Of a DNA stretch of 64,000 bases, positions 1-64,000 are shown piece after piece. Below the pieces are notes generated by a model. That model saw nothing but the letters and a program-made list of their open reading frames with translations. It was not told the DNA's origin and did not search any database. A program made the position numbers and the translations under genes. Source of the DNA: Mycolicibacterium neworleansense (lineage in GTDB: Bacteria > Actinomycetota > Actinomycetes > Mycobacteriales > Mycobacteriaceae). Positions within the stretch are counted from its first letter, which is position 1; every line of letters begins with the position of its first letter. Location: NCBI RefSeq assembly GCF_001245615.1, contig NZ_CWKH01000003.1, positions 1,138,572 to 1,202,571 on the forward strand, read 5' to 3'.

Positions 1-678
1 TTCCTGTTGGTGGTGACCGCCGCCGTCAACGATCCGACCACCCTGGCCCAGTCCGGCACACCCATCGCCGACATCATCCGCGACATCCTCGGCTCATTCG
101 TGGGCACCGCGCTGCTCGTCCTCGTGGCGATCGCGATCTTCGCCTGCGGCCTGGTGATCCTGATGAGCGGCGTGCGTCTGGTCTGGGCCATGTCACGTGA
201 TCAGCGCTTCCCGGGATGGCAGGTGCTGCACAAGGTTTCACCGCGCTTCCGCACCCCGGCGAATGCCACCGTGTTCATGGCAGCCACCTCGGCGGTGATC
301 CTCGGCATCTTCTCGACCAGCACCGATGCGTTGTTCAAGCTGTTCTCCGCCGCCACCCTGCTGCCCGCCTCGATCTATGCCATCACCATCGCGCTCTACA
401 TCGCGACCCGCAAGAAGTTGCCGGCCAGCACCGGTTTCAGCCTCGGGCGCTGGGAGGTGCCGGTCCTCGTGGTCGCCGTCGTGTGGCTGGTGTTCGAGCT
501 GTCACTGTTTCGCGACGCATCCTTCAAGGACCCGTGGCTGTACGTCCTGGCAATGGTCGCGATCGGTGCGGTCTACCTCGGCTACCTGCTGATCACCCGC
601 GGCCGCGACGGCCTCAAGATGCCCGAAATGGCCTCGATCGACGCCGAACTGGATGCCGAACTGGATGCCGTGAAATGA
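1..678 (+). CDS. APC-superfamily permease, C-terminal part (5' end outside window)
   Basis: This is the last 225 codons of a membrane transporter; the frame is open from base 1, so the start lies upstream. Several hydrophobic segments alternate with short loops. The stretch around MSRDQRFPGW followed by a P-A-N-A-T-V-F segment is typical of amino acid/polyamine/organocation (APC) permeases. The last residues hold a short acidic repeat (DAELDAELDA) encoded by a 12-base tandem repeat. The stop overlaps the start of the kinase gene by 4 bases (ATGA), so the genes are probably translationally coupled. An APC carrier next to a glycerol-type kinase suggests an amine-containing substrate, but that is inference. 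Confidence 0.8.
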   Translation, partial: FLLVVTAAVNDPTTLAQSGTPIADIIRDILGSFVGTALLVLVAIAIFACGLVILMSGVRLVWAMSRDQRFPGWQVLHKVSPRFRTPANATVFMAATSAVILGIFSTSTDALFKLFSAATLLPASIYAITIALYIATRKKLPASTGFSLGRWEVPVLVVAVVWLVFELSLFRDASFKDPWLYVLAMVAIGAVYLGYLLITRGRDGLKMPEMASIDAELDAELDAVK

Positions 679-2099
679 CGGTACTGGCCATCGACCAAGG
701 CACCTCGGGGACGAAGGCGATCGTTGTCGACCCCGAACAGGGCGTGGTCGGTCTGGCCGAGGTTCCGGTCCATCCGCGCTACCTCGACGGCGGAGGCGTC
801 GAGCAGGATCCGGCAGAACTGCTGGAGTCCGTGCTCGGCGCCGGCCGCGCCGCACTCGAGCAGGCCGGCCGCTCCGTCGACGCGGTTTCGCTGGCGAATC
901 AGGGCGAAACCGTGCTGGCCTGGGACCCCGGCACGGGCAAGCCCCTGTCCCCGGCCATCGTGTGGCAGGACCGCCGGGCCGAGTCCCTGTGTGCAGAACT
1001 GAGCCCACACGGGGAGATGCTGGCCGCTCGCACCGGTTTGGTCCTCGACCCGTATTTCTCCGCGCCGAAGATGGCCTGGTTGCGTCGCAATGTCGAGAGT
1101 GCCGGCGTGATCACCACGTCCGACACCTGGCTGCTACACCAGCTCACCGGCGAGTTCGTCACCGACGCCACCACGGCCAGCCGGTCGGCCGCCGTGGAAC
1201 TGGGCGCCCGCGACTGGAGCCCCGAGCTGCTGGCCTTGTTCGGCCTCGACGGCGAACAACTGCCCCGCATTGCCGCCAACGACGAGACCATCGGCACCAC
1301 ATCGGCTTTCGGAGCAGAAGTGCCGGTGGGCGGCATCGTCGTGGACCAGCAGGCTGCGCTGCTGGCCGAGGCGTGCCTTGAATCGGGCATGGCCAAGTGC
1401 ACCTTCGGCACCGGCGCGTTCCTGCTGTCCAACACCGGGACCACCCCGGTGCGCTCCACCGCGGGCCTGACCTCGTCGGTAGCCTGGCGGGTCGGCGGCA
1501 CTGACACGTTCTGCATCGACGGCCAGGTCTACACCGCGGCATCCGCCGTCAAATGGCTCACCTCGCTCGGCGTGATCAGTTCAGCCGCAGAGATGGACAC
1601 CATCGCCGAGACCGACAGCGGGGGCGTACTTTGCATACCCGCACTGGCCGGCCTGGCCGCACCGTGGTGGAAATCCCATGCCACCGCGACCATCTCGGGG
1701 ATGAGCCTGTCGACGGGACGCGGCCACATCGTGCTGGCGGTGCTGCAGGGTATCGCCGCGCAGGTCGCCGAGCTGGTTTCGGCGATCGACGCCGACGCAC
1801 CGCCGCTGACCCGGCTGCGGGCCGACGGCGGGCTCACCCAATCCGCGGTGCTGATGCAGGCCTGCGCCGACATCCTGCAGGTTCCCGTCGACGTCTATCC
1901 CTCAGCGCATGCCACCGCGCTCGGTGCCGCCGCACTGGCCCGGCTCAGCCTGTCGCCGGACAAGGCGGTGGCCGACGTCGTCACCGACTGGACCCCGTCG
2001 GCCGGCTACGAACCTCGATGGAGCGCGGCACGCGCCACCGAATTCCGAACGGCCTGGCGCGAACTCGCCACGACCACGTACAACCAGGAGATTTCATGA
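675..2099 (+). CDS. FGGY-family carbohydrate kinase, glycerol-kinase-like
   Basis: The 474-residue protein should phosphorylate a polyol with ATP. The N-terminal phosphate-binding loop DQGTSGTK is at residues 7-14. Further GlpK-like landmarks are YFSAPKMAWL, a TTASRS segment, VDQQAAL followed by CTFGTGAFLL and NTG, and DGGLTQ near the C terminus. The ATG at 675 overlaps the permease stop, and the 3' end overlaps the next gene, so this is the second gene of a tight four-gene operon. Glycerol kinase is the closest recognisable family, but the APC permease in place of GlpF makes a glycerol analogue or amino-polyol possible. The open frame extends further upstream, but that part is a shadow of the permease. 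Confidence 0.85.
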   Translation: MTVLAIDQGTSGTKAIVVDPEQGVVGLAEVPVHPRYLDGGGVEQDPAELLESVLGAGRAALEQAGRSVDAVSLANQGETVLAWDPGTGKPLSPAIVWQDRRAESLCAELSPHGEMLAARTGLVLDPYFSAPKMAWLRRNVESAGVITTSDTWLLHQLTGEFVTDATTASRSAAVELGARDWSPELLALFGLDGEQLPRIAANDETIGTTSAFGAEVPVGGIVVDQQAALLAEACLESGMAKCTFGTGAFLLSNTGTTPVRSTAGLTSSVAWRVGGTDTFCIDGQVYTAASAVKWLTSLGVISSAAEMDTIAETDSGGVLCIPALAGLAAPWWKSHATATISGMSLSTGRGHIVLAVLQGIAAQVAELVSAIDADAPPLTRLRADGGLTQSAVLMQACADILQVPVDVYPSAHATALGAAALARLSLSPDKAVADVVTDWTPSAGYEPRWSAARATEFRTAWRELATTTYNQEIS

Positions 2100-3499
2100 G
2101 CACCCCGAGTGGACCCGACGAGTTCGACGTCGTGGTCATCGGAGCAGGCATCGTCGGATCGGCCATAGCGCGCGAGTTGTCTGGATACCGACTCTCGGTG
2201 GCCCTGCTCGAAGCCCGCGACGATGTCGGCGACGGCACCAGCAAGGCCAATACCGCGATCCTGCACACCGGATTCGACGCCAAACCCGGCACGCTGGAAT
2301 CCGCCATGGTCAGCCGCGGCTGTCAACTGCTGTCCGAGTACGCGGTCCGCACCGGGATCCCTGTCGAGCACACCGGCGCCATCCTGGTGGCCTGGGACGA
2401 CGAACAGCTCGAGGCCCTGCCCGGGCTGAAAGAGAAGGCCGAGGCCAACGGGTATCACCGGTGCGAGATCGTCGACACCACAGCCGTGTACGCCGCGGTT
2501 CCCGATTTGGGGCCAGGCGCCCTCGGCGGGCTCACCGTGCCGGATGAGTCGATCATCTGCACCTGGACGGTCAACCTCGCGCTGGCCACCGATGCCGTCA
2601 ACCGCGGCGCGACCCTGCTGACCGATCACCGGATGGAACGCGTCGAGACCGGCGCCGAGATCACCACGCTGCACACCTCCGCCGGCCCCGTACGCACCCG
2701 GTGGGTGGTCAACGCGGCCGGACTGGGAGCCGACGTCATCGACAACCTGTTCGGTTTCTCCCGATTCACCGTCACCCCGCGCCGTGGCGAACTCATCGTC
2801 TACGACAAGCTGGCCCGGCCACTGGTCGACAAGATCGTGCTGCCGGTACCGACGGCGCGCGGCAAGGGTGTTCTGGTCAGCCCCACCATCTACGGCAACG
2901 TCATGCTCGGCCCCACCTCCGAGGACCTCAGCGACCGCACCGCGACCGGGACCTCGGAGACCGGCTTCGAGTTCCTGCTGGAAAAGGGGCGCGCGCTGAT
3001 GCCACGTCTGCTGCAGGAGGAGGTCACCGCGACCTATGCCGGGCTGCGCGCCGCCATCGACCACGCCGACTACTTGATCGAGGCCGACCCGGCGCAGCAC
3101 TACCTGTTGGTCGGCGGAATCCGCTCGACCGGGCTGACCGCGGGCATGGCGATCGCCGAATACGCTCGCGATCAACTGATCTCGGCCGGACTCGTGTTGA
3201 TCCCGGCCGGTGAACTGCCCGACCCGCCGCGGATGCCCAACCTCGGCGAGGCATTCCCCCGTCCCTACCAGCAGGCCGAGAAGATCGCGGCCGACCCCGC
3301 CTACGGCCGGATCGTGTGCTTCTGCGAACGGGTCACCGAAGGTGAACTGCGCGACGCCTGCCATTCGGTCATCCCACCCTCGGCCCTCGAAGGCCTCCGT
3401 CGGCGCACCCGCGTGATGAACGGCCGCTGCCAGGCATTCTTCTGCGGCGCCGAGGTGCAGTCGGTCTTCGAGCGGGAATCTCAGGAGAACTACCAGTGA
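2096..3499 (+). CDS. FAD-dependent glycerol-3-phosphate-dehydrogenase-like oxidoreductase with C-terminal BFD-like [2Fe-2S] domain
   Basis: This 467-residue protein has an N-terminal dinucleotide fold (VVIGAGIVGS, about residues 13-22) and a GlpA/DAO-type body. It ends in a BFD-like iron-sulfur domain with cysteines near residues 408, 410, 445 and 450 (CFC, then CQAFFC). Type-I anaerobic GlpA enzymes share this architecture, in which electrons leave via the cluster and a partner flavoprotein. The likely reaction is oxidation of the phosphorylated polyol made by the upstream kinase. It overlaps both neighbours by 4 bases. The exact substrate cannot be read from sequence. Confidence 0.85.
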   Translation: MSTPSGPDEFDVVVIGAGIVGSAIARELSGYRLSVALLEARDDVGDGTSKANTAILHTGFDAKPGTLESAMVSRGCQLLSEYAVRTGIPVEHTGAILVAWDDEQLEALPGLKEKAEANGYHRCEIVDTTAVYAAVPDLGPGALGGLTVPDESIICTWTVNLALATDAVNRGATLLTDHRMERVETGAEITTLHTSAGPVRTRWVVNAAGLGADVIDNLFGFSRFTVTPRRGELIVYDKLARPLVDKIVLPVPTARGKGVLVSPTIYGNVMLGPTSEDLSDRTATGTSETGFEFLLEKGRALMPRLLQEEVTATYAGLRAAIDHADYLIEADPAQHYLLVGGIRSTGLTAGMAIAEYARDQLISAGLVLIPAGELPDPPRMPNLGEAFPRPYQQAEKIAADPAYGRIVCFCERVTEGELRDACHSVIPPSALEGLRRRTRVMNGRCQAFFCGAEVQSVFERESQENYQ

Positions 3500-4734
3500 G
3501 CACTTACGACGTCGCGATCATCGGCGGCGGGCCCGCGGGCCTGACCGCGGCCGCCGAGCTCGGTCGCGGCTCAAAACTGAATGTGGTTGTGCTGGAACGC
3601 GAGTCCGAGGCCGGCGGCATTCCGCGGCACAGTGACCACCCGGGCTACGGCATCCGCGACATGAAGACGTTCATCGGCGGGCCGGCATACGCGCGTCGCC
3701 TGGTCCGTGCGGCAGCCGCGGCCGGGGCCGAGATCCGGACCAGCACCATGGTCACCGGCTGGGCGGGCGACAGGTCGCTGGAGCTCACCTCGCCCACCGG
3801 CCGCGAGACGCTCGACGCACGTGCGATCATCCTCGCCACCGGCGCCCGCGAGCGGGCCCGTCCGGCCCGGATGATCCCCGGTGACCGGCCCAGTGGTGTC
3901 TACACCACCGGTCAGCTGCAGAACACCGTGCACCTGCAGCACCGCAGTGTCGGCAAGCGCGCCGTCATCGTCGGCGCCGAACTGGTGAGCTACTCGGCGG
4001 TCCTCACCCTCAAGCATGCCGGATGCGAAACCGTCCTGATGACAAGCGAATACCCGTCGCCCGAGTCCTACGGAGTGTTCAACATCGCCGGCCGCACCCC
4101 GCTGTTGGGCGTCGAGGTCGCCACGACCACCCGGGTCACCCGCATCATCGGCAAGGGCGTCGTCGCCGGTGTGGAGGTCGAGAACACCCGCACCGGACAA
4201 CGCCGCATCGTGGCCTGCGACACCGTGGTCTTCACCGGCGACTGGATTCCCGACCACGAGCTCGCCCGATCGGCCGGCCTCGACATGGACCCGAGCAGTC
4301 TGGGGCCGGTCGTCGACACCGCACTACGGACCAGCCGGGAGGGGGTGTTCGCGATCGGCAATCTGCTGCACCCGGTGGACACCGCCGACATCGCCGCCCT
4401 CGACGGTCGCCACGTGGCCGCCCAGGTACGTCGTTACCTGGGCGGTACCACCACGCCGGAGCACGGGGTACGCATCGAAGCCGGCGCCCCGCTGCGCTGG
4501 GTCGCGCCGGGCCTGCTGCGGCCCGGCGACCCGGCACCGGCACGGCACCGGCTCCTGCTGTGGACCGACACCCTGGTGCGCATTCCGAAAGTGGTTGCCC
4601 GCCAGGATGGCAAGGTCATCGGTCGCAAGACCCTGCCGTGGCCCGCCTCGCCGGGCCGGGTGTTCCGGGTGCCGTCGAGCATCCTCGACGCGGTCGACCA
4701 CCGCGGCGGGCCGGTCAGCCTTTCACTGGGGTGA
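3496..4734 (+). CDS. NAD(P)/FAD-dependent oxidoreductase, GlpB-like partner
   Basis: This 412-residue flavoprotein has an N-terminal FAD fold (AIIGGGPAGLTAA, about residues 7-19), an ATGARERARP segment and a second nucleotide fold (AVIVGAELVSYSA). The GTG at 3496 overlaps the preceding TGA. Pairs of a GlpA-type dehydrogenase and this flavoprotein class occur together in bacteria; the second protein is thought to move electrons between the dehydrogenase and NAD or another acceptor. Here it ends the operon and overlaps the convergent P450 gene by about 20 bases. The name GlpB-like rests on context, not on a distinctive motif. Confidence 0.8.
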   Translation: MSTYDVAIIGGGPAGLTAAAELGRGSKLNVVVLERESEAGGIPRHSDHPGYGIRDMKTFIGGPAYARRLVRAAAAAGAEIRTSTMVTGWAGDRSLELTSPTGRETLDARAIILATGARERARPARMIPGDRPSGVYTTGQLQNTVHLQHRSVGKRAVIVGAELVSYSAVLTLKHAGCETVLMTSEYPSPESYGVFNIAGRTPLLGVEVATTTRVTRIIGKGVVAGVEVENTRTGQRRIVACDTVVFTGDWIPDHELARSAGLDMDPSSLGPVVDTALRTSREGVFAIGNLLHPVDTADIAALDGRHVAAQVRRYLGGTTTPEHGVRIEAGAPLRWVAPGLLRPGDPAPARHRLLLWTDTLVRIPKVVARQDGKVIGRKTLPWPASPGRVFRVPSSILDAVDHRGGPVSLSLG

Positions 4735-5998
4735 ACGTGATGTTCAGTTCGGTGAGGCCCCGCAGCAGGAACGTCGGCTCGTAGTTGTAGTTCCGCTGCC
4801 GAGCCGGCCCATGTGCGGACTCGTCGATCCCGATGTCGCGCATGCGATCCAGCAGGCGGCGGACGGTGATCTGCCCTTCCACCCGGGCCAGCGGCGCCCC
4901 GGCGCAGGTGTGGATGCCACGACCGAATGCGATGTGCTCGCGGACGTTCTTGCGGTCGGGGCGGAACTCCTGGGGATCCTCGAACTTTCGGGGATCCCGG
5001 TTGGCCGCGCCGAGGCAGAGCATCACGATCGTGCCGGCCTTCAGATGCACGCCGCCGAGTGTGGTGGTCTTGCGGACCAGCCGGAAGTCGACCTTCGTCG
5101 GGGCGTGCATGCGCAGCGCCTCCTCGATGAAAGTCGGTATGCCGTCCGGGTTCTCACGCAGCGCCTGCTGGTACTGCGGGTAGTCGCCCAGGGTCTGGAC
5201 CGCGGCCGTGAGCAGCTTGGTGACGGTCTCCTGGCCGGCGGCGAACAGGAACGTCGCCGGTTTCACCACCTCCAGGAGTTCCGGCGTGGAGCCGTCGGGA
5301 TACGTGGCGGTGGCCATGCCGGAAAGGACGTCGCCGCGCGGCTCGCGGCGGCGCTCCGCGAGATATCCCGCGAACTTGTCATCCAGGTACTGCAGTGGGT
5401 CGAGCCCCACCGGCTCACCGTCGAGCGCCCCGACCCGGTTGCCCTCCGGCCGCTCCGCACCCAGGGCGGCAAGGAATTCGGGGCGGTCCTCCTCCGGAAC
5501 ACCCAACAGGTCGATGATCGCCGAAGTGGCGAAGGGCTTGGCGTACTCCGACAGGAACTCGCATTTACCGTTGTCGATGAACTGGTCGAGCTGGTGATCG
5601 ACCAGCTGCCACATGTAGTCCTCGTTCTCCTTGAGCCGCCGCGGTGTGAGCAGCTTGCTCAGCAGCGAGCGGGCCCGCTCATGCTGCGGCGGGTCCATCA
5701 CCACCATGTGCTCGTGGATCGGGAACAGGTGGCGGTGCGCCTCGATCTGCTCGCTGATGTCGTCGCCCTCGGGCTCGAAGGGCAACGGCGGGAACAGACC
5801 GCCTATCGCGTTCACCGCGGAGAACGACGCGTGGTCCTTGAACGCCGCCATGACTTCCTGATAGCCGGTCACCGCCACCACACCGTGATGAGGTTCGGCG
5901 AACACCGGCCCGTTGCTGCGCAGATATTCGTAGTACTCGTACGGATCCTGGGCGACGGCCGGATCGGCGAAGTAGTCGACGGAGGCGAGATCGGTCAT
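4715..5998 (-). CDS. Cytochrome P450
   Basis: This 427-residue protein of typical bacterial P450 length is a haem-thiolate monooxygenase. The haem-binding loop is FGRGIHTCAGAPLAR, with the axial Cys at residue 365. The K-helix ExxR is E293-R296. The I-helix carries AAGQET (253-258), where Glu replaces the more common Asp. The gene starts 3 bases after the ferredoxin stop, so the two are co-transcribed and the ferredoxin probably donates its electrons. The promoter carries a palindrome shared with the nearby dehydrogenase gene. The substrate is unknown; the setting beside a cholesterol cluster is suggestive only, since no KstR-type box was seen at this promoter. Confidence 0.95.
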   Translation of the reverse strand: MTDLASVDYFADPAVAQDPYEYYEYLRSNGPVFAEPHHGVVAVTGYQEVMAAFKDHASFSAVNAIGGLFPPLPFEPEGDDISEQIEAHRHLFPIHEHMVVMDPPQHERARSLLSKLLTPRRLKENEDYMWQLVDHQLDQFIDNGKCEFLSEYAKPFATSAIIDLLGVPEEDRPEFLAALGAERPEGNRVGALDGEPVGLDPLQYLDDKFAGYLAERRREPRGDVLSGMATATYPDGSTPELLEVVKPATFLFAAGQETVTKLLTAAVQTLGDYPQYQQALRENPDGIPTFIEEALRMHAPTKVDFRLVRKTTTLGGVHLKAGTIVMLCLGAANRDPRKFEDPQEFRPDRKNVREHIAFGRGIHTCAGAPLARVEGQITVRRLLDRMRDIGIDESAHGPARQRNYNYEPTFLLRGLTELNITFTPVKG

Positions 5999-6001
5999 GG
6001 C

Positions 6002-6238
6002 TCACTGGCCTTTCGTGCTGGTGTTGAGCAGGCTGATCGCCTGACGCGGGCAGGCGTCGACGGCAGATTTCACGTTGTCCCAGGTATCTTGATCCCACTG
6101 TCCGTCGGTCCGGGCAGCGCTGGCCACCTCGTCGTCGGACAGGTCGAACACCTCAGGGGCAAGTTGGATGCACAGGGCATGGCCTTCACACAGGCCGGCG
6201 TCGACCCGGACCGGGGTCGCGCTCATGTCTTCGAGCAT
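6002..6238 (-). CDS. Ferredoxin, probably [3Fe-4S], P450 partner
   Basis: This 78-residue acidic protein has the short-ferredoxin pattern: Cys followed by EGHAL and a second Cys, a central acidic region, and a late CP pair (ACPRQAI). Such single-cluster ferredoxins are routinely encoded beside actinobacterial P450s and pass electrons from a reductase to the P450. The ATG at 6238 has a GAGG-type ribosome site 7 bases upstream; an ATG four codons later is an alternative. It is the first gene of a two-gene unit with the P450. Confidence 0.92.
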   Translation of the reverse strand: MLEDMSATPVRVDAGLCEGHALCIQLAPEVFDLSDDEVASAARTDGQWDQDTWDNVKSAVDACPRQAISLLNTSTKGQ

Positions 6239-6257
6239 CGGTTTCCTCAGTTCTGAA

Positions 6258-6275
6258 TTTGATCAATCGATCAAA
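6258..6275. promoter_or_regulatory. Palindromic operator, copy 1 (probable TetR site)
   Basis: TTTGATCAATCGATCAAA is an inverted repeat with 7-base arms around a 4-base centre, followed by CCGTTA. It lies 20 bases upstream of the ferredoxin start and about 100 bases upstream of the TetR start. A near-identical copy lies at 7823-7840. Binding by the local TetR protein is inference. Confidence 0.75.
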
Positions 6276-6379
6276 CCGTTAGGATGGCTCATGCTTACCA
6301 CCCCCGACCTTCGGCGGTCAAGGATCTCGGCCGGCCGGAAACATCCGTTGTCGGGCAAGGATTTTCGGAGGGCGCACTG

Positions 6380-6973
6380 ATGGCGGCGGCGCGGGCGGCC
6401 AAGGAGAAGGACGCCGGCACCCGCAAGCGCCTCATTGAGGCAACCGCCCAGGTCATCCGGGACGAGGGCTACGCGGCGGCCACCACCCGGCGCATAGCAG
6501 CGGTGGCCGGTGTGCGTTCGGCTTTGGTGTACTACTACTTCGACACCCTCGACGACCTGTTCATCTCGGTGCTGCGCAGCGGTGCCGACGCGGCCCTGGC
6601 GCGGCTGCGCGAGGCGATCACCACCGACGATCCGCTCCGCGCCCTGTGGCTGATCAACTCCGACTCGCGGGTCACCGGGCTCAACACCGAATTCATGGCC
6701 CTGGCCAATCACCGCAAGGCGATCGGCGTCGAACTCAAGGCCTACTCGGAGCGGGTCCGCGACATCGAAGCGACCGCCATGGCGGGAGTGCTGCGCGCCC
6801 ACGGTGTGGACATGGAGGAATTCCCCCCGGTGGTGATGTCGATGCTGCTCACGCAGTCCGCCCGCAGCCTGTGCAACGAAGAGGCGGTCGGCGTGACCGA
6901 GGGCCACGCCGAGTTCCGCGCCTTCGTCGAGCGGTTCCTGCGCCGGTTCGGTACCGGTCAGGCCGCTACTTGA
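6380..6973 (+). CDS. TetR-family transcriptional regulator
   Basis: This 197-residue protein has an N-terminal TetR DNA-binding domain (about residues 10-60: RKRLIEATAQVI, then TTRRIAAVAGV and YYYFDTLDDLF) and an all-helical ligand domain behind it. The start at 6380 is chosen because a GGAGGG ribosome site lies 7 bases upstream; the open frame runs back to 6284. The gene is divergent from the ferredoxin/P450 unit and convergent with the dehydrogenase, overlapping its end by 8 bases. Shared palindromes at both target promoters suggest it controls all three genes. The ligand is probably a substrate or intermediate of the P450 route. Confidence 0.9.
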   Translation: MAAARAAKEKDAGTRKRLIEATAQVIRDEGYAAATTRRIAAVAGVRSALVYYYFDTLDDLFISVLRSGADAALARLREAITTDDPLRALWLINSDSRVTGLNTEFMALANHRKAIGVELKAYSERVRDIEATAMAGVLRAHGVDMEEFPPVVMSMLLTQSARSLCNEEAVGVTEGHAEFRAFVERFLRRFGTGQAAT

Positions 6974-7805
6974 GCATGCTCCCGGCATCCACCGTGACCG
7001 GCAGGCCGGTGATGTAGCGGGCCTCGTCGGAGGCCAGGAACAGCACCGCATTACTGATGTCGACGGGCTCCACCCAGCCGACCGGAAGCACATGCATCAG
7101 CTGGGCGACGATGGCCATGTCGTCGGGACCCGGGTTCTCCAGGTCGGGACGGAACAGCTTCATCGTGCCCTCGTTCATGAACATCGGGGTGTTCACGTTC
7201 GTCGGACATACCGAGTTCACCCGGATCGAGTGCTGACCCAACTCCACCGCGAAGCTGCGCATCAAACCGATCACTCCGTGCTTGGCCGCGATGTAGTGGC
7301 CGGTATGCGGGTAGGCCTTGAGGCCGCCGACCGAGCTCGTGAGAACGATCGAACCACCCTGGCCACCGGAAAGAATGTGCGGCACAGCGGCTTTGACGGT
7401 CTTCCAGACACCCGACAGGTTGACGCCGATCATGTCATCCCAGTCGGATTCCTTGGTCTCGTGCAGGACGTCCCCGCCGTTGCCGATACCGGCGTTGGCG
7501 ACCACGATGTCGAGGCGGCCCAGCTGCTCGACACCACTGTCGACGGCTTCCTTGAGCGCATCGAAGTCACGCACATCTACTTCGGCGGTGACGATGCGAC
7601 GGTTCAGCCCCTTGACCAGATCCGCGGTCTCGGCCAGATCGTCGGGAGTCGACGCCGGGATCGCGCTGGTGTCCGTGACGGGGCGGCAGACGTCGACGGC
7701 GATGATGTCGGCGCCTTCTTGCGCCAGTCGCAGCGCATGACTGCGCCCCTGCCCGCGTGCCGCTCCGGTAACGAGGGCTACCTTGCCCTCGACTCTGCCT
7801 GCCAT
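6966..7805 (-). CDS. Short-chain dehydrogenase, mycofactocin-associated type
   Basis: This 279-residue SDR has a Rossmann motif TGAARGQG near the N terminus, NAG at the fourth strand, a Ser in LTSSVGG and the catalytic YIAAK. The insertion after the second strand (AVDVCRPV and the following residues) is characteristic of the actinobacterial SDR subfamily linked to the redox cofactor mycofactocin, which retains its NAD. The ATG at 7805 is preferred because AAGG sits about 6 bases upstream; the ATG at 7811 is too close to it. The likely role is oxidising an alcohol made by the adjacent P450. Confidence 0.9.
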   Translation of the reverse strand: MAGRVEGKVALVTGAARGQGRSHALRLAQEGADIIAVDVCRPVTDTSAIPASTPDDLAETADLVKGLNRRIVTAEVDVRDFDALKEAVDSGVEQLGRLDIVVANAGIGNGGDVLHETKESDWDDMIGVNLSGVWKTVKAAVPHILSGGQGGSIVLTSSVGGLKAYPHTGHYIAAKHGVIGLMRSFAVELGQHSIRVNSVCPTNVNTPMFMNEGTMKLFRPDLENPGPDDMAIVAQLMHVLPVGWVEPVDISNAVLFLASDEARYITGLPVTVDAGSMLK

Positions 7806-7822
7806 GGCCATCCTTTCGATGA

Positions 7823-7840
7823 TTTGATCAGTCGATCAAA
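7823..7840. promoter_or_regulatory. Palindromic operator, copy 2 (probable TetR site)
   Basis: TTTGATCAGTCGATCAAA differs from the copy at 6258-6275 by one central base and is also followed by CCGTTA. It lies just upstream of the SDR start. A weaker related site, TTTGATCAAGCGGTCA, is at 7876-7891. Confidence 0.75.
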
Positions 7841-7905
7841 CCGTTACATTTGTCAGGCCGATTGTCAATGATTCCTTTGATCAAGCGGTCAGCTTTCATA
7901 CGAAA

Positions 7906-7935
7906 CTGGGCCCCATCCCGAAGGATGGGGCCCAG
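7906..7935 (-). terminator. Hairpin after the porin gene
   Basis: A perfect 13-base inverted repeat (CTGGGCCCCATCC and its complement) surrounds a 4-base CGAA loop. It starts about 16 bases beyond the porin stop and has no strong T-run. It probably ends porin transcription and insulates the SDR promoter. Confidence 0.7.
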
Positions 7936-7951
7936 CTACGCGCAGTGCTGA

Positions 7952-9430
7952 CTACTCCGACGAGGAGCCCGAGCTGTCCTTGGAGTCGCTGCTCTTGGAC
8001 TCGCTGGACTTCGTCTCCTTGGCCTTGGCCTCCTTGGCCGCCTTGGCTTCCTTGGCCTTGGCCTGCCGGGCTTCCTTGGCCTCGTTGATCTTGGCCTTGA
8101 TCCGGTCGGCGACCTTGGCCTTGCTCGCGGGCTTGGTGGCGGCAGTTCCGGTGGCCGCCTCCTCGGTGGCCGTCGCAACGGTGTTGGCGACCGGCGCCTC
8201 AACCTTGACAGCCTCGACAGCCGGGGTCTCCACCTTCACGGCCTCGACAGCCGGGGTCTCGACTGCCGGGGTCTCGACCTTCGGAGTCTCGACAGCCGGT
8301 GCCTCAGCCTTGGGGGCCTCGACGGCCGGGGCCGCTTCCTTGACGGACTCGACGACCGACTCGGTCTCCGCCGCCTTGGGCGCGATCGCGGACACCAGCT
8401 GAGCCGAGATGCTCGCGGGCACCGACGACGGAGCAGCCGCCGGAGCCGGGGTTTCCGGAGTGTTGTCGATCGCATCGGCGAGCGTCTTCGGGATGTTCAC
8501 CAGCAGGTTCTGCAGCAGGCCCGCGACAATTCGGGCGCCGCCCTGCTCGCCGGGATCGGCGAACGTGAGCAGGGCCGGCCACTCGGTGTAGCCGCCGGTG
8601 CCCGTCTCGGGGTCCGGGTCGGAGTACTTGAATCCGTTGAGTGCCGCGTTGACCAGGATGCCCGGCGTGTTGATCACGGCATTGAAGGCACCCTGCACGT
8701 CTCCGGTGGACACGCTGGTGCTGATCGCCTCAGCGACCCGCGCCAGCTCGAACGCCGGGCCGCTGACCGTCGCGAAAGCACCCTGGAACAGGGCGCTGAC
8801 GACGACGCTCGAGGTGAAGGTCGCGGCGATCAGATTCGTGAAGTTCTGCGCGATCTGCTCTGGGATACCGGCCAGGTACTCGGTCCCGCCACGCGGCGTG
8901 CCCGAGAGGATGAACCCGGGAGCGATCAGCGAACCGAAGGCGCCCTGGAACGCGTACAGCATGGAGTGGTTGAACCAGCGGTATGCCTCGCCGATGTCAC
9001 CGGCCTCGAGTGCGGCCTGCGCCTGGGCCAACCGGGCCTGCCCGTTGGCACCGTTGTACCAGTTCTGCAGGTTGGTCGGGATGGCGGTGAACGCCGCGCC
9101 GAACTTTGCCGCGTACCCCTGCTGGTTCTCCAAGACCTGGCTCAGGAACGGAGCCGGATTGGCCGCGATCGCCGCACCCAGAAGTTCGAGGTTGCTGAAC
9201 GTGTTGCTGACGAGCGTCCCGTAGACATCGACCGGCGACGCGGTGGCGTCCATCGTCGACGCCGTCAGGTCGTAGGCAAAGCTCTGCGCCTGCTGAATGA
9301 GCGTCGTGTTCTGGGCAACCGGGGTCACCGCGATGGCGCTGGCACTCACCATGGCGACGCCGGCGAGAAGGAACTTGTCCTTGCGACTTGCCGCCGGGGC
9401 ATGGCCGGAGGAAAGGGCAGGTAGGGGCAC
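7952..9430 (-). CDS. GjpA-type outer-membrane porin-like protein with repetitive C-terminal tail
   Basis: The 492-residue exported protein begins with a basic stretch and a hydrophobic signal segment (FLLAGVAMVSASAIAVTP), as in the mycobacterial family annotated after Gordonia porin GjpA. The first about 320 residues form the conserved globular part. A region of repeats built on VETPAVE, VEAPKAE and VEAVKVE follows (about 8190-8345). The end is Lys/Ala/Glu-rich with a Ser/Asp/Lys tail. The GTG start at 9430 is supported by AGGAG 5 bases upstream. It is a single-gene unit with a hairpin behind it and an iron-box-like sequence in front. Pore activity is inferred from the family, not from a motif. 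Confidence 0.75.
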   Translation of the reverse strand: MPLPALSSGHAPAASRKDKFLLAGVAMVSASAIAVTPVAQNTTLIQQAQSFAYDLTASTMDATASPVDVYGTLVSNTFSNLELLGAAIAANPAPFLSQVLENQQGYAAKFGAAFTAIPTNLQNWYNGANGQARLAQAQAALEAGDIGEAYRWFNHSMLYAFQGAFGSLIAPGFILSGTPRGGTEYLAGIPEQIAQNFTNLIAATFTSSVVVSALFQGAFATVSGPAFELARVAEAISTSVSTGDVQGAFNAVINTPGILVNAALNGFKYSDPDPETGTGGYTEWPALLTFADPGEQGGARIVAGLLQNLLVNIPKTLADAIDNTPETPAPAAAPSSVPASISAQLVSAIAPKAAETESVVESVKEAAPAVEAPKAEAPAVETPKVETPAVETPAVEAVKVETPAVEAVKVEAPVANTVATATEEAATGTAATKPASKAKVADRIKAKINEAKEARQAKAKEAKAAKEAKAKETKSSESKSSDSKDSSGSSSE

Positions 9431-9474
9431 GAAAACTCCTGAAAGCTGATAGTTGACTGAGGAACGACCAAAAA

Positions 9475-9493
9475 TTAGCTTAGCTTTCCCTAA
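9475..9493. promoter_or_regulatory. IdeR-like iron box upstream of the porin gene
   Basis: TTAGCTTAGCTTTCCCTAA matches the mycobacterial IdeR consensus (TTAGGTTAGGCTAACCTAA) at 14 of 19 positions and lies 45 bases upstream of the porin start. IdeR is the iron-dependent repressor of mycobacteria. The match is by eye. Confidence 0.5.
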
Positions 9494-9551
9494 ATATCAA
9501 TAGGTATGCCTACCCTGACTTTCTGGATCGTAAATATGTGCTGGAAAACGA

Positions 9552-9584
9552 ACTGGGCCCCCTCCCGGCGGAAGGGGGCCCAGT
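9552..9584 (-). terminator. Hairpin after hsaB
   Basis: A 12-base perfect inverted repeat (ACTGGGCCCCCT and its complement) surrounds a 9-base loop, 20 bases past the hsaB stop. It probably ends the hsaADCB transcript. Confidence 0.7.
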
Positions 9585-9603
9585 CTGTGTCAACGAGGAA
9601 AAG

Positions 9604-10173
9604 TCAGAGCCAGGTGTCAGAGGTGGTTGCGGTGAGGAACGCATCCAGATCGTCACGCCACTGCGCCGGGGTGTTCTTGTCCGGCTCGATCCCGGTGTAC
9701 TCGCCGCGGTAGAACAGCAGCGGCCGAGGCTTACGCTTGGGGACTTCCGACAACGAGTGCACCGCACCGAACACCACGAAGTGGTCACCGCCGTCGTGCA
9801 CGGAATGCACGTTGCAGTCGATGTGGGCCAAGCTGCCGGCGATCACCGGAGAGCCGAGATCCGATGGCGTCCAATCGATTCCGGCGAACTTGTCCGGCGC
9901 CTTCGAGCCGAACTGCGCGGAAACATGCTGCTGCTTCTCATGCAGCATGTTCACGCAGAACTTCCCACTGGCCTCGATGGCCTGCCACGCCCGAGACTGC
10001 TTGGTCGGGCAGAACAACACCAACGGCGGATCGAGCGACAGTGCGGCGAACGATTGACAGGCAAAGCCTATCGGCGCGTCATCATGAAAAGTCGTGATAA
10101 CGGTGACGCCAGTGCAGAACTGCCCCAGCACATTTCGGAACGTGCGCGGGTCGATCGGCTCAGCGTTGGACAT
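9604..10173 (-). CDS. hsaB: Flavin reductase of the 3-HSA hydroxylase (HsaB)
   Basis: This 189-residue flavin-reductase-domain protein supplies reduced flavin to HsaA for hydroxylation of 3-HSA in sterol ring degradation. It matches the M. tuberculosis protein (Rv3567c) in length and in motifs such as GQFCTGVTVIT, GFACQSFAALS and DGGDHFVVFGAV. It is the last of four minus-strand genes in the order hsaA-hsaD-hsaC-hsaB. The ATG at 10173 gives the usual family length; a GTG at 10188 overlapping the hsaC stop is an alternative start. Confidence 0.95.
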   Translation of the reverse strand: MSNAEPIDPRTFRNVLGQFCTGVTVITTFHDDAPIGFACQSFAALSLDPPLVLFCPTKQSRAWQAIEASGKFCVNMLHEKQQHVSAQFGSKAPDKFAGIDWTPSDLGSPVIAGSLAHIDCNVHSVHDGGDHFVVFGAVHSLSEVPKRKPRPLLFYRGEYTGIEPDKNTPAQWRDDLDAFLTATTSDTWL

Positions 10174-10184
10174 GTCGGGAGCCG

Positions 10185-11981
<1,797 letters not shown>

Positions 11982-13172
11982 TCAGACCATCGTGTCGGCC
12001 GGGGGCAGGCCGAACTCGTTGTTGCCGAAGATCAGGTAGGCGCGCTCGGGATCGTTGGCCGCGTGCACCCGGCCGGCGTGTGCGTCACGCCAGAACCGCT
12101 GTACCGGAGCGTCGTTGGACAGCGCGGTGGCACCCGAGGCCTCGAAGAGCCGGTCGATCGAGGCGATCGCGCGGCCGGTGGCACGCACCTGATCGCGACG
12201 GGCGCGGGCGCGCAGCTCGAACGGGATCTCCTCACCGGCGACCAGCAGCGCGTACTCGTCGGCAACGTTGCCCGACAGCTGGCGCCAGGCGGCGTCGATG
12301 TCGCTGGCGGCCTCGGCGATCCGGATCTTGGCGAACGGATCGTCCTTGGCCTTCTCGCCGGCGAAGGCGGCGCGGACACGCTTGCCCTGGTGCTCGACGT
12401 GGGCGTCGTAGGCGCCGTAGGCCATACCCACGATCGGGGCCGAGATGGTGGTGGGATGAATTGTGCCCCAAGGCATCTTGTAGACCGGGGCGGTGTTGGT
12501 CCGATACCCGCCGGCGGTGCCGTCATTCATGGCCTTGTAGGACAGGAAGCGGTGCTTGGGCACGAACACGTCCTTGACCACGACGGTGTTGCTGCCGGTG
12601 CCGCGCAGGCCGACCACGTTCCAGACGTCGTCGATCTGGTAGTCGGTCCGCGGGATCAGGAAGCTGCCGAAATCGACCGGCCGGCCGTCCTTGATGACCG
12701 GGCCACCGAGGAAGGCCCAGGTGGCGTGGTCGCAACCCGAGGACCAGTTCCAAGCGCCGTTGACGATGTAGCCGTCGCCGGTCTCGGTGACGACACCGGC
12801 ACCCATCGGGGCGTAGGAGGAGGAGATGCGGACCGAGGTGTCCTCACCCCAGACGTCTTCCTGGGCCTGCTGGTCGAACAGCGCCAGGTGCCAGTTGTGC
12901 ACGCCGATGATGCCGGCCACCCAGCCGGTCGAACCACAGGCGCTGGCCAGCCGGCGGACCGCCTCGTAGAAGACCGCCGGATCGCACTGCAGGCCACCCC
13001 ACTGCTCCGGCTGCAGCAGCTTGAAGAAGCCGACCTCTTCCAGCGCTTTCACGTTCGCATCGGGCAGCTTGCGCAGATCCTCGGTCTCCTGAGCGCGCTC
13101 ACGCAGCGTCGGCAGCAGTTCGTCGATGCCGGCCAGAACTGCCTGCACGTCACGCTGTTCAATGGATGTCAC
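11982..13172 (-). CDS. hsaA: 3-HSA hydroxylase, oxygenase component (HsaA)
   Basis: This 396-residue flavin-dependent monooxygenase of the acyl-CoA dehydrogenase fold turns 3-HSA into 3,4-DHSA using reduced flavin from HsaB. Long stretches are near-identical to Rv3570c, for example the QWGGLQCDPA, SSSYAPMGAGVV and MPWGTIHPTTIS segments and the FGLPPADTMV end. The GTG at 13172 (reading TSIEQRD next) is chosen because it matches the known start and has GGGAGG about 8 bases upstream; the open frame extends to 13367. First gene of the operon, behind two KstR-type boxes. Confidence 0.96.
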   Translation of the reverse strand: MTSIEQRDVQAVLAGIDELLPTLRERAQETEDLRKLPDANVKALEEVGFFKLLQPEQWGGLQCDPAVFYEAVRRLASACGSTGWVAGIIGVHNWHLALFDQQAQEDVWGEDTSVRISSSYAPMGAGVVTETGDGYIVNGAWNWSSGCDHATWAFLGGPVIKDGRPVDFGSFLIPRTDYQIDDVWNVVGLRGTGSNTVVVKDVFVPKHRFLSYKAMNDGTAGGYRTNTAPVYKMPWGTIHPTTISAPIVGMAYGAYDAHVEHQGKRVRAAFAGEKAKDDPFAKIRIAEAASDIDAAWRQLSGNVADEYALLVAGEEIPFELRARARRDQVRATGRAIASIDRLFEASGATALSNDAPVQRFWRDAHAGRVHAANDPERAYLIFGNNEFGLPPADTMV

Positions 13173-13231
13173 GGAAATGCCTCCCAAGAATCGGACTGCG
13201 ATAAGCGCGAGCTGACCGCCTAGACAGAGAT

Positions 13232-13245
13232 TAGAACACGTTACG
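13232..13245. promoter_or_regulatory. KstR-type box 1 (hsaA/kshB intergenic)
   Basis: TAGAACACGTTACG matches the KstR pattern TnnAACnnGTTnnA except for the last base. It lies about 60 bases upstream of hsaA. Confidence 0.65.
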
Positions 13246-13300
13246 ATTTGTGTCGAGCAGGGCCTGGCAATGCGGGGCTGGACCTGGGCAAGTACGTTTT

Positions 13301-13314
13301 TGTAACCTGTTCTA
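13301..13314. promoter_or_regulatory. KstR-type box 2 (hsaA/kshB intergenic)
   Basis: TGTAACCTGTTCTA fits TnnAACnnGTTnnA at every fixed position and lies 27 bases upstream of the kshB start. With box 1 it places both divergent units under the cholesterol-responsive repressor KstR. Confidence 0.85.
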
Positions 13315-13340
13315 GTTATGAGTGAAGAGAGGGTCCAGCC

Positions 13341-14399
13341 GTGACCGATGAGCCACTGGGCAGCCATGTACTCGAACTGCAGGTCAGCGCAGTCGTCGAG
13401 GAGACAGCCGACGCGCGGTCTCTGGTGTTCTGCGTTCCTGAAGGTTCGGACATCCCTGCCGACCGGTTGCGCTACGCCCCTGGCCAGTTCCTGACCCTGC
13501 GGGTGCCGAGCGATCGCACCGGCTCGGTGGCCCGCTGCTATTCGCTGTCCAGTTCCCCGGTGACCGACGATCAGCTGACCGTGACGGTCAAGCGGACTGC
13601 CGACGGCTACGCGTCAAACTGGCTGTGCGACAACGCCCACGCCGGGATGCGGATGCACGTGCTGGCTCCGTCGGGGACGTTCGTACCCAAGGACCTCGAC
13701 ACCGACTTCCTGCTGCTGGCCGCGGGCAGCGGCATCACGCCGATGATGGCGATCTGCAAGTCGGCACTCGCCGAGGGCAGCGGCAACGTCGTCCTCGTGT
13801 ACGCCAACCGCGACGAGAACTCCGTCATCTTCGGCGCGACCCTGCGTGAGCTGGCCGCCAAGTACCCCGACCGGTTCACCGTCGTGCATTGGCTGGAGAC
13901 CGTGCAGGGGCTACCCAGCCCCGCCGCGCTGGCCGGGCTGGTCGCGCCCTACGCCTCGCGCGAGGCCTTCATCTGCGGGCCCGGACCGTTCATGGCGGCA
14001 GCCGAGCAGGCGCTGCAGCAGGCCGGTGCCACCGACGAGCGCATCCACATCGAGGTGTTCAAGTCGCTGGACTCCGACCCCTTCGCCGCCGTTGTGATCG
14101 AAGAAGACGACAGCGACCAGGGTCCGGCCACCGCGATCGTCACCCTCGACGGCACCACCCACGAGGTCCGCTGGCCGCGTTCGGCCACGCTGCTCGACGT
14201 CCTGCTGGACAAGGGCCTGGACGCCCCGTTCTCCTGCCGCGAAGGCCATTGCGGCGCATGTGCGGTGCTCAAGAAATCCGGAGACGTCGAGATGAAGATC
14301 AACGACGTGCTCGAACCCTCCGACCTCGACGAGGGCCTGATCCTGGGTTGCCAGGCCACGCCGGTGTCGGATTCGGTCGAAGTCACCTACGACGAGTAA
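13341..14399 (+). CDS. kshB: 3-ketosteroid 9-alpha-hydroxylase reductase (KshB)
   Basis: This 352-residue electron-transfer protein has a flavin domain (RCYSLSS), an NAD domain (GSGITPMM) and a C-terminal plant-type [2Fe-2S] ferredoxin domain (CREGHCGAC with a later Cys in GCQ). It passes NADH electrons to the oxygenase KshA, which is not in this window, for 9-hydroxylation of ketosteroids. Ortholog of Rv3571. It starts at GTG 13341 after an AGAGAGGG stretch and is divergent from hsaA across two KstR-type boxes. Confidence 0.95.
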   Translation: MTDEPLGSHVLELQVSAVVEETADARSLVFCVPEGSDIPADRLRYAPGQFLTLRVPSDRTGSVARCYSLSSSPVTDDQLTVTVKRTADGYASNWLCDNAHAGMRMHVLAPSGTFVPKDLDTDFLLLAAGSGITPMMAICKSALAEGSGNVVLVYANRDENSVIFGATLRELAAKYPDRFTVVHWLETVQGLPSPAALAGLVAPYASREAFICGPGPFMAAAEQALQQAGATDERIHIEVFKSLDSDPFAAVVIEEDDSDQGPATAIVTLDGTTHEVRWPRSATLLDVLLDKGLDAPFSCREGHCGACAVLKKSGDVEMKINDVLEPSDLDEGLILGCQATPVSDSVEVTYDE

Positions 14400-14421
14400 C
14401 GAGCGGATACCTTTCTTGACG

Positions 14422-14997
14422 ATGACGATCAACAGGCTCTCCGCAGCGAGCACGGCAGCAGTGCTGACCGCGGCTGCGCTGGCGTTTCCCGCGTCGGCCA
14501 CGGCTGCCGCGAACTCCTCCGTCACCTCGATTCCGAGCCCGCAGGGCGACATCGAGATGCACGTCAGCGCCGACTGCGCGGGCACCCAGTGCACGTTCAA
14601 CACGCAGGCCAACCTGCTCACGCCGGACGGACCCATCGGGTTCCCGGGTGATACGTGGGCACGGCAGACCATCACCCTGCGGAGCACGAACAAGGACACC
14701 TGGCAGGAGGCCTCCTACAGCGCCCCGGCCGGGATGCCGCGGGAGATCAAGGGCTCCAACCACGACAACGTGCTGTCGAAGCTCTACCGCTCGATCAACA
14801 AGGTCGAGATCTCGGCGACCTACTTCGGCGGCGGGCCGATCGAACGCTTCCGCATCGAGGGCATATCGACCCCCACCGAGTGGCGGACCGGTCAGCCGAA
14901 CACCAAGGACCAGTTCATCATCTGCTCAGTCATCCAGGTGGTGTTCGGCGGCGTCAACCTGACCACGCCCACCGCCTGCACCCAGACCGGCTTCTGA
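14422..14997 (+). CDS. Secreted protein of unknown function (Rv3572-like position)
   Basis: This is a 191-residue protein with an N-terminal signal peptide (hydrophobic AAVLTAAALAFPASATAAA, cleavage probably after it). The mature part has cysteines that may form disulfides (SADCAGTQC near residue 50 and two near the end). No enzyme motif was recognised. It lies 22 bases after kshB and occupies the same place as Rv3572 in M. tuberculosis, so it is probably co-transcribed and KstR-controlled. A TTG at 14416 is an alternative start. Confidence 0.75.
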   Translation: MTINRLSAASTAAVLTAAALAFPASATAAANSSVTSIPSPQGDIEMHVSADCAGTQCTFNTQANLLTPDGPIGFPGDTWARQTITLRSTNKDTWQEASYSAPAGMPREIKGSNHDNVLSKLYRSINKVEISATYFGGGPIERFRIEGISTPTEWRTGQPNTKDQFIICSVIQVVFGGVNLTTPTACTQTGF

Positions 14998-15441
14998 CAT
15001 GTGCTTGTCCACGAGCCTGCGCCACCGGCGGTGCCGGTACGCGTAGATCCCGCGGGCAAGCGCCACCACCACGGAAGTGAGCCGGCCGGCGTCGATCTCG
15101 ACGGTGTCGCTGTACCGGCACGACCGATCGGTGACCGGTTCGACGTGCAATGTGTGGTCCCAGGACCGCAGCACCCCGCCGTACTCATGGGTGCGGATCG
15201 TGCGCGTGGCGCCGTCGACATCGAGCACTTCGATGGTGTGGCGGTAGGCCGGGATCACGTGGAACGCGAACAGCCAACCGGTGCCCCGGTCCCCTGCCTG
15301 GAACGGTTCGGTGCGGCCGGCCAGGGCCGGCACGCCGAACAGGCCGCGACAAACATAGAGAAATGTCGGGACCTGCTGCATGGCCTGCCACACTCGTTCG
15401 GTGTCGGTGGGCAGAATCGTCTCAACGTGGATGCGCTGCAT
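14926..15441 (-). CDS. SRPBCC / polyketide-cyclase-like protein
   Basis: This 171-residue protein begins MQRIHVETILPTDTERVW, the usual opening of START-like SRPBCC domains, and continues with alternating strands and a C-terminal helix (about residues 120-145). Such proteins bind hydrophobic ligands in a cavity; the specific ligand is unknown. The last about 25 residues overlap the end of the convergent secreted-protein gene by 72 bases and look unlike the family, so the 3' part may be a natural run-on. Confidence 0.7.
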   Translation of the reverse strand: MQRIHVETILPTDTERVWQAMQQVPTFLYVCRGLFGVPALAGRTEPFQAGDRGTGWLFAFHVIPAYRHTIEVLDVDGATRTIRTHEYGGVLRSWDHTLHVEPVTDRSCRYSDTVEIDAGRLTSVVVALARGIYAYRHRRWRRLVDKHMSEAGLGAGGGRGQVDAAEHHLDD

Positions 15442-15501
15442 GTCACCAATTTTCGAGCGCCACGCAGCGGCTGACTACTCGCTTTTCGTGCGGAGGTGAC
15501 G

Positions 15502-16119
15502 ATGACCCCCACCGACCGGTTTCGTGCCCGCAAGCAGCCCAGACAACAGCGTGCCGTGGAAACCCGCCAGGCCATCCTCGAGGCGGCGGCTCGCATTTTC
15601 GCCGAATACGGATATGCCGCGGGCACCACCAACCGCATCGCCGAAGCAGCGGATCTGTCGATCGGATCGCTGTATCAGTACTTCCCGAACAAGGACGCGA
15701 TCCTGTCTGCGCTGACCGACGCACACGTCGACGCCGGTACGGCGCTGCTGCGCGAGCGCACGGCCGCGGGCCTGCCCGAATCCCTCGAAGACCTGCTGCG
15801 CGTGTTCGTCCGGGCGGCCATCGACAACCACCGCGACGACACCCGTCTGCACCGCGTGCTGTTCGAAGAAGCCCCACGGTCACCGGCCCTGCTGAACCGG
15901 TTGCACCACACCGAAGAAGAGGCGGTCAGCGCGGCAAAAGCGTTGCTGGACAACCATTCCGACGTGACGGTGACCGACACCGCGTTCGCGGCGCGCATGG
16001 TGGTGGCGACCGTGGAGTCGCTGACCCACCGGCTGCTGGCCTGTGAGAAGCCCGCCGGCGCCGAACAACTCGAGGACAGCATCGTCACGATGCTGGCGGG
16101 GTATCTACGAGGTCGCTGA
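15502..16119 (+). CDS. TetR-family regulator
   Basis: This 205-residue protein has a canonical TetR N terminus: RQAILEAAARIF, then GTTNRIAEAADLSIGSLYQYF. The C-terminal half resembles the TetR_C ligand domain with a DDTRLHRVLFEEAP segment. ATG 15502 is chosen because GGAGG lies 5 bases upstream; a GTG at 15496 overlaps that site. It is divergent from the SRPBCC gene and convergent with fadE34, ending one base from it. Its target is unknown; the SRPBCC promoter next door is the obvious candidate. Confidence 0.88.
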   Translation: MTPTDRFRARKQPRQQRAVETRQAILEAAARIFAEYGYAAGTTNRIAEAADLSIGSLYQYFPNKDAILSALTDAHVDAGTALLRERTAAGLPESLEDLLRVFVRAAIDNHRDDTRLHRVLFEEAPRSPALLNRLHHTEEEAVSAAKALLDNHSDVTVTDTAFAARMVVATVESLTHRLLACEKPAGAEQLEDSIVTMLAGYLRGR

Positions 16120-18249
16120 CTAGCGGGGCAGGCCGAGCAACCGCTCACCGGCGACGGTCAGCAGGATCTGCTCGGTTCCGCCCGCGATCGTCAGGCAGCG
16201 GGTGTTGAGGAAGTCGTGCACCTCCTGGTTACGCACCACGCCCCCGCCGTCGGACAGTTCCAGCCGGAACTCCGCCAGCGTCTGGCGGTAGCGAACCCCG
16301 ATCAGCTTGCGGGAGCTGGCCTGCGCGCCGGTGTCCTGGCCGCTGACCGCCAGCTGGGCGATCCGCTGATCCAGCAGTGAACCCACCTGGGCCGTCAGGA
16401 TCAACCCGCCGAGGCGGTCGAGATCGGCCGGATCCACGTCCGGCTTCGCACCGAGGGTGCGCAGCAGTTCCTCCATCGGATTGCCCAGCGCGGTACCGCC
16501 GGCCATCGCCACCCGCTCGTTGGCCAGCGTGGTGCGGGCCAGCCGCCAGCCGTCGTTGACGGTGCCCACCACCATCTCGTCGGGCACGAACACGTCGTCG
16601 AAGAACACCTCGTTGAACAGCTCGTCACCGGTGATCTCGCGCAGCGGGCGGATCACGATGCCCGGCGTCTTCATGTCGATCAGGAAGTAGGTGATGCCCT
16701 TGTGCTTGGGAGCGTCTGCGTCGGTGCGGGCCAGGCACACGCCCCAGTGCGCCTTCTGCGCCGCCGAGGTCCACACCTTCTGCCCGGTCAGCTTCCAACC
16801 CGGCTCACCGTTCGGGCCTTCGGCGCGAACAGCTTTCATGCGCAGGGCGGCCAGGTCGGAACCCGCACCCGGCTCGGAGAACAGCTGGCACCAGGCCAGG
16901 TCACCGCGCAGGGTGGCCGGCACGAACTGGTCGATCTGCTCGGCGCTGCCGTGCTCCAGGATGGTCGGGACCGCCCACCAGCCGATCACCAGATCCGGGC
17001 GCTCCACGTCGGCCGCGGCGAGTTCCTGGTCGATCAGGAGCTGCTCGGCCGGAGATGCGTTGCGGCCATAGGGCTTTGGCCAGTGCGGGGCCAGCAGGCC
17101 GGACTCGGCCAGGGCCACTTGACGCTTCTCCACCGGCAGCGCGGCCACCTCGGCGACCGCGGCGCTGATCTCCGGACGCAGGGCGGCCACCGACTCCAGG
17201 TCAATCCGCAGCTCACGGCGCACACCCTGCTGGGTGAGTGCCGACACCCGGCGGATCCAGCGGCGCTTTCCCCCGAGCGCGTGCGAGATCCCGTATGCGC
17301 GACGCAGATACAGATGCGCTTCGTGTTCCCAGGTGATGCCGATACCGCCGAGCACCTGGATGCAGTCCTTGGCGTTGGCCTCGGCCGCATCCACGCCCGC
17401 GGCCGCAGCCACCGCAGCGGCGATCGACAACTGGGAGTCGTCGGATTCCGATACCGCGCGGGCGGCGTCGGCTGCCGACACCGAGATCTGCTCGGAACGC
17501 AGCAGCATCTCGGCGCACATGTGCTTGACCGCCTGGAAGCTGCCGATCGGCTTGCCGAACTGCTCGCGCACCTTGGCGTACTCGGTGGCCGTCTGCAGGG
17601 TCCAGCGCGCCAGCCCGGCGGCCTCGGCGGCCAGGACCGTCGCGGTGATGTCGGAGAACCGCTGCCGCGAAACGTCGAGCACCTGCGCCGGCGCCGAATC
17701 CAGCACCACCCGGGCCAACGGCAGCGAGAAGTCGGTGGCGGTGAGCAGTTCGATGCCCACCCCGGCGGCACTCGCATCGACCAGAACCACGCGATCGCCG
17801 GCAGGCAGCAACAGCACCCCGGCGGCGTCGGCGCCCAAGACGTACTCGGCGGTGCCCGACACCGTGTCACCGTCGAGGCGCAGGTCAGCGTCCAGCGCCG
17901 CACCCGCGGTGCGCTCACCCGACACCAGGGCCTCCAGTACCGCCTCGTCGCTCACGACCAGGGTGGCCAGGGCGGTCGTCGACACCGGACCGGGCACCAG
18001 AGCGGCAGCGGCCTCGTCGACCATGGCGCACAGGTCCTCGACCGTGCCGCCGGCCCCGCCCTGCTCCTCGGGGACCGCAACGCTGAAGATCCCTAGTTCG
18101 GCGAGTCCCTGAAACGGTGAGCGCCACGCATCGGCATCGTGTTCGGCCTCACGGACGGCGGCGGCCGTGGCGGCTGCGGCCGCCCAGCTCCGCACCAGGT
18201 CACGGGCGGCAAACTGCTCGTCAGTGATGGTCGCAGAAGCGCCGGACAT
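16120..18249 (-). CDS. fadE34: Two-domain acyl-CoA dehydrogenase FadE34
   Basis: This 709-residue flavoprotein contains two acyl-CoA dehydrogenase modules in tandem, matching the size of M. tuberculosis FadE34/ChsE3 (Rv3573c, 711 residues). It introduces an alpha-beta double bond in a steroid-CoA thioester with a shortened side chain. The first module runs to about residue 340 and the second from about 370, with QLFSEPGAGSDLA and WKLTGQKVWTS typical of the flavin and substrate site. The ATG at 18249 faces kstR across a perfect KstR palindrome. Confidence 0.95.
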   Translation of the reverse strand: MSGASATITDEQFAARDLVRSWAAAAATAAAVREAEHDADAWRSPFQGLAELGIFSVAVPEEQGGAGGTVEDLCAMVDEAAAALVPGPVSTTALATLVVSDEAVLEALVSGERTAGAALDADLRLDGDTVSGTAEYVLGADAAGVLLLPAGDRVVLVDASAAGVGIELLTATDFSLPLARVVLDSAPAQVLDVSRQRFSDITATVLAAEAAGLARWTLQTATEYAKVREQFGKPIGSFQAVKHMCAEMLLRSEQISVSAADAARAVSESDDSQLSIAAAVAAAAGVDAAEANAKDCIQVLGGIGITWEHEAHLYLRRAYGISHALGGKRRWIRRVSALTQQGVRRELRIDLESVAALRPEISAAVAEVAALPVEKRQVALAESGLLAPHWPKPYGRNASPAEQLLIDQELAAADVERPDLVIGWWAVPTILEHGSAEQIDQFVPATLRGDLAWCQLFSEPGAGSDLAALRMKAVRAEGPNGEPGWKLTGQKVWTSAAQKAHWGVCLARTDADAPKHKGITYFLIDMKTPGIVIRPLREITGDELFNEVFFDDVFVPDEMVVGTVNDGWRLARTTLANERVAMAGGTALGNPMEELLRTLGAKPDVDPADLDRLGGLILTAQVGSLLDQRIAQLAVSGQDTGAQASSRKLIGVRYRQTLAEFRLELSDGGGVVRNQEVHDFLNTRCLTIAGGTEQILLTVAGERLLGLPR

Positions 18250-18293
18250 GGTGGACCTCCTAGCCCCTAACGCGAGAAGTCCGTGCTTCCCAC

Positions 18294-18307
18294 TAGAACG
18301 TGTTCTA
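18294..18307. promoter_or_regulatory. KstR box in the fadE34/kstR intergenic region
   Basis: TAGAACGTGTTCTA is a perfect palindrome matching TnnAACnnGTTnnA. It lies 45 bases upstream of fadE34, so KstR probably represses both fadE34 and its own gene here. Confidence 0.9.
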
Positions 18308-18450
18308 ATGGTGACAGTGTTCGACCGTCAAGTCGACCCGCATCACAGCAGGACACGTCCGTGTGTTTACCGGCGCGGAGGTGCGTAGAAGGAGATCGCC
18401 GTGCGTATCGTTTTCCACGAGGTACGCGACGAGAGGGGGCCACACACCGC

Positions 18451-19128
18451 ATGTCCAGCGCACCACAGCAGGCAGGCAGCGAATCGTCCGGGTCGGACAC
18501 CCGACCGCGTGAGGTTCTGAACGTGGCAGTCCTTGCCGAATCCGAGCTCGGCTCAGAAGCACAGCGGGAGCGCCGCAAGCGCATCCTCGATGCCACCCTG
18601 GCCATCGCGTCCAAGGGCGGCTACGAGGCCGTCCAGATGCGGGCTGTGGCCGAACGCGCCGATGTCGCCGTCGGCACGCTCTACCGCTACTTCCCCTCCA
18701 AGGTCCATCTGCTGGTGTCGGCCCTCGGCCGCGAGTTCGAGCGCATCGACGCCAAGACCGATCGGGCCGCGCTGACCGGCGGTACCCCCTACCAGCGGCT
18801 GAGTTTCATGGTCGGCAAGCTGAACCGGGCCATGCAGCGCAACCCGCTGCTCACCGAGGCCATGACGCGGGCCTTCGTCTTCGCCGACGCATCGGCTGCG
18901 GGCGAGGTAGACCACGTCGGCAAGCTGATGGACTCGATGTTCGCCCGGGCCATGAGCGACGGCGAGCCGACCGAGGACCAGTACCACATCGCTCGGGTCA
19001 TCTCCGACGTGTGGCTGTCCAATCTGCTGGCCTGGCTGACGCGCCGGGCCTCGGCCACCGACGTCAGCAAGCGACTCGACCTGGCCGTGCGGCTGCTGAT
19101 CGGCGCCGAGGACAAACCTAAGATCTAG
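18451..19128 (+). CDS. kstR: Cholesterol-catabolism repressor KstR
   Basis: This 225-residue TetR-family repressor is released by steroid-CoA intermediates. The core, from AVLAESELGSEAQRERRKR through GGYEAVQMRAVAERADVAVG to TRRASATDVSKRLDLAVR, is almost identical to Rv3574. The ATG at 18451 follows a GAGAGGGGG stretch and gives an extra 24-residue N terminus; a GTG at 18523 would give the M. tuberculosis start. It is followed 3 bases later by otsB. Confidence 0.95.
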   Translation: MSSAPQQAGSESSGSDTRPREVLNVAVLAESELGSEAQRERRKRILDATLAIASKGGYEAVQMRAVAERADVAVGTLYRYFPSKVHLLVSALGREFERIDAKTDRAALTGGTPYQRLSFMVGKLNRAMQRNPLLTEAMTRAFVFADASAAGEVDHVGKLMDSMFARAMSDGEPTEDQYHIARVISDVWLSNLLAWLTRRASATDVSKRLDLAVRLLIGAEDKPKI

Positions 19129-19131
19129 CGG

Positions 19132-19875
19132 GTGAGCCTTCCCGCCAACCTCCAGGACGCACTGGCCCGGGCTGCACTCACACCCAGGCTGCTGATCACC
19201 TCCGATTTCGACGGCACCCTCGCCCCGATCGTCAACAACCCGGCCGACGCGCGCCCGCTTCGCGCGGGTGCCGACGCCCTTGTGGCACTGGCTCAGTGTC
19301 CGAACACCTCCACCGCCCTGATCTCCGGCCGTGCGTTAGAGGTACTGCGCGAGCTGTCCGGGATGCCCGCGGCGGTGCACATGGTCGGCAGTCACGGCGC
19401 CGAATTCGACTCCGGATTCTCCCATCCCATCGACCGCGGCCTGCTCGACCGGATAGCCGCCGAACTGAGCGCTATCGCCGCCGCCCGTCCCGGAGTGACC
19501 GTCGAACTCAAACCGGCGAGCGTGGCCCTGCACGTCCGCAACGCCGAACCCGGCGACGCCGAAGCCGCCCTGGCGCAGGCGCACGAATCCGCACAGGCAT
19601 GGGATGCACAGCTGACCAAGGGCAAGGCCGTGCTCGAGTTCGCGGTGATCAGCACCGACAAGGGCGAGGCGATCGACATCCTGCGCGACGAGCACCGAGC
19701 GTCCGCGGTGATCTACTTCGGCGACGACGTCACCGACGAGAAGGCGTTTCGCCGGCTGCGCGACGGCGACATCGGCGTCAAGGTGGGCCCCGGCGAGACC
19801 TTGGCCGGCTACCGCGTCGACGACCCCGAAGATGTCGTCGCCGCCTTGGAATTCCTGCTCGCCGCGCGCCGCTGA
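19132..19875 (+). CDS. otsB: Trehalose-6-phosphate phosphatase (OtsB-type)
   Basis: This 247-residue HAD-superfamily phosphatase has the nucleophile motif DFDGTLAPIV (about residues 25-34) and the Mg-binding GDDVTDE (about 201-207). It removes phosphate from trehalose-6-phosphate in trehalose synthesis, and is short and single-domain, unlike the long mycobacterial OtsB1. It begins at GTG 19132, 3 bases after kstR, so it may be co-transcribed with the repressor although no functional link is known. Confidence 0.9.
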   Translation: MSLPANLQDALARAALTPRLLITSDFDGTLAPIVNNPADARPLRAGADALVALAQCPNTSTALISGRALEVLRELSGMPAAVHMVGSHGAEFDSGFSHPIDRGLLDRIAAELSAIAAARPGVTVELKPASVALHVRNAEPGDAEAALAQAHESAQAWDAQLTKGKAVLEFAVISTDKGEAIDILRDEHRASAVIYFGDDVTDEKAFRRLRDGDIGVKVGPGETLAGYRVDDPEDVVAALEFLLAARR

Positions 19876-19938
19876 CGCCGAAATGGCATTCCAGCAGAAG
19901 AAGTGCGAGTAATCGCCTGCCGGAATGCCGTTTCGGCG
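19876..19938. terminator. Long hairpin between convergent otsB and lacI-type genes
   Basis: CGCCGAAATGGCATTCC at 19876-19892 is complementary to 19922-19938 with one G-T wobble, giving a 17-base stem and a 29-base loop. It fills the gap between two convergent genes and could act as a bidirectional terminator, although the loop is unusually long. Confidence 0.5.
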
Positions 19939-19944
19939 AAAGGA

Positions 19945-21045
19945 TCAGGCCGGCGGGCCCGACGTCCGGCCCCGCACCACCTCGGTGGGAAGCACATCGA
20001 TCACCGGCAGCCCGTCCCGCGGCGGATTGTGCAGCAGTTCACCGGCCCGGCGTCCCTTGGCCACACTGGACTGCACCACCGTGGACAGGCCGCGCCGCAA
20101 CGCCTCCGGCACCCCGTCGAAACCGGTCACCGTCATCTCCCCCGGCACGTAGATACCTCGCGAGCGCAGATAGTCCATGGCCGACAAGGCCAGCACGTCG
20201 GCAGTGCACATCAGCGCGGTGATGCGGGGATTGGCGTCCAGCGCCACCTCGGCGGCCGCCCCTCCGGATGTCGGCAGATGGTCATAGCTCTCCACCACCG
20301 TCAGCGTGGCCGGGGCCAGGCCCGCGGCCGTCATCGCGTCATACACGCCGTGAATCCGCTCGCGCTGCACGTGAAAATGCGGGGACAACACCCGATCCGG
20401 GTCTGCCAGTGCGGGTTTCGTGCCCCCATGCGGCCAGTCGCGGCCCAGCCGCATGGTCAGCAGGCCGATATCGCGATGGCCCAGCTCCAGCACGTGCTCG
20501 GCCAGCCGCCGCATCCCGCCGCGATCGTCGATGCTGATCCGCGACACCCCGGGAACGTCCTTGGGCTGATCCACCACCACGACCGGCAACTGACGCTGGC
20601 GCACCACCGGCAGATACGGATCATCGTCGGAGGCCGAATACACCACGAATCCGTCGACGCCGGCCGCGAGCACCGCCGCCGAGCCGTCCTCGAAACTGCG
20701 GTTGGGCCCGATCGCCACCAGCAGCAGCCCCTGCCCCACCGCCTCACACGATTCGGCAAGTCCGGCAACGAAATCCAGTGCGGCGGGGTCGCTGAAGGAG
20801 TAGTTGAGCGGCTCGGTGATGATCAACCCCACGGCTCCGGCCTTACGGGTCCGCAGAGAGCGCGCCACCGGATCCGGACCGGCGTAGCCCAGCCGTTTGG
20901 CCGCATCGAAGATCCGGTCGCGAAGCTCGGCGGACAACTGGTCAGGACGGTTGTAGGCGTTGGAGATCGTGGTCCGCGAAACCTTGAGTTCGGCCGCCAA
21001 CGAAGCCAGAGTGGCCCGCCGTGGCGGGTGGGGACTCCGTGGCAT
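19945..21045 (-). CDS. LacI-family transcriptional regulator (Rv3575c-like)
   Basis: This 366-residue protein has an N-terminal LacI helix-turn-helix (TLASLAAELKVSRTTISNAY, about residues 12-31) and a periplasmic-binding-protein-like effector domain. M. tuberculosis carries a LacI-type gene (Rv3575c) at the same position after kstR. The effector and targets are unknown. The adjacent otsB gene raises the possibility of a sugar ligand, but the two genes are convergent. The accessory metal island begins immediately upstream of this gene. Confidence 0.92.
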   Translation of the reverse strand: MPRSPHPPRRATLASLAAELKVSRTTISNAYNRPDQLSAELRDRIFDAAKRLGYAGPDPVARSLRTRKAGAVGLIITEPLNYSFSDPAALDFVAGLAESCEAVGQGLLLVAIGPNRSFEDGSAAVLAAGVDGFVVYSASDDDPYLPVVRQRQLPVVVVDQPKDVPGVSRISIDDRGGMRRLAEHVLELGHRDIGLLTMRLGRDWPHGGTKPALADPDRVLSPHFHVQRERIHGVYDAMTAAGLAPATLTVVESYDHLPTSGGAAAEVALDANPRITALMCTADVLALSAMDYLRSRGIYVPGEMTVTGFDGVPEALRRGLSTVVQSSVAKGRRAGELLHNPPRDGLPVIDVLPTEVVRGRTSGPPA

Positions 21046-21056
21046 GCTTTCTGAGG

Positions 21057-21926
21057 CTAGTGGATCGCCGAATTCCTCACCCGGTCAACCGTCCACACCG
21101 CCAGCCAGAATCCGCAGGCGATCGTGACGATCACGAAGCTCGGCGGCATGTTGAAGATTGCCGAGACCGTCAGCCCGGCCCACACCGACACCACGCTTAT
21201 CCCGGTCGAGATGGCCATCGCGAGAATCGGCCGCGCGGTCACCATGATTGCCGTGGCGGCCGGGGTGACGACGAGGGCGAACAACAGCAGGGTGCCCACC
21301 GCCAGCACCGCCATCGTCACCGCGATCCCCAGCAGAACCATGAACAGCACCGACAAGGCGCGTACCGGCACCCCTTTGGCCTCGGCCACCTGTGCGTTGA
21401 CCGACGCGAACAGCAATGGGCGAAAAACGAATACGACGGTGGCGGCCAGGACCACCAGCAGCGCGGTAAAGGTGAGCAGCTGCTGATGCGTGATGGCCAG
21501 CAGGTTGCCGAACAACACGTTTGTCAGCGTCGACGAGTTCTTGGTGGCCAACGAGTTGAAGAACAGACCGAACCCGGTGGCCAGGGCAAGCACCGTGCCG
21601 GTGGCCACCTCGCGGTCATGCGCCCGGCTGCCCAGCGCCCCGATCACCAGGGCGCCGCCGACACAGAACGCCAACAGCCCCATACCGACCGGAAGCCCGA
21701 GCAGCGCCGCACCGGTGGCGCCGGGAAGCCCGATGTGGGCCAGGGCGTGGGCGGCGAACGCGGTATTGCGCACGATGACGAAATATCCGATCAGGCCGGC
21801 GGCCAGTGCCACCAGCGTGCCGCCGATCAATGCGTTGCGCATGAACGCGGAAGTCAGGATCTGCCACCAGTTGTGCTGGTAGCCCATCGCGAAGCTGCCC
21901 TGAGCCAGCAGCGCCACCGACATCAC
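21057..21926 (-). CDS. znuB: Zinc ABC transporter permease (ZnuB-type)
   Basis: This is a 289-residue ABC-3-family permease with about 8 hydrophobic segments and typical sequence (HALAHIGLPGATGAALLG, then LLFALVVTPAATA). It forms the membrane channel for zinc or manganese. It overlaps the ATPase gene by 4 bases; GTG 21926 and ATG 21923 are both possible starts. The operon runs from a Zur-like site upstream of the binding-protein gene, which favours zinc over manganese. Confidence 0.92.
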   Translation of the reverse strand: MMSVALLAQGSFAMGYQHNWWQILTSAFMRNALIGGTLVALAAGLIGYFVIVRNTAFAAHALAHIGLPGATGAALLGLPVGMGLLAFCVGGALVIGALGSRAHDREVATGTVLALATGFGLFFNSLATKNSSTLTNVLFGNLLAITHQQLLTFTALLVVLAATVVFVFRPLLFASVNAQVAEAKGVPVRALSVLFMVLLGIAVTMAVLAVGTLLLFALVVTPAATAIMVTARPILAMAISTGISVVSVWAGLTVSAIFNMPPSFVIVTIACGFWLAVWTVDRVRNSAIH

Positions 21927-22699
21927 CCACTCCTCATGTACATCTGACCCAACGGGGTGTGGGCCACCTGCACCTTGGTTCCGTACAGGTGGGTCAGCAA
22001 CTCGGCGTCCACCACCTCGTCGATGGCCGCGTGGTGGGCGTGCCCGTCGAGCAGATAGATCGCACTGTCGAGAACGCTCAGCAGCGGGTTGAGGTCATGG
22101 GCGACAACGAGAATGGTGACCCCGAGGTCCCGGTTGAGCCGGGCCAGCAACTGCACGATCTCGTGCTGGTTGCGGAGGTCGAGCGCGGCCAGCGGTTCGT
22201 CGAGGATGAGCATCTTCGGATGTCCGACAAGGGCATTGGCCAGGGCGATGCGCTGCCGCTGACCTCCCGACAGTTCCGACAGCCGCATGTTGGCGAACCC
22301 GGTGGCCTCGACCCATGCCAATGCCTCGTCGACCCGGGCCCGATCGGCGGCCGAGGTGCGGGTGAACCCCCACCGCCGTCCGGTGAGGCCCAGGGTCACC
22401 GCACCGCGGGCCCGGATGGCCTCCCCCGCGCCGGCGGCGTAATCCTGCGGGACGTAGCCGATGAGGTCGTTGTGCTCACCGGGCGCGCCACCGAGGACCT
22501 GCACGGACCCGGACGCCGCGGGCAGCAGGCCCAGCATGACCTGCAGCATGGTGGACTTGCCCGATCCGTTCGAGCCGATCAGCGCGACGATGCCGCCGGT
22601 GGGAATCTCGAAGGTGCCCTCTGACCAGATCAGCCGCCCGCCGCGCACGGCACTGACGTCGTCGAAGACGAGGGCAGGCGGGTCTGCGCTGTCGGGCAC
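21923..22699 (-). CDS. znuC: Zinc ABC transporter ATPase (ZnuC-type)
   Basis: This 258-residue ATPase has Walker A GSNGSGKST, signature LSGGQRQR, Walker B MLILDEP and the switch His in VVAHD. It powers the ZnuB permease. The GTG start at 22699 overlaps the TAG of the upstream znuA gene; the open frame extends 54 bases further, but that part would overlap znuA. No strong ribosome site is visible, fitting translational coupling. Confidence 0.92.
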   Translation of the reverse strand: MPDSADPPALVFDDVSAVRGGRLIWSEGTFEIPTGGIVALIGSNGSGKSTMLQVMLGLLPAASGSVQVLGGAPGEHNDLIGYVPQDYAAGAGEAIRARGAVTLGLTGRRWGFTRTSAADRARVDEALAWVEATGFANMRLSELSGGQRQRIALANALVGHPKMLILDEPLAALDLRNQHEIVQLLARLNRDLGVTILVVAHDLNPLLSVLDSAIYLLDGHAHHAAIDEVVDAELLTHLYGTKVQVAHTPLGQMYMRSG

Positions 22700-23670
22700 T
22701 AGGCCTGGATCCCGAGCGCTTTGGCAAGCGCCGTCAATTGGTTCACCTGCCAAGCCTCGAACGAATCCGCTCCCGGCGCCACCGTTTCGGTGACATCGAC
22801 AACCGGAATACCCGCACCCTCGGCAGCGGTCCGGATCTGCTTGGGCAGTGAGCCCTCGGTTTGGGTGTTGTAGATCAGCACGTCGACGCCGCGATCGGCG
22901 AGCAGGCGCAGGAACGCGTCCAGATCCGCCGGCGACGGGTCGGTCTCGTTGGACGAGGCGGCCTGATAGCCCGCCGGGGTGGCGTTGACCAGGCCGACGG
23001 CGGCGGCCATGTCGTCGAACACCGCTTCGGTGGCGGCGTAGCGCTTACCGGTGGCCTTGGTCTTGATGTCGGTGATCAGTTGCTGGTAGGGCTGCATCGA
23101 GGTGGTGAACTCGGCGCGGCGCTGCGCGAAGTAGTCGCGTGCGTCGGGAGCCAGCTGACCCAGCTCCTCGGTCACCGTGTCGGCGACGCCGGTCACCGCG
23201 GTGGGGTTGTACCAGGCGTGCGGGTTGTTGGAGTGGTCGTGGGCATGGCCGTCCCCCTCGCCGTGGTCATGATCGTGATCGTCATCGCCGGTCCCTATGG
23301 CCGAGACGACGACGGCGTTGGGCGCGGTGCTCTGAGCCAGCTTGGCTGCCCACTCGTCGTAGTGTCCGCCGTTGATCACCACCAGCTGCGCGCCCTGGAA
23401 CTTGGCCGCGTCCGCGGGTGAGGGCTCGAAGTCGTGCGGATCGACCGACGAGCCGGCCAGCACCGTGGTCACCTTCGCGCAGTCACCGCCCAGTGCGGAC
23501 ACGATGTCGCCCCACTGGTCGACGCTGACGACGACGTTGACCGGTGTGGTCACGCAGTTCCCGGCGGACTCGGCCGGTTGGGTCTCATCGGAGCCGCAGG
23601 CGGCGAGGGCGAATGGGGTGGCCAGCAGCAACGCGGTGGCTGCGGCGCGGAGATTCAGGGGCGGGAGCAC
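22699..23670 (-). CDS. znuA: Zinc-binding lipoprotein of ABC transporter (ZnuA-type)
   Basis: This solute-binding protein of cluster A-I has a lipoprotein signal ending in LAAC, an NGGHYDEW ligand segment, a His/Asp-rich loop (DDDHDHDHGEGDGHAHDH) typical of zinc-type proteins, NPHAWYNP and a late ETDPSPADL region. It captures zinc outside the membrane for ZnuBC. GTG 23670 gives a compact 25-residue lipoprotein signal; ATG 23694 would place the Zur-like site inside the gene. It is the first gene of znuACB. Confidence 0.93.
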   Translation of the reverse strand: MLPPLNLRAAATALLLATPFALAACGSDETQPAESAGNCVTTPVNVVVSVDQWGDIVSALGGDCAKVTTVLAGSSVDPHDFEPSPADAAKFQGAQLVVINGGHYDEWAAKLAQSTAPNAVVVSAIGTGDDDHDHDHGEGDGHAHDHSNNPHAWYNPTAVTGVADTVTEELGQLAPDARDYFAQRRAEFTTSMQPYQQLITDIKTKATGKRYAATEAVFDDMAAAVGLVNATPAGYQAASSNETDPSPADLDAFLRLLADRGVDVLIYNTQTEGSLPKQIRTAAEGAGIPVVDVTETVAPGADSFEAWQVNQLTALAKALGIQA

Positions 23671-23677
23671 GGCGATA

Positions 23678-23693
23678 ACGATAACCGTTTGCA
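23678..23693. promoter_or_regulatory. Zur-like site upstream of znuA
   Basis: ACGATAACCGTTTGCA matches the stronger site at 35851-35866 (ATGATAATCGTTTTCA) at 13 of 16 positions. It lies directly upstream of the znuA GTG start, where a zinc-loaded Zur repressor would block transcription. Confidence 0.55.
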
Positions 23694-23724
23694 TTAGCGG
23701 ATGCACGCCCGGATGATGATTTAT

Positions 23725-23739
23725 TGAAAATCATTTTCA
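23725..23739. promoter_or_regulatory. Zur site upstream of the CobW-type gene
   Basis: TGAAAATCATTTTCA is an almost perfect palindrome and matches the actinobacterial Zur consensus (TGAAAATGATTTTCA) at 14 of 15 positions. It is 12 bases upstream of the CobW-type start and also faces znuA. Confidence 0.85.
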
Positions 23740-23751
23740 TTAAGGAGTGCG

Positions 23752-24882
23752 ATGTCCGACCTGCTGCCCGTCACCGTCCTGTCCGGCTTCCTCGGAGCCG
23801 GCAAGACCACGCTTCTCAACCACATCCTGGCCAACCGCGACGGCAGACGCGTCGCGGTGATCGTCAACGACATGAGCGAGGTCAACATCGACGCCGCACT
23901 CATCGCCGGGCAGGGACACCTCGACCGAACCGAGGAGAAACTGGTCGAGCTGACCAACGGCTGCATCTGCTGCACACTGCGCGAGGACCTGGTGGAGGCC
24001 GTGGGCGCACTGGCGCGACAGAACCGGTTCGACCACCTGGTCATCGAGTCGACCGGCATCTCCGAGCCCATGCCGGTCGCCGCGACGTTCGAGTGGGAGT
24101 TCGAGGACGGGTTCCAGCTCGGCCGGCTGGCGAAACTGGACACGCTGGTGACGGTGGTCGACGCGTCCACCTTCCTGAGCGAGGTCATTCGCGGTGAAGG
24201 CCTGGCCGACCGGGATCTGGCCGCCGGCCAGGGCGATGCCCGCAGCATCGCCGACCTGCTCACCGATCAGGTGGAGTTCGCCGACGTCATCCTGCTCAAC
24301 AAGACCGACCTGGTGAGCCCGGCGACCCTCGACACCGTCCAAACACTGCTGCGCAGGCTCAATCCGACCGCCAAGCTGATCCGGACCGATCACGGCGTCG
24401 TCGATCTCGGAGAGGTGCTGGGCACCGGGTTGTTCGATCCGGAGGCCGCCGCCCAGACCCCGGGCTGGGACGAGGAGATCGCCGATGGGCACACACCCGA
24501 GACCGAGGAGTACGGCATCAGCTCGATGACCTTCCGCTCCGACCGGCCGTTTCACCCCCAGCGCCTCGGCGATGCGCTCGGTCAGGTGACAAGGGTGTTG
24601 CGCAGCAAGGGATTCTGCTGGATCGCCAGCCGCCCGACGATCGCCGCCATCTGGTCACAGGCCGGCCCGAACCTGACGATCGAGCCGGCACAGTATTGGT
24701 CGGGCACCGAGATCACCCCGGGTCAGGAGATCGTGTTCATCGGAATCAAGCTCGAACGGGACAAGATCCAGCGACTGCTCGAAGAGGCCGTGCTGACCGA
24801 CGCCGAAATCGCCGAAGGCGAGCAGGCCTGGACGGGCTACCCCGATCCGCTACCTTCCTGGAACCTCACCCACGCGCACTGA
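23752..24882 (+). CDS. CobW/COG0523-family zinc metallochaperone GTPase
   Basis: This 376-residue G3E GTPase has a P-loop GFLGAGKTT (residues 12-20), a CICC metal motif (Cys71, Cys73, Cys74), a guanine-specificity NKTD and a C-terminal CobW domain ([12 protein letters not shown]). Members of this group under Zur control deliver scarce zinc to client proteins. The AAGGAG ribosome site lies just before the ATG at 23752. It is divergent from znuACB with Zur-like sites between. A role in cobalamin synthesis is unlikely given the Zur context. Confidence 0.9.
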
Positions 24883-25702
24883 GGGGCTTGCGGCCCCACA
24901 CGGTGTACATCGTCGGTGCCTGATAGACGAACGCCGGGTCTTCCATGGCCCGGCGGGCATCGGCCAATTCGGATTCGCTGATCGCTGCGCCGGCGAGCAT
25001 CATGTCGTCGAGTTGCGCGAAGCTCTGCACGAGAAACCCCGATTTCACGCTTCCGCCCCGCTCCACGGTCGAGCCGACGTCGCTGTCCGTGGCCTCCAGC
25101 CCCAACCGGTCGATGTCGGCCGGTAGCCGCGCACCGTAGTGCAGGTCCATCACGTTCGCGCCGATCAGGAACTCGTGACGCGCACGCAGATAGGCGTGAA
25201 AGCCGGCCGTCGCCGGATGGTCGGGGGTGAGCGACTGCGCGGTGCCGTAGTCGGGCTCCTCGACCACCAGCCATCCTCCTGGCCGGAGGGCGGCCGCCAT
25301 GCGGCGGAGCACCTCGAGCGGGTCGCGCATGTGCACCATCAGTACCCGGCAATGCACGAGGTCGTATGCGGCAGATTCGATCTCGTCGCACGTGACATCG
25401 CAGCGCCGGACCTCGATTCCCAGCGCGGGCAGGTCGTCGAGGAATCTGGGATCCAGGTCGGCGGCGACGACGTGGCCGGTGGGGCCGACGCGCGCACCGA
25501 GCCAGCGCGCGATCGATCCCTCACCCGCACCGGCTTCGAAACACCGCCAACCCGGGCCGACTCCGATGGTGCCGAACGTGCGGATGGTCCGCGGATCGCC
25601 GATCGATTCGAGCAAGCGCAGCCGCTCGCGCTCCTGCGCCAACTCGTAATCGGCCGCGAAGTACCGCCCGCCCTCATCGGAATCGGCCGCCATGATTGAC
25701 AT
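24866..25702 (-). CDS. Class I SAM-dependent methyltransferase
   Basis: This 278-residue protein has the SAM-binding motif [15 protein letters not shown], an acidic loop AADLDPRF and a post-motif [13 protein letters not shown], which define a Rossmann-fold methyltransferase. The substrate cannot be inferred. The ATG at 25702 is preferred, with alternatives at 25693 and 25729. It overlaps the end of the convergent CobW-type gene by 17 bases and follows the AztD-like gene closely on the same strand, so it may be the last gene of that transcript. Confidence 0.85.
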
Positions 25703-25732
25703 TCTCGATGCCCGACCGGGCCGGCTCAAGAA

Positions 25733-26893
25733 CTAGTGCTCGTGGCCCACCGTGCCGCTGAGCTCGTTCGGTGCCTGATCAAGCGTCACCGACGCGCCTT
25801 TCTCGCCGGATTCGACATCGACGGCGTGAATCTGCCTGGTGGCCGGGTCGGCGACGAATACGTCATGGCCGCGGGCGAATACGCTCGGCCGGGGCTGCTG
25901 CCAGTCCTCGGGTTCGGTCCACGGCTCGACTACCGCGATCGTCTTGACGGTGCGCCCAGATGCCGGATCGATGACATGGAGGTTGCCGTCGGTGCCCAGG
26001 ATGAGGCCTTCGGCATGCGGGCCGCGGGCCAGCGACCGGAACGAGTAGCTGACCGACTGCGGCAACGACACCAGACGCAACTGGTCGGTCGCGGTGTCGA
26101 CGAGGGCGAACCGGTTGGGCCGCTCCAGCTCGGCATCGGGATCGACCTTGTAGTCGCCCAGCGCCACCGGTGAATCCTGGTGTCCGCGAACCGTACCCAC
26201 CCGGCCGTATTCGTCCGGGGCGGCGATCTTGGTGAACGCACCGTCGGCGAAGGTCAACACACCGTTCTCACAGCCGAATACGACGGTGGAGGTTTCCGCG
26301 ACCGTTTCTCCGTGAATGCCGGGGCAGTCAGCGCTACGGGCGATCTCCCGGTCTGAGGCGTCGAACGCGACCGCACCGCTGCGCTCGTCGGAATTGCCTT
26401 CGCTGCGCACCCAGCTTCCGTCATCGAGAACCACGGCGACGCCGTGATGCGGCTGCGGCGCCTTCATGCCTCTCATCCGCGGTACGGAGTCGGTCAGCTC
26501 GTGGGGATCGAGCACGGTGATCTCGCCGGATCCGTCGGCGAACAGCACGGTGTGTTCACCATGGGCGACGACGTGCCCCGGCTCGTCGGCCATGAAAGTG
26601 GTGTCGGTCAGCTGCCCTGCCGATGCGTCGAGGAGCCGAAAACCCTGGTCGGTGGACACCAGCACATGTGCATCGTCACCGGCGGGGTTGACCCGCAGGA
26701 ATCCCTCCAGCGGAACGTCGGCCTTGACCTGCAAGCTGTTGCCGTCCAACACATACAACCCACCGTCATAGGTGACCACCAGCGGATCGGGTATCGGCTC
26801 CCGCGCCGCCGGCTGGGTTTCTCCACCTCCACAACCGGTCAGCGCCGCCGCGAGCGCACCGACCAGCATGACGACCTTCGTGGAATTCGGCAT
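25733..26893 (-). CDS. AztD-like zinc-binding lipoprotein 1
   Basis: This 386-residue exported lipoprotein has a lipobox LTGC within the first 21 residues. The body has repeated beta-propeller-like blades and family motifs EPGHVVAHGEHTVLF, QPHHGVAVVL and CPGIHGE. AztD is a periplasmic zinc chaperone described with an Azt ABC transporter; the His-rich motifs here suggest zinc binding. AAGGAG lies 6 bases before the ATG at 26893. It is 24 bases downstream of a second AztD-like gene and shares its Zur-like promoter. It lacks the DHGDHxHYY motif found in the other. Confidence 0.8.
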   Translation of the reverse strand: MPNSTKVVMLVGALAAALTGCGGGETQPAAREPIPDPLVVTYDGGLYVLDGNSLQVKADVPLEGFLRVNPAGDDAHVLVSTDQGFRLLDASAGQLTDTTFMADEPGHVVAHGEHTVLFADGSGEITVLDPHELTDSVPRMRGMKAPQPHHGVAVVLDDGSWVRSEGNSDERSGAVAFDASDREIARSADCPGIHGETVAETSTVVFGCENGVLTFADGAFTKIAAPDEYGRVGTVRGHQDSPVALGDYKVDPDAELERPNRFALVDTATDQLRLVSLPQSVSYSFRSLARGPHAEGLILGTDGNLHVIDPASGRTVKTIAVVEPWTEPEDWQQPRPSVFARGHDVFVADPATRQIHAVDVESGEKGASVTLDQAPNELSGTVGHEH

Positions 26894-26917
26894 TCGTTCT
26901 CCTTGCTTGTTGTGGAA

Positions 26918-28030
26918 TCACCAGCCCGCGGCTGCCAGAAAATCCGGGACGACGTTCGTGCGGTGCGTGCGCACCACCCGTAAGCCGTTCGCATAGTCGA
27001 TTTCGTGTACCGCCCTGGCCGCTGGGTCGTTGACGTAGGCGCGTCCGGCGCCGACCTCGATCACCGGCGTGCCGACCGGAGCGGCGAGCAGTTCGAGGCG
27101 GCCGACGCTCACGCCTGCCGCCATGTCGAGCGCGTGCAGCGCGCCGTCGCGGGTCACGGCCAGCACGGTGGTGGCGTCGGCGGTGTTCACCGCGACCACA
27201 CCGGGAAGCCGCATCGACGTCCAGCGGCGGCCGTTGAGCAGCCATACCTCGTCCCCGGCCACCGCGGTCACGGAGTTTCCCGTCCGGCGGTAACCGAAGG
27301 GCCCCAACGGTATTGACGGCCGAGACACTCCGAACGGAATGCCGTCGGCCACCAGGGCCCCGCCGCGCCGGGAGATCCGCAGCGCGCCGTCGCGGCACCC
27401 GAGCACCACCGCCCGGCGCAATACCGCCGCGCCGGTAACCTCCGGGCAGTGCCCGAGGACCGTGGCCTGGCCGGCGCCGTGCCTGACCAGTCCCGGCCCG
27501 GTCACGGTCAGCACGTCATTGCCGAATGCGACCGCAGCCCTTGCATTGTCGGCCCCCGCCACGGCCGCCCCCGACACGTCTTCGCGCGGGAAGGCGTCCC
27601 GGTCCAGTGATTCGACGGAGCCGTCGCCGCGAAGCACGACGGTCGACGCACCGGCGCCGTGCACCGCGGCGACCCGGCCGTCGATGCGGCCCACGACTGC
27701 GGGCGACACCTCGTAGTAATGCGAGTGATCACCGTGGTCATACGTCCACGCCCCGCCGTCGAGGATCGTCAGACCGGCCTCCTCGTGCAGGTAGGCATAC
27801 CGGCCGTCGCCACTGACGGCATTGACGAGACCGACCTGCCCCAGGCCGGTCTCGGCAGCGTCCGCGACATCGAGCACCGCGGCCGCACCCGTCTCACGCT
27901 CCACCAGCACCAGGCGCGTCACCGGCCGCTCGGCCTCACGAGGGGTCGCCGACCGCTCGGCATCGGGGGCCGCCGAGCACCCGGCCGACAGCACAGCCAC
28001 CAGCGCTATCGCCCGGCCCCAGTTCAGCAC
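26918..28030 (-). CDS. AztD-like zinc-binding lipoprotein 2
   Basis: This 370-residue lipoprotein has a lipobox LSAGC near residue 18. It carries YDHGDHSHYYE at about residues 97-107, a His/Asp cluster known from AztD zinc chaperones. The rest is propeller-like with weaker resemblance to its neighbour, and it lacks the PHHGVAV motif, so the two proteins divide the AztD motifs between them. The start is GTG 28030. A Zur-like palindrome lies 20 bases upstream, so both genes should be expressed under zinc starvation. Confidence 0.75.
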   Translation of the reverse strand: MLNWGRAIALVAVLSAGCSAAPDAERSATPREAERPVTRLVLVERETGAAAVLDVADAAETGLGQVGLVNAVSGDGRYAYLHEEAGLTILDGGAWTYDHGDHSHYYEVSPAVVGRIDGRVAAVHGAGASTVVLRGDGSVESLDRDAFPREDVSGAAVAGADNARAAVAFGNDVLTVTGPGLVRHGAGQATVLGHCPEVTGAAVLRRAVVLGCRDGALRISRRGGALVADGIPFGVSRPSIPLGPFGYRRTGNSVTAVAGDEVWLLNGRRWTSMRLPGVVAVNTADATTVLAVTRDGALHALDMAAGVSVGRLELLAAPVGTPVIEVGAGRAYVNDPAARAVHEIDYANGLRVVRTHRTNVVPDFLAAAGW

Positions 28031-28049
28031 CCCACACTCTTATCATTAA

Positions 28050-28064
28050 TGAAATTCATTTTCA
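28050..28064. promoter_or_regulatory. Zur-like site between the aztD-like genes and bluB
   Basis: TGAAATTCATTTTCA differs from the consensus TGAAAATGATTTTCA at two positions. It lies 20 bases upstream of the AztD-like gene 2 start and 48 bases upstream of bluB. Confidence 0.75.
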
Positions 28065-28111
28065 ATAAACCGGGTGTCCGGCCGGCTCGACGGCCCGCCT
28101 AAGCTCCAAGC

Positions 28112-28771
28112 GTGTCCGAGCACGCCTTCAGCCCCGACGAGCGCAGCGCCGTCTACCGGGCCATCGCCGAACGCCGGGATATGCGCAGGTTCGTCCCCGG
28201 CAGCTCCGTGCCGCCCGAGGTGCTCGGTCGGCTGCTGCAGGCCGCCCACGCGGCGCCGAGCGTCGGCCTGATGCAGCCGTGGCGCTTCATCCGCATCACC
28301 GACAATGCGCTGCGCGGCAAGATCCACGCCCTCGTCGACGAGGAACGCATCCATACCGCCGACGCCCTCGGCGCCCGCGGCGACGAGTTCCTGGCACTGA
28401 AGGTGGAAGGCATCCTCGACTGCGCCGAGCTGTTCGTCGTCGCCCTCGGCGAGAACCGCGACCGGCACATCTTCGGCCGCCGGACCCTGCCCCAGATGGA
28501 CCTGGCCTCGGTGTCCTGCGCGATCCAGAACATGTGGCTGGCCGCACGGGCCGAAGGGCTCGGCATGGGCTGGGTGTCGATCTTCGAGCCGGCGCCACTG
28601 GGCGAGCTGATGGGCATGCCCGCCGACGCCGAGCCGGTGGCCATCCTGTGCCTGGGCCCGGTACCCGAGTTCCCGGACCGGCCGGTACTGGAGATCGAGC
28701 ACTGGACAACCGGGCGCCCGCTGCCCGAATTCGTGGCCGAGAACGGCTGGCCGACCGACGCATCGTCTTAG
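28112..28771 (+). CDS. bluB: 5,6-dimethylbenzimidazole synthase BluB
   Basis: This 219-residue nitroreductase-fold protein has BluB hallmarks: RRDMRRF near the start, APSVGLMQPWRF, and the GMGWVSIF segment. BluB uses oxygen to break down reduced FMN into the lower ligand of cobalamin. It starts at GTG 28112 and heads a run of plus-strand genes. It is divergent from the AztD-like pair, sharing an intergenic region that holds a Zur-like site. The window has two cobalamin riboswitches, so a B12 link is coherent. Confidence 0.92.
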   Translation: MSEHAFSPDERSAVYRAIAERRDMRRFVPGSSVPPEVLGRLLQAAHAAPSVGLMQPWRFIRITDNALRGKIHALVDEERIHTADALGARGDEFLALKVEGILDCAELFVVALGENRDRHIFGRRTLPQMDLASVSCAIQNMWLAARAEGLGMGWVSIFEPAPLGELMGMPADAEPVAILCLGPVPEFPDRPVLEIEHWTTGRPLPEFVAENGWPTDASS

Positions 28772-28780
28772 GCTGAACGG

Positions 28781-29542
28781 GTGGCTGCCTCCGTCGATCT
28801 CAATGCCGACCTCGGGGAGAGCTTCGGCGCGTGGAAACTCGGCGACGACGAGGCCATGCTGGACCTGGTCACCAGCGCCAACGTGGCCTGCGGATTTCAC
28901 GCCGGAGACCCGGCGCTGCTGCTGCGTACCTGCCGCGAGGCCGCGGCCCGCGGGGTGCGCATCGGCGCCCAGGTGAGCTATCGCGACCTCGCCGGATTCG
29001 GTAGGCGCTTCATCGACGTGACGCCCGAAGACCTGACCGCCGACGTGATCTACCAGATCGGCGCGCTGCAGGGCATCGCCCGCGCCGCGGGGACGACGGT
29101 GACCTACGTGAAACCCCATGGTGCGCTGTACAACACGATCGTCGGACACCGGGAGCAGGCGGCCGCGGTGGCCGCCGCGGTGGCCGCCGTGGACGTCGCC
29201 CTGCCGGTGCTCGGGCTGTCCGGCTCGGCGTTCTTCGAGGAAGCCGGAGTGCGCGGGCTGCGCACCGTGTCCGAAGCCTTCGCCGACCGCGCCTACCGGC
29301 CCGACGGCACCCTGGTGTCCCGACGCGAGCCCGGCGCCGTGCTGCACGACGCGGCCGAGATCGCCGAGCGGGTGGTGGGCATGGTCACCGCCGGACAGGT
29401 CACCGCCGCCGACGGCTCCGTCATCCCCGTGGCCGTGGAATCGGTTTGCGTACACGGTGATTCACCCGGAGCGGTACAGATCGCCACGGCAGTACGTGAG
29501 CGCCTGTCCGCCGAAGGGCTGATGCTGAGCGCATTCACCTGA
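28781..29542 (+). CDS. pxpA: LamB/YcsF family protein, 5-oxoprolinase subunit A (PxpA)
   Basis: This 253-residue protein begins with the family signature [12 protein letters not shown] and contains [11 protein letters not shown] and [12 protein letters not shown], marking the PxpA family. PxpA works with PxpB and PxpC to hydrolyse 5-oxoproline to glutamate using ATP. The partner genes are not beside it here. It begins at GTG 28781, 9 bases after bluB. The family is well conserved, so the assignment is firm while the role without partners is open. Confidence 0.9.
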
Positions 29543-29567
29543 CAGATTCGCCTGGCATGATGGCCGC

Positions 29568-30569
29568 GTGGTGGCAAACCCGGCGGTGATGCGGTGGCGG
29601 CCGAGTTCCATGCAGGTGCTCGTGGCCGGGATCATCGCGCTGGCCCTGGCCGGCACCACGCTGCAGACATTCGTCGAGGGCACTGCCGACGTGGCGACGG
29701 CGGCCACGGTGTTCTGCGGCGTGTTCGTCCAAGCCCTGCCGTTTCTGGCGCTCGGCGTGGTGATCAGCGGGCTGATCGCGGTTTTCGTCACGCCCGACCG
29801 GCTGGCCCGCTGGTTGCCCAGACGCACCGGTGCGGCGATCCTGGCCGCCGGCGTCGGCGGAGCGGCGTTGCCCGGCTGCGAATGCGGTTCAGTGCCGGTG
29901 GCGCGCAGGCTTTTCGGCGACGAAGCCCACGGGAACACGGTCGGCGCGGCCGCGCTGACGTTCATGCTCGCGGCACCGGCCATCAACCCCGTCGTGCTGG
30001 TGGCCACCGCCGTCGCGTTCCCCGGCCACCCGCAGATGGTTGCTGCCCGGTGTGCGGCATCACTGCTCACCGCGCTGATCATGGGCACGCTGTGGGCCAG
30101 GTTCGGCAGCCCGGAGTGGATCACCCGACGCCTGCCCACCCCGCACGACGGTGACGGCTCCCGGTGGGAGATCTTCACCGAAGCGGCACGCCACGACTTC
30201 CTTTCGGCAGCCTCCTATCTGGTGGTCGGCGCCGCCGCAGCAGCCGCACTGCACGTGCTGGTTCCGGCGTGGGTGTACGAGCATCTCGCGGGACAGATCG
30301 TGCTGGGTGTGATCACCATGGCGGTGCTGGCGGTGGTGCTGGCGCTGTGCTCGGAAGCAGACGCCTTCGTCGCGGCCAGCCTGACCATGCTCCCGCTGCT
30401 GCCGCGCCTGGTGTTCCTGGTAGTCGGGCCGGCCGTGGACATCAAGCTGTTCGCCATGCAGGCCGGAATGTTCGGCCGCGCGTTCGCCGTCCGGTTCGCC
30501 CCCGCCACATTCGTGGTGGCCACCCTGGTGGCGACCGGCATCGGCCTGCTGATTCTGGGGCCGCGATGA
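29568..30569 (+). CDS. DUF318/UPF0718 permease with PGCECG motif
   Basis: This 333-residue integral membrane protein has about 8 hydrophobic segments and the family motif PGCECGSVPVAR near residue 102. A second TM block includes CSEADAFVA. Proteins of this family form two-gene pairs with TIGR03943 proteins and are predicted metal or small-ion permeases, but the transported species is not established. The stop overlaps the next gene by 4 bases. Its position in a zinc island makes a metal-related role plausible. Confidence 0.82.
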   Translation: MVANPAVMRWRPSSMQVLVAGIIALALAGTTLQTFVEGTADVATAATVFCGVFVQALPFLALGVVISGLIAVFVTPDRLARWLPRRTGAAILAAGVGGAALPGCECGSVPVARRLFGDEAHGNTVGAAALTFMLAAPAINPVVLVATAVAFPGHPQMVAARCAASLLTALIMGTLWARFGSPEWITRRLPTPHDGDGSRWEIFTEAARHDFLSAASYLVVGAAAAAALHVLVPAWVYEHLAGQIVLGVITMAVLAVVLALCSEADAFVAASLTMLPLLPRLVFLVVGPAVDIKLFAMQAGMFGRAFAVRFAPATFVVATLVATGIGLLILGPR

Positions 30570-31282
30570 GCCGCGAGACCGAGAACGCCCTGCTGCTGCT
30601 CGTCGGGGTCAGCACCGCCATCATCACCATCTCGGGCGCCTACACCCGCTACGTCAAGCCGGGGCTGCTGCCCTATCTGGCCGCGACCGCGGTGTTGCTC
30701 ATCGCCCTGGCACTCGCCGCGATCGTGCGTGACATCCGGCACGGCAGGCGCGAGGACGACCCGCACGCAGGCCATGACCATCCGCACTCTCCCGGCGTCG
30801 CCTGGCTACTGCTCATCCCGATCGCGCTGCTGGCCTTCGTGGTACCCCCGGCCATCCGCCCGGACGCCGCCTCGGTGACCGAGGTGTCCACCGATGTGCT
30901 GCGCCGTCCGTTTCCACCCCTACCCGACGGCGCTGCCCCGGAAATCTCGCTGCCCGATGCGCTGATCCGCGTGGCACAGGACTCCGCGGGCACCCTCGAC
31001 AATCGCAGGATCACCGTCACCGGGTTCACCATGCGCGACGGTGACCGCACGGATCTGGCGCGGGTGGTGATCATCTGCTGCGCCGCGGACGCCCAGCTCG
31101 CCCGCATCCATCTGTCCGGGCCAGCGGCGGCTCAGGTGTCCGGCTATCCGGACGACACCTGGATCAAGGTGGAGGGCATGATCCCTGCCGGACAAAGCGA
31201 TTCGAGCCGACGCGGAATCCCGACGATGACGGCGCTGAGCGTGGCCCGCACCGATCCCCCGGCACGCCCGTACGCCTACTGA
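30566..31282 (+). CDS. TIGR03943-family membrane protein, partner of the DUF318 permease
   Basis: This 238-residue protein has two N-terminal membrane helices, a His-rich cytoplasmic or loop segment (DDPHAGHDHPHSPG), a third helix and an extracellular domain with an IICCAADA motif that may bind metal through Cys. It is translationally coupled to the permease (ATGA overlap). The paired families are predicted metal-handling subunits; no substrate is proven. No terminator was seen between it and the convergent FhuF-like gene. Confidence 0.78.
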   Translation: MSRETENALLLLVGVSTAIITISGAYTRYVKPGLLPYLAATAVLLIALALAAIVRDIRHGRREDDPHAGHDHPHSPGVAWLLLIPIALLAFVVPPAIRPDAASVTEVSTDVLRRPFPPLPDGAAPEISLPDALIRVAQDSAGTLDNRRITVTGFTMRDGDRTDLARVVIICCAADAQLARIHLSGPAAAQVSGYPDDTWIKVEGMIPAGQSDSSRRGIPTMTALSVARTDPPARPYAY

Positions 31283-31945
31283 CTACTGCCCCCGCGGCCT
31301 CGTGAGAGAACAGTCACCACAGTTCGACCCGCCCGGCACCCGGTAGTACAGACAACAGCTGCGCCGCCGGAACGTCAGGCCGGTCAGGTCGCCGGTGCCG
31401 GCCAGATCGCCGGTGCCCAACAGCGATTCGGTGACCGCGACGACGTCGTCGCGCAATTCCGGTCGCACCCGGGCCAGTTCGTGCGCCGCCGCCACCAGCG
31501 CTGCCGCGGCATTGCCGTAGAGCAGCCGCGGCGCGATCTTGACCCGCAGTCCGGCAGCCAGCGGCTCGAGGTGCTCGCTGACGACCCTTCGGTACAGCTG
31601 CGGTGGCAGTGCGCCGTCGACGGGTGCGCCCACGGGGACAGGCAATCGCAACTCGGTACTGCCGGCGTGGCGTTGCAGATCGGTGAGGTCGGGCAGCACA
31701 CCGTATCGCAGCGCGCAGGCCAGCAGGGGCGACCACAACCGAGAGGCATGACTGAACTGGACCAGGGACGCACCGATACGCAGGTCGGTCGTGCCGCACC
31801 GCTGCGCGGTCGCGCTGACGAGGTCGGCGCAACCCCCGCCATAGCAGCGTTGCACCGGAACCCAGCCGGCCGGGTCCCCGCCGACTGTGATCGCGAAAAA
31901 GCCCCCGTACAAGGCGATTTCACTCAGCTGATCACCGATGTTCAC
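31283..31945 (-). CDS. FhuF-like [2Fe-2S] protein in a corrinoid-transport operon
   Basis: This 220-residue protein has the C-terminal signature of siderophore-reductase-like FhuF proteins: RRSCCLYYRVPGG, then CGDC, giving a CC...CxxC [2Fe-2S] site. It is the last gene of an operon with a FecCD/BtuCD-type transporter and overlaps the ATPase gene by 4 bases (GTGA). The operon leader is a cobalamin riboswitch, so the protein may reduce or release an imported corrinoid or another metal complex. That is inference; ferric siderophore reduction is the family's usual job. Confidence 0.78.
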   Translation of the reverse strand: MNIGDQLSEIALYGGFFAITVGGDPAGWVPVQRCYGGGCADLVSATAQRCGTTDLRIGASLVQFSHASRLWSPLLACALRYGVLPDLTDLQRHAGSTELRLPVPVGAPVDGALPPQLYRRVVSEHLEPLAAGLRVKIAPRLLYGNAAAALVAAAHELARVRPELRDDVVAVTESLLGTGDLAGTGDLTGLTFRRRSCCLYYRVPGGSNCGDCSLTRPRGQ

Positions 31946-32727
31946 GGCCTCACCGTTACCTTCGCGGGGACGGCGACCTGTGGCCTGCCGGTATCTTCGT
32001 CGAGGGTGATCCGGGCCTCGACCCCGTACACCTCGAACAACAACCGCTCGGTGAGAATGTCGGCCGGAGCGCCGAGCGCCACCAGCCGGCCACCGTCGAG
32101 GACACAGATCCGATCACAGTACGCCGCGGCGAGATTGAGGTCGTGCAATGCGGCGACCACCGTCGCACCGGTCTGCCGCAACAGGTGCAGGGCCTCGTGT
32201 TGGTGGCGCAGGTCGAGGTGGTTGGTGGGTTCGTCGAGCACGATCACGTCGGTGCGCTGAGCCAGCGCCCGGGCGATGAGGACCCGTTGCTTCTGCCCTC
32301 CCGACAGCCGGCCGTAGCCGGCCCCGCTGAGGTCTGCGATGTCCAGCGCCGCCAGTGCGGCGCCGATGATCTCCCGGTCCTCACGGCTGTCCGCATCGAA
32401 GGAGCGCTTGTACGGGGTGCGCCCCATCGCCACCATGTCGAACACCGTGAGCTCGAAATCGCCGGTGGATTCCTGCAATACCGCCGCGACCCGGCGTGCG
32501 GCCTGCTTGCCCGGCAGCTTCCACACATCGGTGCCGTCGACCAGCACCCGCCCGGTGCTCGGCCGCTGCGCCCGGTACAACGTGCGCAGCAGCGTGGTCT
32601 TGCCCGCGCCGTTGGGGCCCACGACCGCCAGCATCTCACCCGGGACGACCGACAACGACACGTCGGCGATCAACGGTGTACCGCGGACCGACACCGACAC
32701 CGCCTCGAACGTCACGCCCGCCGTCAT
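31942..32727 (-). CDS. btuD: ABC transporter ATPase, FecE/BtuD-type
   Basis: This 261-residue ATPase has Walker A GPNGAGKTT, signature LSGGQKQR, Walker B VIVLDEPTNHLDL and the switch His in ALHDLN. It energises uptake by the adjacent FecCD-type permease. Genes overlap by 4 bases on both sides. The cobalamin riboswitch in the operon leader points to corrinoid rather than siderophore uptake. The gene name is therefore a functional inference. Confidence 0.88.
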   Translation of the reverse strand: MTAGVTFEAVSVSVRGTPLIADVSLSVVPGEMLAVVGPNGAGKTTLLRTLYRAQRPSTGRVLVDGTDVWKLPGKQAARRVAAVLQESTGDFELTVFDMVAMGRTPYKRSFDADSREDREIIGAALAALDIADLSGAGYGRLSGGQKQRVLIARALAQRTDVIVLDEPTNHLDLRHQHEALHLLRQTGATVVAALHDLNLAAAYCDRICVLDGGRLVALGAPADILTERLLFEVYGVEARITLDEDTGRPQVAVPAKVTVRP

Positions 32728-33740
32728 ATCTGGGCCTTACGCCGCATCAACCACAGGAAGAACGGCCCTCCGACGAGCGCGGTGAGTATCCCCACCGGCA
32801 GTTCCTCGGGCGCGGCCACGGTCCGGGCCACGATGTCGCACAGCACCAGAAACGCCGCGCCAAGCAAGGTGGCGGCCGGCAACGCCCGACGGTGATCGGC
32901 ACCGACCAGCAGACGCACCACATGCGGCATGATCAGCCCGACAAACCCGATCGTGCCGCTCACCGCGACCATGGCTCCGACCATGAGCGCCACGACCACG
33001 AACATTCCGGCGCGGAACCGGTGCACGTCCAACCCGAGTGAGGCGGCCGCCTCTTCGCCGGTGTAGAGCAGGTTCAGGGACCGGGTGAAGGCCAGCAGCA
33101 CCACCACGCCGACGAGCACCGCGGCGGCGGGCACCCAGACCATGCGCCAGGTGGCACCGCCCAGACCGCCCAGCATCCACCGCACGGCCGCCTGCGTCTT
33201 GTGCGGATCGTCGGATGTCACGATGAGCAGACTGGCCACCGCCGACAGCACTTCAGCCACCGCCACCCCGGCCAGGATCAACCGTACGGTCGTCATCCGG
33301 CCTCCCGAGCGGGCCAGGAAGTACACCGCGACGAGGGCGAGGAAGGCCCCGAGGAAGGCCGCCAGCGGCACGGTGACCACCTGCAGTGCGCCGGCGCCGA
33401 ACACCAGGACGGCCACGGCACCGACCGAGGCGCCCGAGGAAACCCCCAGCAGCATGGGATCTGCCAGCGGATTGCGCACCACCGCCTGCAGCGCCATGCC
33501 GCACGCCGCCAGACCGGCGCCGACCACCGCTCCCAGGACCACGCGGGGCAGCCGGGCGTCGAGCACGATGGATTCCCTTACCGCAGGCCAACTCTGATCG
33601 ACGAGGCCCGGTGTGACGGCGTGCACTACGATGGCCCACACCTGCCCCGGCGGGATCGACACCGAACCGATTGCCACACCGGCGGTCATCGCCGCGAGCA
33701 ACAGCGCGGCCAGCGCAGCCATGGCCGGCCGGTAGGGCAT
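32724..33740 (-). CDS. btuC: ABC transporter permease, FecCD/BtuC-type
   Basis: This 338-residue membrane protein with about 9-10 helices has FecCD family motifs RLPRVVLGAVVGAGLAACG, NPLADPMLLGVSSGA and GTIGFVGLIMPHVVR. The ATG at 33740 overlaps the stop of the binding-protein gene (ATGA); the open frame continues to 33989 but that would run deep into that gene. It forms the membrane pore with the ATPase downstream. Confidence 0.9.
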   Translation of the reverse strand: MPYRPAMAALAALLLAAMTAGVAIGSVSIPPGQVWAIVVHAVTPGLVDQSWPAVRESIVLDARLPRVVLGAVVGAGLAACGMALQAVVRNPLADPMLLGVSSGASVGAVAVLVFGAGALQVVTVPLAAFLGAFLALVAVYFLARSGGRMTTVRLILAGVAVAEVLSAVASLLIVTSDDPHKTQAAVRWMLGGLGGATWRMVWVPAAAVLVGVVVLLAFTRSLNLLYTGEEAAASLGLDVHRFRAGMFVVVALMVGAMVAVSGTIGFVGLIMPHVVRLLVGADHRRALPAATLLGAAFLVLCDIVARTVAAPEELPVGILTALVGGPFFLWLMRRKAQI

Positions 33741-34723
33741 CAGACAAACCGATCCGGGTGCAGCTGCCGGGCCAGGGCATCCACCGCCCGGCCCACCCGC
33801 ACGCCCACCACCACCGAGGACAACGGCAGCACCGCGAACCGCTGGTGCTCGACTGCCGGAACATGTTGCAACAGAGGATGTTCGGTCAGGAATCTCTTCT
33901 TGCCTGCGACGGGCTGGTCTCCGTAGTCGTAGATCACGATGACCTCGGGTGCGCGCTCGGCGAACTGCTCGAACGACACGTCGCCCCACACCTTGGGGAC
34001 GTCGGCGAACACGTTGACGCCGCCGGCGGCCTCGATCATCAGGTTGCCGATGCCCTTGCCGCCCGAGGTGAACACGGTGGCCTCACCGCTGTCGTAGACC
34101 GCGACCCGCACCGGCCGGACGCCGCGCACTTGCGCCTGGGACTGCGCCAGCTGACCGTGCAGCTTCTCGATCTGCTGCTCAGCCCGGTCACTGACGCCGA
34201 AAATTGTTCCGAGATTCCGTATTTCGTCGTCCACGGTGGACATGGCAACGGGTTCGGACAGGCAATCCTCGATGTTGAGATAGGTGTGAACTCCGGCCTC
34301 GGTCAGGCGTTGCCTGCCGCGGCCCTCTTTCTCGTCGAAGGCACTTTCCCAGCCGCCGTAGACGAAATCGGGTTCCACGGCCAGCAGCGCTTCATACGAC
34401 GGATACTCCTGGGCGAGCACCGGAATGCTGTCGTATGCCGCCTGGTACTCGGGCAGGATCCGGTCGTCGAGGTAGGACGTGCCGACCATGGAATGCTGCA
34501 GGCCCAGCGCCAACAGCGTCTCGATCGCATGCTGATTGAGAGCGACCGCACGGGCGGGCGGGCGGTCATATGTGGTGCTGACACCGCAATTGTCGATGGT
34601 GACCGGGAATCCCGGTGGGGCGTTGCCTGCCGCCTCCGGCGCCGCCGTGGCGGCGCACCCCGATGTCACCAGTGCCGACGCCAATGCGGCGATCAGCCAA
34701 CGAGCAGCCATGGGCCTACCCAT
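33740..34723 (-). CDS. btuF: Corrinoid or metal-complex ABC transporter binding lipoprotein (BtuF-like)
   Basis: This 327-residue solute-binding protein has a lipobox (VTSGC, about residues 18-22) and class III binding-protein features: ALNQHAIETLLALGL, VGTSYLDDR, and a late RAPEVIVIYDYG. The ATG at 34723 has GGAG upstream; ATG 34711 is an alternative. The frame extends further up but would enter the riboswitch. It is the first gene behind a cobalamin riboswitch, so it most likely captures cobalamin or another corrinoid. Confidence 0.88.
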   Translation of the reverse strand: MGRPMAARWLIAALASALVTSGCAATAAPEAAGNAPPGFPVTIDNCGVSTTYDRPPARAVALNQHAIETLLALGLQHSMVGTSYLDDRILPEYQAAYDSIPVLAQEYPSYEALLAVEPDFVYGGWESAFDEKEGRGRQRLTEAGVHTYLNIEDCLSEPVAMSTVDDEIRNLGTIFGVSDRAEQQIEKLHGQLAQSQAQVRGVRPVRVAVYDSGEATVFTSGGKGIGNLMIEAAGGVNVFADVPKVWGDVSFEQFAERAPEVIVIYDYGDQPVAGKKRFLTEHPLLQHVPAVEHQRFAVLPLSSVVVGVRVGRAVDALARQLHPDRFV

Positions 34724-34850
34724 CCTCTCCGGGGAGATCCGCCCCAGTACTTGCGAGGTGGCGACTGCGGTGTGTATCTGGCTATCACAGTGGCGGGACC
34801 GCGCCGGATTCACACCGGCTTCCACGATCCGCAGTCGCCCTAACGCCCCG
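34724..34850 (-). promoter_or_regulatory. Cobalamin riboswitch controlling the BtuFCD-like operon
   Basis: On the minus strand the leader contains GAAGCCGGTGTGAATCCGG, a GCGGTCCCGCCACTGT segment and a B12-box-like AGCCAGATACACACCG. A 10-base closing stem pairs 34829-34838 with 34761-34770. A GC-rich expression-platform hairpin lies near the ribosome site before 34723. This is the standard architecture of a B12-sensing leader that turns off uptake genes when cobalamin is abundant. Confidence 0.9.
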
Positions 34851-34858
34851 ATCGTAGG

Positions 34859-35113
34859 TCAAGCAGGGCCGACGACCGGCAGCAGCGCCATCTCCCTGGC
34901 GTTCTTGATCGCCGTGGCGACCTGCCGCTGTTGTTGCGGGGTGAGCCCGGTGATGCGCCGGGACCGGATCTTGCCCCGCTCGCTGATGAAGGTGCGCAGT
35001 AGGTGGACGTCCTTGTAGTCGACCTCGGTCACGCCGAGGGCGTCCAGCTGATTGCGCCTGGGTTTTTTCAGTTCCGTTGCCGGAGGACGTTTCCGGGGAG
35101 TCTTCTTGGCCAT
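34859..35113 (-). CDS. rpsR2: Alternative 30S ribosomal protein S18 (cysteine-free)
   Basis: This 84-residue S18 paralog lacks the zinc-coordinating cysteines of the standard form. It replaces the zinc-binding version under zinc limitation, freeing zinc. The ATG at 35113 overlaps the rpsN2 stop (TGATG). Last gene of the rpmB2-rpmG2-rpsN2-rpsR2 operon, as in M. smegmatis. The B12 riboswitch follows on the same strand within a few bases, so read-through is conceivable. Confidence 0.93.
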
Positions 35114-35418
35114 CACCAGCTCGACTTCCGCACACCGGGCAATTCACCGCGATGCGCCATTTCCCGCACGCGGACCCGCGAGAGCCCGAACTTTCGCAGG
35201 TGCCCGCGCGGGCGGCCGTCGACCGCGTCCCGGTTGCGCAGCCGCACCGGACTCGAATCGCGGGGCAGGCGCTGCAGAGCCGAGACCGCCGCGGCCCGCT
35301 GCTCACCGGTGGTGGCCGGATTGCGAATGATGTCTTTGAGCTCAGCGCGCCGTTCGGCGTAGCGCTCCACGAGTTTCCGGCGCTGCTCGTTCTTGACGAT
35401 CTTGGACAGCTTGGCCAT
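35113..35418 (-). CDS. rpsN2: Alternative 30S ribosomal protein S14 (cysteine-free)
   Basis: This 101-residue S14 paralog without the CxxC...CxxC zinc site has normal S14 features such as [20 protein letters not shown]. It overlaps its neighbours by one base each (TGATG), so the four genes are translationally coupled. Part of the Zur-controlled cysteine-poor ribosomal set. Confidence 0.95.
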
Positions 35419-35582
35419 CAGCGCTCCTCACGGAAGTCGACGTGGCGGCGCACGATCGGGTCGTACTTGCGCAACACGATGCGGTCCGGGTCGTTGCGGC
35501 GGTTCTTGCGGGTGACGTAGGTGTACCCGGTTCCCGCGGTCGACTTCAGCTTCACGATCGGCCGGATGTCGGTGCTGGCCAT
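35418..35582 (-). CDS. rpmG2: Alternative 50S ribosomal protein L33 (cysteine-free)
   Basis: This 54-residue L33 begins [20 protein letters not shown], continues [20 protein letters not shown] and ends VDFREER. It has none of the four zinc cysteines found in the standard form. It fits exactly between rpmB2 and rpsN2 with one-base overlaps. Confidence 0.93.
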
Positions 35583-35818
35583 CAGATCTTCTCCCCTCGG
35601 CTACGCAGCCGGGCCACCACGGTCTCGATGCCGTCCCGGTCGATCACCTTGATTCCCTTGGCACTGACCCGCAGCCGGACCCGGCGCCCCTCGCTCGGCA
35701 GGTAGTAGGTCTTGGTCTGGATGTTCGGGTTCCAGCGTCGGCGACTGCGCTTGTGCGAGTGCGACACCGTGTTGCCGAACCCGGGCGAGCGCCCGGTGAC
35801 TTGGCAGTGGGCAGACAT
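35582..35818 (-). CDS. rpmB2: Alternative 50S ribosomal protein L28 (lacks zinc CxxC pairs)
   Basis: This 78-residue L28 starts [16 protein letters not shown] and has a single Cys, not the CxxC...CxxC pattern, so it should not hold structural zinc. First gene of the alternative ribosomal operon. A Zur-like palindrome lies 34 bases upstream, shared with the divergent mrf-like gene. Confidence 0.95.
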
Positions 35819-35851
35819 CGGTCTCCTTCGGATGGGGTAGCCTCACGATAA

Positions 35852-35866
35852 TGATAATCGTTTTCA
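35852..35866. promoter_or_regulatory. Zur-like site between rpmB2 and mrf
   Basis: TGATAATCGTTTTCA resembles the actinobacterial Zur consensus and sits in the 72-base gap between divergent rpmB2 and the CobW-like gene. The same arrangement is known at Rv0105c/Rv0106 in M. tuberculosis, where Zur represses both directions. Confidence 0.8.
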
Positions 35867-35890
35867 ACAACAACTTCGTCGGGAGGTGCG

Positions 35891-37081
35891 GTGCGAACCC
35901 CTGTGGTGCTGATCGCCGGTCAAGGTGACAGCGACGGCGTAGCGGAAGAACTGGGCCGCAGGCCGGGAACCGTGCTGGTGCGCCATGCCTTCGACGGCCA
36001 AGTGGTCGTGCGGACCGTGTCCGATGGCGCCGGCACATCCGAACTCGGCCTCGAGCTCGCCCACGGTTGCGTGTCCTGCACCGTCCGCGACGACCTGCTG
36101 ATCCTGTTGCGGCGCCTGCACCGGCGCAGCGACGTGGAGCGCATCGTCGTGCAGTTGATGCCGTGGCTGGAGGCCGAGCCGGTGTGCTGGGCCATCAACA
36201 CCATCCGGGTCCACGTCGGTCCCGGCTACATCGACGGCCCTGCCGCCCGCGATGTCACCATCGAAGCGGTGATCGCCTCCCTGGACGCGACGGTCTGGCT
36301 GCAGCAGTCGGTCGGCGACGAGGAACTACCCGACGGACGCACGGTGGCACAGGTGGTGGTCGGGCAAGCCGAATTCGCCGACATGCTGGTGCTCAACGAG
36401 CCCGACGCCACCACCCTCGCCGTGCTGCGCCGGCTCGCGCCCCGCGCCCGCATCACTGTGGGCCCCGACCGGGTCGAGCTCGGCCTGGCGCATCTGGAAC
36501 CGAACAGCCCGCGCGGGCGCACCTCGACCGCGCACGATCCCCTACTGGCCGGCGAACCACCTCTGGAGCCCGACGACGAGGTGATCATCGTGGAATTCGC
36601 GGCGCGCCGGCCGTTCCACCCTCTGCGCCTGCACGAGGCGGTGGACCTGCTACTCGACGGCGTCGTGCGCACCCGCGGCCGGGCCTGGCTGGCCAACCGT
36701 CCAGCCGACGTCATGTGGATCGAATCCGCGGGCGGCGGAATGCATTTCAGCAATGCCGGAAAATGGCTGGCGGCAATGGACGCGACCGAGCGGGCCTACA
36801 CCGACCCCGAACGCGTGGCGATCGCCGCGATCGACTGGCACCACCAATTCGGTGACCGCCACATCTCGCTGACGGTGCTGGTGTGCGGTGCCCGCCCCGG
36901 CGACGTCATCGAGGCGCTGCGCGGCGCGCTGCTCACCGACGACGAGCTGGCGCGACCGGACGAGTGGGCCGATTACCCCGACCCGTTCGGCGATTGGCAC
37001 GAAGAACCGTGTCAGCCCGGAATCGACGAGCCCGCCGCATCCGTCCATCAGGAAGTCCACCAGGAAGGCGAATCACAGTGA
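35891..37081 (+). CDS. mrf: CobW-like protein of the Mrf (Mpy recruitment factor) type
   Basis: This 396-residue protein is divergent from the zinc-independent ribosomal genes, as is Rv0106. In M. smegmatis a CobW-like Zur-regulated factor, Mrf, recruits the ribosome-hibernation protein Mpy under zinc depletion. Here the P-loop position is degenerate (AGQGDSDG at residues 9-16, no GKT), so GTP binding is doubtful. The CxxC motif is kept as GCVSC (Cys60, Cys63). The C-terminal CobW domain follows ([12 protein letters not shown]). The identity with Mrf rests on synteny and family resemblance. Confidence 0.8.
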
Positions 37082-37332
37082 AACCCGATATCCACCCCGA
37101 CTATCACCCCGTGGTGTTTCAGGACGCCTCGACCGGCACCAAGTTCCTGACCCGGTCGACGGCCACCAGCGAGCGCACCATCGAGTGGCCCACCGCCGAC
37201 GGCATCCAGACCTATCCGCTGATCGTCGTCGACGTCACCAGCGACTCACACCCGTTCTGGACCGGCACCGCCCGGCACCTCGACTCGGCCGGGCAGGTGG
37301 AGAAATTCCGACGTCGCTACGGACACATCTAG
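37078..37332 (+). CDS. rpmE2: Alternative 50S ribosomal protein L31, type B (cysteine-free)
   Basis: This 84-residue type-B L31 ([16 protein letters not shown] and later VEKFRRRYG) has no zinc cysteines. The GTG start at 37078 overlaps the mrf stop, so it is coupled to it. It completes the cysteine-poor set L28, L33, S14, S18 and L31 expected under zinc starvation. Confidence 0.95.
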
Positions 37333-37347
37333 CCCTAGTGTGAAGCC

Positions 37348-38271
37348 ATGCGGCTCAAGCCCGGCAGACCCGACCTGGCCCCCTATGCGCGGTTCTTCGA
37401 CGTGCCGTCGGCCACACCGCAGTCCCCGGTCACCATCACCTGGGCCGGGGTCAGCACGCTGCTGGTCGACGACGGCGCCTCGGCCGTCCTCACCGATGGG
37501 TTCTTCTCCCGGCCCGGGCTGCTGAGCGTCGGCCTCGGCAAGCTGACGCCGTCGCTGCCCCGCATCGACGGCAGCCTGGCCCACCTCGGCATCGACAAAC
37601 TCGACGCGGTGCTGCCGGTGCACACCCACTTCGACCACGCCATGGACTCGGCCGTGGTGGCCGAGCGCACCGGCGCCCGGCTGGTGGGCGGCACCTCGAC
37701 CGCACAGGTCGGGGCCGGCGGAGGCCTGGCCCCCGATCGGATCGTCACGGTGACCCCGGGTGCAGCCGAAACCCTCGGCGCGTACGACGTGACGCTCTTC
37801 GAGTCCGAACACTGCCCACCGGACCGGTTTCCGGGTGTCATCACCGCGCCCGTCGTCCCGCCGGTGAAAGTCTCGGCCTACAAGTGCGGCGAGGCCTGGT
37901 CGACTCTGGTGCGTCACCGGCCCAGCGATCGGAGCCTGCTGATCGTCGGCAGTGCCGGGGCGGTGCCCGGTGCCTTGGCCGGACAGCGCGCCGAGGTGGT
38001 CTACCTGGGGATCGGCCAGTTGGGGCTGCAGTCCGGGCCGTACTTCGAAAGCTACTGGGCCGAAACCGTGCGCACGGTCGGTGCGCACCGTGTGGTGCTG
38101 ATCCACTGGGACGACTTCTTCCGCCCGCTGCACAAGCCGTTGCGCGCGTTGCCCTTTGCCGGCGACGACCTGGATGTCTCGATGCGCGTGCTGACCCGGC
38201 TGGCCGAACGCGACGGAGTCAGCCTGCACCTGCCGACGCTGTGGGAGCGTGCCGATCCGTGGATCAGCTGA
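37348..38271 (+). CDS. MBL-fold metallohydrolase (Rv3577-like)
   Basis: This 307-residue metallo-beta-lactamase-fold protein has the metal motif HTHFDHAMD at about residues 92-100. The region before it (ITWAGVSTLLVDDG) is the usual strand pattern. The physiological substrate is unknown. M. tuberculosis Rv3577 occupies the equivalent position beside arsB2. It begins 15 bases after rpmE2 and marks the right edge of the accessory metal island. Confidence 0.85.
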   Translation: MRLKPGRPDLAPYARFFDVPSATPQSPVTITWAGVSTLLVDDGASAVLTDGFFSRPGLLSVGLGKLTPSLPRIDGSLAHLGIDKLDAVLPVHTHFDHAMDSAVVAERTGARLVGGTSTAQVGAGGGLAPDRIVTVTPGAAETLGAYDVTLFESEHCPPDRFPGVITAPVVPPVKVSAYKCGEAWSTLVRHRPSDRSLLIVGSAGAVPGALAGQRAEVVYLGIGQLGLQSGPYFESYWAETVRTVGAHRVVLIHWDDFFRPLHKPLRALPFAGDDLDVSMRVLTRLAERDGVSLHLPTLWERADPWIS

Positions 38272-39241
38272 GCCGCTGAAACGCCGGCGGCAGTGGCAGA
38301 CCCAGATCGGCCAGCACGCCGCGCAGCCGCGTCGGATAATCGGTGATGAGGCCGTCGACGCCGTCCGCGATCAGCGCCCGCATGGCGGCCGGATCGTTGA
38401 CGGTCCACGGAGTCACCTTGAGCCCCAGCGCGTGTGCCCGCTGCACGAACTCGCGGTTCACCAGCCGATATTGGGGTGAGAGGGCGCTGGCGCCGATCGA
38501 CTGCGCGGCGACGATCGGATCATGGGTGACGACCGGATCCACCCCGCCGAGCCACGGCGAGCCGGGTACCCACGTCGTGTCGTCCCACAACGCCACCCGC
38601 GGTATCGACGGCTCGGCGCTGCGCACCAACGGCAGTGTGCGCCAGTCGAAGCTCTGGATGTCCACCTTGCCGACCTTGCCCGCCGCCCGCACCGCGGACA
38701 GGATCACGCCGACGAATTCCTCTGGGGTGGCTGATGTTTCCGGCTTGTCGGCCTCGATCTTGGTCTCGATGTTGAAGCGGACGTCCGCACGGTAGGCGTC
38801 GGTCAGCGCGAACACCTCGGGCAGGGTGGCAATCTTGTTGCCGCGTACCACCTCGGCGTCTGGGAATCCGCTGAGCAACTTGCCGCAGTCGAGGGTGCGG
38901 ATCTGTTCGAGCGTCAGATCGTGCACCAGCTTGCCGACGTACGGGTACATCGGGTCGCCCGGGAACGCCGGTTCGGTGTCGGCGCATTTGGTCTCGTCGA
39001 TCCGGGGGTCGTGCCACACCAGGGGTTGCTTGTCCTTGGTGAGCACGATGTCGAGCTCAAGCGTGCTCACCCCAAGCTCCAACGACTTGGCGAAGGCCCG
39101 CAGTGACTCCTCGGTGGTCTCGCCGCGTCCGCCGCGGTGGGACTGCAGGTCGAAACCGGCGGGCGCGGCGACGGCCGGCGGGACGGACCCGAACGCGGCG
39201 GCCAGAGCGAGCAACAGGATCATCGGAACAGCCGGACGCAT
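38264..39241 (-). CDS. Secreted glycerophosphodiester phosphodiesterase (GlpQ/GDPD family)
   Basis: This 325-residue exported enzyme has a signal peptide (hydrophobic [20 protein letters not shown]). It has the GDPD signature [13 protein letters not shown], followed by [10 protein letters not shown] and HDPRID, which hold the metal-binding Glu, Asp and His. It hydrolyses deacylated phospholipids to glycerol-3-phosphate and an alcohol outside the membrane. ATG 39241 is preferred; GTG 39247 and TTG 39250 are in frame. It overlaps the convergent MBL gene by 8 bases. Confidence 0.92.
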
Positions 39242-39312
39242 GGTCACCAACGCTATCGAGCAAACCGAGTACGGTCAGGGCGGCGTGGCCCGACCGCGCG
39301 AATCGTCATCGG

Positions 39313-40578
39313 ATGTTCGACTGGCCGAAAGGATCCACGCGGTTGCTTCTGGCCCTGGTGCTGCTGGCCGTCGTCCTGGTGTTCGCGCTGGCGCGGCCCG
39401 AGGGCTGGCCCGAGGCCGTCGTGGCGCTCCCGGCGGCCGGGCTGCTGATCGTCGTCGGCGTCATCTCGCCGGACGATGCCCTGGCCGAGGTGAATCGCCT
39501 GCTGCCCGTGGTCGGGTTCCTGGCGGCCGTGCTGGTGCTGGCCCACCTGTGCGACGACGAGGGCCTGTTCCACGCCGCGGGCACGCTGATGGCCCGTGCC
39601 AGCCACGGTGATCCGCGCCGGCTGCTGACGAAGGTGTTTGTGATCGGCGCGACGACGACGGCGGTGCTGAGCCTCGATGCCACCGTGGTGCTGCTGACCC
39701 CGGTGGTGCTGGCCACCGCCCGCACACTGTCGATCGCGCCGCGACCGCATGCCTATGCCAGCGCGCATCTGGCCAACTCCGCGTCGCTGCTGTTTCCGGT
39801 CTCGAACCTGACGAACCTGTTGGCCTTCGCCGTGGCCGGCTTGTCGTTCACTCAGTTCAGCGCGGTGATGGCCCTGCCGTGGCTGGCCGGTATCGCGGTC
39901 GAATTCGTCTTGCTGCGACTGCTTTTCCGAGGCGAGCTGAGCCGCCCGGCCACCGAGGTGGCGCCGCCGCCGCCCGAGATTCCGGTGTTCGTGCTCGTGG
40001 TGCTGGGATTGACGCTGGCAGGTTTCGTGGCGACCTCGGTATTCGATGTGTCCCCGGCCTGGGCCGCCCTGGCCGGTGCGCTGGTCCTCGGGGTGCGCAG
40101 TCTGGCCCAGCGGCGCAGCACGATCGGCGGCATCGCACGCGCAGTCAACGTGCCGTTCCTGGCGTTCGTACTGTGCCTGGGTGTCGTGGTCGACGCGGTC
40201 GTGCAGAACGGCCTCGGCGACGCCATGCGCGGGGTGCTCCCGGTCGGCGACTCGCTGCCCGCACTACTGGGTTTCGCCGCCGTGGCGGCCGTGCTGGCCA
40301 ATCTGGTGAACAATCTGCCCGCCGTGCTGGTGCTCCTGCCGCTGGTGGTGGCGTCCGGGCCCGGGGCGGTGCTGGCCGTGCTGATCGGGGTCAACGTCGG
40401 CCCCAACCTGACCTATATCGGCTCGTTGTCGAACCTGCTGTGGCGCAATGTGGTTCATCGCGAAGGCGTGCCGGCTCGGTTCACCGAGTTCAGCCGGGTG
40501 GGGCTGGTGACCACGCCGCTCACCCTGGTGGCCGCCGTGGCGGCTCTTTGGGTCAGCTTGCGTGTCCTCGGGGGTTAG
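39313..40578 (+). CDS. arsB2: ArsB/NhaD-superfamily transporter (ArsB2-like)
   Basis: This 421-residue integral membrane protein with about 11 hydrophobic segments belongs to the ion-transporter superfamily of arsenite/anion exporters. [18 protein letters not shown] and [12 protein letters not shown] are typical half-site repeats. Rv3578 (arsB2) has the same neighbours. Substrate specificity cannot be read from sequence. The ATG at 39313 is used; the frame extends to 39103 but would overlap the divergent GDPD gene. Confidence 0.85.
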
Positions 40579-40652
40579 TCCGGGCGTTGACTCTGCGGTC
40601 AGGGCTGACCGCACTCGCACTTCTGCGCCGTAGCCGCAGAGTGAACGTCAAA

Positions 40653-41597
40653 CTAGAGATTCCGGCGCTGGCGGGCGATCTCGGCGAGCACCACACCGGC
40701 GGCCACCGAGGCATTCAGCGATTCCGTCGGCCCCGCCATCGGGATCGACACCACCGCATCGCAATTCTCACGCACCAGCCGGGACAGGCCCTTGCCCTCC
40801 GAGCCGACCACCACGACCATCGGTCCGCTGCCCTCGAGCTCGTCGAGCGTGGTGTCACCACCGGCATCCAGACCGACCACCTGCAGGCCGGCGTCGGCGT
40901 AGCTCTTCAGCGTCCGGGTCAGGTTCGTCGCCCGCGCCACGGGTGTCCGGGCCGCGGCGCCGGCGCTGGTGCGCCACGCCACGGCGGTGACCGATGCCGA
41001 GCGGCGCTGCGGGATCACCACACCCTGCCCGCCGAAGGCGGCCACCGAACGCACGATGGCACCCAGGTTGCGCGGGTCGGAGATGTTGTCCAGCGCCACC
41101 AGCAACGCCGGCTCGCCGGCGTCCCGGGCCGCCTTCAACAGATCATCGGGGTGGGCGTATTCGTACGGCGGCACCTGCAGGGCCAGGCCCTGGTGCAACG
41201 CATTCGAGCTCATCCGGTCCAGATCGTGGCGCTGCACCTCCAGGATCGAGATGCCCCGGTCGGCGGCGATCTGGACGGATTCCGTCAGCCGCTCGTCGGC
41301 CTCCGCACCCAGCGCGACATACAGCGCGGTGGCCGGAACCTTGGCCCGCAGGCACTCCACCACCGGGTTGCGGCCCAGCACCAACTCGGTGTCGTCAGTC
41401 TTCTTGTGCCGCCCCTGCGCCTGACGCGCCGCCTTGGCGGCCTTCTTGGCAGCCGGGTGGTGCGGTCGCTGATCTGCCCGTGGCGTCGCCCCGCGGCCTT
41501 CGAGCCCGCGGCGCCGCACGCCACCGGACCCGACCGTCGGCCCCTTCTTCGTCCCCGGCTTGCGCACTGCGCCGCGCCGCTGCGAATTCCCGGCCAT
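40653..41597 (-). CDS. rlmB: 23S rRNA 2'-O-ribose methyltransferase, SpoU/TrmH family (RlmB-type)
   Basis: This 314-residue protein has an N-terminal basic, low-complexity stretch, an RNA-binding substrate domain and a C-terminal SPOUT knot domain. Landmarks are [29 protein letters not shown] and [19 protein letters not shown]. It methylates a 23S rRNA ribose. Ortholog of Rv3579c (tsnR). It directly follows the cysS stop (TAG then ATG with no gap). Confidence 0.92.
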
Positions 41598-42998
41598 CTA
41601 CGCTCCGTTCCCGTCCACCAGTGCCCACTGAGGACCGTCTGCGGTGTCGGTGACCTCGATGCCGGCTGCCTTGAGCCGATCCCGGATGGCGTCGGCGGCC
41701 GCCCAGTCCCGATTGGTCCGGGCCTCGGCACGGCCCGCCAGGGCCCACTGCACCAGTTCATCCACCGCGGCCAGCGCGGCAGAGGTCTCGTCTCGGGACT
41801 CCCAGCGCTCGTCGAGCGGATCGCAGCCCAGGATGCCCATCATCGCCCGGATCGAGGTGGCCTGTGCCATGGCGCCCGCGTGGTCACCGGCGTCCAGCGC
41901 CCGGTTGCCCACGGCGCGGGCGGCATGGACCTCGGCCAGAGCGATCGGAACGGCGAGGTCGTCATGTAGCGCGGCCGCGAACTTCGGCGTCCAGTCGCCG
42001 ACGGCCACGGCGCCGACCCTGTTGCGTACCCGGTGCAGGAAGTCTTCGATGCCGCTGTAGGCCTTCACCGCGTCCTGCAGCGCATTCTCGGAGAATTCCA
42101 GCATGGACCGATAATGCGCGCTACCCAGGTAATAGCGCAGCTCGGCAGCCCGAACCCGTTGCAGTACAGCGGGAATCGAGAGCACGTTGCCCAGCGACTT
42201 GCTCATCTTCTCGCCGCCCATGGTGACCCAGCCGTTGTGCAACCAGTACCGGGCGAAGCCGTCACCCGCGGCAACCGCCTGGGCGATCTCGTTCTCGTGG
42301 TGCGGGAAGACCAGGTCCATACCGCCGGCGTGGATGTCGAACTCCGCGCCCAGGTAGGCCTCGCACATCGCCACGCACTCGGTGTGCCAGCCGGGGCGGC
42401 CCCGGCCCCACGGCGTCGGCCAGGACGGCTCGCCCGGCTTGGCGCCCTTCCACAACGTGAAATCGCGCTGATCGCGCTTCCCGGTCGCCACACCCTCACC
42501 CTGGTGCACGTCATCGATGCGGTGGCCCGACAGCGCGCCGTAGTCGGACAGGCTCAGCACATCGAAGTAGACGTCGCCGCCCGCCGAGTAGGCGTGGCCC
42601 CGCTCGATCAGCCGCTCGATGAGCTCGACCATCTGGGTGATGTGGCCGGTGGCCCGCGGCTCAGCCGACGGCGGCAGCACGCCCAGCGCGTCGTAGGCTG
42701 CGCTGAACGCCCGCTCGTACGTCGCGGCCCACTCCCACCACGGCCGGCCGGCGTCGGCCGCCTTGTTGAGGATCTTGTCGTCGATGTCGGTGACGTTGCG
42801 GATGAACGCAACGTCGTATCCATTGGCGGTCAGCCAGCGGCGCAGCACATCGAACGCGACTCCGCTACGGACATGACCGATATGCGGCAACCCCTGGACG
42901 GTGGCACCGCACAGGTAGATCGAAGCGTGCCCCGGCCGCAGCGGTACGAAGTCTCGTACGGCACCCGCCATGGTGTCGTACAGCCGCAGTTCGGTCAC
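41598..42998 (-). CDS. cysS: Cysteinyl-tRNA synthetase
   Basis: This 466-residue class I enzyme has HIGH at [10 protein letters not shown] and KMSKS at EKMSKSLGN. The zinc ligands are CGATVQ, ECVAMCE and PHHENE. It charges tRNA-Cys. The GTG start at 42998 gives a protein of normal length (M. tuberculosis CysS1 is 469). It is followed without a gap by rlmB, a conserved order in mycobacteria. A Zn-using enzyme, it will be affected by the zinc status handled by the nearby island. Confidence 0.97.
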
Positions 42999-43017
42999 GA
43001 CGTGCCAGCTTACCGGG

Positions 43018-43494
43018 CTATTCAGCAGTAGCTAGCAACGCCGTGGCAATCGCGGCCAATCCTTCACCCCGTCCGGTCAGCCCGAGGCCGTCGGTAGTGG
43101 TGGCCGACACCGACACCGGCGCCCCGATCAGCTCCGACAGAAGCCGCTGCGCCTCGTCGCGGCGCGGCCCGATCTTGGGCCGGTTGCCGATCACCTGCAC
43201 GGTGGCATTGCCGATCTCGAAGCCCGCGGCCTGCACCAAACCGCGGATGTGCCGCAGCATGTCGGCGCCGGTGACCCCGCGCCATTCCGGCCGGTCGGTG
43301 CCGAAGACGCCGCCGATGTCGCCCAGGCCCGCCGCGCTGAGCAGCGCGTCACACAAGGCGTGCGCGGCAACGTCGCCGTCGGAATGTCCGGCGCAGCCGT
43401 CGGCGTCTTCGAATTCCAAACACAGCAGCCAACAAGGCCGCCCCGGCTCGATCGGGTGGACGTCGGTTCCCAGCCCGACCCTCGGAATCAACAT
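43018..43494 (-). CDS. ispF: 2-C-methyl-D-erythritol 2,4-cyclodiphosphate synthase
   Basis: This 158-residue protein with the conserved metal motif GTDVHPIE near residue 9 and [14 protein letters not shown] is the family signature. It closes the cyclodiphosphate ring in the MEP isoprenoid pathway. It overlaps ispD by 7 bases and lies in the conserved ispD-ispF-cysS order. The length matches M. tuberculosis (159). Confidence 0.97.
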
Positions 43495-44168
43495 GCGTCA
43501 CGCTCCATGACGGCCTCGGCGAGCAACAGGTCCAGCGGCGTGGTGATCTTGAACGCCAGTGGGTCGCCCTCGACGATCTGCACCGGCGTACCGATCTGTT
43601 CGACGAGCGAGGCGTCGTCGGTGACCGCGCCGGCACCGGCTCGCTGATAGGCGCGACGCAACACGTCGGTCCGGAATCCCTGCGGGGTCTGCACGGCCCG
43701 CAGACCGGCGCGCTCAGGTGTCCCCAGCACGGCACCGTTGGCGTCGACCGCCTTGATCGTGTCTGCCAGCGGGAGGCCGGGAACGACGGCGGCGTGCCCG
43801 TCGGCCAGCGCAGTGACCACCCGGGCGATCAGCGCCGCAGGGGTCAACGCCCGGGCGGCGTCGTGCACGAGGATGAAATCGGGATCGCCTGCGGCTGCCA
43901 GCGCGTCTAAGGCCAGCGCCACCGATTCGGTGCGGTCGGCTCCCCCGGCCACGATCTGCGCGCGCTCCCCGAACACCAAGATGGCCTCATCGGTGAGCGC
44001 AGGCGGTACCGCGACCACGACCTTGTCGATCACCCCTGAAGCCAGCAGCCCATCCAGGGCATGCTCCAGCAGGGGTTTGTCCCCCAGATTGACGAACGCT
44101 TTGGGTCTGCCCGCGCCTAGCCGCTCACCAGAGCCGGCGGCCGGGACGACCGCGACAGTTGTTGCCAC
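43488..44168 (-). CDS. ispD: 2-C-methyl-D-erythritol 4-phosphate cytidylyltransferase
   Basis: This 226-residue nucleotidyltransferase has [10 protein letters not shown] near the N terminus and the family motifs VHDAARAL and TPQGFR. It makes CDP-methylerythritol in the MEP pathway. The GTG at 44168 lies 6 bases after carD's stop. Downstream it overlaps ispF. Usual length (231 in M. tuberculosis). Confidence 0.97.
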
Positions 44169-44174
44169 GACGCG

Positions 44175-44960
<786 letters not shown>

Positions 44961-45539
44961 GTGAACCGCTTCGCAATGCGCGCCTCGGCCGGTCTGGCCG
45001 CATGTGGCCTGACCGCAGCCGTTCTCACCGGTTGCAGCGCCGGGCAGGTCTCCCAGACGGCGACCCAGGAGCCCGCCGTCAACGGCGTCAACGCACAGGC
45101 CGGCGCGATCTCGCTGCGCAACGTGCACCTGCGCGCGCCGCAGCAGAAGGACTACGTCGAGCCCGGCTCCGAGGCCGAACTGCTGTTCGTCGCAGCCAAC
45201 GGATCCACCGAGGCCCCCAACAAGCTCGTCTCGATCAAGACCACCGTCGGCGACGTGGCACTGACCGGTGATCAGACCATCCCGGCCGGCGGCGTGCTCA
45301 TCGTCGGCGAGCCCGACGGCCAGCTGAAGCCGCTGGAGAAGACCGAGGCCGCCGACGCCGTGACCGCGAAGGTCACGCTGACCAAGCCGGTCACCAACGG
45401 CCTGCTCTACGACTTCACCTTCAAGTTCGAGAACGGTGAGACGACGGTGGCCGTGCCGATCTCGGCCGGCGAGGCACCCCGGCGCGACCAGACCGGTGAG
45501 GAGCCCGCCGAGGCTGCCGAAGCCGGTGGCCATCACTGA
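44961..45539 (+). CDS. lpqE: Lipoprotein LpqE
   Basis: This 192-residue lipoprotein has a lipobox LTGC near residue 24. The mature domain is beta-rich ([18 protein letters not shown], then FTFKFENGE). M. tuberculosis Rv3584 (LpqE) has the same position. The beta-sandwich is reminiscent of copper-chaperone-type domains, but the copper ligands are not obvious. The start is GTG 44961, after an AGGAGG ribosome site. Function unknown. Confidence 0.88.
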
Positions 45540-45619
45540 TCTGACGCCGCTCTGACCGCGGAGGCCCTGACCGGCGCGTGCACACCGCCGTTGTCGGGGC
45601 CAACCGTTAGTGTCACGGC

Positions 45620-47026
45620 GTGGCCGCTTCGAAAGTACGTTCGCAATACCGTTGCTCGGAATGTCAGCACGCCACCCCCAAATGGGTGGGCCGCTGCGCC
45701 AATTGCGGCACGTGGGGAACGGTCGACGAAGTAGCAACACTCGCCTCTGTCGGTAGCCCGGTGCGCCGTTCGGTTGCCCCGACGTCCCCGGCGGTGCCGA
45801 TCACCGCGATCGACCCGGGCATCACGCGGCATTACGCCACCGGTGTCACCGAGCTGGACCGGGTTCTGGGCGGCGGTCTGGTGGCCGGTTCGGTCACGCT
45901 GCTGGCCGGGGAACCCGGCGTCGGCAAGTCCACCCTGCTCCTCGAGGTGGCCAACCGCTGGGCGCACACCGGCCGCCGCGCGCTGTACCTGTCCGGGGAA
46001 GAGTCCGCGGGCCAGATCCGGCTGCGTGCCGAACGCACCGGCTGCACGCACGAGAACGTCTATCTGGCAGGCGAATCCGATCTGCAGATCGCCCTCGGCC
46101 ACATCGAAGAGGTCAAGCCCAGCCTGGTCATCGTCGACTCGGTGCAGACCATGTCGACCACCGAGGCCGACGGTGTGACCGGTGGGGTCACGCAGGTGCG
46201 CGCGGTGACGACGGCGCTGACGGGCCACGCCAAGACCGCCGTCGGCGACCCGGCGGTCGCCATGATCCTGGTCGGCCACGTGACCAAGGACGGCGCCATC
46301 GCCGGTCCGCGTTCGCTGGAGCACCTGGTCGACGTGGTACTGCACTTCGAGGGTGATCACGCGTCGAGCCTGCGCATGGTGCGCGGGGTCAAGAACCGGT
46401 TCGGCGCCGCCGACGAGGTCGGCTGTTTTCAGATGCACGACAACGGAATCGAGTGCGTCAGCGATCCGTCCGGACTGTTCCTCGACCAGCGCCCGGCGGC
46501 GGTCCCGGGCACGGCCATCACGGTCACCCTCGACGGCAAGCGCCCCATGATCGGTGAGGTACAGGCACTCGTCGCCCCGCCGGTGGGGCCGCCCCGCCGG
46601 GTCGTCAGCGGGATCGACTCGGCCCGCGCGGCGATGATCGGCGCGGTGCTCCAGACCCGCTGCAGCCTGCCGATCGGCAACAACGACATCTACCTGTCCA
46701 CCGTCGGCGGCATGCGGCTGACGGACCCGTCCTCGGACCTGGCCGTGGCGGTGGCCGTCGCATCGGCCTATCTCGACATCGCGTTGCCGATGAACGCGGT
46801 GGTGATCGGTGAGGTGGGGCTCGTCGGCGATCTGCGCCGGGTCACCGGCATGGATCGCAGGCTGGCCGAGGCCGCCCGGCTGGGGTTCAACATTGCCGTG
46901 GTGCCGCCCGGGGTCACCAGCGCGCCCGCGGGGCTGCGCGTCATCACCGTCGATCACATCGGGGCGGCATTACGGGCACTCAAGGACATCGCGATTGCCA
47001 GCAATCAATCCCATCACGGACAATAG
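45620..47026 (+). CDS. radA: DNA repair protein RadA
   Basis: This 468-residue RecA-like ATPase has an N-terminal zinc finger ([19 protein letters not shown]), Walker [10 protein letters not shown], the RadA-specific KNRFG motif and a C-terminal Lon-like domain. It promotes branch migration during recombination repair. The start is GTG 45620. It precedes disA by 21 bases, a widely conserved pair. Confidence 0.96.
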
Positions 47027-47047
47027 CGGCCGACCCTAGGAGAACTG

Positions 47048-48166
47048 ATGGCCGTGAACTCCGGCGCCAGGACCAGCCGCACCGTCGTGCATCTGGCTCG
47101 GCCGACGCTACGAGAGACCCTCGGCCGGCTGGCGCCGGGCACCCCGCTGCGTGACGGCCTGGAACGCATCCTGCGCGGCAAGACGGGTGCGCTGATCGTG
47201 CTGGGTTACGACGACAGCGTGGAGACCATCTGCGACGGCGGGTTCGCCCTGGACGTGCGTTACGCCCCCACCCGGCTGCGCGAGCTGTCGAAGATGGACG
47301 GCGCGGTGGTGCTGTCCAGCGACGGCAGCCGGATCGTGCGGGCCAACGTCCAGCTGGTCCCGGATCCCTCGATCCCCACCGACGAGTCCGGCACCCGCCA
47401 CCGCTCGGCCGAGCGCACCGCCATCCAGACCGGCTATCCCGTGATCTCGGTGAGCCATTCGATGAGCATCGTGACGGTCTACGTCGCCGGGGAGCGGCAC
47501 GTGGTGCCCGACTCGGCGACCATCCTGTCGCGGGCCAACCAGACCATCGCCACATTGGAGCGCTACAAGGGCCGGCTCGACGAGGTCAGCAAGCAGCTGT
47601 CCACCGCCGAGATCGAGGACTTCGTGACGTTGCGCGACGTGATGACCGTGGTGCAGCGGCTGGAGATGGTGCGCCGAATCAGCCTTGAGATCGACGCCGA
47701 CGTCGTCGAACTCGGCACCGACGGGCGCCAGCTCAAACTGCAACTCGACGAACTCGTCGGCGACAACGAGGCCGCCCGCGAGCTGATCGTGCGGGATTAC
47801 CACGCCCTGCCGGATCCGCCGACCGCCGCTCAGGTCCACGCGACACTCGATGAGCTGGACGCCCTCACCGACAGCGAGCTGCTCGACTTCACCACGCTGG
47901 CAAGGGTTTTCGGATATCCGTCGACCGCCGAGGCGCAGGACTCGGCGATGAGCTCGCGCGGCTACCGCGCCATGGCGGGCATCCCACGTCTGCAGTTCGC
48001 CCACGTCGATCTGCTGGTCCGCTCGTTCGGCTCACTGCAGGGGCTGCTGGCCGCGAGCGCGGACGATCTGCAGTCGGTAGACGGCATCGGGTCGATGTGG
48101 GCGCGACACATCCGGGAGGGGCTGTCCCTGCTGGCCGAGTCGACGATCGCCGACCGGTTGGCCTGA
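47048..48166 (+). CDS. disA: c-di-AMP synthase / DNA-integrity scanning protein DisA
   Basis: This 372-residue protein has the diadenylate-cyclase domain with DGA (MDGAVVL) and RHR (GTRHRSAER) motifs, a coiled linker and C-terminal helix-hairpin-helix domain (about 320-372). It condenses two ATP into c-di-AMP and senses branched DNA. The AGGAG ribosome site lies before ATG 47048. It is downstream of radA, whose product is known to interact with DisA. Confidence 0.96.
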
Positions 48167-48167
48167 A

Positions 48168-48950
48168 TCAGTTGCCCGGCGCGGGCACCTCAGCCGCGGG
48201 TGCGCCCTCGGCGGGCGGTGGCGCGGGCTGCTGCGGATTGGGTTGGGCCAGGATGAACGGCACCGGCGCCGATCTGAGATTGCCCAGCTGCACCATCAGG
48301 TTGTAGGTGCCCGGCCCGATCGGCTGACGTGGCATCGGGCACTGCGGTGCCGACCCCATGCCGGTCCAGGTCACCTCGGTGGTCACCTGCTCACCCGGGT
48401 TGAACGTCTTCACCAGGGTCTCGTTGGACGGCGCGCAGTCCAGGTTCGACCACAGCCGGTTGTTGTCCAGCGAGTACACGTAGGCCGCCAGCACCGCGGC
48501 GCCCACGTCACGCTTGCAGGCCACCAGGCCGATATTGGTCACCACCATGGTGAACTTCGGCTGATCACCGACCACATACTCGGGCTGGCTGGTGATGCCC
48601 TTGACCGCGAGTGTGGAATCCGGGCAGTCGTCGCCCTCTTTGAGCAACGGCGGCGGCGTTACCGCGGCGGTCGGCGTGGCCGTCGGCGGCGGCGCATGCT
48701 GAGCCGGCGGCACCACCGGGGTCTTGACCTCGGGGTTCTCCCCTGGAAGCGGAGTAGGCGGGGCCGCGGTGGCGGCGGATTCGTCAGCGGACTTGGTCTC
48801 GGCTCCGGAGCTGCTGGTCACGATCACCGCGACGATCGCGGCGATGATCCCCACGACGACCACCGCGAGTCCGATGGCCAGCGCGCGGCGCCGCCAGTAA
48901 ATCTGCGCGGGCAGTGGCCCATGAGGTTCGAGATCCAACACGGCTTTCAC
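48168..48950 (-). CDS. Membrane-anchored protein, Rv3587c-like
   Basis: This 260-residue protein has one N-terminal membrane helix (ALAIGLAVVVVGIIAAIVAV), a Pro/Thr-rich linker and an extracytoplasmic domain with paired cysteines (DDCPDST, ACKRD, LDCAPS, PQCPMP), then a Pro-rich tail. The function is unknown, but the gene is conserved at this place in mycobacteria. The start is GTG 48950. It converges on disA with 1 base between. Confidence 0.82.
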   Translation of the reverse strand: MKAVLDLEPHGPLPAQIYWRRRALAIGLAVVVVGIIAAIVAVIVTSSSGAETKSADESAATAAPPTPLPGENPEVKTPVVPPAQHAPPPTATPTAAVTPPPLLKEGDDCPDSTLAVKGITSQPEYVVGDQPKFTMVVTNIGLVACKRDVGAAVLAAYVYSLDNNRLWSNLDCAPSNETLVKTFNPGEQVTTEVTWTGMGSAPQCPMPRQPIGPGTYNLMVQLGNLRSAPVPFILAQPNPQQPAPPPAEGAPAAEVPAPGN

Positions 48951-49016
48951 GGTAAGCCCAGGTCATGCGCAGTCGCCCGAGGCGACTCGGCGTGTCGAGA
49001 GCCTCCAGCGAAATTC

Positions 49017-49637
49017 TCAGGCTTCGCCGATGTTGCCCAGGTGGCTGCGCAGTTCCACGTGACCGTCGGACAGGTGGTAGGTGGCGCCGACGATGGCCTG
49101 TGTACCGGCGGCCAGACCGGCAGAAATCGCGGCCGACCGCATCTGCAGCTGGTTGACCGTCTCCTTGACGTGATAGGCCTCGAACTCGTCGACCCGGCTC
49201 AGACCGGCATGACGCCCCATCAGGATCGACGGGGTCACCCGCTCCACGATGTCGCGCACGTAGCCACCGGGCACCTGCCCCTCGTCGAGGGCGGTGATGG
49301 CGGCCTTGACCGCACCACAGCTGTCATGGCCAAGGACCACGATCAGCGGGACCTCCAGGATGGAGACCGCGTACTCGATGGAGCCGAGCACCGCGTTGTC
49401 GATGACGTGGCCGGCGGTACGCACCACGAACATGTCGCCCAGGCCCTGGTCGAACAGCAACTCCGCGGCCACGCGACTGTCACCGCAGCCGAACACCACG
49501 GCGGTGGGCTTCTGCCCCTGTGTCAGCTTCGCTCGACGGGCGATGTCCTGGCTGGGGTGCTGCGGTTCGCCTGCGACGAAGCGAGCGTTACCGTCCTTGA
49601 GTGCCTTCCATGCGGACACCGGATTCGAATTGGGCAT
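49017..49637 (-). CDS. canB: Beta-class carbonic anhydrase (CanB-like)
   Basis: This 206-residue enzyme has zinc ligands Cys51, His104 and Cys107 (CGDSR, GHDSC), as in Rv3588c. It interconverts CO2 and bicarbonate. The ATG at 49637 gives the family start; ATG 49646 is an alternative. The frame extends beyond into the divergent mutY gene region. Confidence 0.95.
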   Translation of the reverse strand: MPNSNPVSAWKALKDGNARFVAGEPQHPSQDIARRAKLTQGQKPTAVVFGCGDSRVAAELLFDQGLGDMFVVRTAGHVIDNAVLGSIEYAVSILEVPLIVVLGHDSCGAVKAAITALDEGQVPGGYVRDIVERVTPSILMGRHAGLSRVDEFEAYHVKETVNQLQMRSAAISAGLAAGTQAIVGATYHLSDGHVELRSHLGNIGEA

Positions 49638-49662
49638 ATCAGCCATTTTGCATGAGACGCCC

Positions 49663-50535
49663 ATGAGCATCGACCCGGGCGAATTAGTAGGTTGGTATGA
49701 ATCCGCCCAGCGTGACCTGCCGTGGCGCCGACCAGGCGTTTCCGCGTGGCAGATCCTGGTGAGCGAGTTCATGCTGCAGCAGACGCCGGTTGCGCGGGTC
49801 GAACCGATCTGGCTGGCCTGGATCGAACGGTGGCCCACGCCGTCGGCCACGGCCGCCGCCGGATCGGCCGAGGTGCTGCGCGCCTGGGGCAAGCTCGGTT
49901 ACCCGCGCCGGGCCAAACGCCTGCACGAGTGCGCGGTGGTGATCGCAGGCGAGTACGGCGACGAGGTGCCGACCGACGTCGACACGCTGCTGACCTTGCC
50001 CGGCATCGGCGCCTACACCGCACGCGCGGTGGCCTGTTTCGCATATTCGGCCAGCGTTCCGGTGGTCGACACGAATGTGCGCCGCGTGGTCACCCGGGTG
50101 CTGCGCGGCCAGGCCGACGCCCCCGCCCGGGCCCGCGACCTCGACGACGTGGCCGCACTGTTGCCGGCCGGCCCGACCGCGCCGACGTTCTCGGCCGCAC
50201 TGATGGAGCTCGGTGCGGTGGTGTGCACGGCTCGTGCGCCGCAGTGCGGCCGCTGCCCGTTGAGCCGGTGCCGTTGGCGCGCCGCGGGTTATCCCGCCGC
50301 GACCGTCACCAAACGGGTGCAGCGCTACGCCGGAACCGATCGCCAGGTGCGCGGCAAGCTGCTGGACGTCCTGCGCGGCAGCAGTAACCCGGTGACCCGC
50401 GCCCAACTGGACGTGGTTTGGCTGTCGGACACCGCCCAACGCGACCGGGCGCTGGATTCGCTACTGGTCGACGGGCTGGTGGAGCAGACCACGGATGGCC
50501 TGTTCGCCCTGGCGGGCGAGGGCGAAATTACATGA
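49663..50535 (+). CDS. mutY: A/G-specific adenine glycosylase MutY
   Basis: This 290-residue protein of the HhH-GPD superfamily has SEFMLQQT for the catalytic region, LPGIGAYTARAV for the helix-hairpin-helix and a [4Fe-4S] loop (C-x6-C-x2-C-x4-C) near residue 190. It removes A opposite 8-oxoG. The ATG at 49663 is used; the frame runs back over canB. The length is slightly below the M. tuberculosis protein (304). Confidence 0.95.
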   Translation: MSIDPGELVGWYESAQRDLPWRRPGVSAWQILVSEFMLQQTPVARVEPIWLAWIERWPTPSATAAAGSAEVLRAWGKLGYPRRAKRLHECAVVIAGEYGDEVPTDVDTLLTLPGIGAYTARAVACFAYSASVPVVDTNVRRVVTRVLRGQADAPARARDLDDVAALLPAGPTAPTFSAALMELGAVVCTARAPQCGRCPLSRCRWRAAGYPAATVTKRVQRYAGTDRQVRGKLLDVLRGSSNPVTRAQLDVVWLSDTAQRDRALDSLLVDGLVEQTTDGLFALAGEGEIT

Positions 50536-50596
50536 GGTCGGCATGAATCCCGGCCGCAGCACCCAATTTTGGAGTCGCTTCACATAGAACGGATCT

Positions 50597-50902
50597 ATGT
50601 CAAGCAAATTCTTCGCGACTTTTGCGTGTACAGCAATGGGTTTGGGACTGGGTCTGGGACTCGCGGCGCAGGCCAATGCCGCACCGGCCGGCGTCGGCTC
50701 GGCCGCCGACACCGTGCGCGACCTCCAGAGCCGCGGCTATCACGTGCAGGTCAACTCGAATGCCAATACGGCCCTTTCGAATTGCCGGGTGACCGGGGTG
50801 CACGGGTTGGCCGACACCAACATCGATGAGGACGGATACCGGATCGATCCGTCCCGGAACACCACGGTCTACGTCAACGTGTCCTGCCAGCCCGACGGCT
50901 GA
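50597..50902 (+). CDS. Small secreted protein of unknown function
   Basis: This 101-residue protein has an N-terminal signal peptide (FACTAMGLGLGLGLAAQANA, cleavage after ANA). The mature part has a DTVRDLQSRGYHVQVN motif seen in small mycobacterial exported proteins and two cysteines that could form a disulfide. The function is unknown. The ATG at 50597 lies 61 bases downstream of mutY. Confidence 0.75.
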   Translation: MSSKFFATFACTAMGLGLGLGLAAQANAAPAGVGSAADTVRDLQSRGYHVQVNSNANTALSNCRVTGVHGLADTNIDEDGYRIDPSRNTTVYVNVSCQPDG

Positions 50903-50906
50903 TCCG

Positions 50907-51878
50907 TCACGCCGTGACGGCTTCTTCGGCTGCGCCGCAGGCGAATTGGCGCCGGTAGTCCGACGGTGTCACTCCGATGACGCGGCGGAAGTGATGACGC
51001 AGCAGCGTCGCGGTACCGAACCCGGCCTGTCCGGCGATCCGGTCGATGTCCAGGTCGGACTCCTCGAGCAGCCTGCGCGCGTACAGCACCCGCTGATCGG
51101 TGATCCACTGCATGGGCGTGGTGCCGGTCTCTTCGACGAACCGGCGGGCGAAGGTGCGCGTGGACATCGCCGATCGCCTGGCCAGCGTCGTCACCGTGTG
51201 CGGCTTGTCGAGGTTGTCCATGATCCAATCCAGGTGCGGGGCAAAGCCTTCCGAACACCTGACCGGAATCGGCTGATCGATGAACTGGCGTTGCCCGCCG
51301 TCGCGTTGCGGTGGCACCACCATTCGCCGGGCGATCTTGTTGGTCACCTCGCTGCCGAGCTCACGGCGTACCAGGTGCAGGCACGCATCGATCCCGGCCG
51401 CCGTGCCCGCACTGGTGATCAGATTGCCGTCGTCGACGAACAGGACGTTGCGGTCCACGTGCGCGGTGGGATATTTCCGCGCCAGCTCGTCGGCGTGCAT
51501 CCAGTGCGTCGTACACGGCCTGCCGTCCAACAGGCCCGCCGCACCGGCCAGGAATGCCCCCGAGCACACGGTCAGGATGATCGAGCCCGCATCGGCGGCG
51601 GCCCGCACGGCCTCCAACGCCTCGGGCAGGTAGTCCGAGCCACCGATGGCGGGGATCGCCACCAGGTCCGCACCGTGGAGGGCATCGAGGCCGTGTTCGG
51701 GAGTCAGCGTCGCACCGACCGACGTCCGCACCGGCCTGCCCGGCTCGGGGCCGCACACCTTGAAGTCGAAGTTCGGCACCCCGTCCGCGGACCGGTCGAT
51801 CCCGAAAACCTCACAGATGACCCCGAACTCGAAAACTGCCAGACCATCGAGCACCAGTGTGGAGACGCTTCTCAGCAT
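50907..51878 (-). CDS. AraC-family regulator with DJ-1/PfpI-like domain (GlxA-type)
   Basis: This 323-residue protein has an N-terminal class I glutamine-amidotransferase-like domain (residues 1 to about 190, nucleophile-like CSGAF and a later THW segment) and a C-terminal AraC DNA-binding domain (RSAMSTRTFARRF and GFGTATLLRHHFRR). The N-terminal domain probably senses a small molecule. A dyad sequence sits just upstream. The target genes are unknown. Confidence 0.88.
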   Translation of the reverse strand: MLRSVSTLVLDGLAVFEFGVICEVFGIDRSADGVPNFDFKVCGPEPGRPVRTSVGATLTPEHGLDALHGADLVAIPAIGGSDYLPEALEAVRAAADAGSIILTVCSGAFLAGAAGLLDGRPCTTHWMHADELARKYPTAHVDRNVLFVDDGNLITSAGTAAGIDACLHLVRRELGSEVTNKIARRMVVPPQRDGGQRQFIDQPIPVRCSEGFAPHLDWIMDNLDKPHTVTTLARRSAMSTRTFARRFVEETGTTPMQWITDQRVLYARRLLEESDLDIDRIAGQAGFGTATLLRHHFRRVIGVTPSDYRRQFACGAAEEAVTA

Positions 51879-51913
51879 GGCAGCATTTTATCGCAAGGTG
51901 TCAGCGCTGCCAC

Positions 51914-51937
51914 TGTTGGCGGGATATCTTCCCAACA
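51914..51937. promoter_or_regulatory. Candidate operator dyad upstream of the AraC-type regulator
   Basis: TGTTGG and CCAACA flank a central GATATC with 3-base spacers, forming a 24-base interrupted palindrome 36 bases upstream of the regulator start and 13 bases upstream of a small membrane-protein gene. It is the obvious candidate for autoregulation. Confidence 0.5.
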
Positions 51938-51949
51938 ACAATTACTGCC

Positions 51950-52180
51950 ATGACTGTTGCACTCGCTCTGATCATCCTGATCTCACCATTCGCGGTCGCC
52001 GCGGCAGTGGCCTGGGCGGCGCAGCGCAGCAATATCCTGCGGTTCCGCCTCGATCTGTTCGACTCCGGCCAGCCCGACTACGAGAGCTACCGCGCGAGCC
52101 ACGATCTGGACGCGATACGCACCCGCTTCGAGCACCAGCCGTCGTGGCCGAGCGCCGGCGCCCTAGGCGAACGCCGTTAG
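51950..52180 (+). CDS. Small membrane protein of unknown function
   Basis: This 76-residue protein has one N-terminal membrane helix (VALALIILISPFAVAAAVAW) and a charged tail (RFRLDLFDSGQPDYESYRAS). No family recognised. The ATG at 51950 is preferred over a longer frame from 51857. It overlaps the convergent hydrolase by 18 bases. It is divergent from the AraC-type regulator, so may be its target. Confidence 0.55.
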   Translation: MTVALALIILISPFAVAAAVAWAAQRSNILRFRLDLFDSGQPDYESYRASHDLDAIRTRFEHQPSWPSAGALGERR

Positions 52181-52924
52181 AAACCCGGTGACCGCCTCGC
52201 GGTAGACCTCGGGCGTGTCGTCATGGATCAGATGACCCGCACCCGGAACGTGCAGATACCTTGTGTCCTGCCCGATCTCGGCCATCCGGCGCATCTGCCC
52301 GGGCGGCGCCACCGAGTTGCCCGCCTCCATCAGCAGGGTCGGCACCGGCACGTCGCGCCACTGTTGCCAGTAGTCCCGTGTCCCCCATTGGGCCGCGATG
52401 TCCAGCCACCACTGCGGGTATCCGTGCAGCCGCCAGCCGGTGGCGGTCCGGTCGAACGCCTCCAGGAAGTAGCGACCGGCGACAGGCCCGAACTCGTCGT
52501 AAACCTCTTGCTCCGAACCGAATTCGACCGGGAGGGCATGCACCCACGGCTCCCAGGGCCCGGTGGTGCGGCCCCTAAAATCAGGGGCCATGTCCTCGAC
52601 CACCACCGCTTTGACCAGTTCCGGGCGAGCCGCGGCCAGACACCAGGAATGCAACGCACCCATCGAGTGCCCCACCAACATCACCGGCCGCCCGAGCCCG
52701 GCCACGGCGTCGCCGAGATCTTCGACGAAACGCTCGGTGCTGATCGGATACGGATCGACCACATCGCGCCCGCGGTGCCACGGCGCGTCATAGGTGTAGA
52801 CCTCGCCCAGCCCGCTCAACCACGGCGATTGGCGTGACCACGTGCTACCGCGTCCCATCAGCCCGTGCACCAGGACGATGGGCTCGCCGTGCCCCCCTCG
52901 AAGGGTGAGCAGATCTGTGACCAT
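52163..52924 (-). CDS. Alpha/beta hydrolase (Rv3591c-like)
   Basis: This 253-residue protein has an oxyanion region (VLVHGLMGRG), nucleophile elbow GHSMGA and a C-terminal catalytic His in GAGHLIHDD. The substrate is unknown; the gene is at the position of Rv3591c. ATG 52924 is chosen; the frame extends on but overlaps the divergent mhuD gene. It is probably a housekeeping esterase-type protein. Confidence 0.87.
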   Translation of the reverse strand: MVTDLLTLRGGHGEPIVLVHGLMGRGSTWSRQSPWLSGLGEVYTYDAPWHRGRDVVDPYPISTERFVEDLGDAVAGLGRPVMLVGHSMGALHSWCLAAARPELVKAVVVEDMAPDFRGRTTGPWEPWVHALPVEFGSEQEVYDEFGPVAGRYFLEAFDRTATGWRLHGYPQWWLDIAAQWGTRDYWQQWRDVPVPTLLMEAGNSVAPPGQMRRMAEIGQDTRYLHVPGAGHLIHDDTPEVYREAVTGFLTAFA

Positions 52925-52963
52925 CCCGTTATCTTGCCGGGCAGCCACGGTAACCTGAACACC

Positions 52964-53281
52964 ATGCCCGTCGTGAAGATCAACGCCATCGAGGTCCCGC
53001 CCAACGCCGGCCCGGAACTGGAGAAGCGGTTCGCGCACCGTGCACATGCCGTCGACAATCAGCCCGGTTTCCTCGGCTTCCAGTTGCTGCGCCCGGTCAA
53101 GGGTGAAGACCGCTACTTCGTGGTGACGCAGTGGGAAACCGAAGAGGCCTTCCAGGCCTGGGCTTCGGGTCCCGCAGTCGAGGCACACAAGGGTCAGCAG
53201 GCAAAGCCTGTGGCCACCGGCGCGTCGCTGCTGGAGTTCGAGGTTGTGTTGGACGTTGCAGGGCCCGCTGCCCAGGCGTAG
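52964..53281 (+). CDS. mhuD: Haem-degrading monooxygenase MhuD
   Basis: This 105-residue antibiotic-biosynthesis-monooxygenase-like (ABM) fold protein has the catalytic residues Asn7, Trp66 and His75 at the expected positions. It converts haem to mycobilins and releases iron. Ortholog of Rv3592. The ATG at 52964 gives the normal length. The following lpqF frame overlaps its end by 26 bases. Confidence 0.95.
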   Translation: MPVVKINAIEVPPNAGPELEKRFAHRAHAVDNQPGFLGFQLLRPVKGEDRYFVVTQWETEEAFQAWASGPAVEAHKGQQAKPVATGASLLEFEVVLDVAGPAAQA

Positions 53282-54623
53282 CCGCGGCCGGACGCTGCAC
53301 CGCACGATCGGCCTGACGGCCATCGCAGCGGTCGCCGCGGCCCTGGCCTGTGGCTGTTCGCCCAAAGTCGCGCCCGCGGCCGAAGTGTCCTACGGCGCCC
53401 ATATCGACACCATCACCCCGCCGGGTCTGCGGGCCAAGCAGACCATGGACATGCTCAACTCCGACTGGCCGATCGGCCCGATCGGTGTGCGCACCCTGGC
53501 CACACCCGAGAAGGTCGACCTGGTCGGCACCAAGATGGACTCCATCTGGTGGGACCGCCCGTTCACACTCACCTCGGTGGACATCGGGGCCGCGCAGGCG
53601 ACCCTCCATGTGCTGACGTCCTACAACGTCGCCCAGGACATCGAACTGAGGACCAACGATGTCGGCCTGGTCGACCGCTTCGACGTCACGCTGGTGCCGC
53701 CGAGGATCGAGAAATGGTCGGACATCGACACCGAGCTGACCAAGTCGGGCGCCCGCTACTCCTACCGGGTGTCCAAGGTGAACAACGGCAAGTGCGAGCA
53801 GGTCGCGGGCACCAACACCGAGATGTCGCTGCCGCTGGCTTCGATCTTCAAACTGTATGTGCTGCTTGCAGTTTCGGATTCCGTCAAGGCGGGCACACTG
53901 AGTTGGAACGACCACCTCACGATCACCAAGGAAGGCAAGAAGCTCGGCTCCGCCGGGCTCGACAAACTTCCGCCCGGCGCTCAGATCACCGTTCGGACCG
54001 CCGCCCAGCAGATGATCTCGGCCAGCGACAACATGGCCACCGATCTGCTGATCGAGCGGATGGGTCCGGCCGCGGTGGAACGTGCGCTGGTGACCGCGGG
54101 CCATCACGATCCGGCCAGCATGACCCCGTTCCCGACCATGCACGAGGTGTTCTCGGTCGGCTGGGGCCAGCCCAACCTGCGTGACCAGTGGCGCAACGCC
54201 TCCCCCGCCGACCGGGTGGCACTGCTGCAGCAGACCAATGCCCGCCCCTACGACCCGGATCCGAACCGCACCCACACCCCGGCCTCCAACGACGGCCTGG
54301 AGTGGTTCGCCAGCGCCGCCGACATCTGCCGAGTGCATGCGGCCCTGCAGGCCTCCGCCGTCGGGCCGGCCGCGCCGGTGAAGGACATCCTGTCGGCGCT
54401 ACCGGGCATCGACCCGGATCCGGCGAAGTGGCGCTACATCGGCGCCAAAGGCGGCAACCTGCCCGGCGACCTGACCTTCAGCTGGTACGCGGTGGACTAC
54501 ACCGGGCAGCCGTGGGTGTTCAGTTTCCAGCTGAACTGGCCGAAGTTCCGTAGCCCTACGGCGGCGGGATGGCTGCTGTCGATCGCCAAGCGAGCGTTCG
54601 CGATGGTACCGGTGGGGCACTAG
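53256..54623 (+). CDS. lpqF: Lipoprotein LpqF, class A beta-lactamase fold
   Basis: This roughly 455-residue lipoprotein has a lipobox (ALACGC, about residues 29-34). A conserved N-terminal domain comes first. The C-terminal half holds a serine-beta-lactamase/DD-peptidase pattern: SIFK (Ser-x-x-Lys), SDN, and a KGG in place of KTG. The likely role is in peptidoglycan or ester hydrolysis; M. tuberculosis Rv3593 is the ortholog. The start is uncertain: TTG 53256 gives a normal signal, TTG 53244 is possible. It overlaps mhuD slightly, suggesting coupling. Confidence 0.85.
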   Translation: MQGPLPRRSRGRTLHRTIGLTAIAAVAAALACGCSPKVAPAAEVSYGAHIDTITPPGLRAKQTMDMLNSDWPIGPIGVRTLATPEKVDLVGTKMDSIWWDRPFTLTSVDIGAAQATLHVLTSYNVAQDIELRTNDVGLVDRFDVTLVPPRIEKWSDIDTELTKSGARYSYRVSKVNNGKCEQVAGTNTEMSLPLASIFKLYVLLAVSDSVKAGTLSWNDHLTITKEGKKLGSAGLDKLPPGAQITVRTAAQQMISASDNMATDLLIERMGPAAVERALVTAGHHDPASMTPFPTMHEVFSVGWGQPNLRDQWRNASPADRVALLQQTNARPYDPDPNRTHTPASNDGLEWFASAADICRVHAALQASAVGPAAPVKDILSALPGIDPDPAKWRYIGAKGGNLPGDLTFSWYAVDYTGQPWVFSFQLNWPKFRSPTAAGWLLSIAKRAFAMVPVGH

Positions 54624-55165
54624 CTCCGCAGGGTCCAGGCATGGCCGCGGAAATGCATCACGGTGCGGCTCAGCGGCGCAATATCGATGCGCCAGAACGA
54701 CTTCGCCGGTGCATCCAGCACAGCCAGGATGGCCGCCCGGACCACCGCCGGGTGGGTCACCGCGACCAGCCGCCCTCGCTGGCGGGAAAGGCTGTCCAGC
54801 CAACCCTGCACCCGGTTGACGAGATCGACGACGGATTCGCCGCCGTGCGGTGCCCGCGCCGGATCGGTCAGCCAGACCGCCAGGTCCGCGGGCTGCACCC
54901 CGCCCAGCACACCGCCACGCCAGCTCCCGAAGTCCAGATCGGCCAGTCGGGGTTCGACGTTCGCCGAGACGCCCAGAAGCTCCGCGGTCTGGCGGGCACG
55001 CTTCTCCGGCCCGCAGTACGCGGCATCGATGACGCCCAGTTCGACGGCGGCATCAGCTTGGCGATGACCCAACGCATTCAGCGGCTCATCGGTGGGAAAT
55101 CGTCCGGCCGCCGTGGCATCGGTCATGGCATGTGACACCAACGTCAGCCGGACGACCTCACTCAC
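54620..55165 (-). CDS. Histidine-phosphatase-fold protein with altered RHG motif, in cobalt/B12 operon
   Basis: This 181-residue protein has the family shape: a short N-terminal strand, THPAVVRA with the second His, and PHGGESV. The usual RHG tripeptide reads SHA here (TLVSHAMTD): the catalytic His is kept, the Arg is missing. The GTG start overlaps cbtA (GTGA), and the operon is behind a cobalamin riboswitch. A role similar to alpha-ribazole phosphatase (CobC) is a guess; loss of the Arg may mean a different activity. Confidence 0.75.
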   Translation of the reverse strand: MSEVVRLTLVSHAMTDATAAGRFPTDEPLNALGHRQADAAVELGVIDAAYCGPEKRARQTAELLGVSANVEPRLADLDFGSWRGGVLGGVQPADLAVWLTDPARAPHGGESVVDLVNRVQGWLDSLSRQRGRLVAVTHPAVVRAAILAVLDAPAKSFWRIDIAPLSRTVMHFRGHAWTLRS

Positions 55166-55929
55166 GCGGCCAGTTGCTCCCGTTTGCCCTCGAGCACCTT
55201 GGCGGCCAGCGCCCCGAACACCAGCCCGAGCGTCACCCAGATCACCACCTGGGTGCCCAGCGAATACAACCGGAACTCGTAGAGGTCGTCGGCCGGGAAC
55301 GCCGACGGGGTCTCATGGATGCCCGGCAGGATCAGGAACACCACAGCCATCGACACCACGTAGTCCGCGGCGCCGATCAAGCCGGCATTCCACGCCCCCA
55401 GCTTCGGCATGAGCCGGCGGGCCAGCAGGACCGAACCGACGAACAACGCCGCCGAGAGTACGACCAGCAGCAGGTACAGCAGGGTGCGCTGCTGGATGGT
55501 CTCCTCAAGGCTGACCGCCGGAGGATTGGGCGGGTACTTGAGCGCCGGGACGATCCACAGCGAGACCAGCATGCCGCCGGCTGTCAGCGCCGCCAACGCC
55601 CGCGCGGACACGTTCGCCCGGCCGTACACCGCGCAGAACACGACGGCCAGCAGGGCGCCCATCGCCACGCTGAAGATCAGGACGCCGAAACCCATGCCGA
55701 TGTTGGACTGCACGCCGCGGGTGAACACCTCGGCACTTTCGCCGCCGCCGTGGGAATGCCCGCCGGCACCATGTGAATGCTCTGCCGCCTCATGTGCCGC
55801 ACCGACGCCGCTCTCGAAATCGATCGCTCGACCGATGATCGGCTCGATCAGGAGCTTCGCCCAGATGAAGGCGAACACGCCAGCCAGGGCGCCGGCCAGA
55901 ATGCCGCGCCCGATGATCTGTTTTTCCAT
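55162..55929 (-). CDS. cbtA: Cobalt transporter subunit CbtA
   Basis: This 255-residue membrane protein with about 6 hydrophobic segments and a His-rich loop (EHSHGAGGHSHGGG) is typical of CbtA. With CbtB it is the B12-repressed cobalt uptake system predicted in many bacteria. The ATG at 55929 is 24 bases after the cbtB stop, and its 3' end overlaps the next gene. Part of a riboswitch-controlled three-gene operon. Confidence 0.9.
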   Translation of the reverse strand: MEKQIIGRGILAGALAGVFAFIWAKLLIEPIIGRAIDFESGVGAAHEAAEHSHGAGGHSHGGGESAEVFTRGVQSNIGMGFGVLIFSVAMGALLAVVFCAVYGRANVSARALAALTAGGMLVSLWIVPALKYPPNPPAVSLEETIQQRTLLYLLLVVLSAALFVGSVLLARRLMPKLGAWNAGLIGAADYVVSMAVVFLILPGIHETPSAFPADDLYEFRLYSLGTQVVIWVTLGLVFGALAAKVLEGKREQLAA

Positions 55930-55953
55930 TGACTCGGTTGTCTCGACCGCGGG

Positions 55954-56169
55954 TCAGTGGCAGGGGAACCCGAGCAGGTGCCGCGCGTCATGCACGAACT
56001 CGTGCACGTAGGTGTTGTTGCCCAGAACGGACGTTGCGCCTTGGTCCATCCCGACGAAGTACAGGGCCAGCAGCGCCACGAAGGCAGTGAGGGTCAGCCA
56101 GAGCACCGCCTTGGTCGCCGACAGGTCGATCGGCCGGGCCTGGCCCTTGCGCGCGTCAGTGGAAGTCAT
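55954..56169 (-). CDS. cbtB: Cobalt transporter subunit CbtB
   Basis: This 71-residue protein has one membrane helix (VLWLTLTAFVALLALYFV) and a C-terminal metal-binding tail (HEFVHDARHLLGFPCH), the CbtB hallmark. It is first in cbtB-cbtA-phosphatase, immediately downstream of a cobalamin riboswitch. The ATG at 56169 follows a GGAAAGGA ribosome site. Confidence 0.92.
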   Translation of the reverse strand: MTSTDARKGQARPIDLSATKAVLWLTLTAFVALLALYFVGMDQGATSVLGNNTYVHEFVHDARHLLGFPCH

Positions 56170-56184
56170 CGAGAGGTCCTTTCC

Positions 56185-56300
56185 GGGAATTCGCGTCCCA
56201 GTCCGTGTCGTGACAGGTAAGGGTCTGACTGTTAACAGTGGCGCGGCCGTTCTGGAGTCTCACCAGATTCCTTTTGCCTGTCGATTACAGCAGCATCCTA
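56185..56300 (-). promoter_or_regulatory. Cobalamin riboswitch upstream of cbtBA
   Basis: On the minus strand the leader contains GAATCTGGTGAGACTCCAG, GCGCCACTGT and a B12-box-like AGTCAGACCC with CCTGTC. A 6-base closing stem pairs GACAGG (56277-56282) with CCTGTC (56212-56217). The layout matches cobalamin riboswitches in front of cobalt uptake genes. Confidence 0.88.
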
Positions 56301-56337
56301 ACCACAGCGCAGGAAATCACCCCATCGCGCATTCGAA

Positions 56338-56369
56338 AAACGCCCCCGCCGGAAATGGCGGGGGCGTTT
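56338..56369 (-). terminator. Intrinsic terminator after clpC1
   Basis: A perfect 13-base stem (AAACGCCCCCGCC at 56338-56350 and its complement at 56357-56369) surrounds a 6-base loop. On the minus strand it is followed by a T-run, 12 bases past the clpC1 stop. Confidence 0.9.
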
Positions 56370-56380
56370 CTCGGATGAAC

Positions 56381-57362
56381 TTATTCCGCGGTGGCTGCGG
56401 CCTTGGCCAGATCCGGACCGTCGGAGCCGGCCGCCTTGGGCGCACCGGAGAACGTGAACTTCGCGTCCTCGCCGGCGCCTTCGCCGTCCCAGCCCTCGAC
56501 ATCGACCGTCACCAGCTGACCGGGGCCGAGCTCTTCGAAGAGGATCTTCTCCGACAGCTGGTCCTCGATCTCGCGCTGGATGGTGCGCCGCAGCGGGCGG
56601 GCACCCAGCACCGGATCGAAGCCACGCTTGGCCAGCAGGGCCTTGGCCTTGTCGGTCAGCTCCATGGCCATGTCCTTGGCCTTGAGCTGGTTGCCGACCC
56701 GGCCGATCATCAGGTCGACCATCTGGATGATCTCGTCCTGCGTCAGCTGGTGGAACACGATGATGTCATCGATGCGGTTGAGGAACTCAGGCCGGAAGTG
56801 CTTCTTGAGCTCGTCGTTGACCTTCTGCTTCATCCGCTCGTAGTTGTTCTCGCCACCACCCTGGCTGAAGCCCAGTCCGACAGCCTTGCTGATGTCGGAA
56901 GTGCCCAGGTTGGAGGTGAAGATCAACACCGTGTTCTTGAAGTCGACCGTGCGGCCCTGACCGTCGGTGAGACGGCCGTCCTCCAGGACCTGCAACAGGC
57001 TGTTGTAGATCTCCTGGTGGGCCTTCTCGATCTCGTCGAACAGCACGACGGAGAACGGCTTGCGGCGCACCTTCTCGGTGAGCTGGCCGCCCTCTTCGTA
57101 GCCGACGTATCCCGGAGGGGCACCGAACAGCCGCGACGCGGTGAAGCGGTCGTGGAACTCACCCATGTCGATCTGGATGAGCGCGTCGTCGTCACCGAAC
57201 AGGAAGTTGGCCAGCGCCTTGGACAACTCGGTCTTACCGACACCGGACGGGCCGGCGAAGATGAACGAGCCCGACGGACGCTTCGGGTCCTTCAGACCGG
57301 CGCGGGTGCGGCGGATCGCCTTGGAGACGGCCTTGACGGCATCCTCCTGGCCGATGATCCGC
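56381..57362 (-). pseudogene. clpC1: clpC1, 5'-truncated: only about 326 C-terminal residues remain
   Basis: The frame encodes the second AAA+ domain (D2) of ClpC1 from RIIGQEDAVKAVSKAIRR onward, with Walker A GPSGVGKT, Walker B VVLFDEIEKA, sensor FTSNLGTSD and C-terminal RTIQREIEDQL. ClpC1 is normally about 848 residues and essential in mycobacteria; its N-terminal and D1 domains and the spacer are absent. The first residues of the open frame before Arg-Ile-Ile are lsr2-derived sequence in another frame. The D2 part itself is intact to its terminator. Deletion or misassembly is the likely cause. Confidence 0.85.
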
Positions 57363-57549
57363 GCCGGCGCCCGCCGACCCGGCGTCCGGCCTCGACCCAC
57401 TGCTTCAGATCGTTACGGAGCTTGGTGGCATTCTTGGAGGAAAGGTCGATCTCATAGGTGACGCCGTCGAGGCCGAATTCAACGGTCTCATCAGCGGTTG
57501 CTTCACCGTCGAAATCGTCGACCAACGTGACGGTCACTTTCTTCGCCAT
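57292..57549 (-). pseudogene. lsr2: lsr2, 3'-truncated: DNA-binding domain replaced by a frameshifted tail
   Basis: The reading frame starts as a normal Lsr2 (MAKKVTVTLVDDFDG, ETVEFGLDGVTYEIDL, WVEAGRRVGGRRRG) for about 64 residues, the dimerisation domain. It then runs about 21 codons in a frame of clpC1-derived sequence and stops. The C-terminal DNA-binding domain with its RGR motif is missing; normal Lsr2 is about 112 residues. The protein could dimerise but should not bind AT-rich DNA. The normal order clpC1 then lsr2 is conserved in mycobacteria, so the join occurs between correct neighbours. Confidence 0.85.
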
Positions 57550-57680
57550 TACCCCGCACCGAACCCTTCTGCTTACGCATTGGTGACTACCGCTGAGTAT
57601 CCATGCACCCGCGCCCTAATGTGCCACAAAACGCGCACATTTCCAACAAGACGTGGATCAGACTGTTCGGTTGCTCTGGC

Positions 57681-59204
57681 TCAGCTACTGTGACGACGAA
57701 CAATCGGGAACAAAACAGTCTCCCGAATAGACAACCCCGTCAACGCCATCAACAACCGATCGATACCCATTCCGGTACCAGTGGTCGGTGGCATCGCGTA
57801 CTCCAATGCGGCGAGGAAATCGTCGTCGAGAACCATTGCTTCGTCATCGCCTGCGGCGGCGGCGCGAGCCTGGGCTTCGAACCGCTCCCGCTGGATTACC
57901 GGGTCGACGAGTTCGGAATATCCCGTGGCCAGTTCGAAACGCCGAATGTAGAGGTCCCATTTCTCGGTCACGCCCGGAATGCTGCGGTGAGCCCGGGTCA
58001 GCGGTGAGGTCTCCACCGGGAAGTCGCGCACGAACGTCGGCGCCCACAGCTTCTCGCCCACGGAGTGTTCCCAGAGTTCTTCGACCAATTTTCCGTGCCC
58101 ATAGCCACGGTCACGCGGAATCTCAAGCTCGAGCCCCTCGGCAATACGCCACAAGTACTCAACTGATGTGTCGGGCGTGATCTCCTCACCGAGCGCCTCG
58201 GACAACGAAGGATACATTTCCAATGTGTCCCATTGCCCGTCGAGATCGTAGATAGTGCCATCAGGCAATGGCACCTGACGGGTTCCGATCGCCTCGTCGG
58301 CAACTTCTTGAATAAGTTCGCGCGTGACTACCGCGGAATCGTTGTAGTCACCGTAGGCCTGATATGTCTCCAACATCGAGAATTCCGGCGAGTGCGTGGA
58401 ATCGACACCTTCGTTGCGAAAGTTCCGATTCAACTCGAAAACCCGGTCAAATCCACCGACGATGCAACGTTTGAGGAACAGTTCCGGTGCGATGCGCAGG
58501 TACAGATCGACGTCGAGCGCATTGGAATGGGTGATGAACGGCCGGGCCGCGGCCCCGCCGGCCAATGTCTGCAGCATCGGCGTCTCGACCTCGAGGAAAC
58601 CGCGCCGTTCCAGTGCCGAACGCACGGCCCGCACGACGGCGACCCGCTGCCGCGCGATGCTGCGCGCCTCGGGCCGCACGATGAGATCGACGTAGCGCTG
58701 ACGCACTCGGGTTTCTTCGCTCATTTCCTTGTGAGCAACCGGAAGCGGCCGCAATGCCTTGGCCGCCATCTGCCACGAATCGGCGAGCACCGAGAGCTCA
58801 CCGCGCTTGGAGCTGATCACCTCGCCGTGGACGAAGACGATGTCGCCGAGGTCGACGTCGGCCTTCCACGCATCGAGGGACTCCTGGCCCACCTGGGCCA
58901 GGCTGATCATTGCCTGCAACTGGGTGCCGTCGCCCTCCTGCAACGTCGCGAAGCACAACTTGCCGGAATTCCGGGCAAACACCACCCGGCCCGAGACGCC
59001 GACCATCTCGCCGGTCTGGGTGTCGGCGGCCAGGTCCGGGTGGGCGCTGCGAAGCTCGGCAAGCGTGTGCGTGCGCGGGACGGTTACCGGATAGGGCTCG
59101 CGCCCCTCGGCCAGCAGCCGTTCCCGCTTGGCCTGACGAATCCGGAACTGCTCGGGCAGGTCGGCCTGGGACTGGGACGCGTCATCGCGATCGGCTGGGC
59201 TCAC
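57681..59204 (-). CDS. lysS: Lysyl-tRNA synthetase (class II)
   Basis: This 507-residue class II enzyme has an N-terminal OB-fold domain ([16 protein letters not shown]) and a class II catalytic core with motif 2 [11 protein letters not shown] and motif 3 [13 protein letters not shown]. It charges tRNA-Lys. GTG 59204 gives the family-typical length (505 in M. tuberculosis); the open frame extends to 59279. It lies upstream of lsr2 as in other mycobacteria. Confidence 0.96.
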
Positions 59205-59227
59205 AGAATGCCAGCTTAAATGAACAC

Positions 59228-60466
59228 GTGAGCGCACAATTGCACGCCGACAAGCTGGCCGCCCTCGACCACGAGCCACTCGACTGGCGGTTCAAGGGCA
59301 TCCCCGCGACCTGGTGGGGGCAGACTGCGGCGCAGGTCAGCTCATCGCGCCCGGCTTTCTTCGACGACGGACCGTCGGGTCCCTCAGGTCCGGTATGCGT
59401 TCTGCGGGAATCCGCGCTTGTGCACAACCTCACAACAATGGCGAATTGGTGTACCGACCGCGGCGTCGAATTGGCGCCGCACGGCAAGACCCATATGGCC
59501 CCGCAGCTGCTGGCCCGCCAATTCGGGGCGGGTGCATGCGCCGTCACCGCCGCGACCATCAGCCAGGTCCGGGTCTTCCGGGCATTCGGTGCCCGCGACG
59601 TGGTGCTGGCCAACGAGGTCGTCGACCTCGCGGGCCTGGCCTGGCTGGCGGCCGAACTCGATGCGGATCCGGACTTTCACGCGGTGTGCTGGGTCGATTC
59701 TCCTGCCGGGGTCGAATTGATGACGGCGGGGCTGGCCGGGGCGCGGCGGCGGCTCGATGTGTGTGTCGAGGTCGGGATGGCCGGTGGCCGGACCGGCTGC
59801 CGCACCGACGCCGAGATCGATGCCGTGGCCCGCGCAGTGGCCGCGAGTCCACGGCTGCGGCTGGTCGGGGTGGCCGGCTATGAGGCGTCCACCGGACAGG
59901 ATGTGAGCCCGGATGCCGTCGACGGGGTGCGGGCCTATCTTCGGGACATGCGGGCCGCGACTGTACGGCTGGCGCATTTGTTCGAGGCCGACACCGTGAT
60001 CGTCACCGCCGGCGGCAGTACCTATCCCGATGCGGTCGCCGACGAACTCGCCGGCGGCTGGCCGGCCGGGATGTCGGTGCGCACGATCCTGCGCAGCGGG
60101 TGCTACCTGACCCACGACAACGGCCTCTATGCCCGGACCTCACCGCTTGAGCTGCGGCCCGCCCTGCAGGTGTGGGCGCAGGTGGCGTCGCGGCCCGAAC
60201 CCGGACTGGCGCTGGTGACGATGGGCCGTCGTGACGTGTCCTTCGATGCCGGGCTGCCGGTGCCGCTGAGCCTGCCAGGCAGTTCGGTGGTCAGACTCAA
60301 CGACCAGCACGCCTTCGTTGAACTGGGCGACGAGGATCAGGCGCCGGTGGGAGCGTGGCTGCCGTTCGGAATCTCGCACCCGTGCACGACGTTCGACAAG
60401 TGGCAGCTGATCCCGGTGCTCGACGACGAAGACCGGGTCATCTCATTGGTGCGGACGTTCTTCTGA
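59228..60466 (+). CDS. PLP-dependent alanine-racemase-fold protein, D-threonine aldolase / D-serine dehydratase-like
   Basis: This 412-residue fold-type III PLP enzyme has the PLP-lysine in [14 protein letters not shown], a VAGYEASTG motif and a C-terminal metal-binding part with [14 protein letters not shown]. The family includes D-threonine aldolase and metal-dependent D-serine dehydratase. The exact substrate is unknown. The start is GTG 59228. It is divergent from lysS and ends directly at coaX. Function in D-amino-acid catabolism is inferred. Confidence 0.85.
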
Positions 60467-61282
60467 TCATCTGGCCGGCTTGAGCCGGCCGCGTTGGCTG
60501 TCGCGGTTGCGCTCGAACACCAGGCGCAGGCCGTCGAGGGTCAGGTGACGGTCGTAGTGCTCGACCGTGCGCAGGTCGGGCAGCACCAACGGTGCGGTGT
60601 AGCCGGTTGCCCCCACCGCCACATCGCTGCCGGAGAAGCCGTCGACGTCCTCGCGGATCCGGTTGACCAGCCCGTCGACCAGTCCGGCAAACCCGAAAAC
60701 CGCACCGGCCTGCATGCATTCGACGGTGTTCTTGCCGATCACCGAGCGTGGACGGGTCAGTTCGACCCGGCGCAGCGCGGCCGAGCGGGCGGCCGCGGCG
60801 TCGGAGGACACCTGCACGCCGGGTGCGATCGCGCCGCCCAGGAACTCCCCCTTGGCCGACACCACGTCGACGCAGATCGACGAGCCGAAGTCGACGATGA
60901 TCGCGGCGGTGCCGTATTTGTGGTAGGCGGCAAGGCAATTCACAATCCGGTCGGCGCCGACCTCCTTGGGGTTGTCGACCAACAGCGGGATGCCGGTACG
61001 CACGCCGGGCTCGATCAGCACATGCGGCACGGCCGGCCAGTACTGCTCGAGCATGAGCCGCACCTCATGCAGCACCGAGGGCACGGTGGACAGCCCGGCA
61101 GCCCCGGTCAGTTCGTCCGCGGCATCACCGATCAGCCCGTCGATGGTGAGCGCCAACTCATCGGCGGTCACCTCGGATTCGGTCCGGATCCGCCACTGCT
61201 GCACCACTTTCGCATGATCACCCGAACCGGAGATCAACCCGACGATGGTGTGGGTGTTACGGACGTCGATGGCGAGCAGCAT
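60467..61282 (-). CDS. coaX: Type III pantothenate kinase CoaX
   Basis: This 271-residue ASKHA-fold protein has an N-terminal phosphate loop (AIDVRNTHT), a second motif [11 protein letters not shown] and GGAIAPGV. It is the Rv3600c ortholog. Type III enzymes phosphorylate pantothenate, but the mycobacterial copy coexists with CoaA and its activity in vivo is uncertain. The start overlaps the panD stop by one base, linking it to pantothenate synthesis. Confidence 0.93.
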
Positions 61283-61698
61283 CAGCGCGGCGACATCAGT
61301 TCGGATGCGTCCTCGGGGACGTACGCGGGGTCATGGCTGTGGTCGCCGAGATCGATCTGCTTGTTCTCGGCGTCCACGAACACGATCCGCGGCTGGTAGG
61401 CGCGGGCCTCGGCATCCTCCATCACTCCGTAGGCGATCAGGATGACCAGATCGCCCGGGTGGATGAGATGCGCTGCGGCACCGTTGATCCCGATCACGCC
61501 GGTGCCACGCTCACCGGTGATGGCATATGTCACCAGCCGGGCACCGTTGTCGATGTCGACGATCGTCACCTGCTCGCCTTCGAGCAGATCGGCCGCCTCC
61601 ATCAGATCGGCGTCGATGGTCACCGAGCCCACGTAGTGCAAGTCGGCCTGCGTCACCGTGGCGCGGTGGATCTTGGATTTGAGCATGGTGCGTTGCAT
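61282..61698 (-). CDS. panD: Aspartate 1-decarboxylase precursor PanD
   Basis: This 138-residue pro-enzyme self-cleaves between Gly24 and Ser25 (HYVGSVTI) to form the pyruvoyl cofactor. It makes beta-alanine for pantothenate. It overlaps panC and coaX by one base each (TGATG/ATGA type). The start matches M. tuberculosis PanD (139 residues). The C-terminal tail follows the usual pattern for the family. Confidence 0.96.
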
Positions 61699-62498
61699 CA
61701 GTTCCTCCAGGGCAGTTCATGGTTGTCGCCGTCGCCGACGCGGGGGTGTCCGTCGATGCCCGCGGATGCTCCGATGTCGACGGAGATGTTGTCCAGCAGA
61801 CGAGTTCGGCCCAGCCGGGCGGCGTACTTGCCGGCCAGCAGCGCCGCCGACAGCGCGCCCGCCTGTTCACGCTCGTCGGCGTCGAGATAGCGGTTACGCG
61901 ACGACATCGCCAGGCCGTCGGACTCCCGGACGATGGGAACCCCGACGATCTGCACGTCGATGTTGAGATCGGCGACCATCTGCCGGATCAGGGCCAGTTG
62001 CTGATAGTCCTTCTCACCGAAGAAGGCCCGGTCCGGCCGGACGATCTGGAGCAGCTTGAGCACGACCGTGAGCACCCCGGCGAAATGACCTGGGCGCGAG
62101 GCCCCTTCGAGTTCGCCACCGACCGGTCCGGGCTGCACGCTGGTGCGCGGCCCGTCCGGGTACATCGCCGAACCGGTTGGGGTGAAGGCGATCTCGACCC
62201 CTTCGGCGCGCAGCGCGGCCAGGTCCTCGTCCAACGTGCGCGGGTAGGCGTCGAGATCTTCTCCCGCGCCGAACTGCAGCGGATTGACGAAGATCGACAC
62301 CACCACGACCGCACCGGGAACCCGCTTGGCCGCACGGATCAGCGTCAGGTGACCCTCGTGCAGCGCACCCATGGTGGGTACCAAGGTGACCCGGCGCCCG
62401 CTGGTTCGCAGGGCGCGGGTGACCGCTGCGACATCGGCGGGTGCCGAGTAGACGTTCAGCTCGCCTGCGACGAACTTCGGTGGGTTGCTGTGGGTCAT
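61698..62498 (-). CDS. panC: Pantothenate synthetase PanC with a 43-48 residue internal deletion
   Basis: The frame is open for 266 codons, but M. tuberculosis PanC has 309. The ATP-binding MGALHEGH (residues 43-50), [24 protein letters not shown] and MSSRNRYL are intact. From [11 protein letters not shown] the sequence jumps to [12 protein letters not shown], omitting the segment that normally has a DYLELRD-type strand of the C-terminal lid domain. The reading frame is unbroken. Whether this is a real shortened enzyme, a pseudogene or an assembly collapse is open; the ATG at 62498 overlaps the upstream gene. Confidence 0.85.
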
Positions 62499-63463
62499 CC
62501 TTGACTCGTTTCGGGGCTGGTTTCCGGGCCTGTTTCCAAGACTGCGAGCACGCTCGCGGGCGCGTGGGCGCGTTGGGCGGTACGCAGTGAATCGGCCCGA
62601 TACGCCTGGGCCAGTTGGGGATCCAATGCGTGTAGCGCGTCCAGGTGCGCGCCGACGGCGGCCGCGTCGCCGCGGGCAACAGGCCCGGTCAACGCGGCCT
62701 GACCGCGTTGCAGCGCGTTCTCCAGCGCGGCCCGGGCCAGCGGGCCCACCACCCGTTCGGGCAGGCCACCGGGCGCGTCGACGACGAGTTCCTGACCGAG
62801 CAGTTCCTGACCGCGCAGGGAGGCCCGCAGCGTGTCGACCGCGTCGAGCACCAGGGTGACGAGGTGATTGCTGGCATGGGCCAGCGCCGCGTGGTACTGC
62901 GTCCGGGCATGCTCGGGCACCCGGAACGGCTCGCCGCCGATCTCCAGCACGAGCGACTGCCCGATCGCGTAACCGACCTCGTCGGCCGCGGTGATGCCGA
63001 AGCAGGTGTCGGGCAGCCGTGCGATGTCCTCGTCGGAGCCGGTGAACGTCATCGCCGGATGGACGGCCAGCGGGATGCACCCCTGCTCGGTCAGCGGGGC
63101 CAGCACCGCGACCCCGTTCGCGCCGGAGGTGTGCACCACGATCGTGCCGGGCCGGACCACACCGGTGGCGGCCAGGCCGGACACCAGAGACGGCAGCTCG
63201 GCATCCGGGACGGTCAACAACAGGAGTTCCGCCCGTTGCGCCACGTCGGGGACGGGAAGGATCGCGGTCTCGGGCAGCCGGCGCTGCGCCCGCAGCCGCG
63301 ACGCCTCGGAGATCGCGCTGCAGGCCACCACCACGTGCTCGACCTGCTCCAGGGCATAGCCGAGCGCCGTGCCGACCCGGCCGGCCGAAATGATGCCGAC
63401 ACTGAGCCGCGCGGGACGTAATCCCTCAGGAGGGGACCACCCGTTTGCAGGGGGCTGCTCCAT
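62495..63463 (-). CDS. Rossmann-fold DUF2520 protein (Rv3603c), candidate ketopantoate reductase
   Basis: This 322-residue protein has an N-terminal NAD(P)-binding fold ([14 protein letters not shown]), a HPAMTFTG segment and a C-terminal DUF2520 helical domain. It precedes and overlaps panC. Members of this superfamily include PanG, an alternative ketopantoate reductase described in Francisella, so a role in the pantothenate pathway is plausible, but the match to PanG was not tested. ATG 63463 is chosen; the frame extends to 63478. Confidence 0.82.
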
Positions 63464-63543
63464 CGCAGACGACCTCACAGGATGAATAGTTTTCTCGTTC
63501 CAGTCCCGCTTTGCGGGTACCGGACGGTCGTCACGAGACTAGC

Positions 63544-64000
63544 TCACTCCTCGCGGCGCCTGCGACGCCCGCCTTCAGCAGGGGCGGACTGAAACCGTGC
63601 GAGCAGCTCGTTCACGGACTGCCCGTCGGCATGATGCCCGTTCGCCGGCTCGGGCTCGGCTTCGCTGCGGTGCCGCGAGGCCCGCCGCGGCGGCTCCGGC
63701 GGTTGCGACGATTCGGTGGCCAATGCCGGGGAATGTGCAGGCGAGGGCCGACCGGGATCGGCGGTCTCGGCTGCGGCGGAATGCCGGCCGCGGGGTGGCT
63801 CAGGGGCCTGACCTGGCGACATGGCGGGAGCCGGGGTGGGCGCGGGAGTCGGTTCGGGCGCCGGGGCGGATTCGGGGGCCGGAGTTGCCGCGGGCGTCGA
63901 TTCGGGGGCGCGGCGCCTGCCGACGTATTCGGTGGCGGCGCCGTTCTGCGCCACCGGCGCAGCCCAGTTGCTGCCGGGTGCGCCGGCCGGGATCCACTGG
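63544..64000 (-). CDS. Ala/Pro/Arg-rich protein, C-terminal part (Rv3604c-like; 5' end outside window)
   Basis: The last 151 codons of a gene that enters from the right edge. It is low-complexity: Pro/Ala repeats (PAATPAPESAPAPEPTPA) followed by Arg/Glu-rich segments and an RRRR-type end. M. tuberculosis Rv3604c, a transmembrane protein rich in Ala, Arg and Pro, has the same position next to Rv3603c. Any membrane part would lie outside the window. Confidence 0.7.
   Translation of the reverse strand, partial: QWIPAGAPGSNWAAPVAQNGAATEYVGRRRAPESTPAATPAPESAPAPEPTPAPTPAPAMSPGQAPEPPRGRHSAAAETADPGRPSPAHSPALATESSQPPEPPRRASRHRSEAEPEPANGHHADGQSVNELLARFQSAPAEGGRRRRREE

Follow-up and report, generated by a model that had tools for sequence, protein, structure and literature searches.

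The genes clpC1, lsr2 and lysS are drawn together in a figure legend of PMC10066036, and the usual mycobacterial locus, for example that of M. peregrinum 852002-51209 (L140), reads lysS-lsr2-clpC1. In PMC10433963 ClpC1 is described as essential to the viability of mycobacteria, and PMC9067928 lists both ClpX and ClpC1 as essential chaperones of M. tuberculosis. According to PMC10066036, neither M. smegmatis nor M. abscessus requires lsr2, and disrupting the gene makes M. smegmatis resistant to phage. The M. smegmatis mutants of that study have lost the DNA-binding end of Lsr2, as has the locus described here; however, in the mutants lsr2 alone is affected, whereas here clpC1 is affected too. 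A further gene that bears on the present case is menA: inhibitors of MenA are reported in PMC6305584 to stop both M. tuberculosis and M. smegmatis from growing.

The window analysed here is a stretch of 64,000 bases (C3:1138572-1202571) from the M. neworleansense assembly, which consists of 6,287,317 bases on 9 contigs. Its lysS-lsr2-clpC1 region resembles the usual locus in gene order and strand, and shares with it lysS, the opening 62-63 codons of lsr2 and the clpC1 segment that stretches from residue 517 to the stop, but 1,994 bases are gone and both lsr2 and clpC1 are incomplete (Table 1). Read on the minus strand from 57549, the Lsr2 sequence (MAKKVTVTLVDD...GGRRR) passes into the ClpC1 frame at RIIGQEDAV. 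The original prediction, made from the sequence, was of just such an out-of-frame switch, and comparison of the reading frames bears it out; the site was right, although the exact span is 57358-57362 instead of 57359-57362 and the Lsr2 part ends at codon 62-63 or so instead of about 64. Past the join, the Lsr2 frame continues with about 21 foreign residues before it meets a stop at 57292; the ClpC1 frame stays open over 326 residues and ends with its stop at 56381. The missing length is 1,994 bases against both of the relatives G020 and G021 (a subject gap of 1,989 plus an overlap of 5), in keeping with the 2-kb scale that had been proposed. The lost segment comprises the remainder of lsr2, the spacer between the two genes and the first 516 of the 842 clpC1 codons; by alignment to the relatives, 516 ClpC1 residues are absent and not the predicted 510 or so. 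A short sequence shared at the join had also been foreseen, as the four bases CCGC; the two alignments overlap by five bases with G020 and G021 alike, the relatives serving as stand-ins for the strain's own lost sequence.

Table 1. Features of the lsr2-clpC1 join and its neighbourhood (positions in the window)
Feature	Position	Strand	Basis or remark
lsr2 remnant, codons 1 to ~62-63, N-terminal part	57363..57549	-	PF11774 match
Join, 5 bases common to lsr2-side and clpC1-side alignments	57358..57362	-	alignments to relatives
clpC1 remnant, residues 517-842 of 842, second AAA+ ring (D2)	56381..57361	-	open to stop
85-aa chimeric ORF, Lsr2 head and out-of-frame clpC1 tail	57292..57549	-	ORF list
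339-aa mechanical ORF containing the ClpC1 D2 remnant, GTG start	56381..57400	-	ORF list
lysS (lysine--tRNA ligase), intact upstream neighbour	57681..59279	-	anchors usual lysS-lsr2-clpC1 order

The two remnants retain recognizable domains. The Lsr2 N-terminal domain (PF11774) is matched with 101.3 bits at C3:1195944-1196120; the C-terminal DNA-binding domain is absent from the locus, the frame being switched at the join, and the lost DNA finds no lsr2 match elsewhere in the genome. On the other side, the Clp_N repeats and the first AAA+ ring of ClpC1 are absent here and only residues 516/517-842 match, a second AAA+ ring of 326 residues that shows 97.9% identity to the G020 protein and 99.7% to that of G021. 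The 339-aa ORF that contains this ring starts at a GTG within lsr2, in another frame; its translation is hypothetical, and all of its NCBIfam Clp ATPase matches fall below the cut-off.

A join query of 801 bases was used to compare the locus with 24 genomes of the same genus, 16 genomes of the same order being left out of the tally. In 22 of the 24, the lsr2 and clpC1 parts lie 1.93-2.05 kb apart on one contig. The two others are incomplete: G003 (72% complete) yields only the lsr2 part with this query, near a contig end, and a search with the lost DNA finds a piece of clpC1 at the end of that same contig; in G008 (70% complete) neither part is matched. None of the 24 carries the fusion, nor does any of the 80 named lysS loci kept from 544 confirmed with LysS, of which 73 have full lsr2 and full clpC1, two have them nearly full and five are cut by the end of the locus or contig (L140 and G021 are probably not independent of each other). 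The join is more than chance: the relatives hold both parts as separate, intact genes. By LysS, the nearest named relatives are M. septicum and M. peregrinum DSM 43271 (97%), followed by M. porcinum, M. houstonense and others (96%). The exact 33-base join has no match in genome_contigs, a collection that may omit the present genome or one very near it. The 85-aa chimera forms a cluster with one member on one contig, the present one, and its tail is shared by none of the sequences inspected (14 with the chimera included, among the 120 listed of 1,254 matches). One protein that is 83% identical over 99% of the chimera (P0002) was considered as a second instance of the fusion and rejected, as its tail is different. 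Among the literature matches listed, in the portions of text they gave, there was nothing on the present case of clpC1 and lsr2 loss or misassembly in mycobacteria.

A second intact clpC1 or lsr2, which the prediction had raised as a way for a true deletion to be tolerated, was not found in the searchable assembly. The sole Lsr2 match is the truncated one. For clpC1, three kinds of query were used (the Clp_N profile, full ClpC1 and the lost DNA); the inspected sequence is that of the assembly apart from six short contigs, which by subtraction total 6,043 bases. The Clp_N profile matches only a putative ClpB-like protein, so named here from its two Clp_N repeats and its length, and two short proteins. 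The full G021 ClpC1 finds the remnant, the ClpB-like protein, the short proteins and one 34% match that we take to be ClpX. With the lost DNA as query, the ClpB-like gene is the sole match in this genome, and 23 of the 24 other genomes give matches, G008 being the exception. The two short proteins with Clp_N repeats are distinct from the ClpB-like protein and lie at C1:1800964-1801425 and C2:1858-2415. The latter, near the start of C2, was tried as the lost end of clpC1 and rejected, being a short frame of 221 aa.

The surroundings of this 221-aa frame revealed a second damaged gene. menA, encoding 1,4-dihydroxy-2-naphthoate polyprenyltransferase (C2:1436-1806; L039, L008), lacks about 0.5 kb of its interior and has its frame broken, jumping from residue ~101 to residue ~253 at C2:1726-1728. 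No other menA copy was found in the assembly, and the lost piece, present in 14 of the 15 same-genus relatives searched, has no match in the present genome. The menA loss is probably the same kind of artefact as the clpC1/lsr2 join. A third lesion affects panC, whose 3' part is short by about 144 bases against G021 and 142 against G020 (window 61809-61823). Its frame remains open despite the loss, so the panC change may be real, or it too is an artefact. The alignments overlap by 5 bases at clpC1, by about 5 at panC and by almost none at menA; with so little at menA, a general microhomology rule across the lesions was rejected.

Neither the clpC1 nor the lsr2 remnant shows decay. Compared with the two relatives, ClpC1 D2 has 15 private synonymous changes and no private amino-acid change, where 47.7 would be expected had it been neutral throughout, and its dN/dS is 0.02 to G021 and 0.06 to G020. 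The Lsr2 head has 8 private synonymous and no private amino-acid changes, the menA head 9 and one; three-state codons were set aside (5 in ClpC1 D2, 3 in Lsr2 and 0 in menA), and there is no private residue among them. Because ClpC1 D2 has no private amino-acid change against an expectation of 47.7, a real loss of clpC1, if any, would have to fall within about the last 6% of the branch (3/47.7). The remnants look like genes under purifying selection, and a very recent real deletion would look alike.

In other respects the assembly looks good, with 100% completeness and 0.07% contamination, and there are no N bases in the window or in the 25 long stretches of the assembly that were checked. The count of clean deletions seen against both relatives is 6 in the present genome (G000), 12 in G020 and 3 in G021, by a filter that missed menA because its right-hand match is short. 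Broken ORFs amount to 15/403 and 14/392 in the present genome and to 4/362 and 7/376 in the controls, counts that include edge effects and are partly due to the ends of the compared stretches or of contig C2; in a two-way test over 0.56 Mb the figure is 31/465, against 30/479 in the reverse comparison. The idea that the assembly is broadly broken is thus unsupported by the clean-deletion and two-way counts, and the case accordingly rests on which genes are affected. A difference of 2,016 bases against G021 at window 54623 was dropped, since it is not shared with G020. On its lsr2 side the join abuts the Lsr2 linker; there the GC fraction of 50-base windows rises to 0.84 in G021 and 0.86 in G020, the 99th percentile of such windows in the G020 stretch being 0.82. 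At the menA site the GC content is not extreme.

We consider the lsr2-clpC1 fusion to be an assembly artefact, a misjoin or dropped gap, with a probability of about 0.88. This is the best reading because the loss of clpC1 together with that of menA is not credible in a cultured strain; the independent loss of two such genes, each leaving an undecayed remnant, points to an assembly error. Two marks of a misjoin were observed, namely that the fused structure is absent from close relatives and that searches of the assembly gave no intact copy. The locus also resembles a misjoin or collapsed gap in its gap-free contig, the abrupt loss within conserved genes, the short overlap, the undecayed remnants and the presence of a further instance (menA) elsewhere in the assembly; it differs in that broken ORFs, by the two-way test, are not generally commoner here than in a relative. 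In this process a segment of roughly 1,994 bases, reaching from the Lsr2 linker to the border of clpC1 D1 and D2, would have been dropped from the assembly and the two ends then joined with a few bases of overlap, presumably beside the GC-rich stretch. By itself the 5-base overlap is weak evidence, as a real microhomology deletion and an overlap join made by the assembler would account for it equally well. Most likely the living strain carries an ordinary lysS-lsr2-clpC1 locus. The original prediction had left the choice between deletion and misjoin open; the misjoin is retained, and a true short-homology deletion is disfavoured by the reported essentiality of ClpC1, the undecayed remnants and the gutted menA. 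Such an artefact is a warning, in that an assembly scored as 100% complete shows no intact clpC1, lsr2 or menA and calls of gene absence from it are unsafe. A real loss would conflict with the reports that ClpC1, which is a drug target, is essential.

It is unlikely that a real and very recent short-homology deletion is present in all or part of the culture, sustained by intact unsequenced cells or by a copy missing from the assembly. End-joining repair, or phage selection for the loss of lsr2, could have given rise to it. The clean join with its 5-base overlap, the reports that lsr2 is dispensable and its disruption protective against phage in M. smegmatis (PMC10066036), and the lack of decay, which also fits a very young event, are all consistent with such a deletion, and the six short contigs may harbour pieces of the lost segment. 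However, the same event takes 516 ClpC1 residues, no intact clpC1 was found, and an independent lesion in menA is needed as well. Contigs C4-C6 measure 1,020-1,168 bases. Provided that none of the last three exceeds the sixth (1,020 bases), which the ordering of C1-C6 by length suggests, no short contig could accommodate a gene of 2.5 kb.

A fixed deletion, with the strain living without the N-domain and D1 of ClpC1 and without the DNA-binding domain of Lsr2, is very improbable. In that case the D2 remnant may be expressed from a start site within the gene and act as a one-ring unfoldase; its frame is open, it has no private amino-acid change against the two relatives, and a GTG-started ORF spans it. 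Use of that GTG, however, is hypothetical, menA is left unexplained, and ClpC1 is reported as essential (PMC10433963; for M. tuberculosis, PMC9067928); if the deletion were fixed, ClpC1 would not be universally essential in mycobacteria. That the fusion is normal for the lineage and common to relatives, which the prediction had named as a possible refutation, is scarcely credible, given its absence from all 24 same-genus genomes and 80 named loci, the lack of an exact join match in genome_contigs, and a chimera that is alone in its cluster with a tail unshared among the listed matches inspected.

Other differences were noted in the genome. About 49 kb (C3:814484-863627; L105-L108) lie inside pstA, the phosphate transporter permease gene, which is whole in G020. 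The insert has 5 target bases at both ends and is a probable mobile island. Within it are a region 74% similar to the pst region of G020 and genes for an alkylmercury lyase (MerB) domain protein, a P-type ATPase, a TIR-domain protein and an ApeA-like HEPN protein, with large ORFs lacking a Pfam match at one end. At C3:1136819, outside the window, there is a clean difference of 561 bases against G021 with a 3-base overlap, which is not listed as shared with G020. Within the window, at about 39364-40569, a G021 ORF for an ArsB-like transporter (538 aa) matches only from residue 146, the ArsB profile on that ORF beginning at residue 130, and the match is directly preceded by 1,089 bases that are absent from G021.
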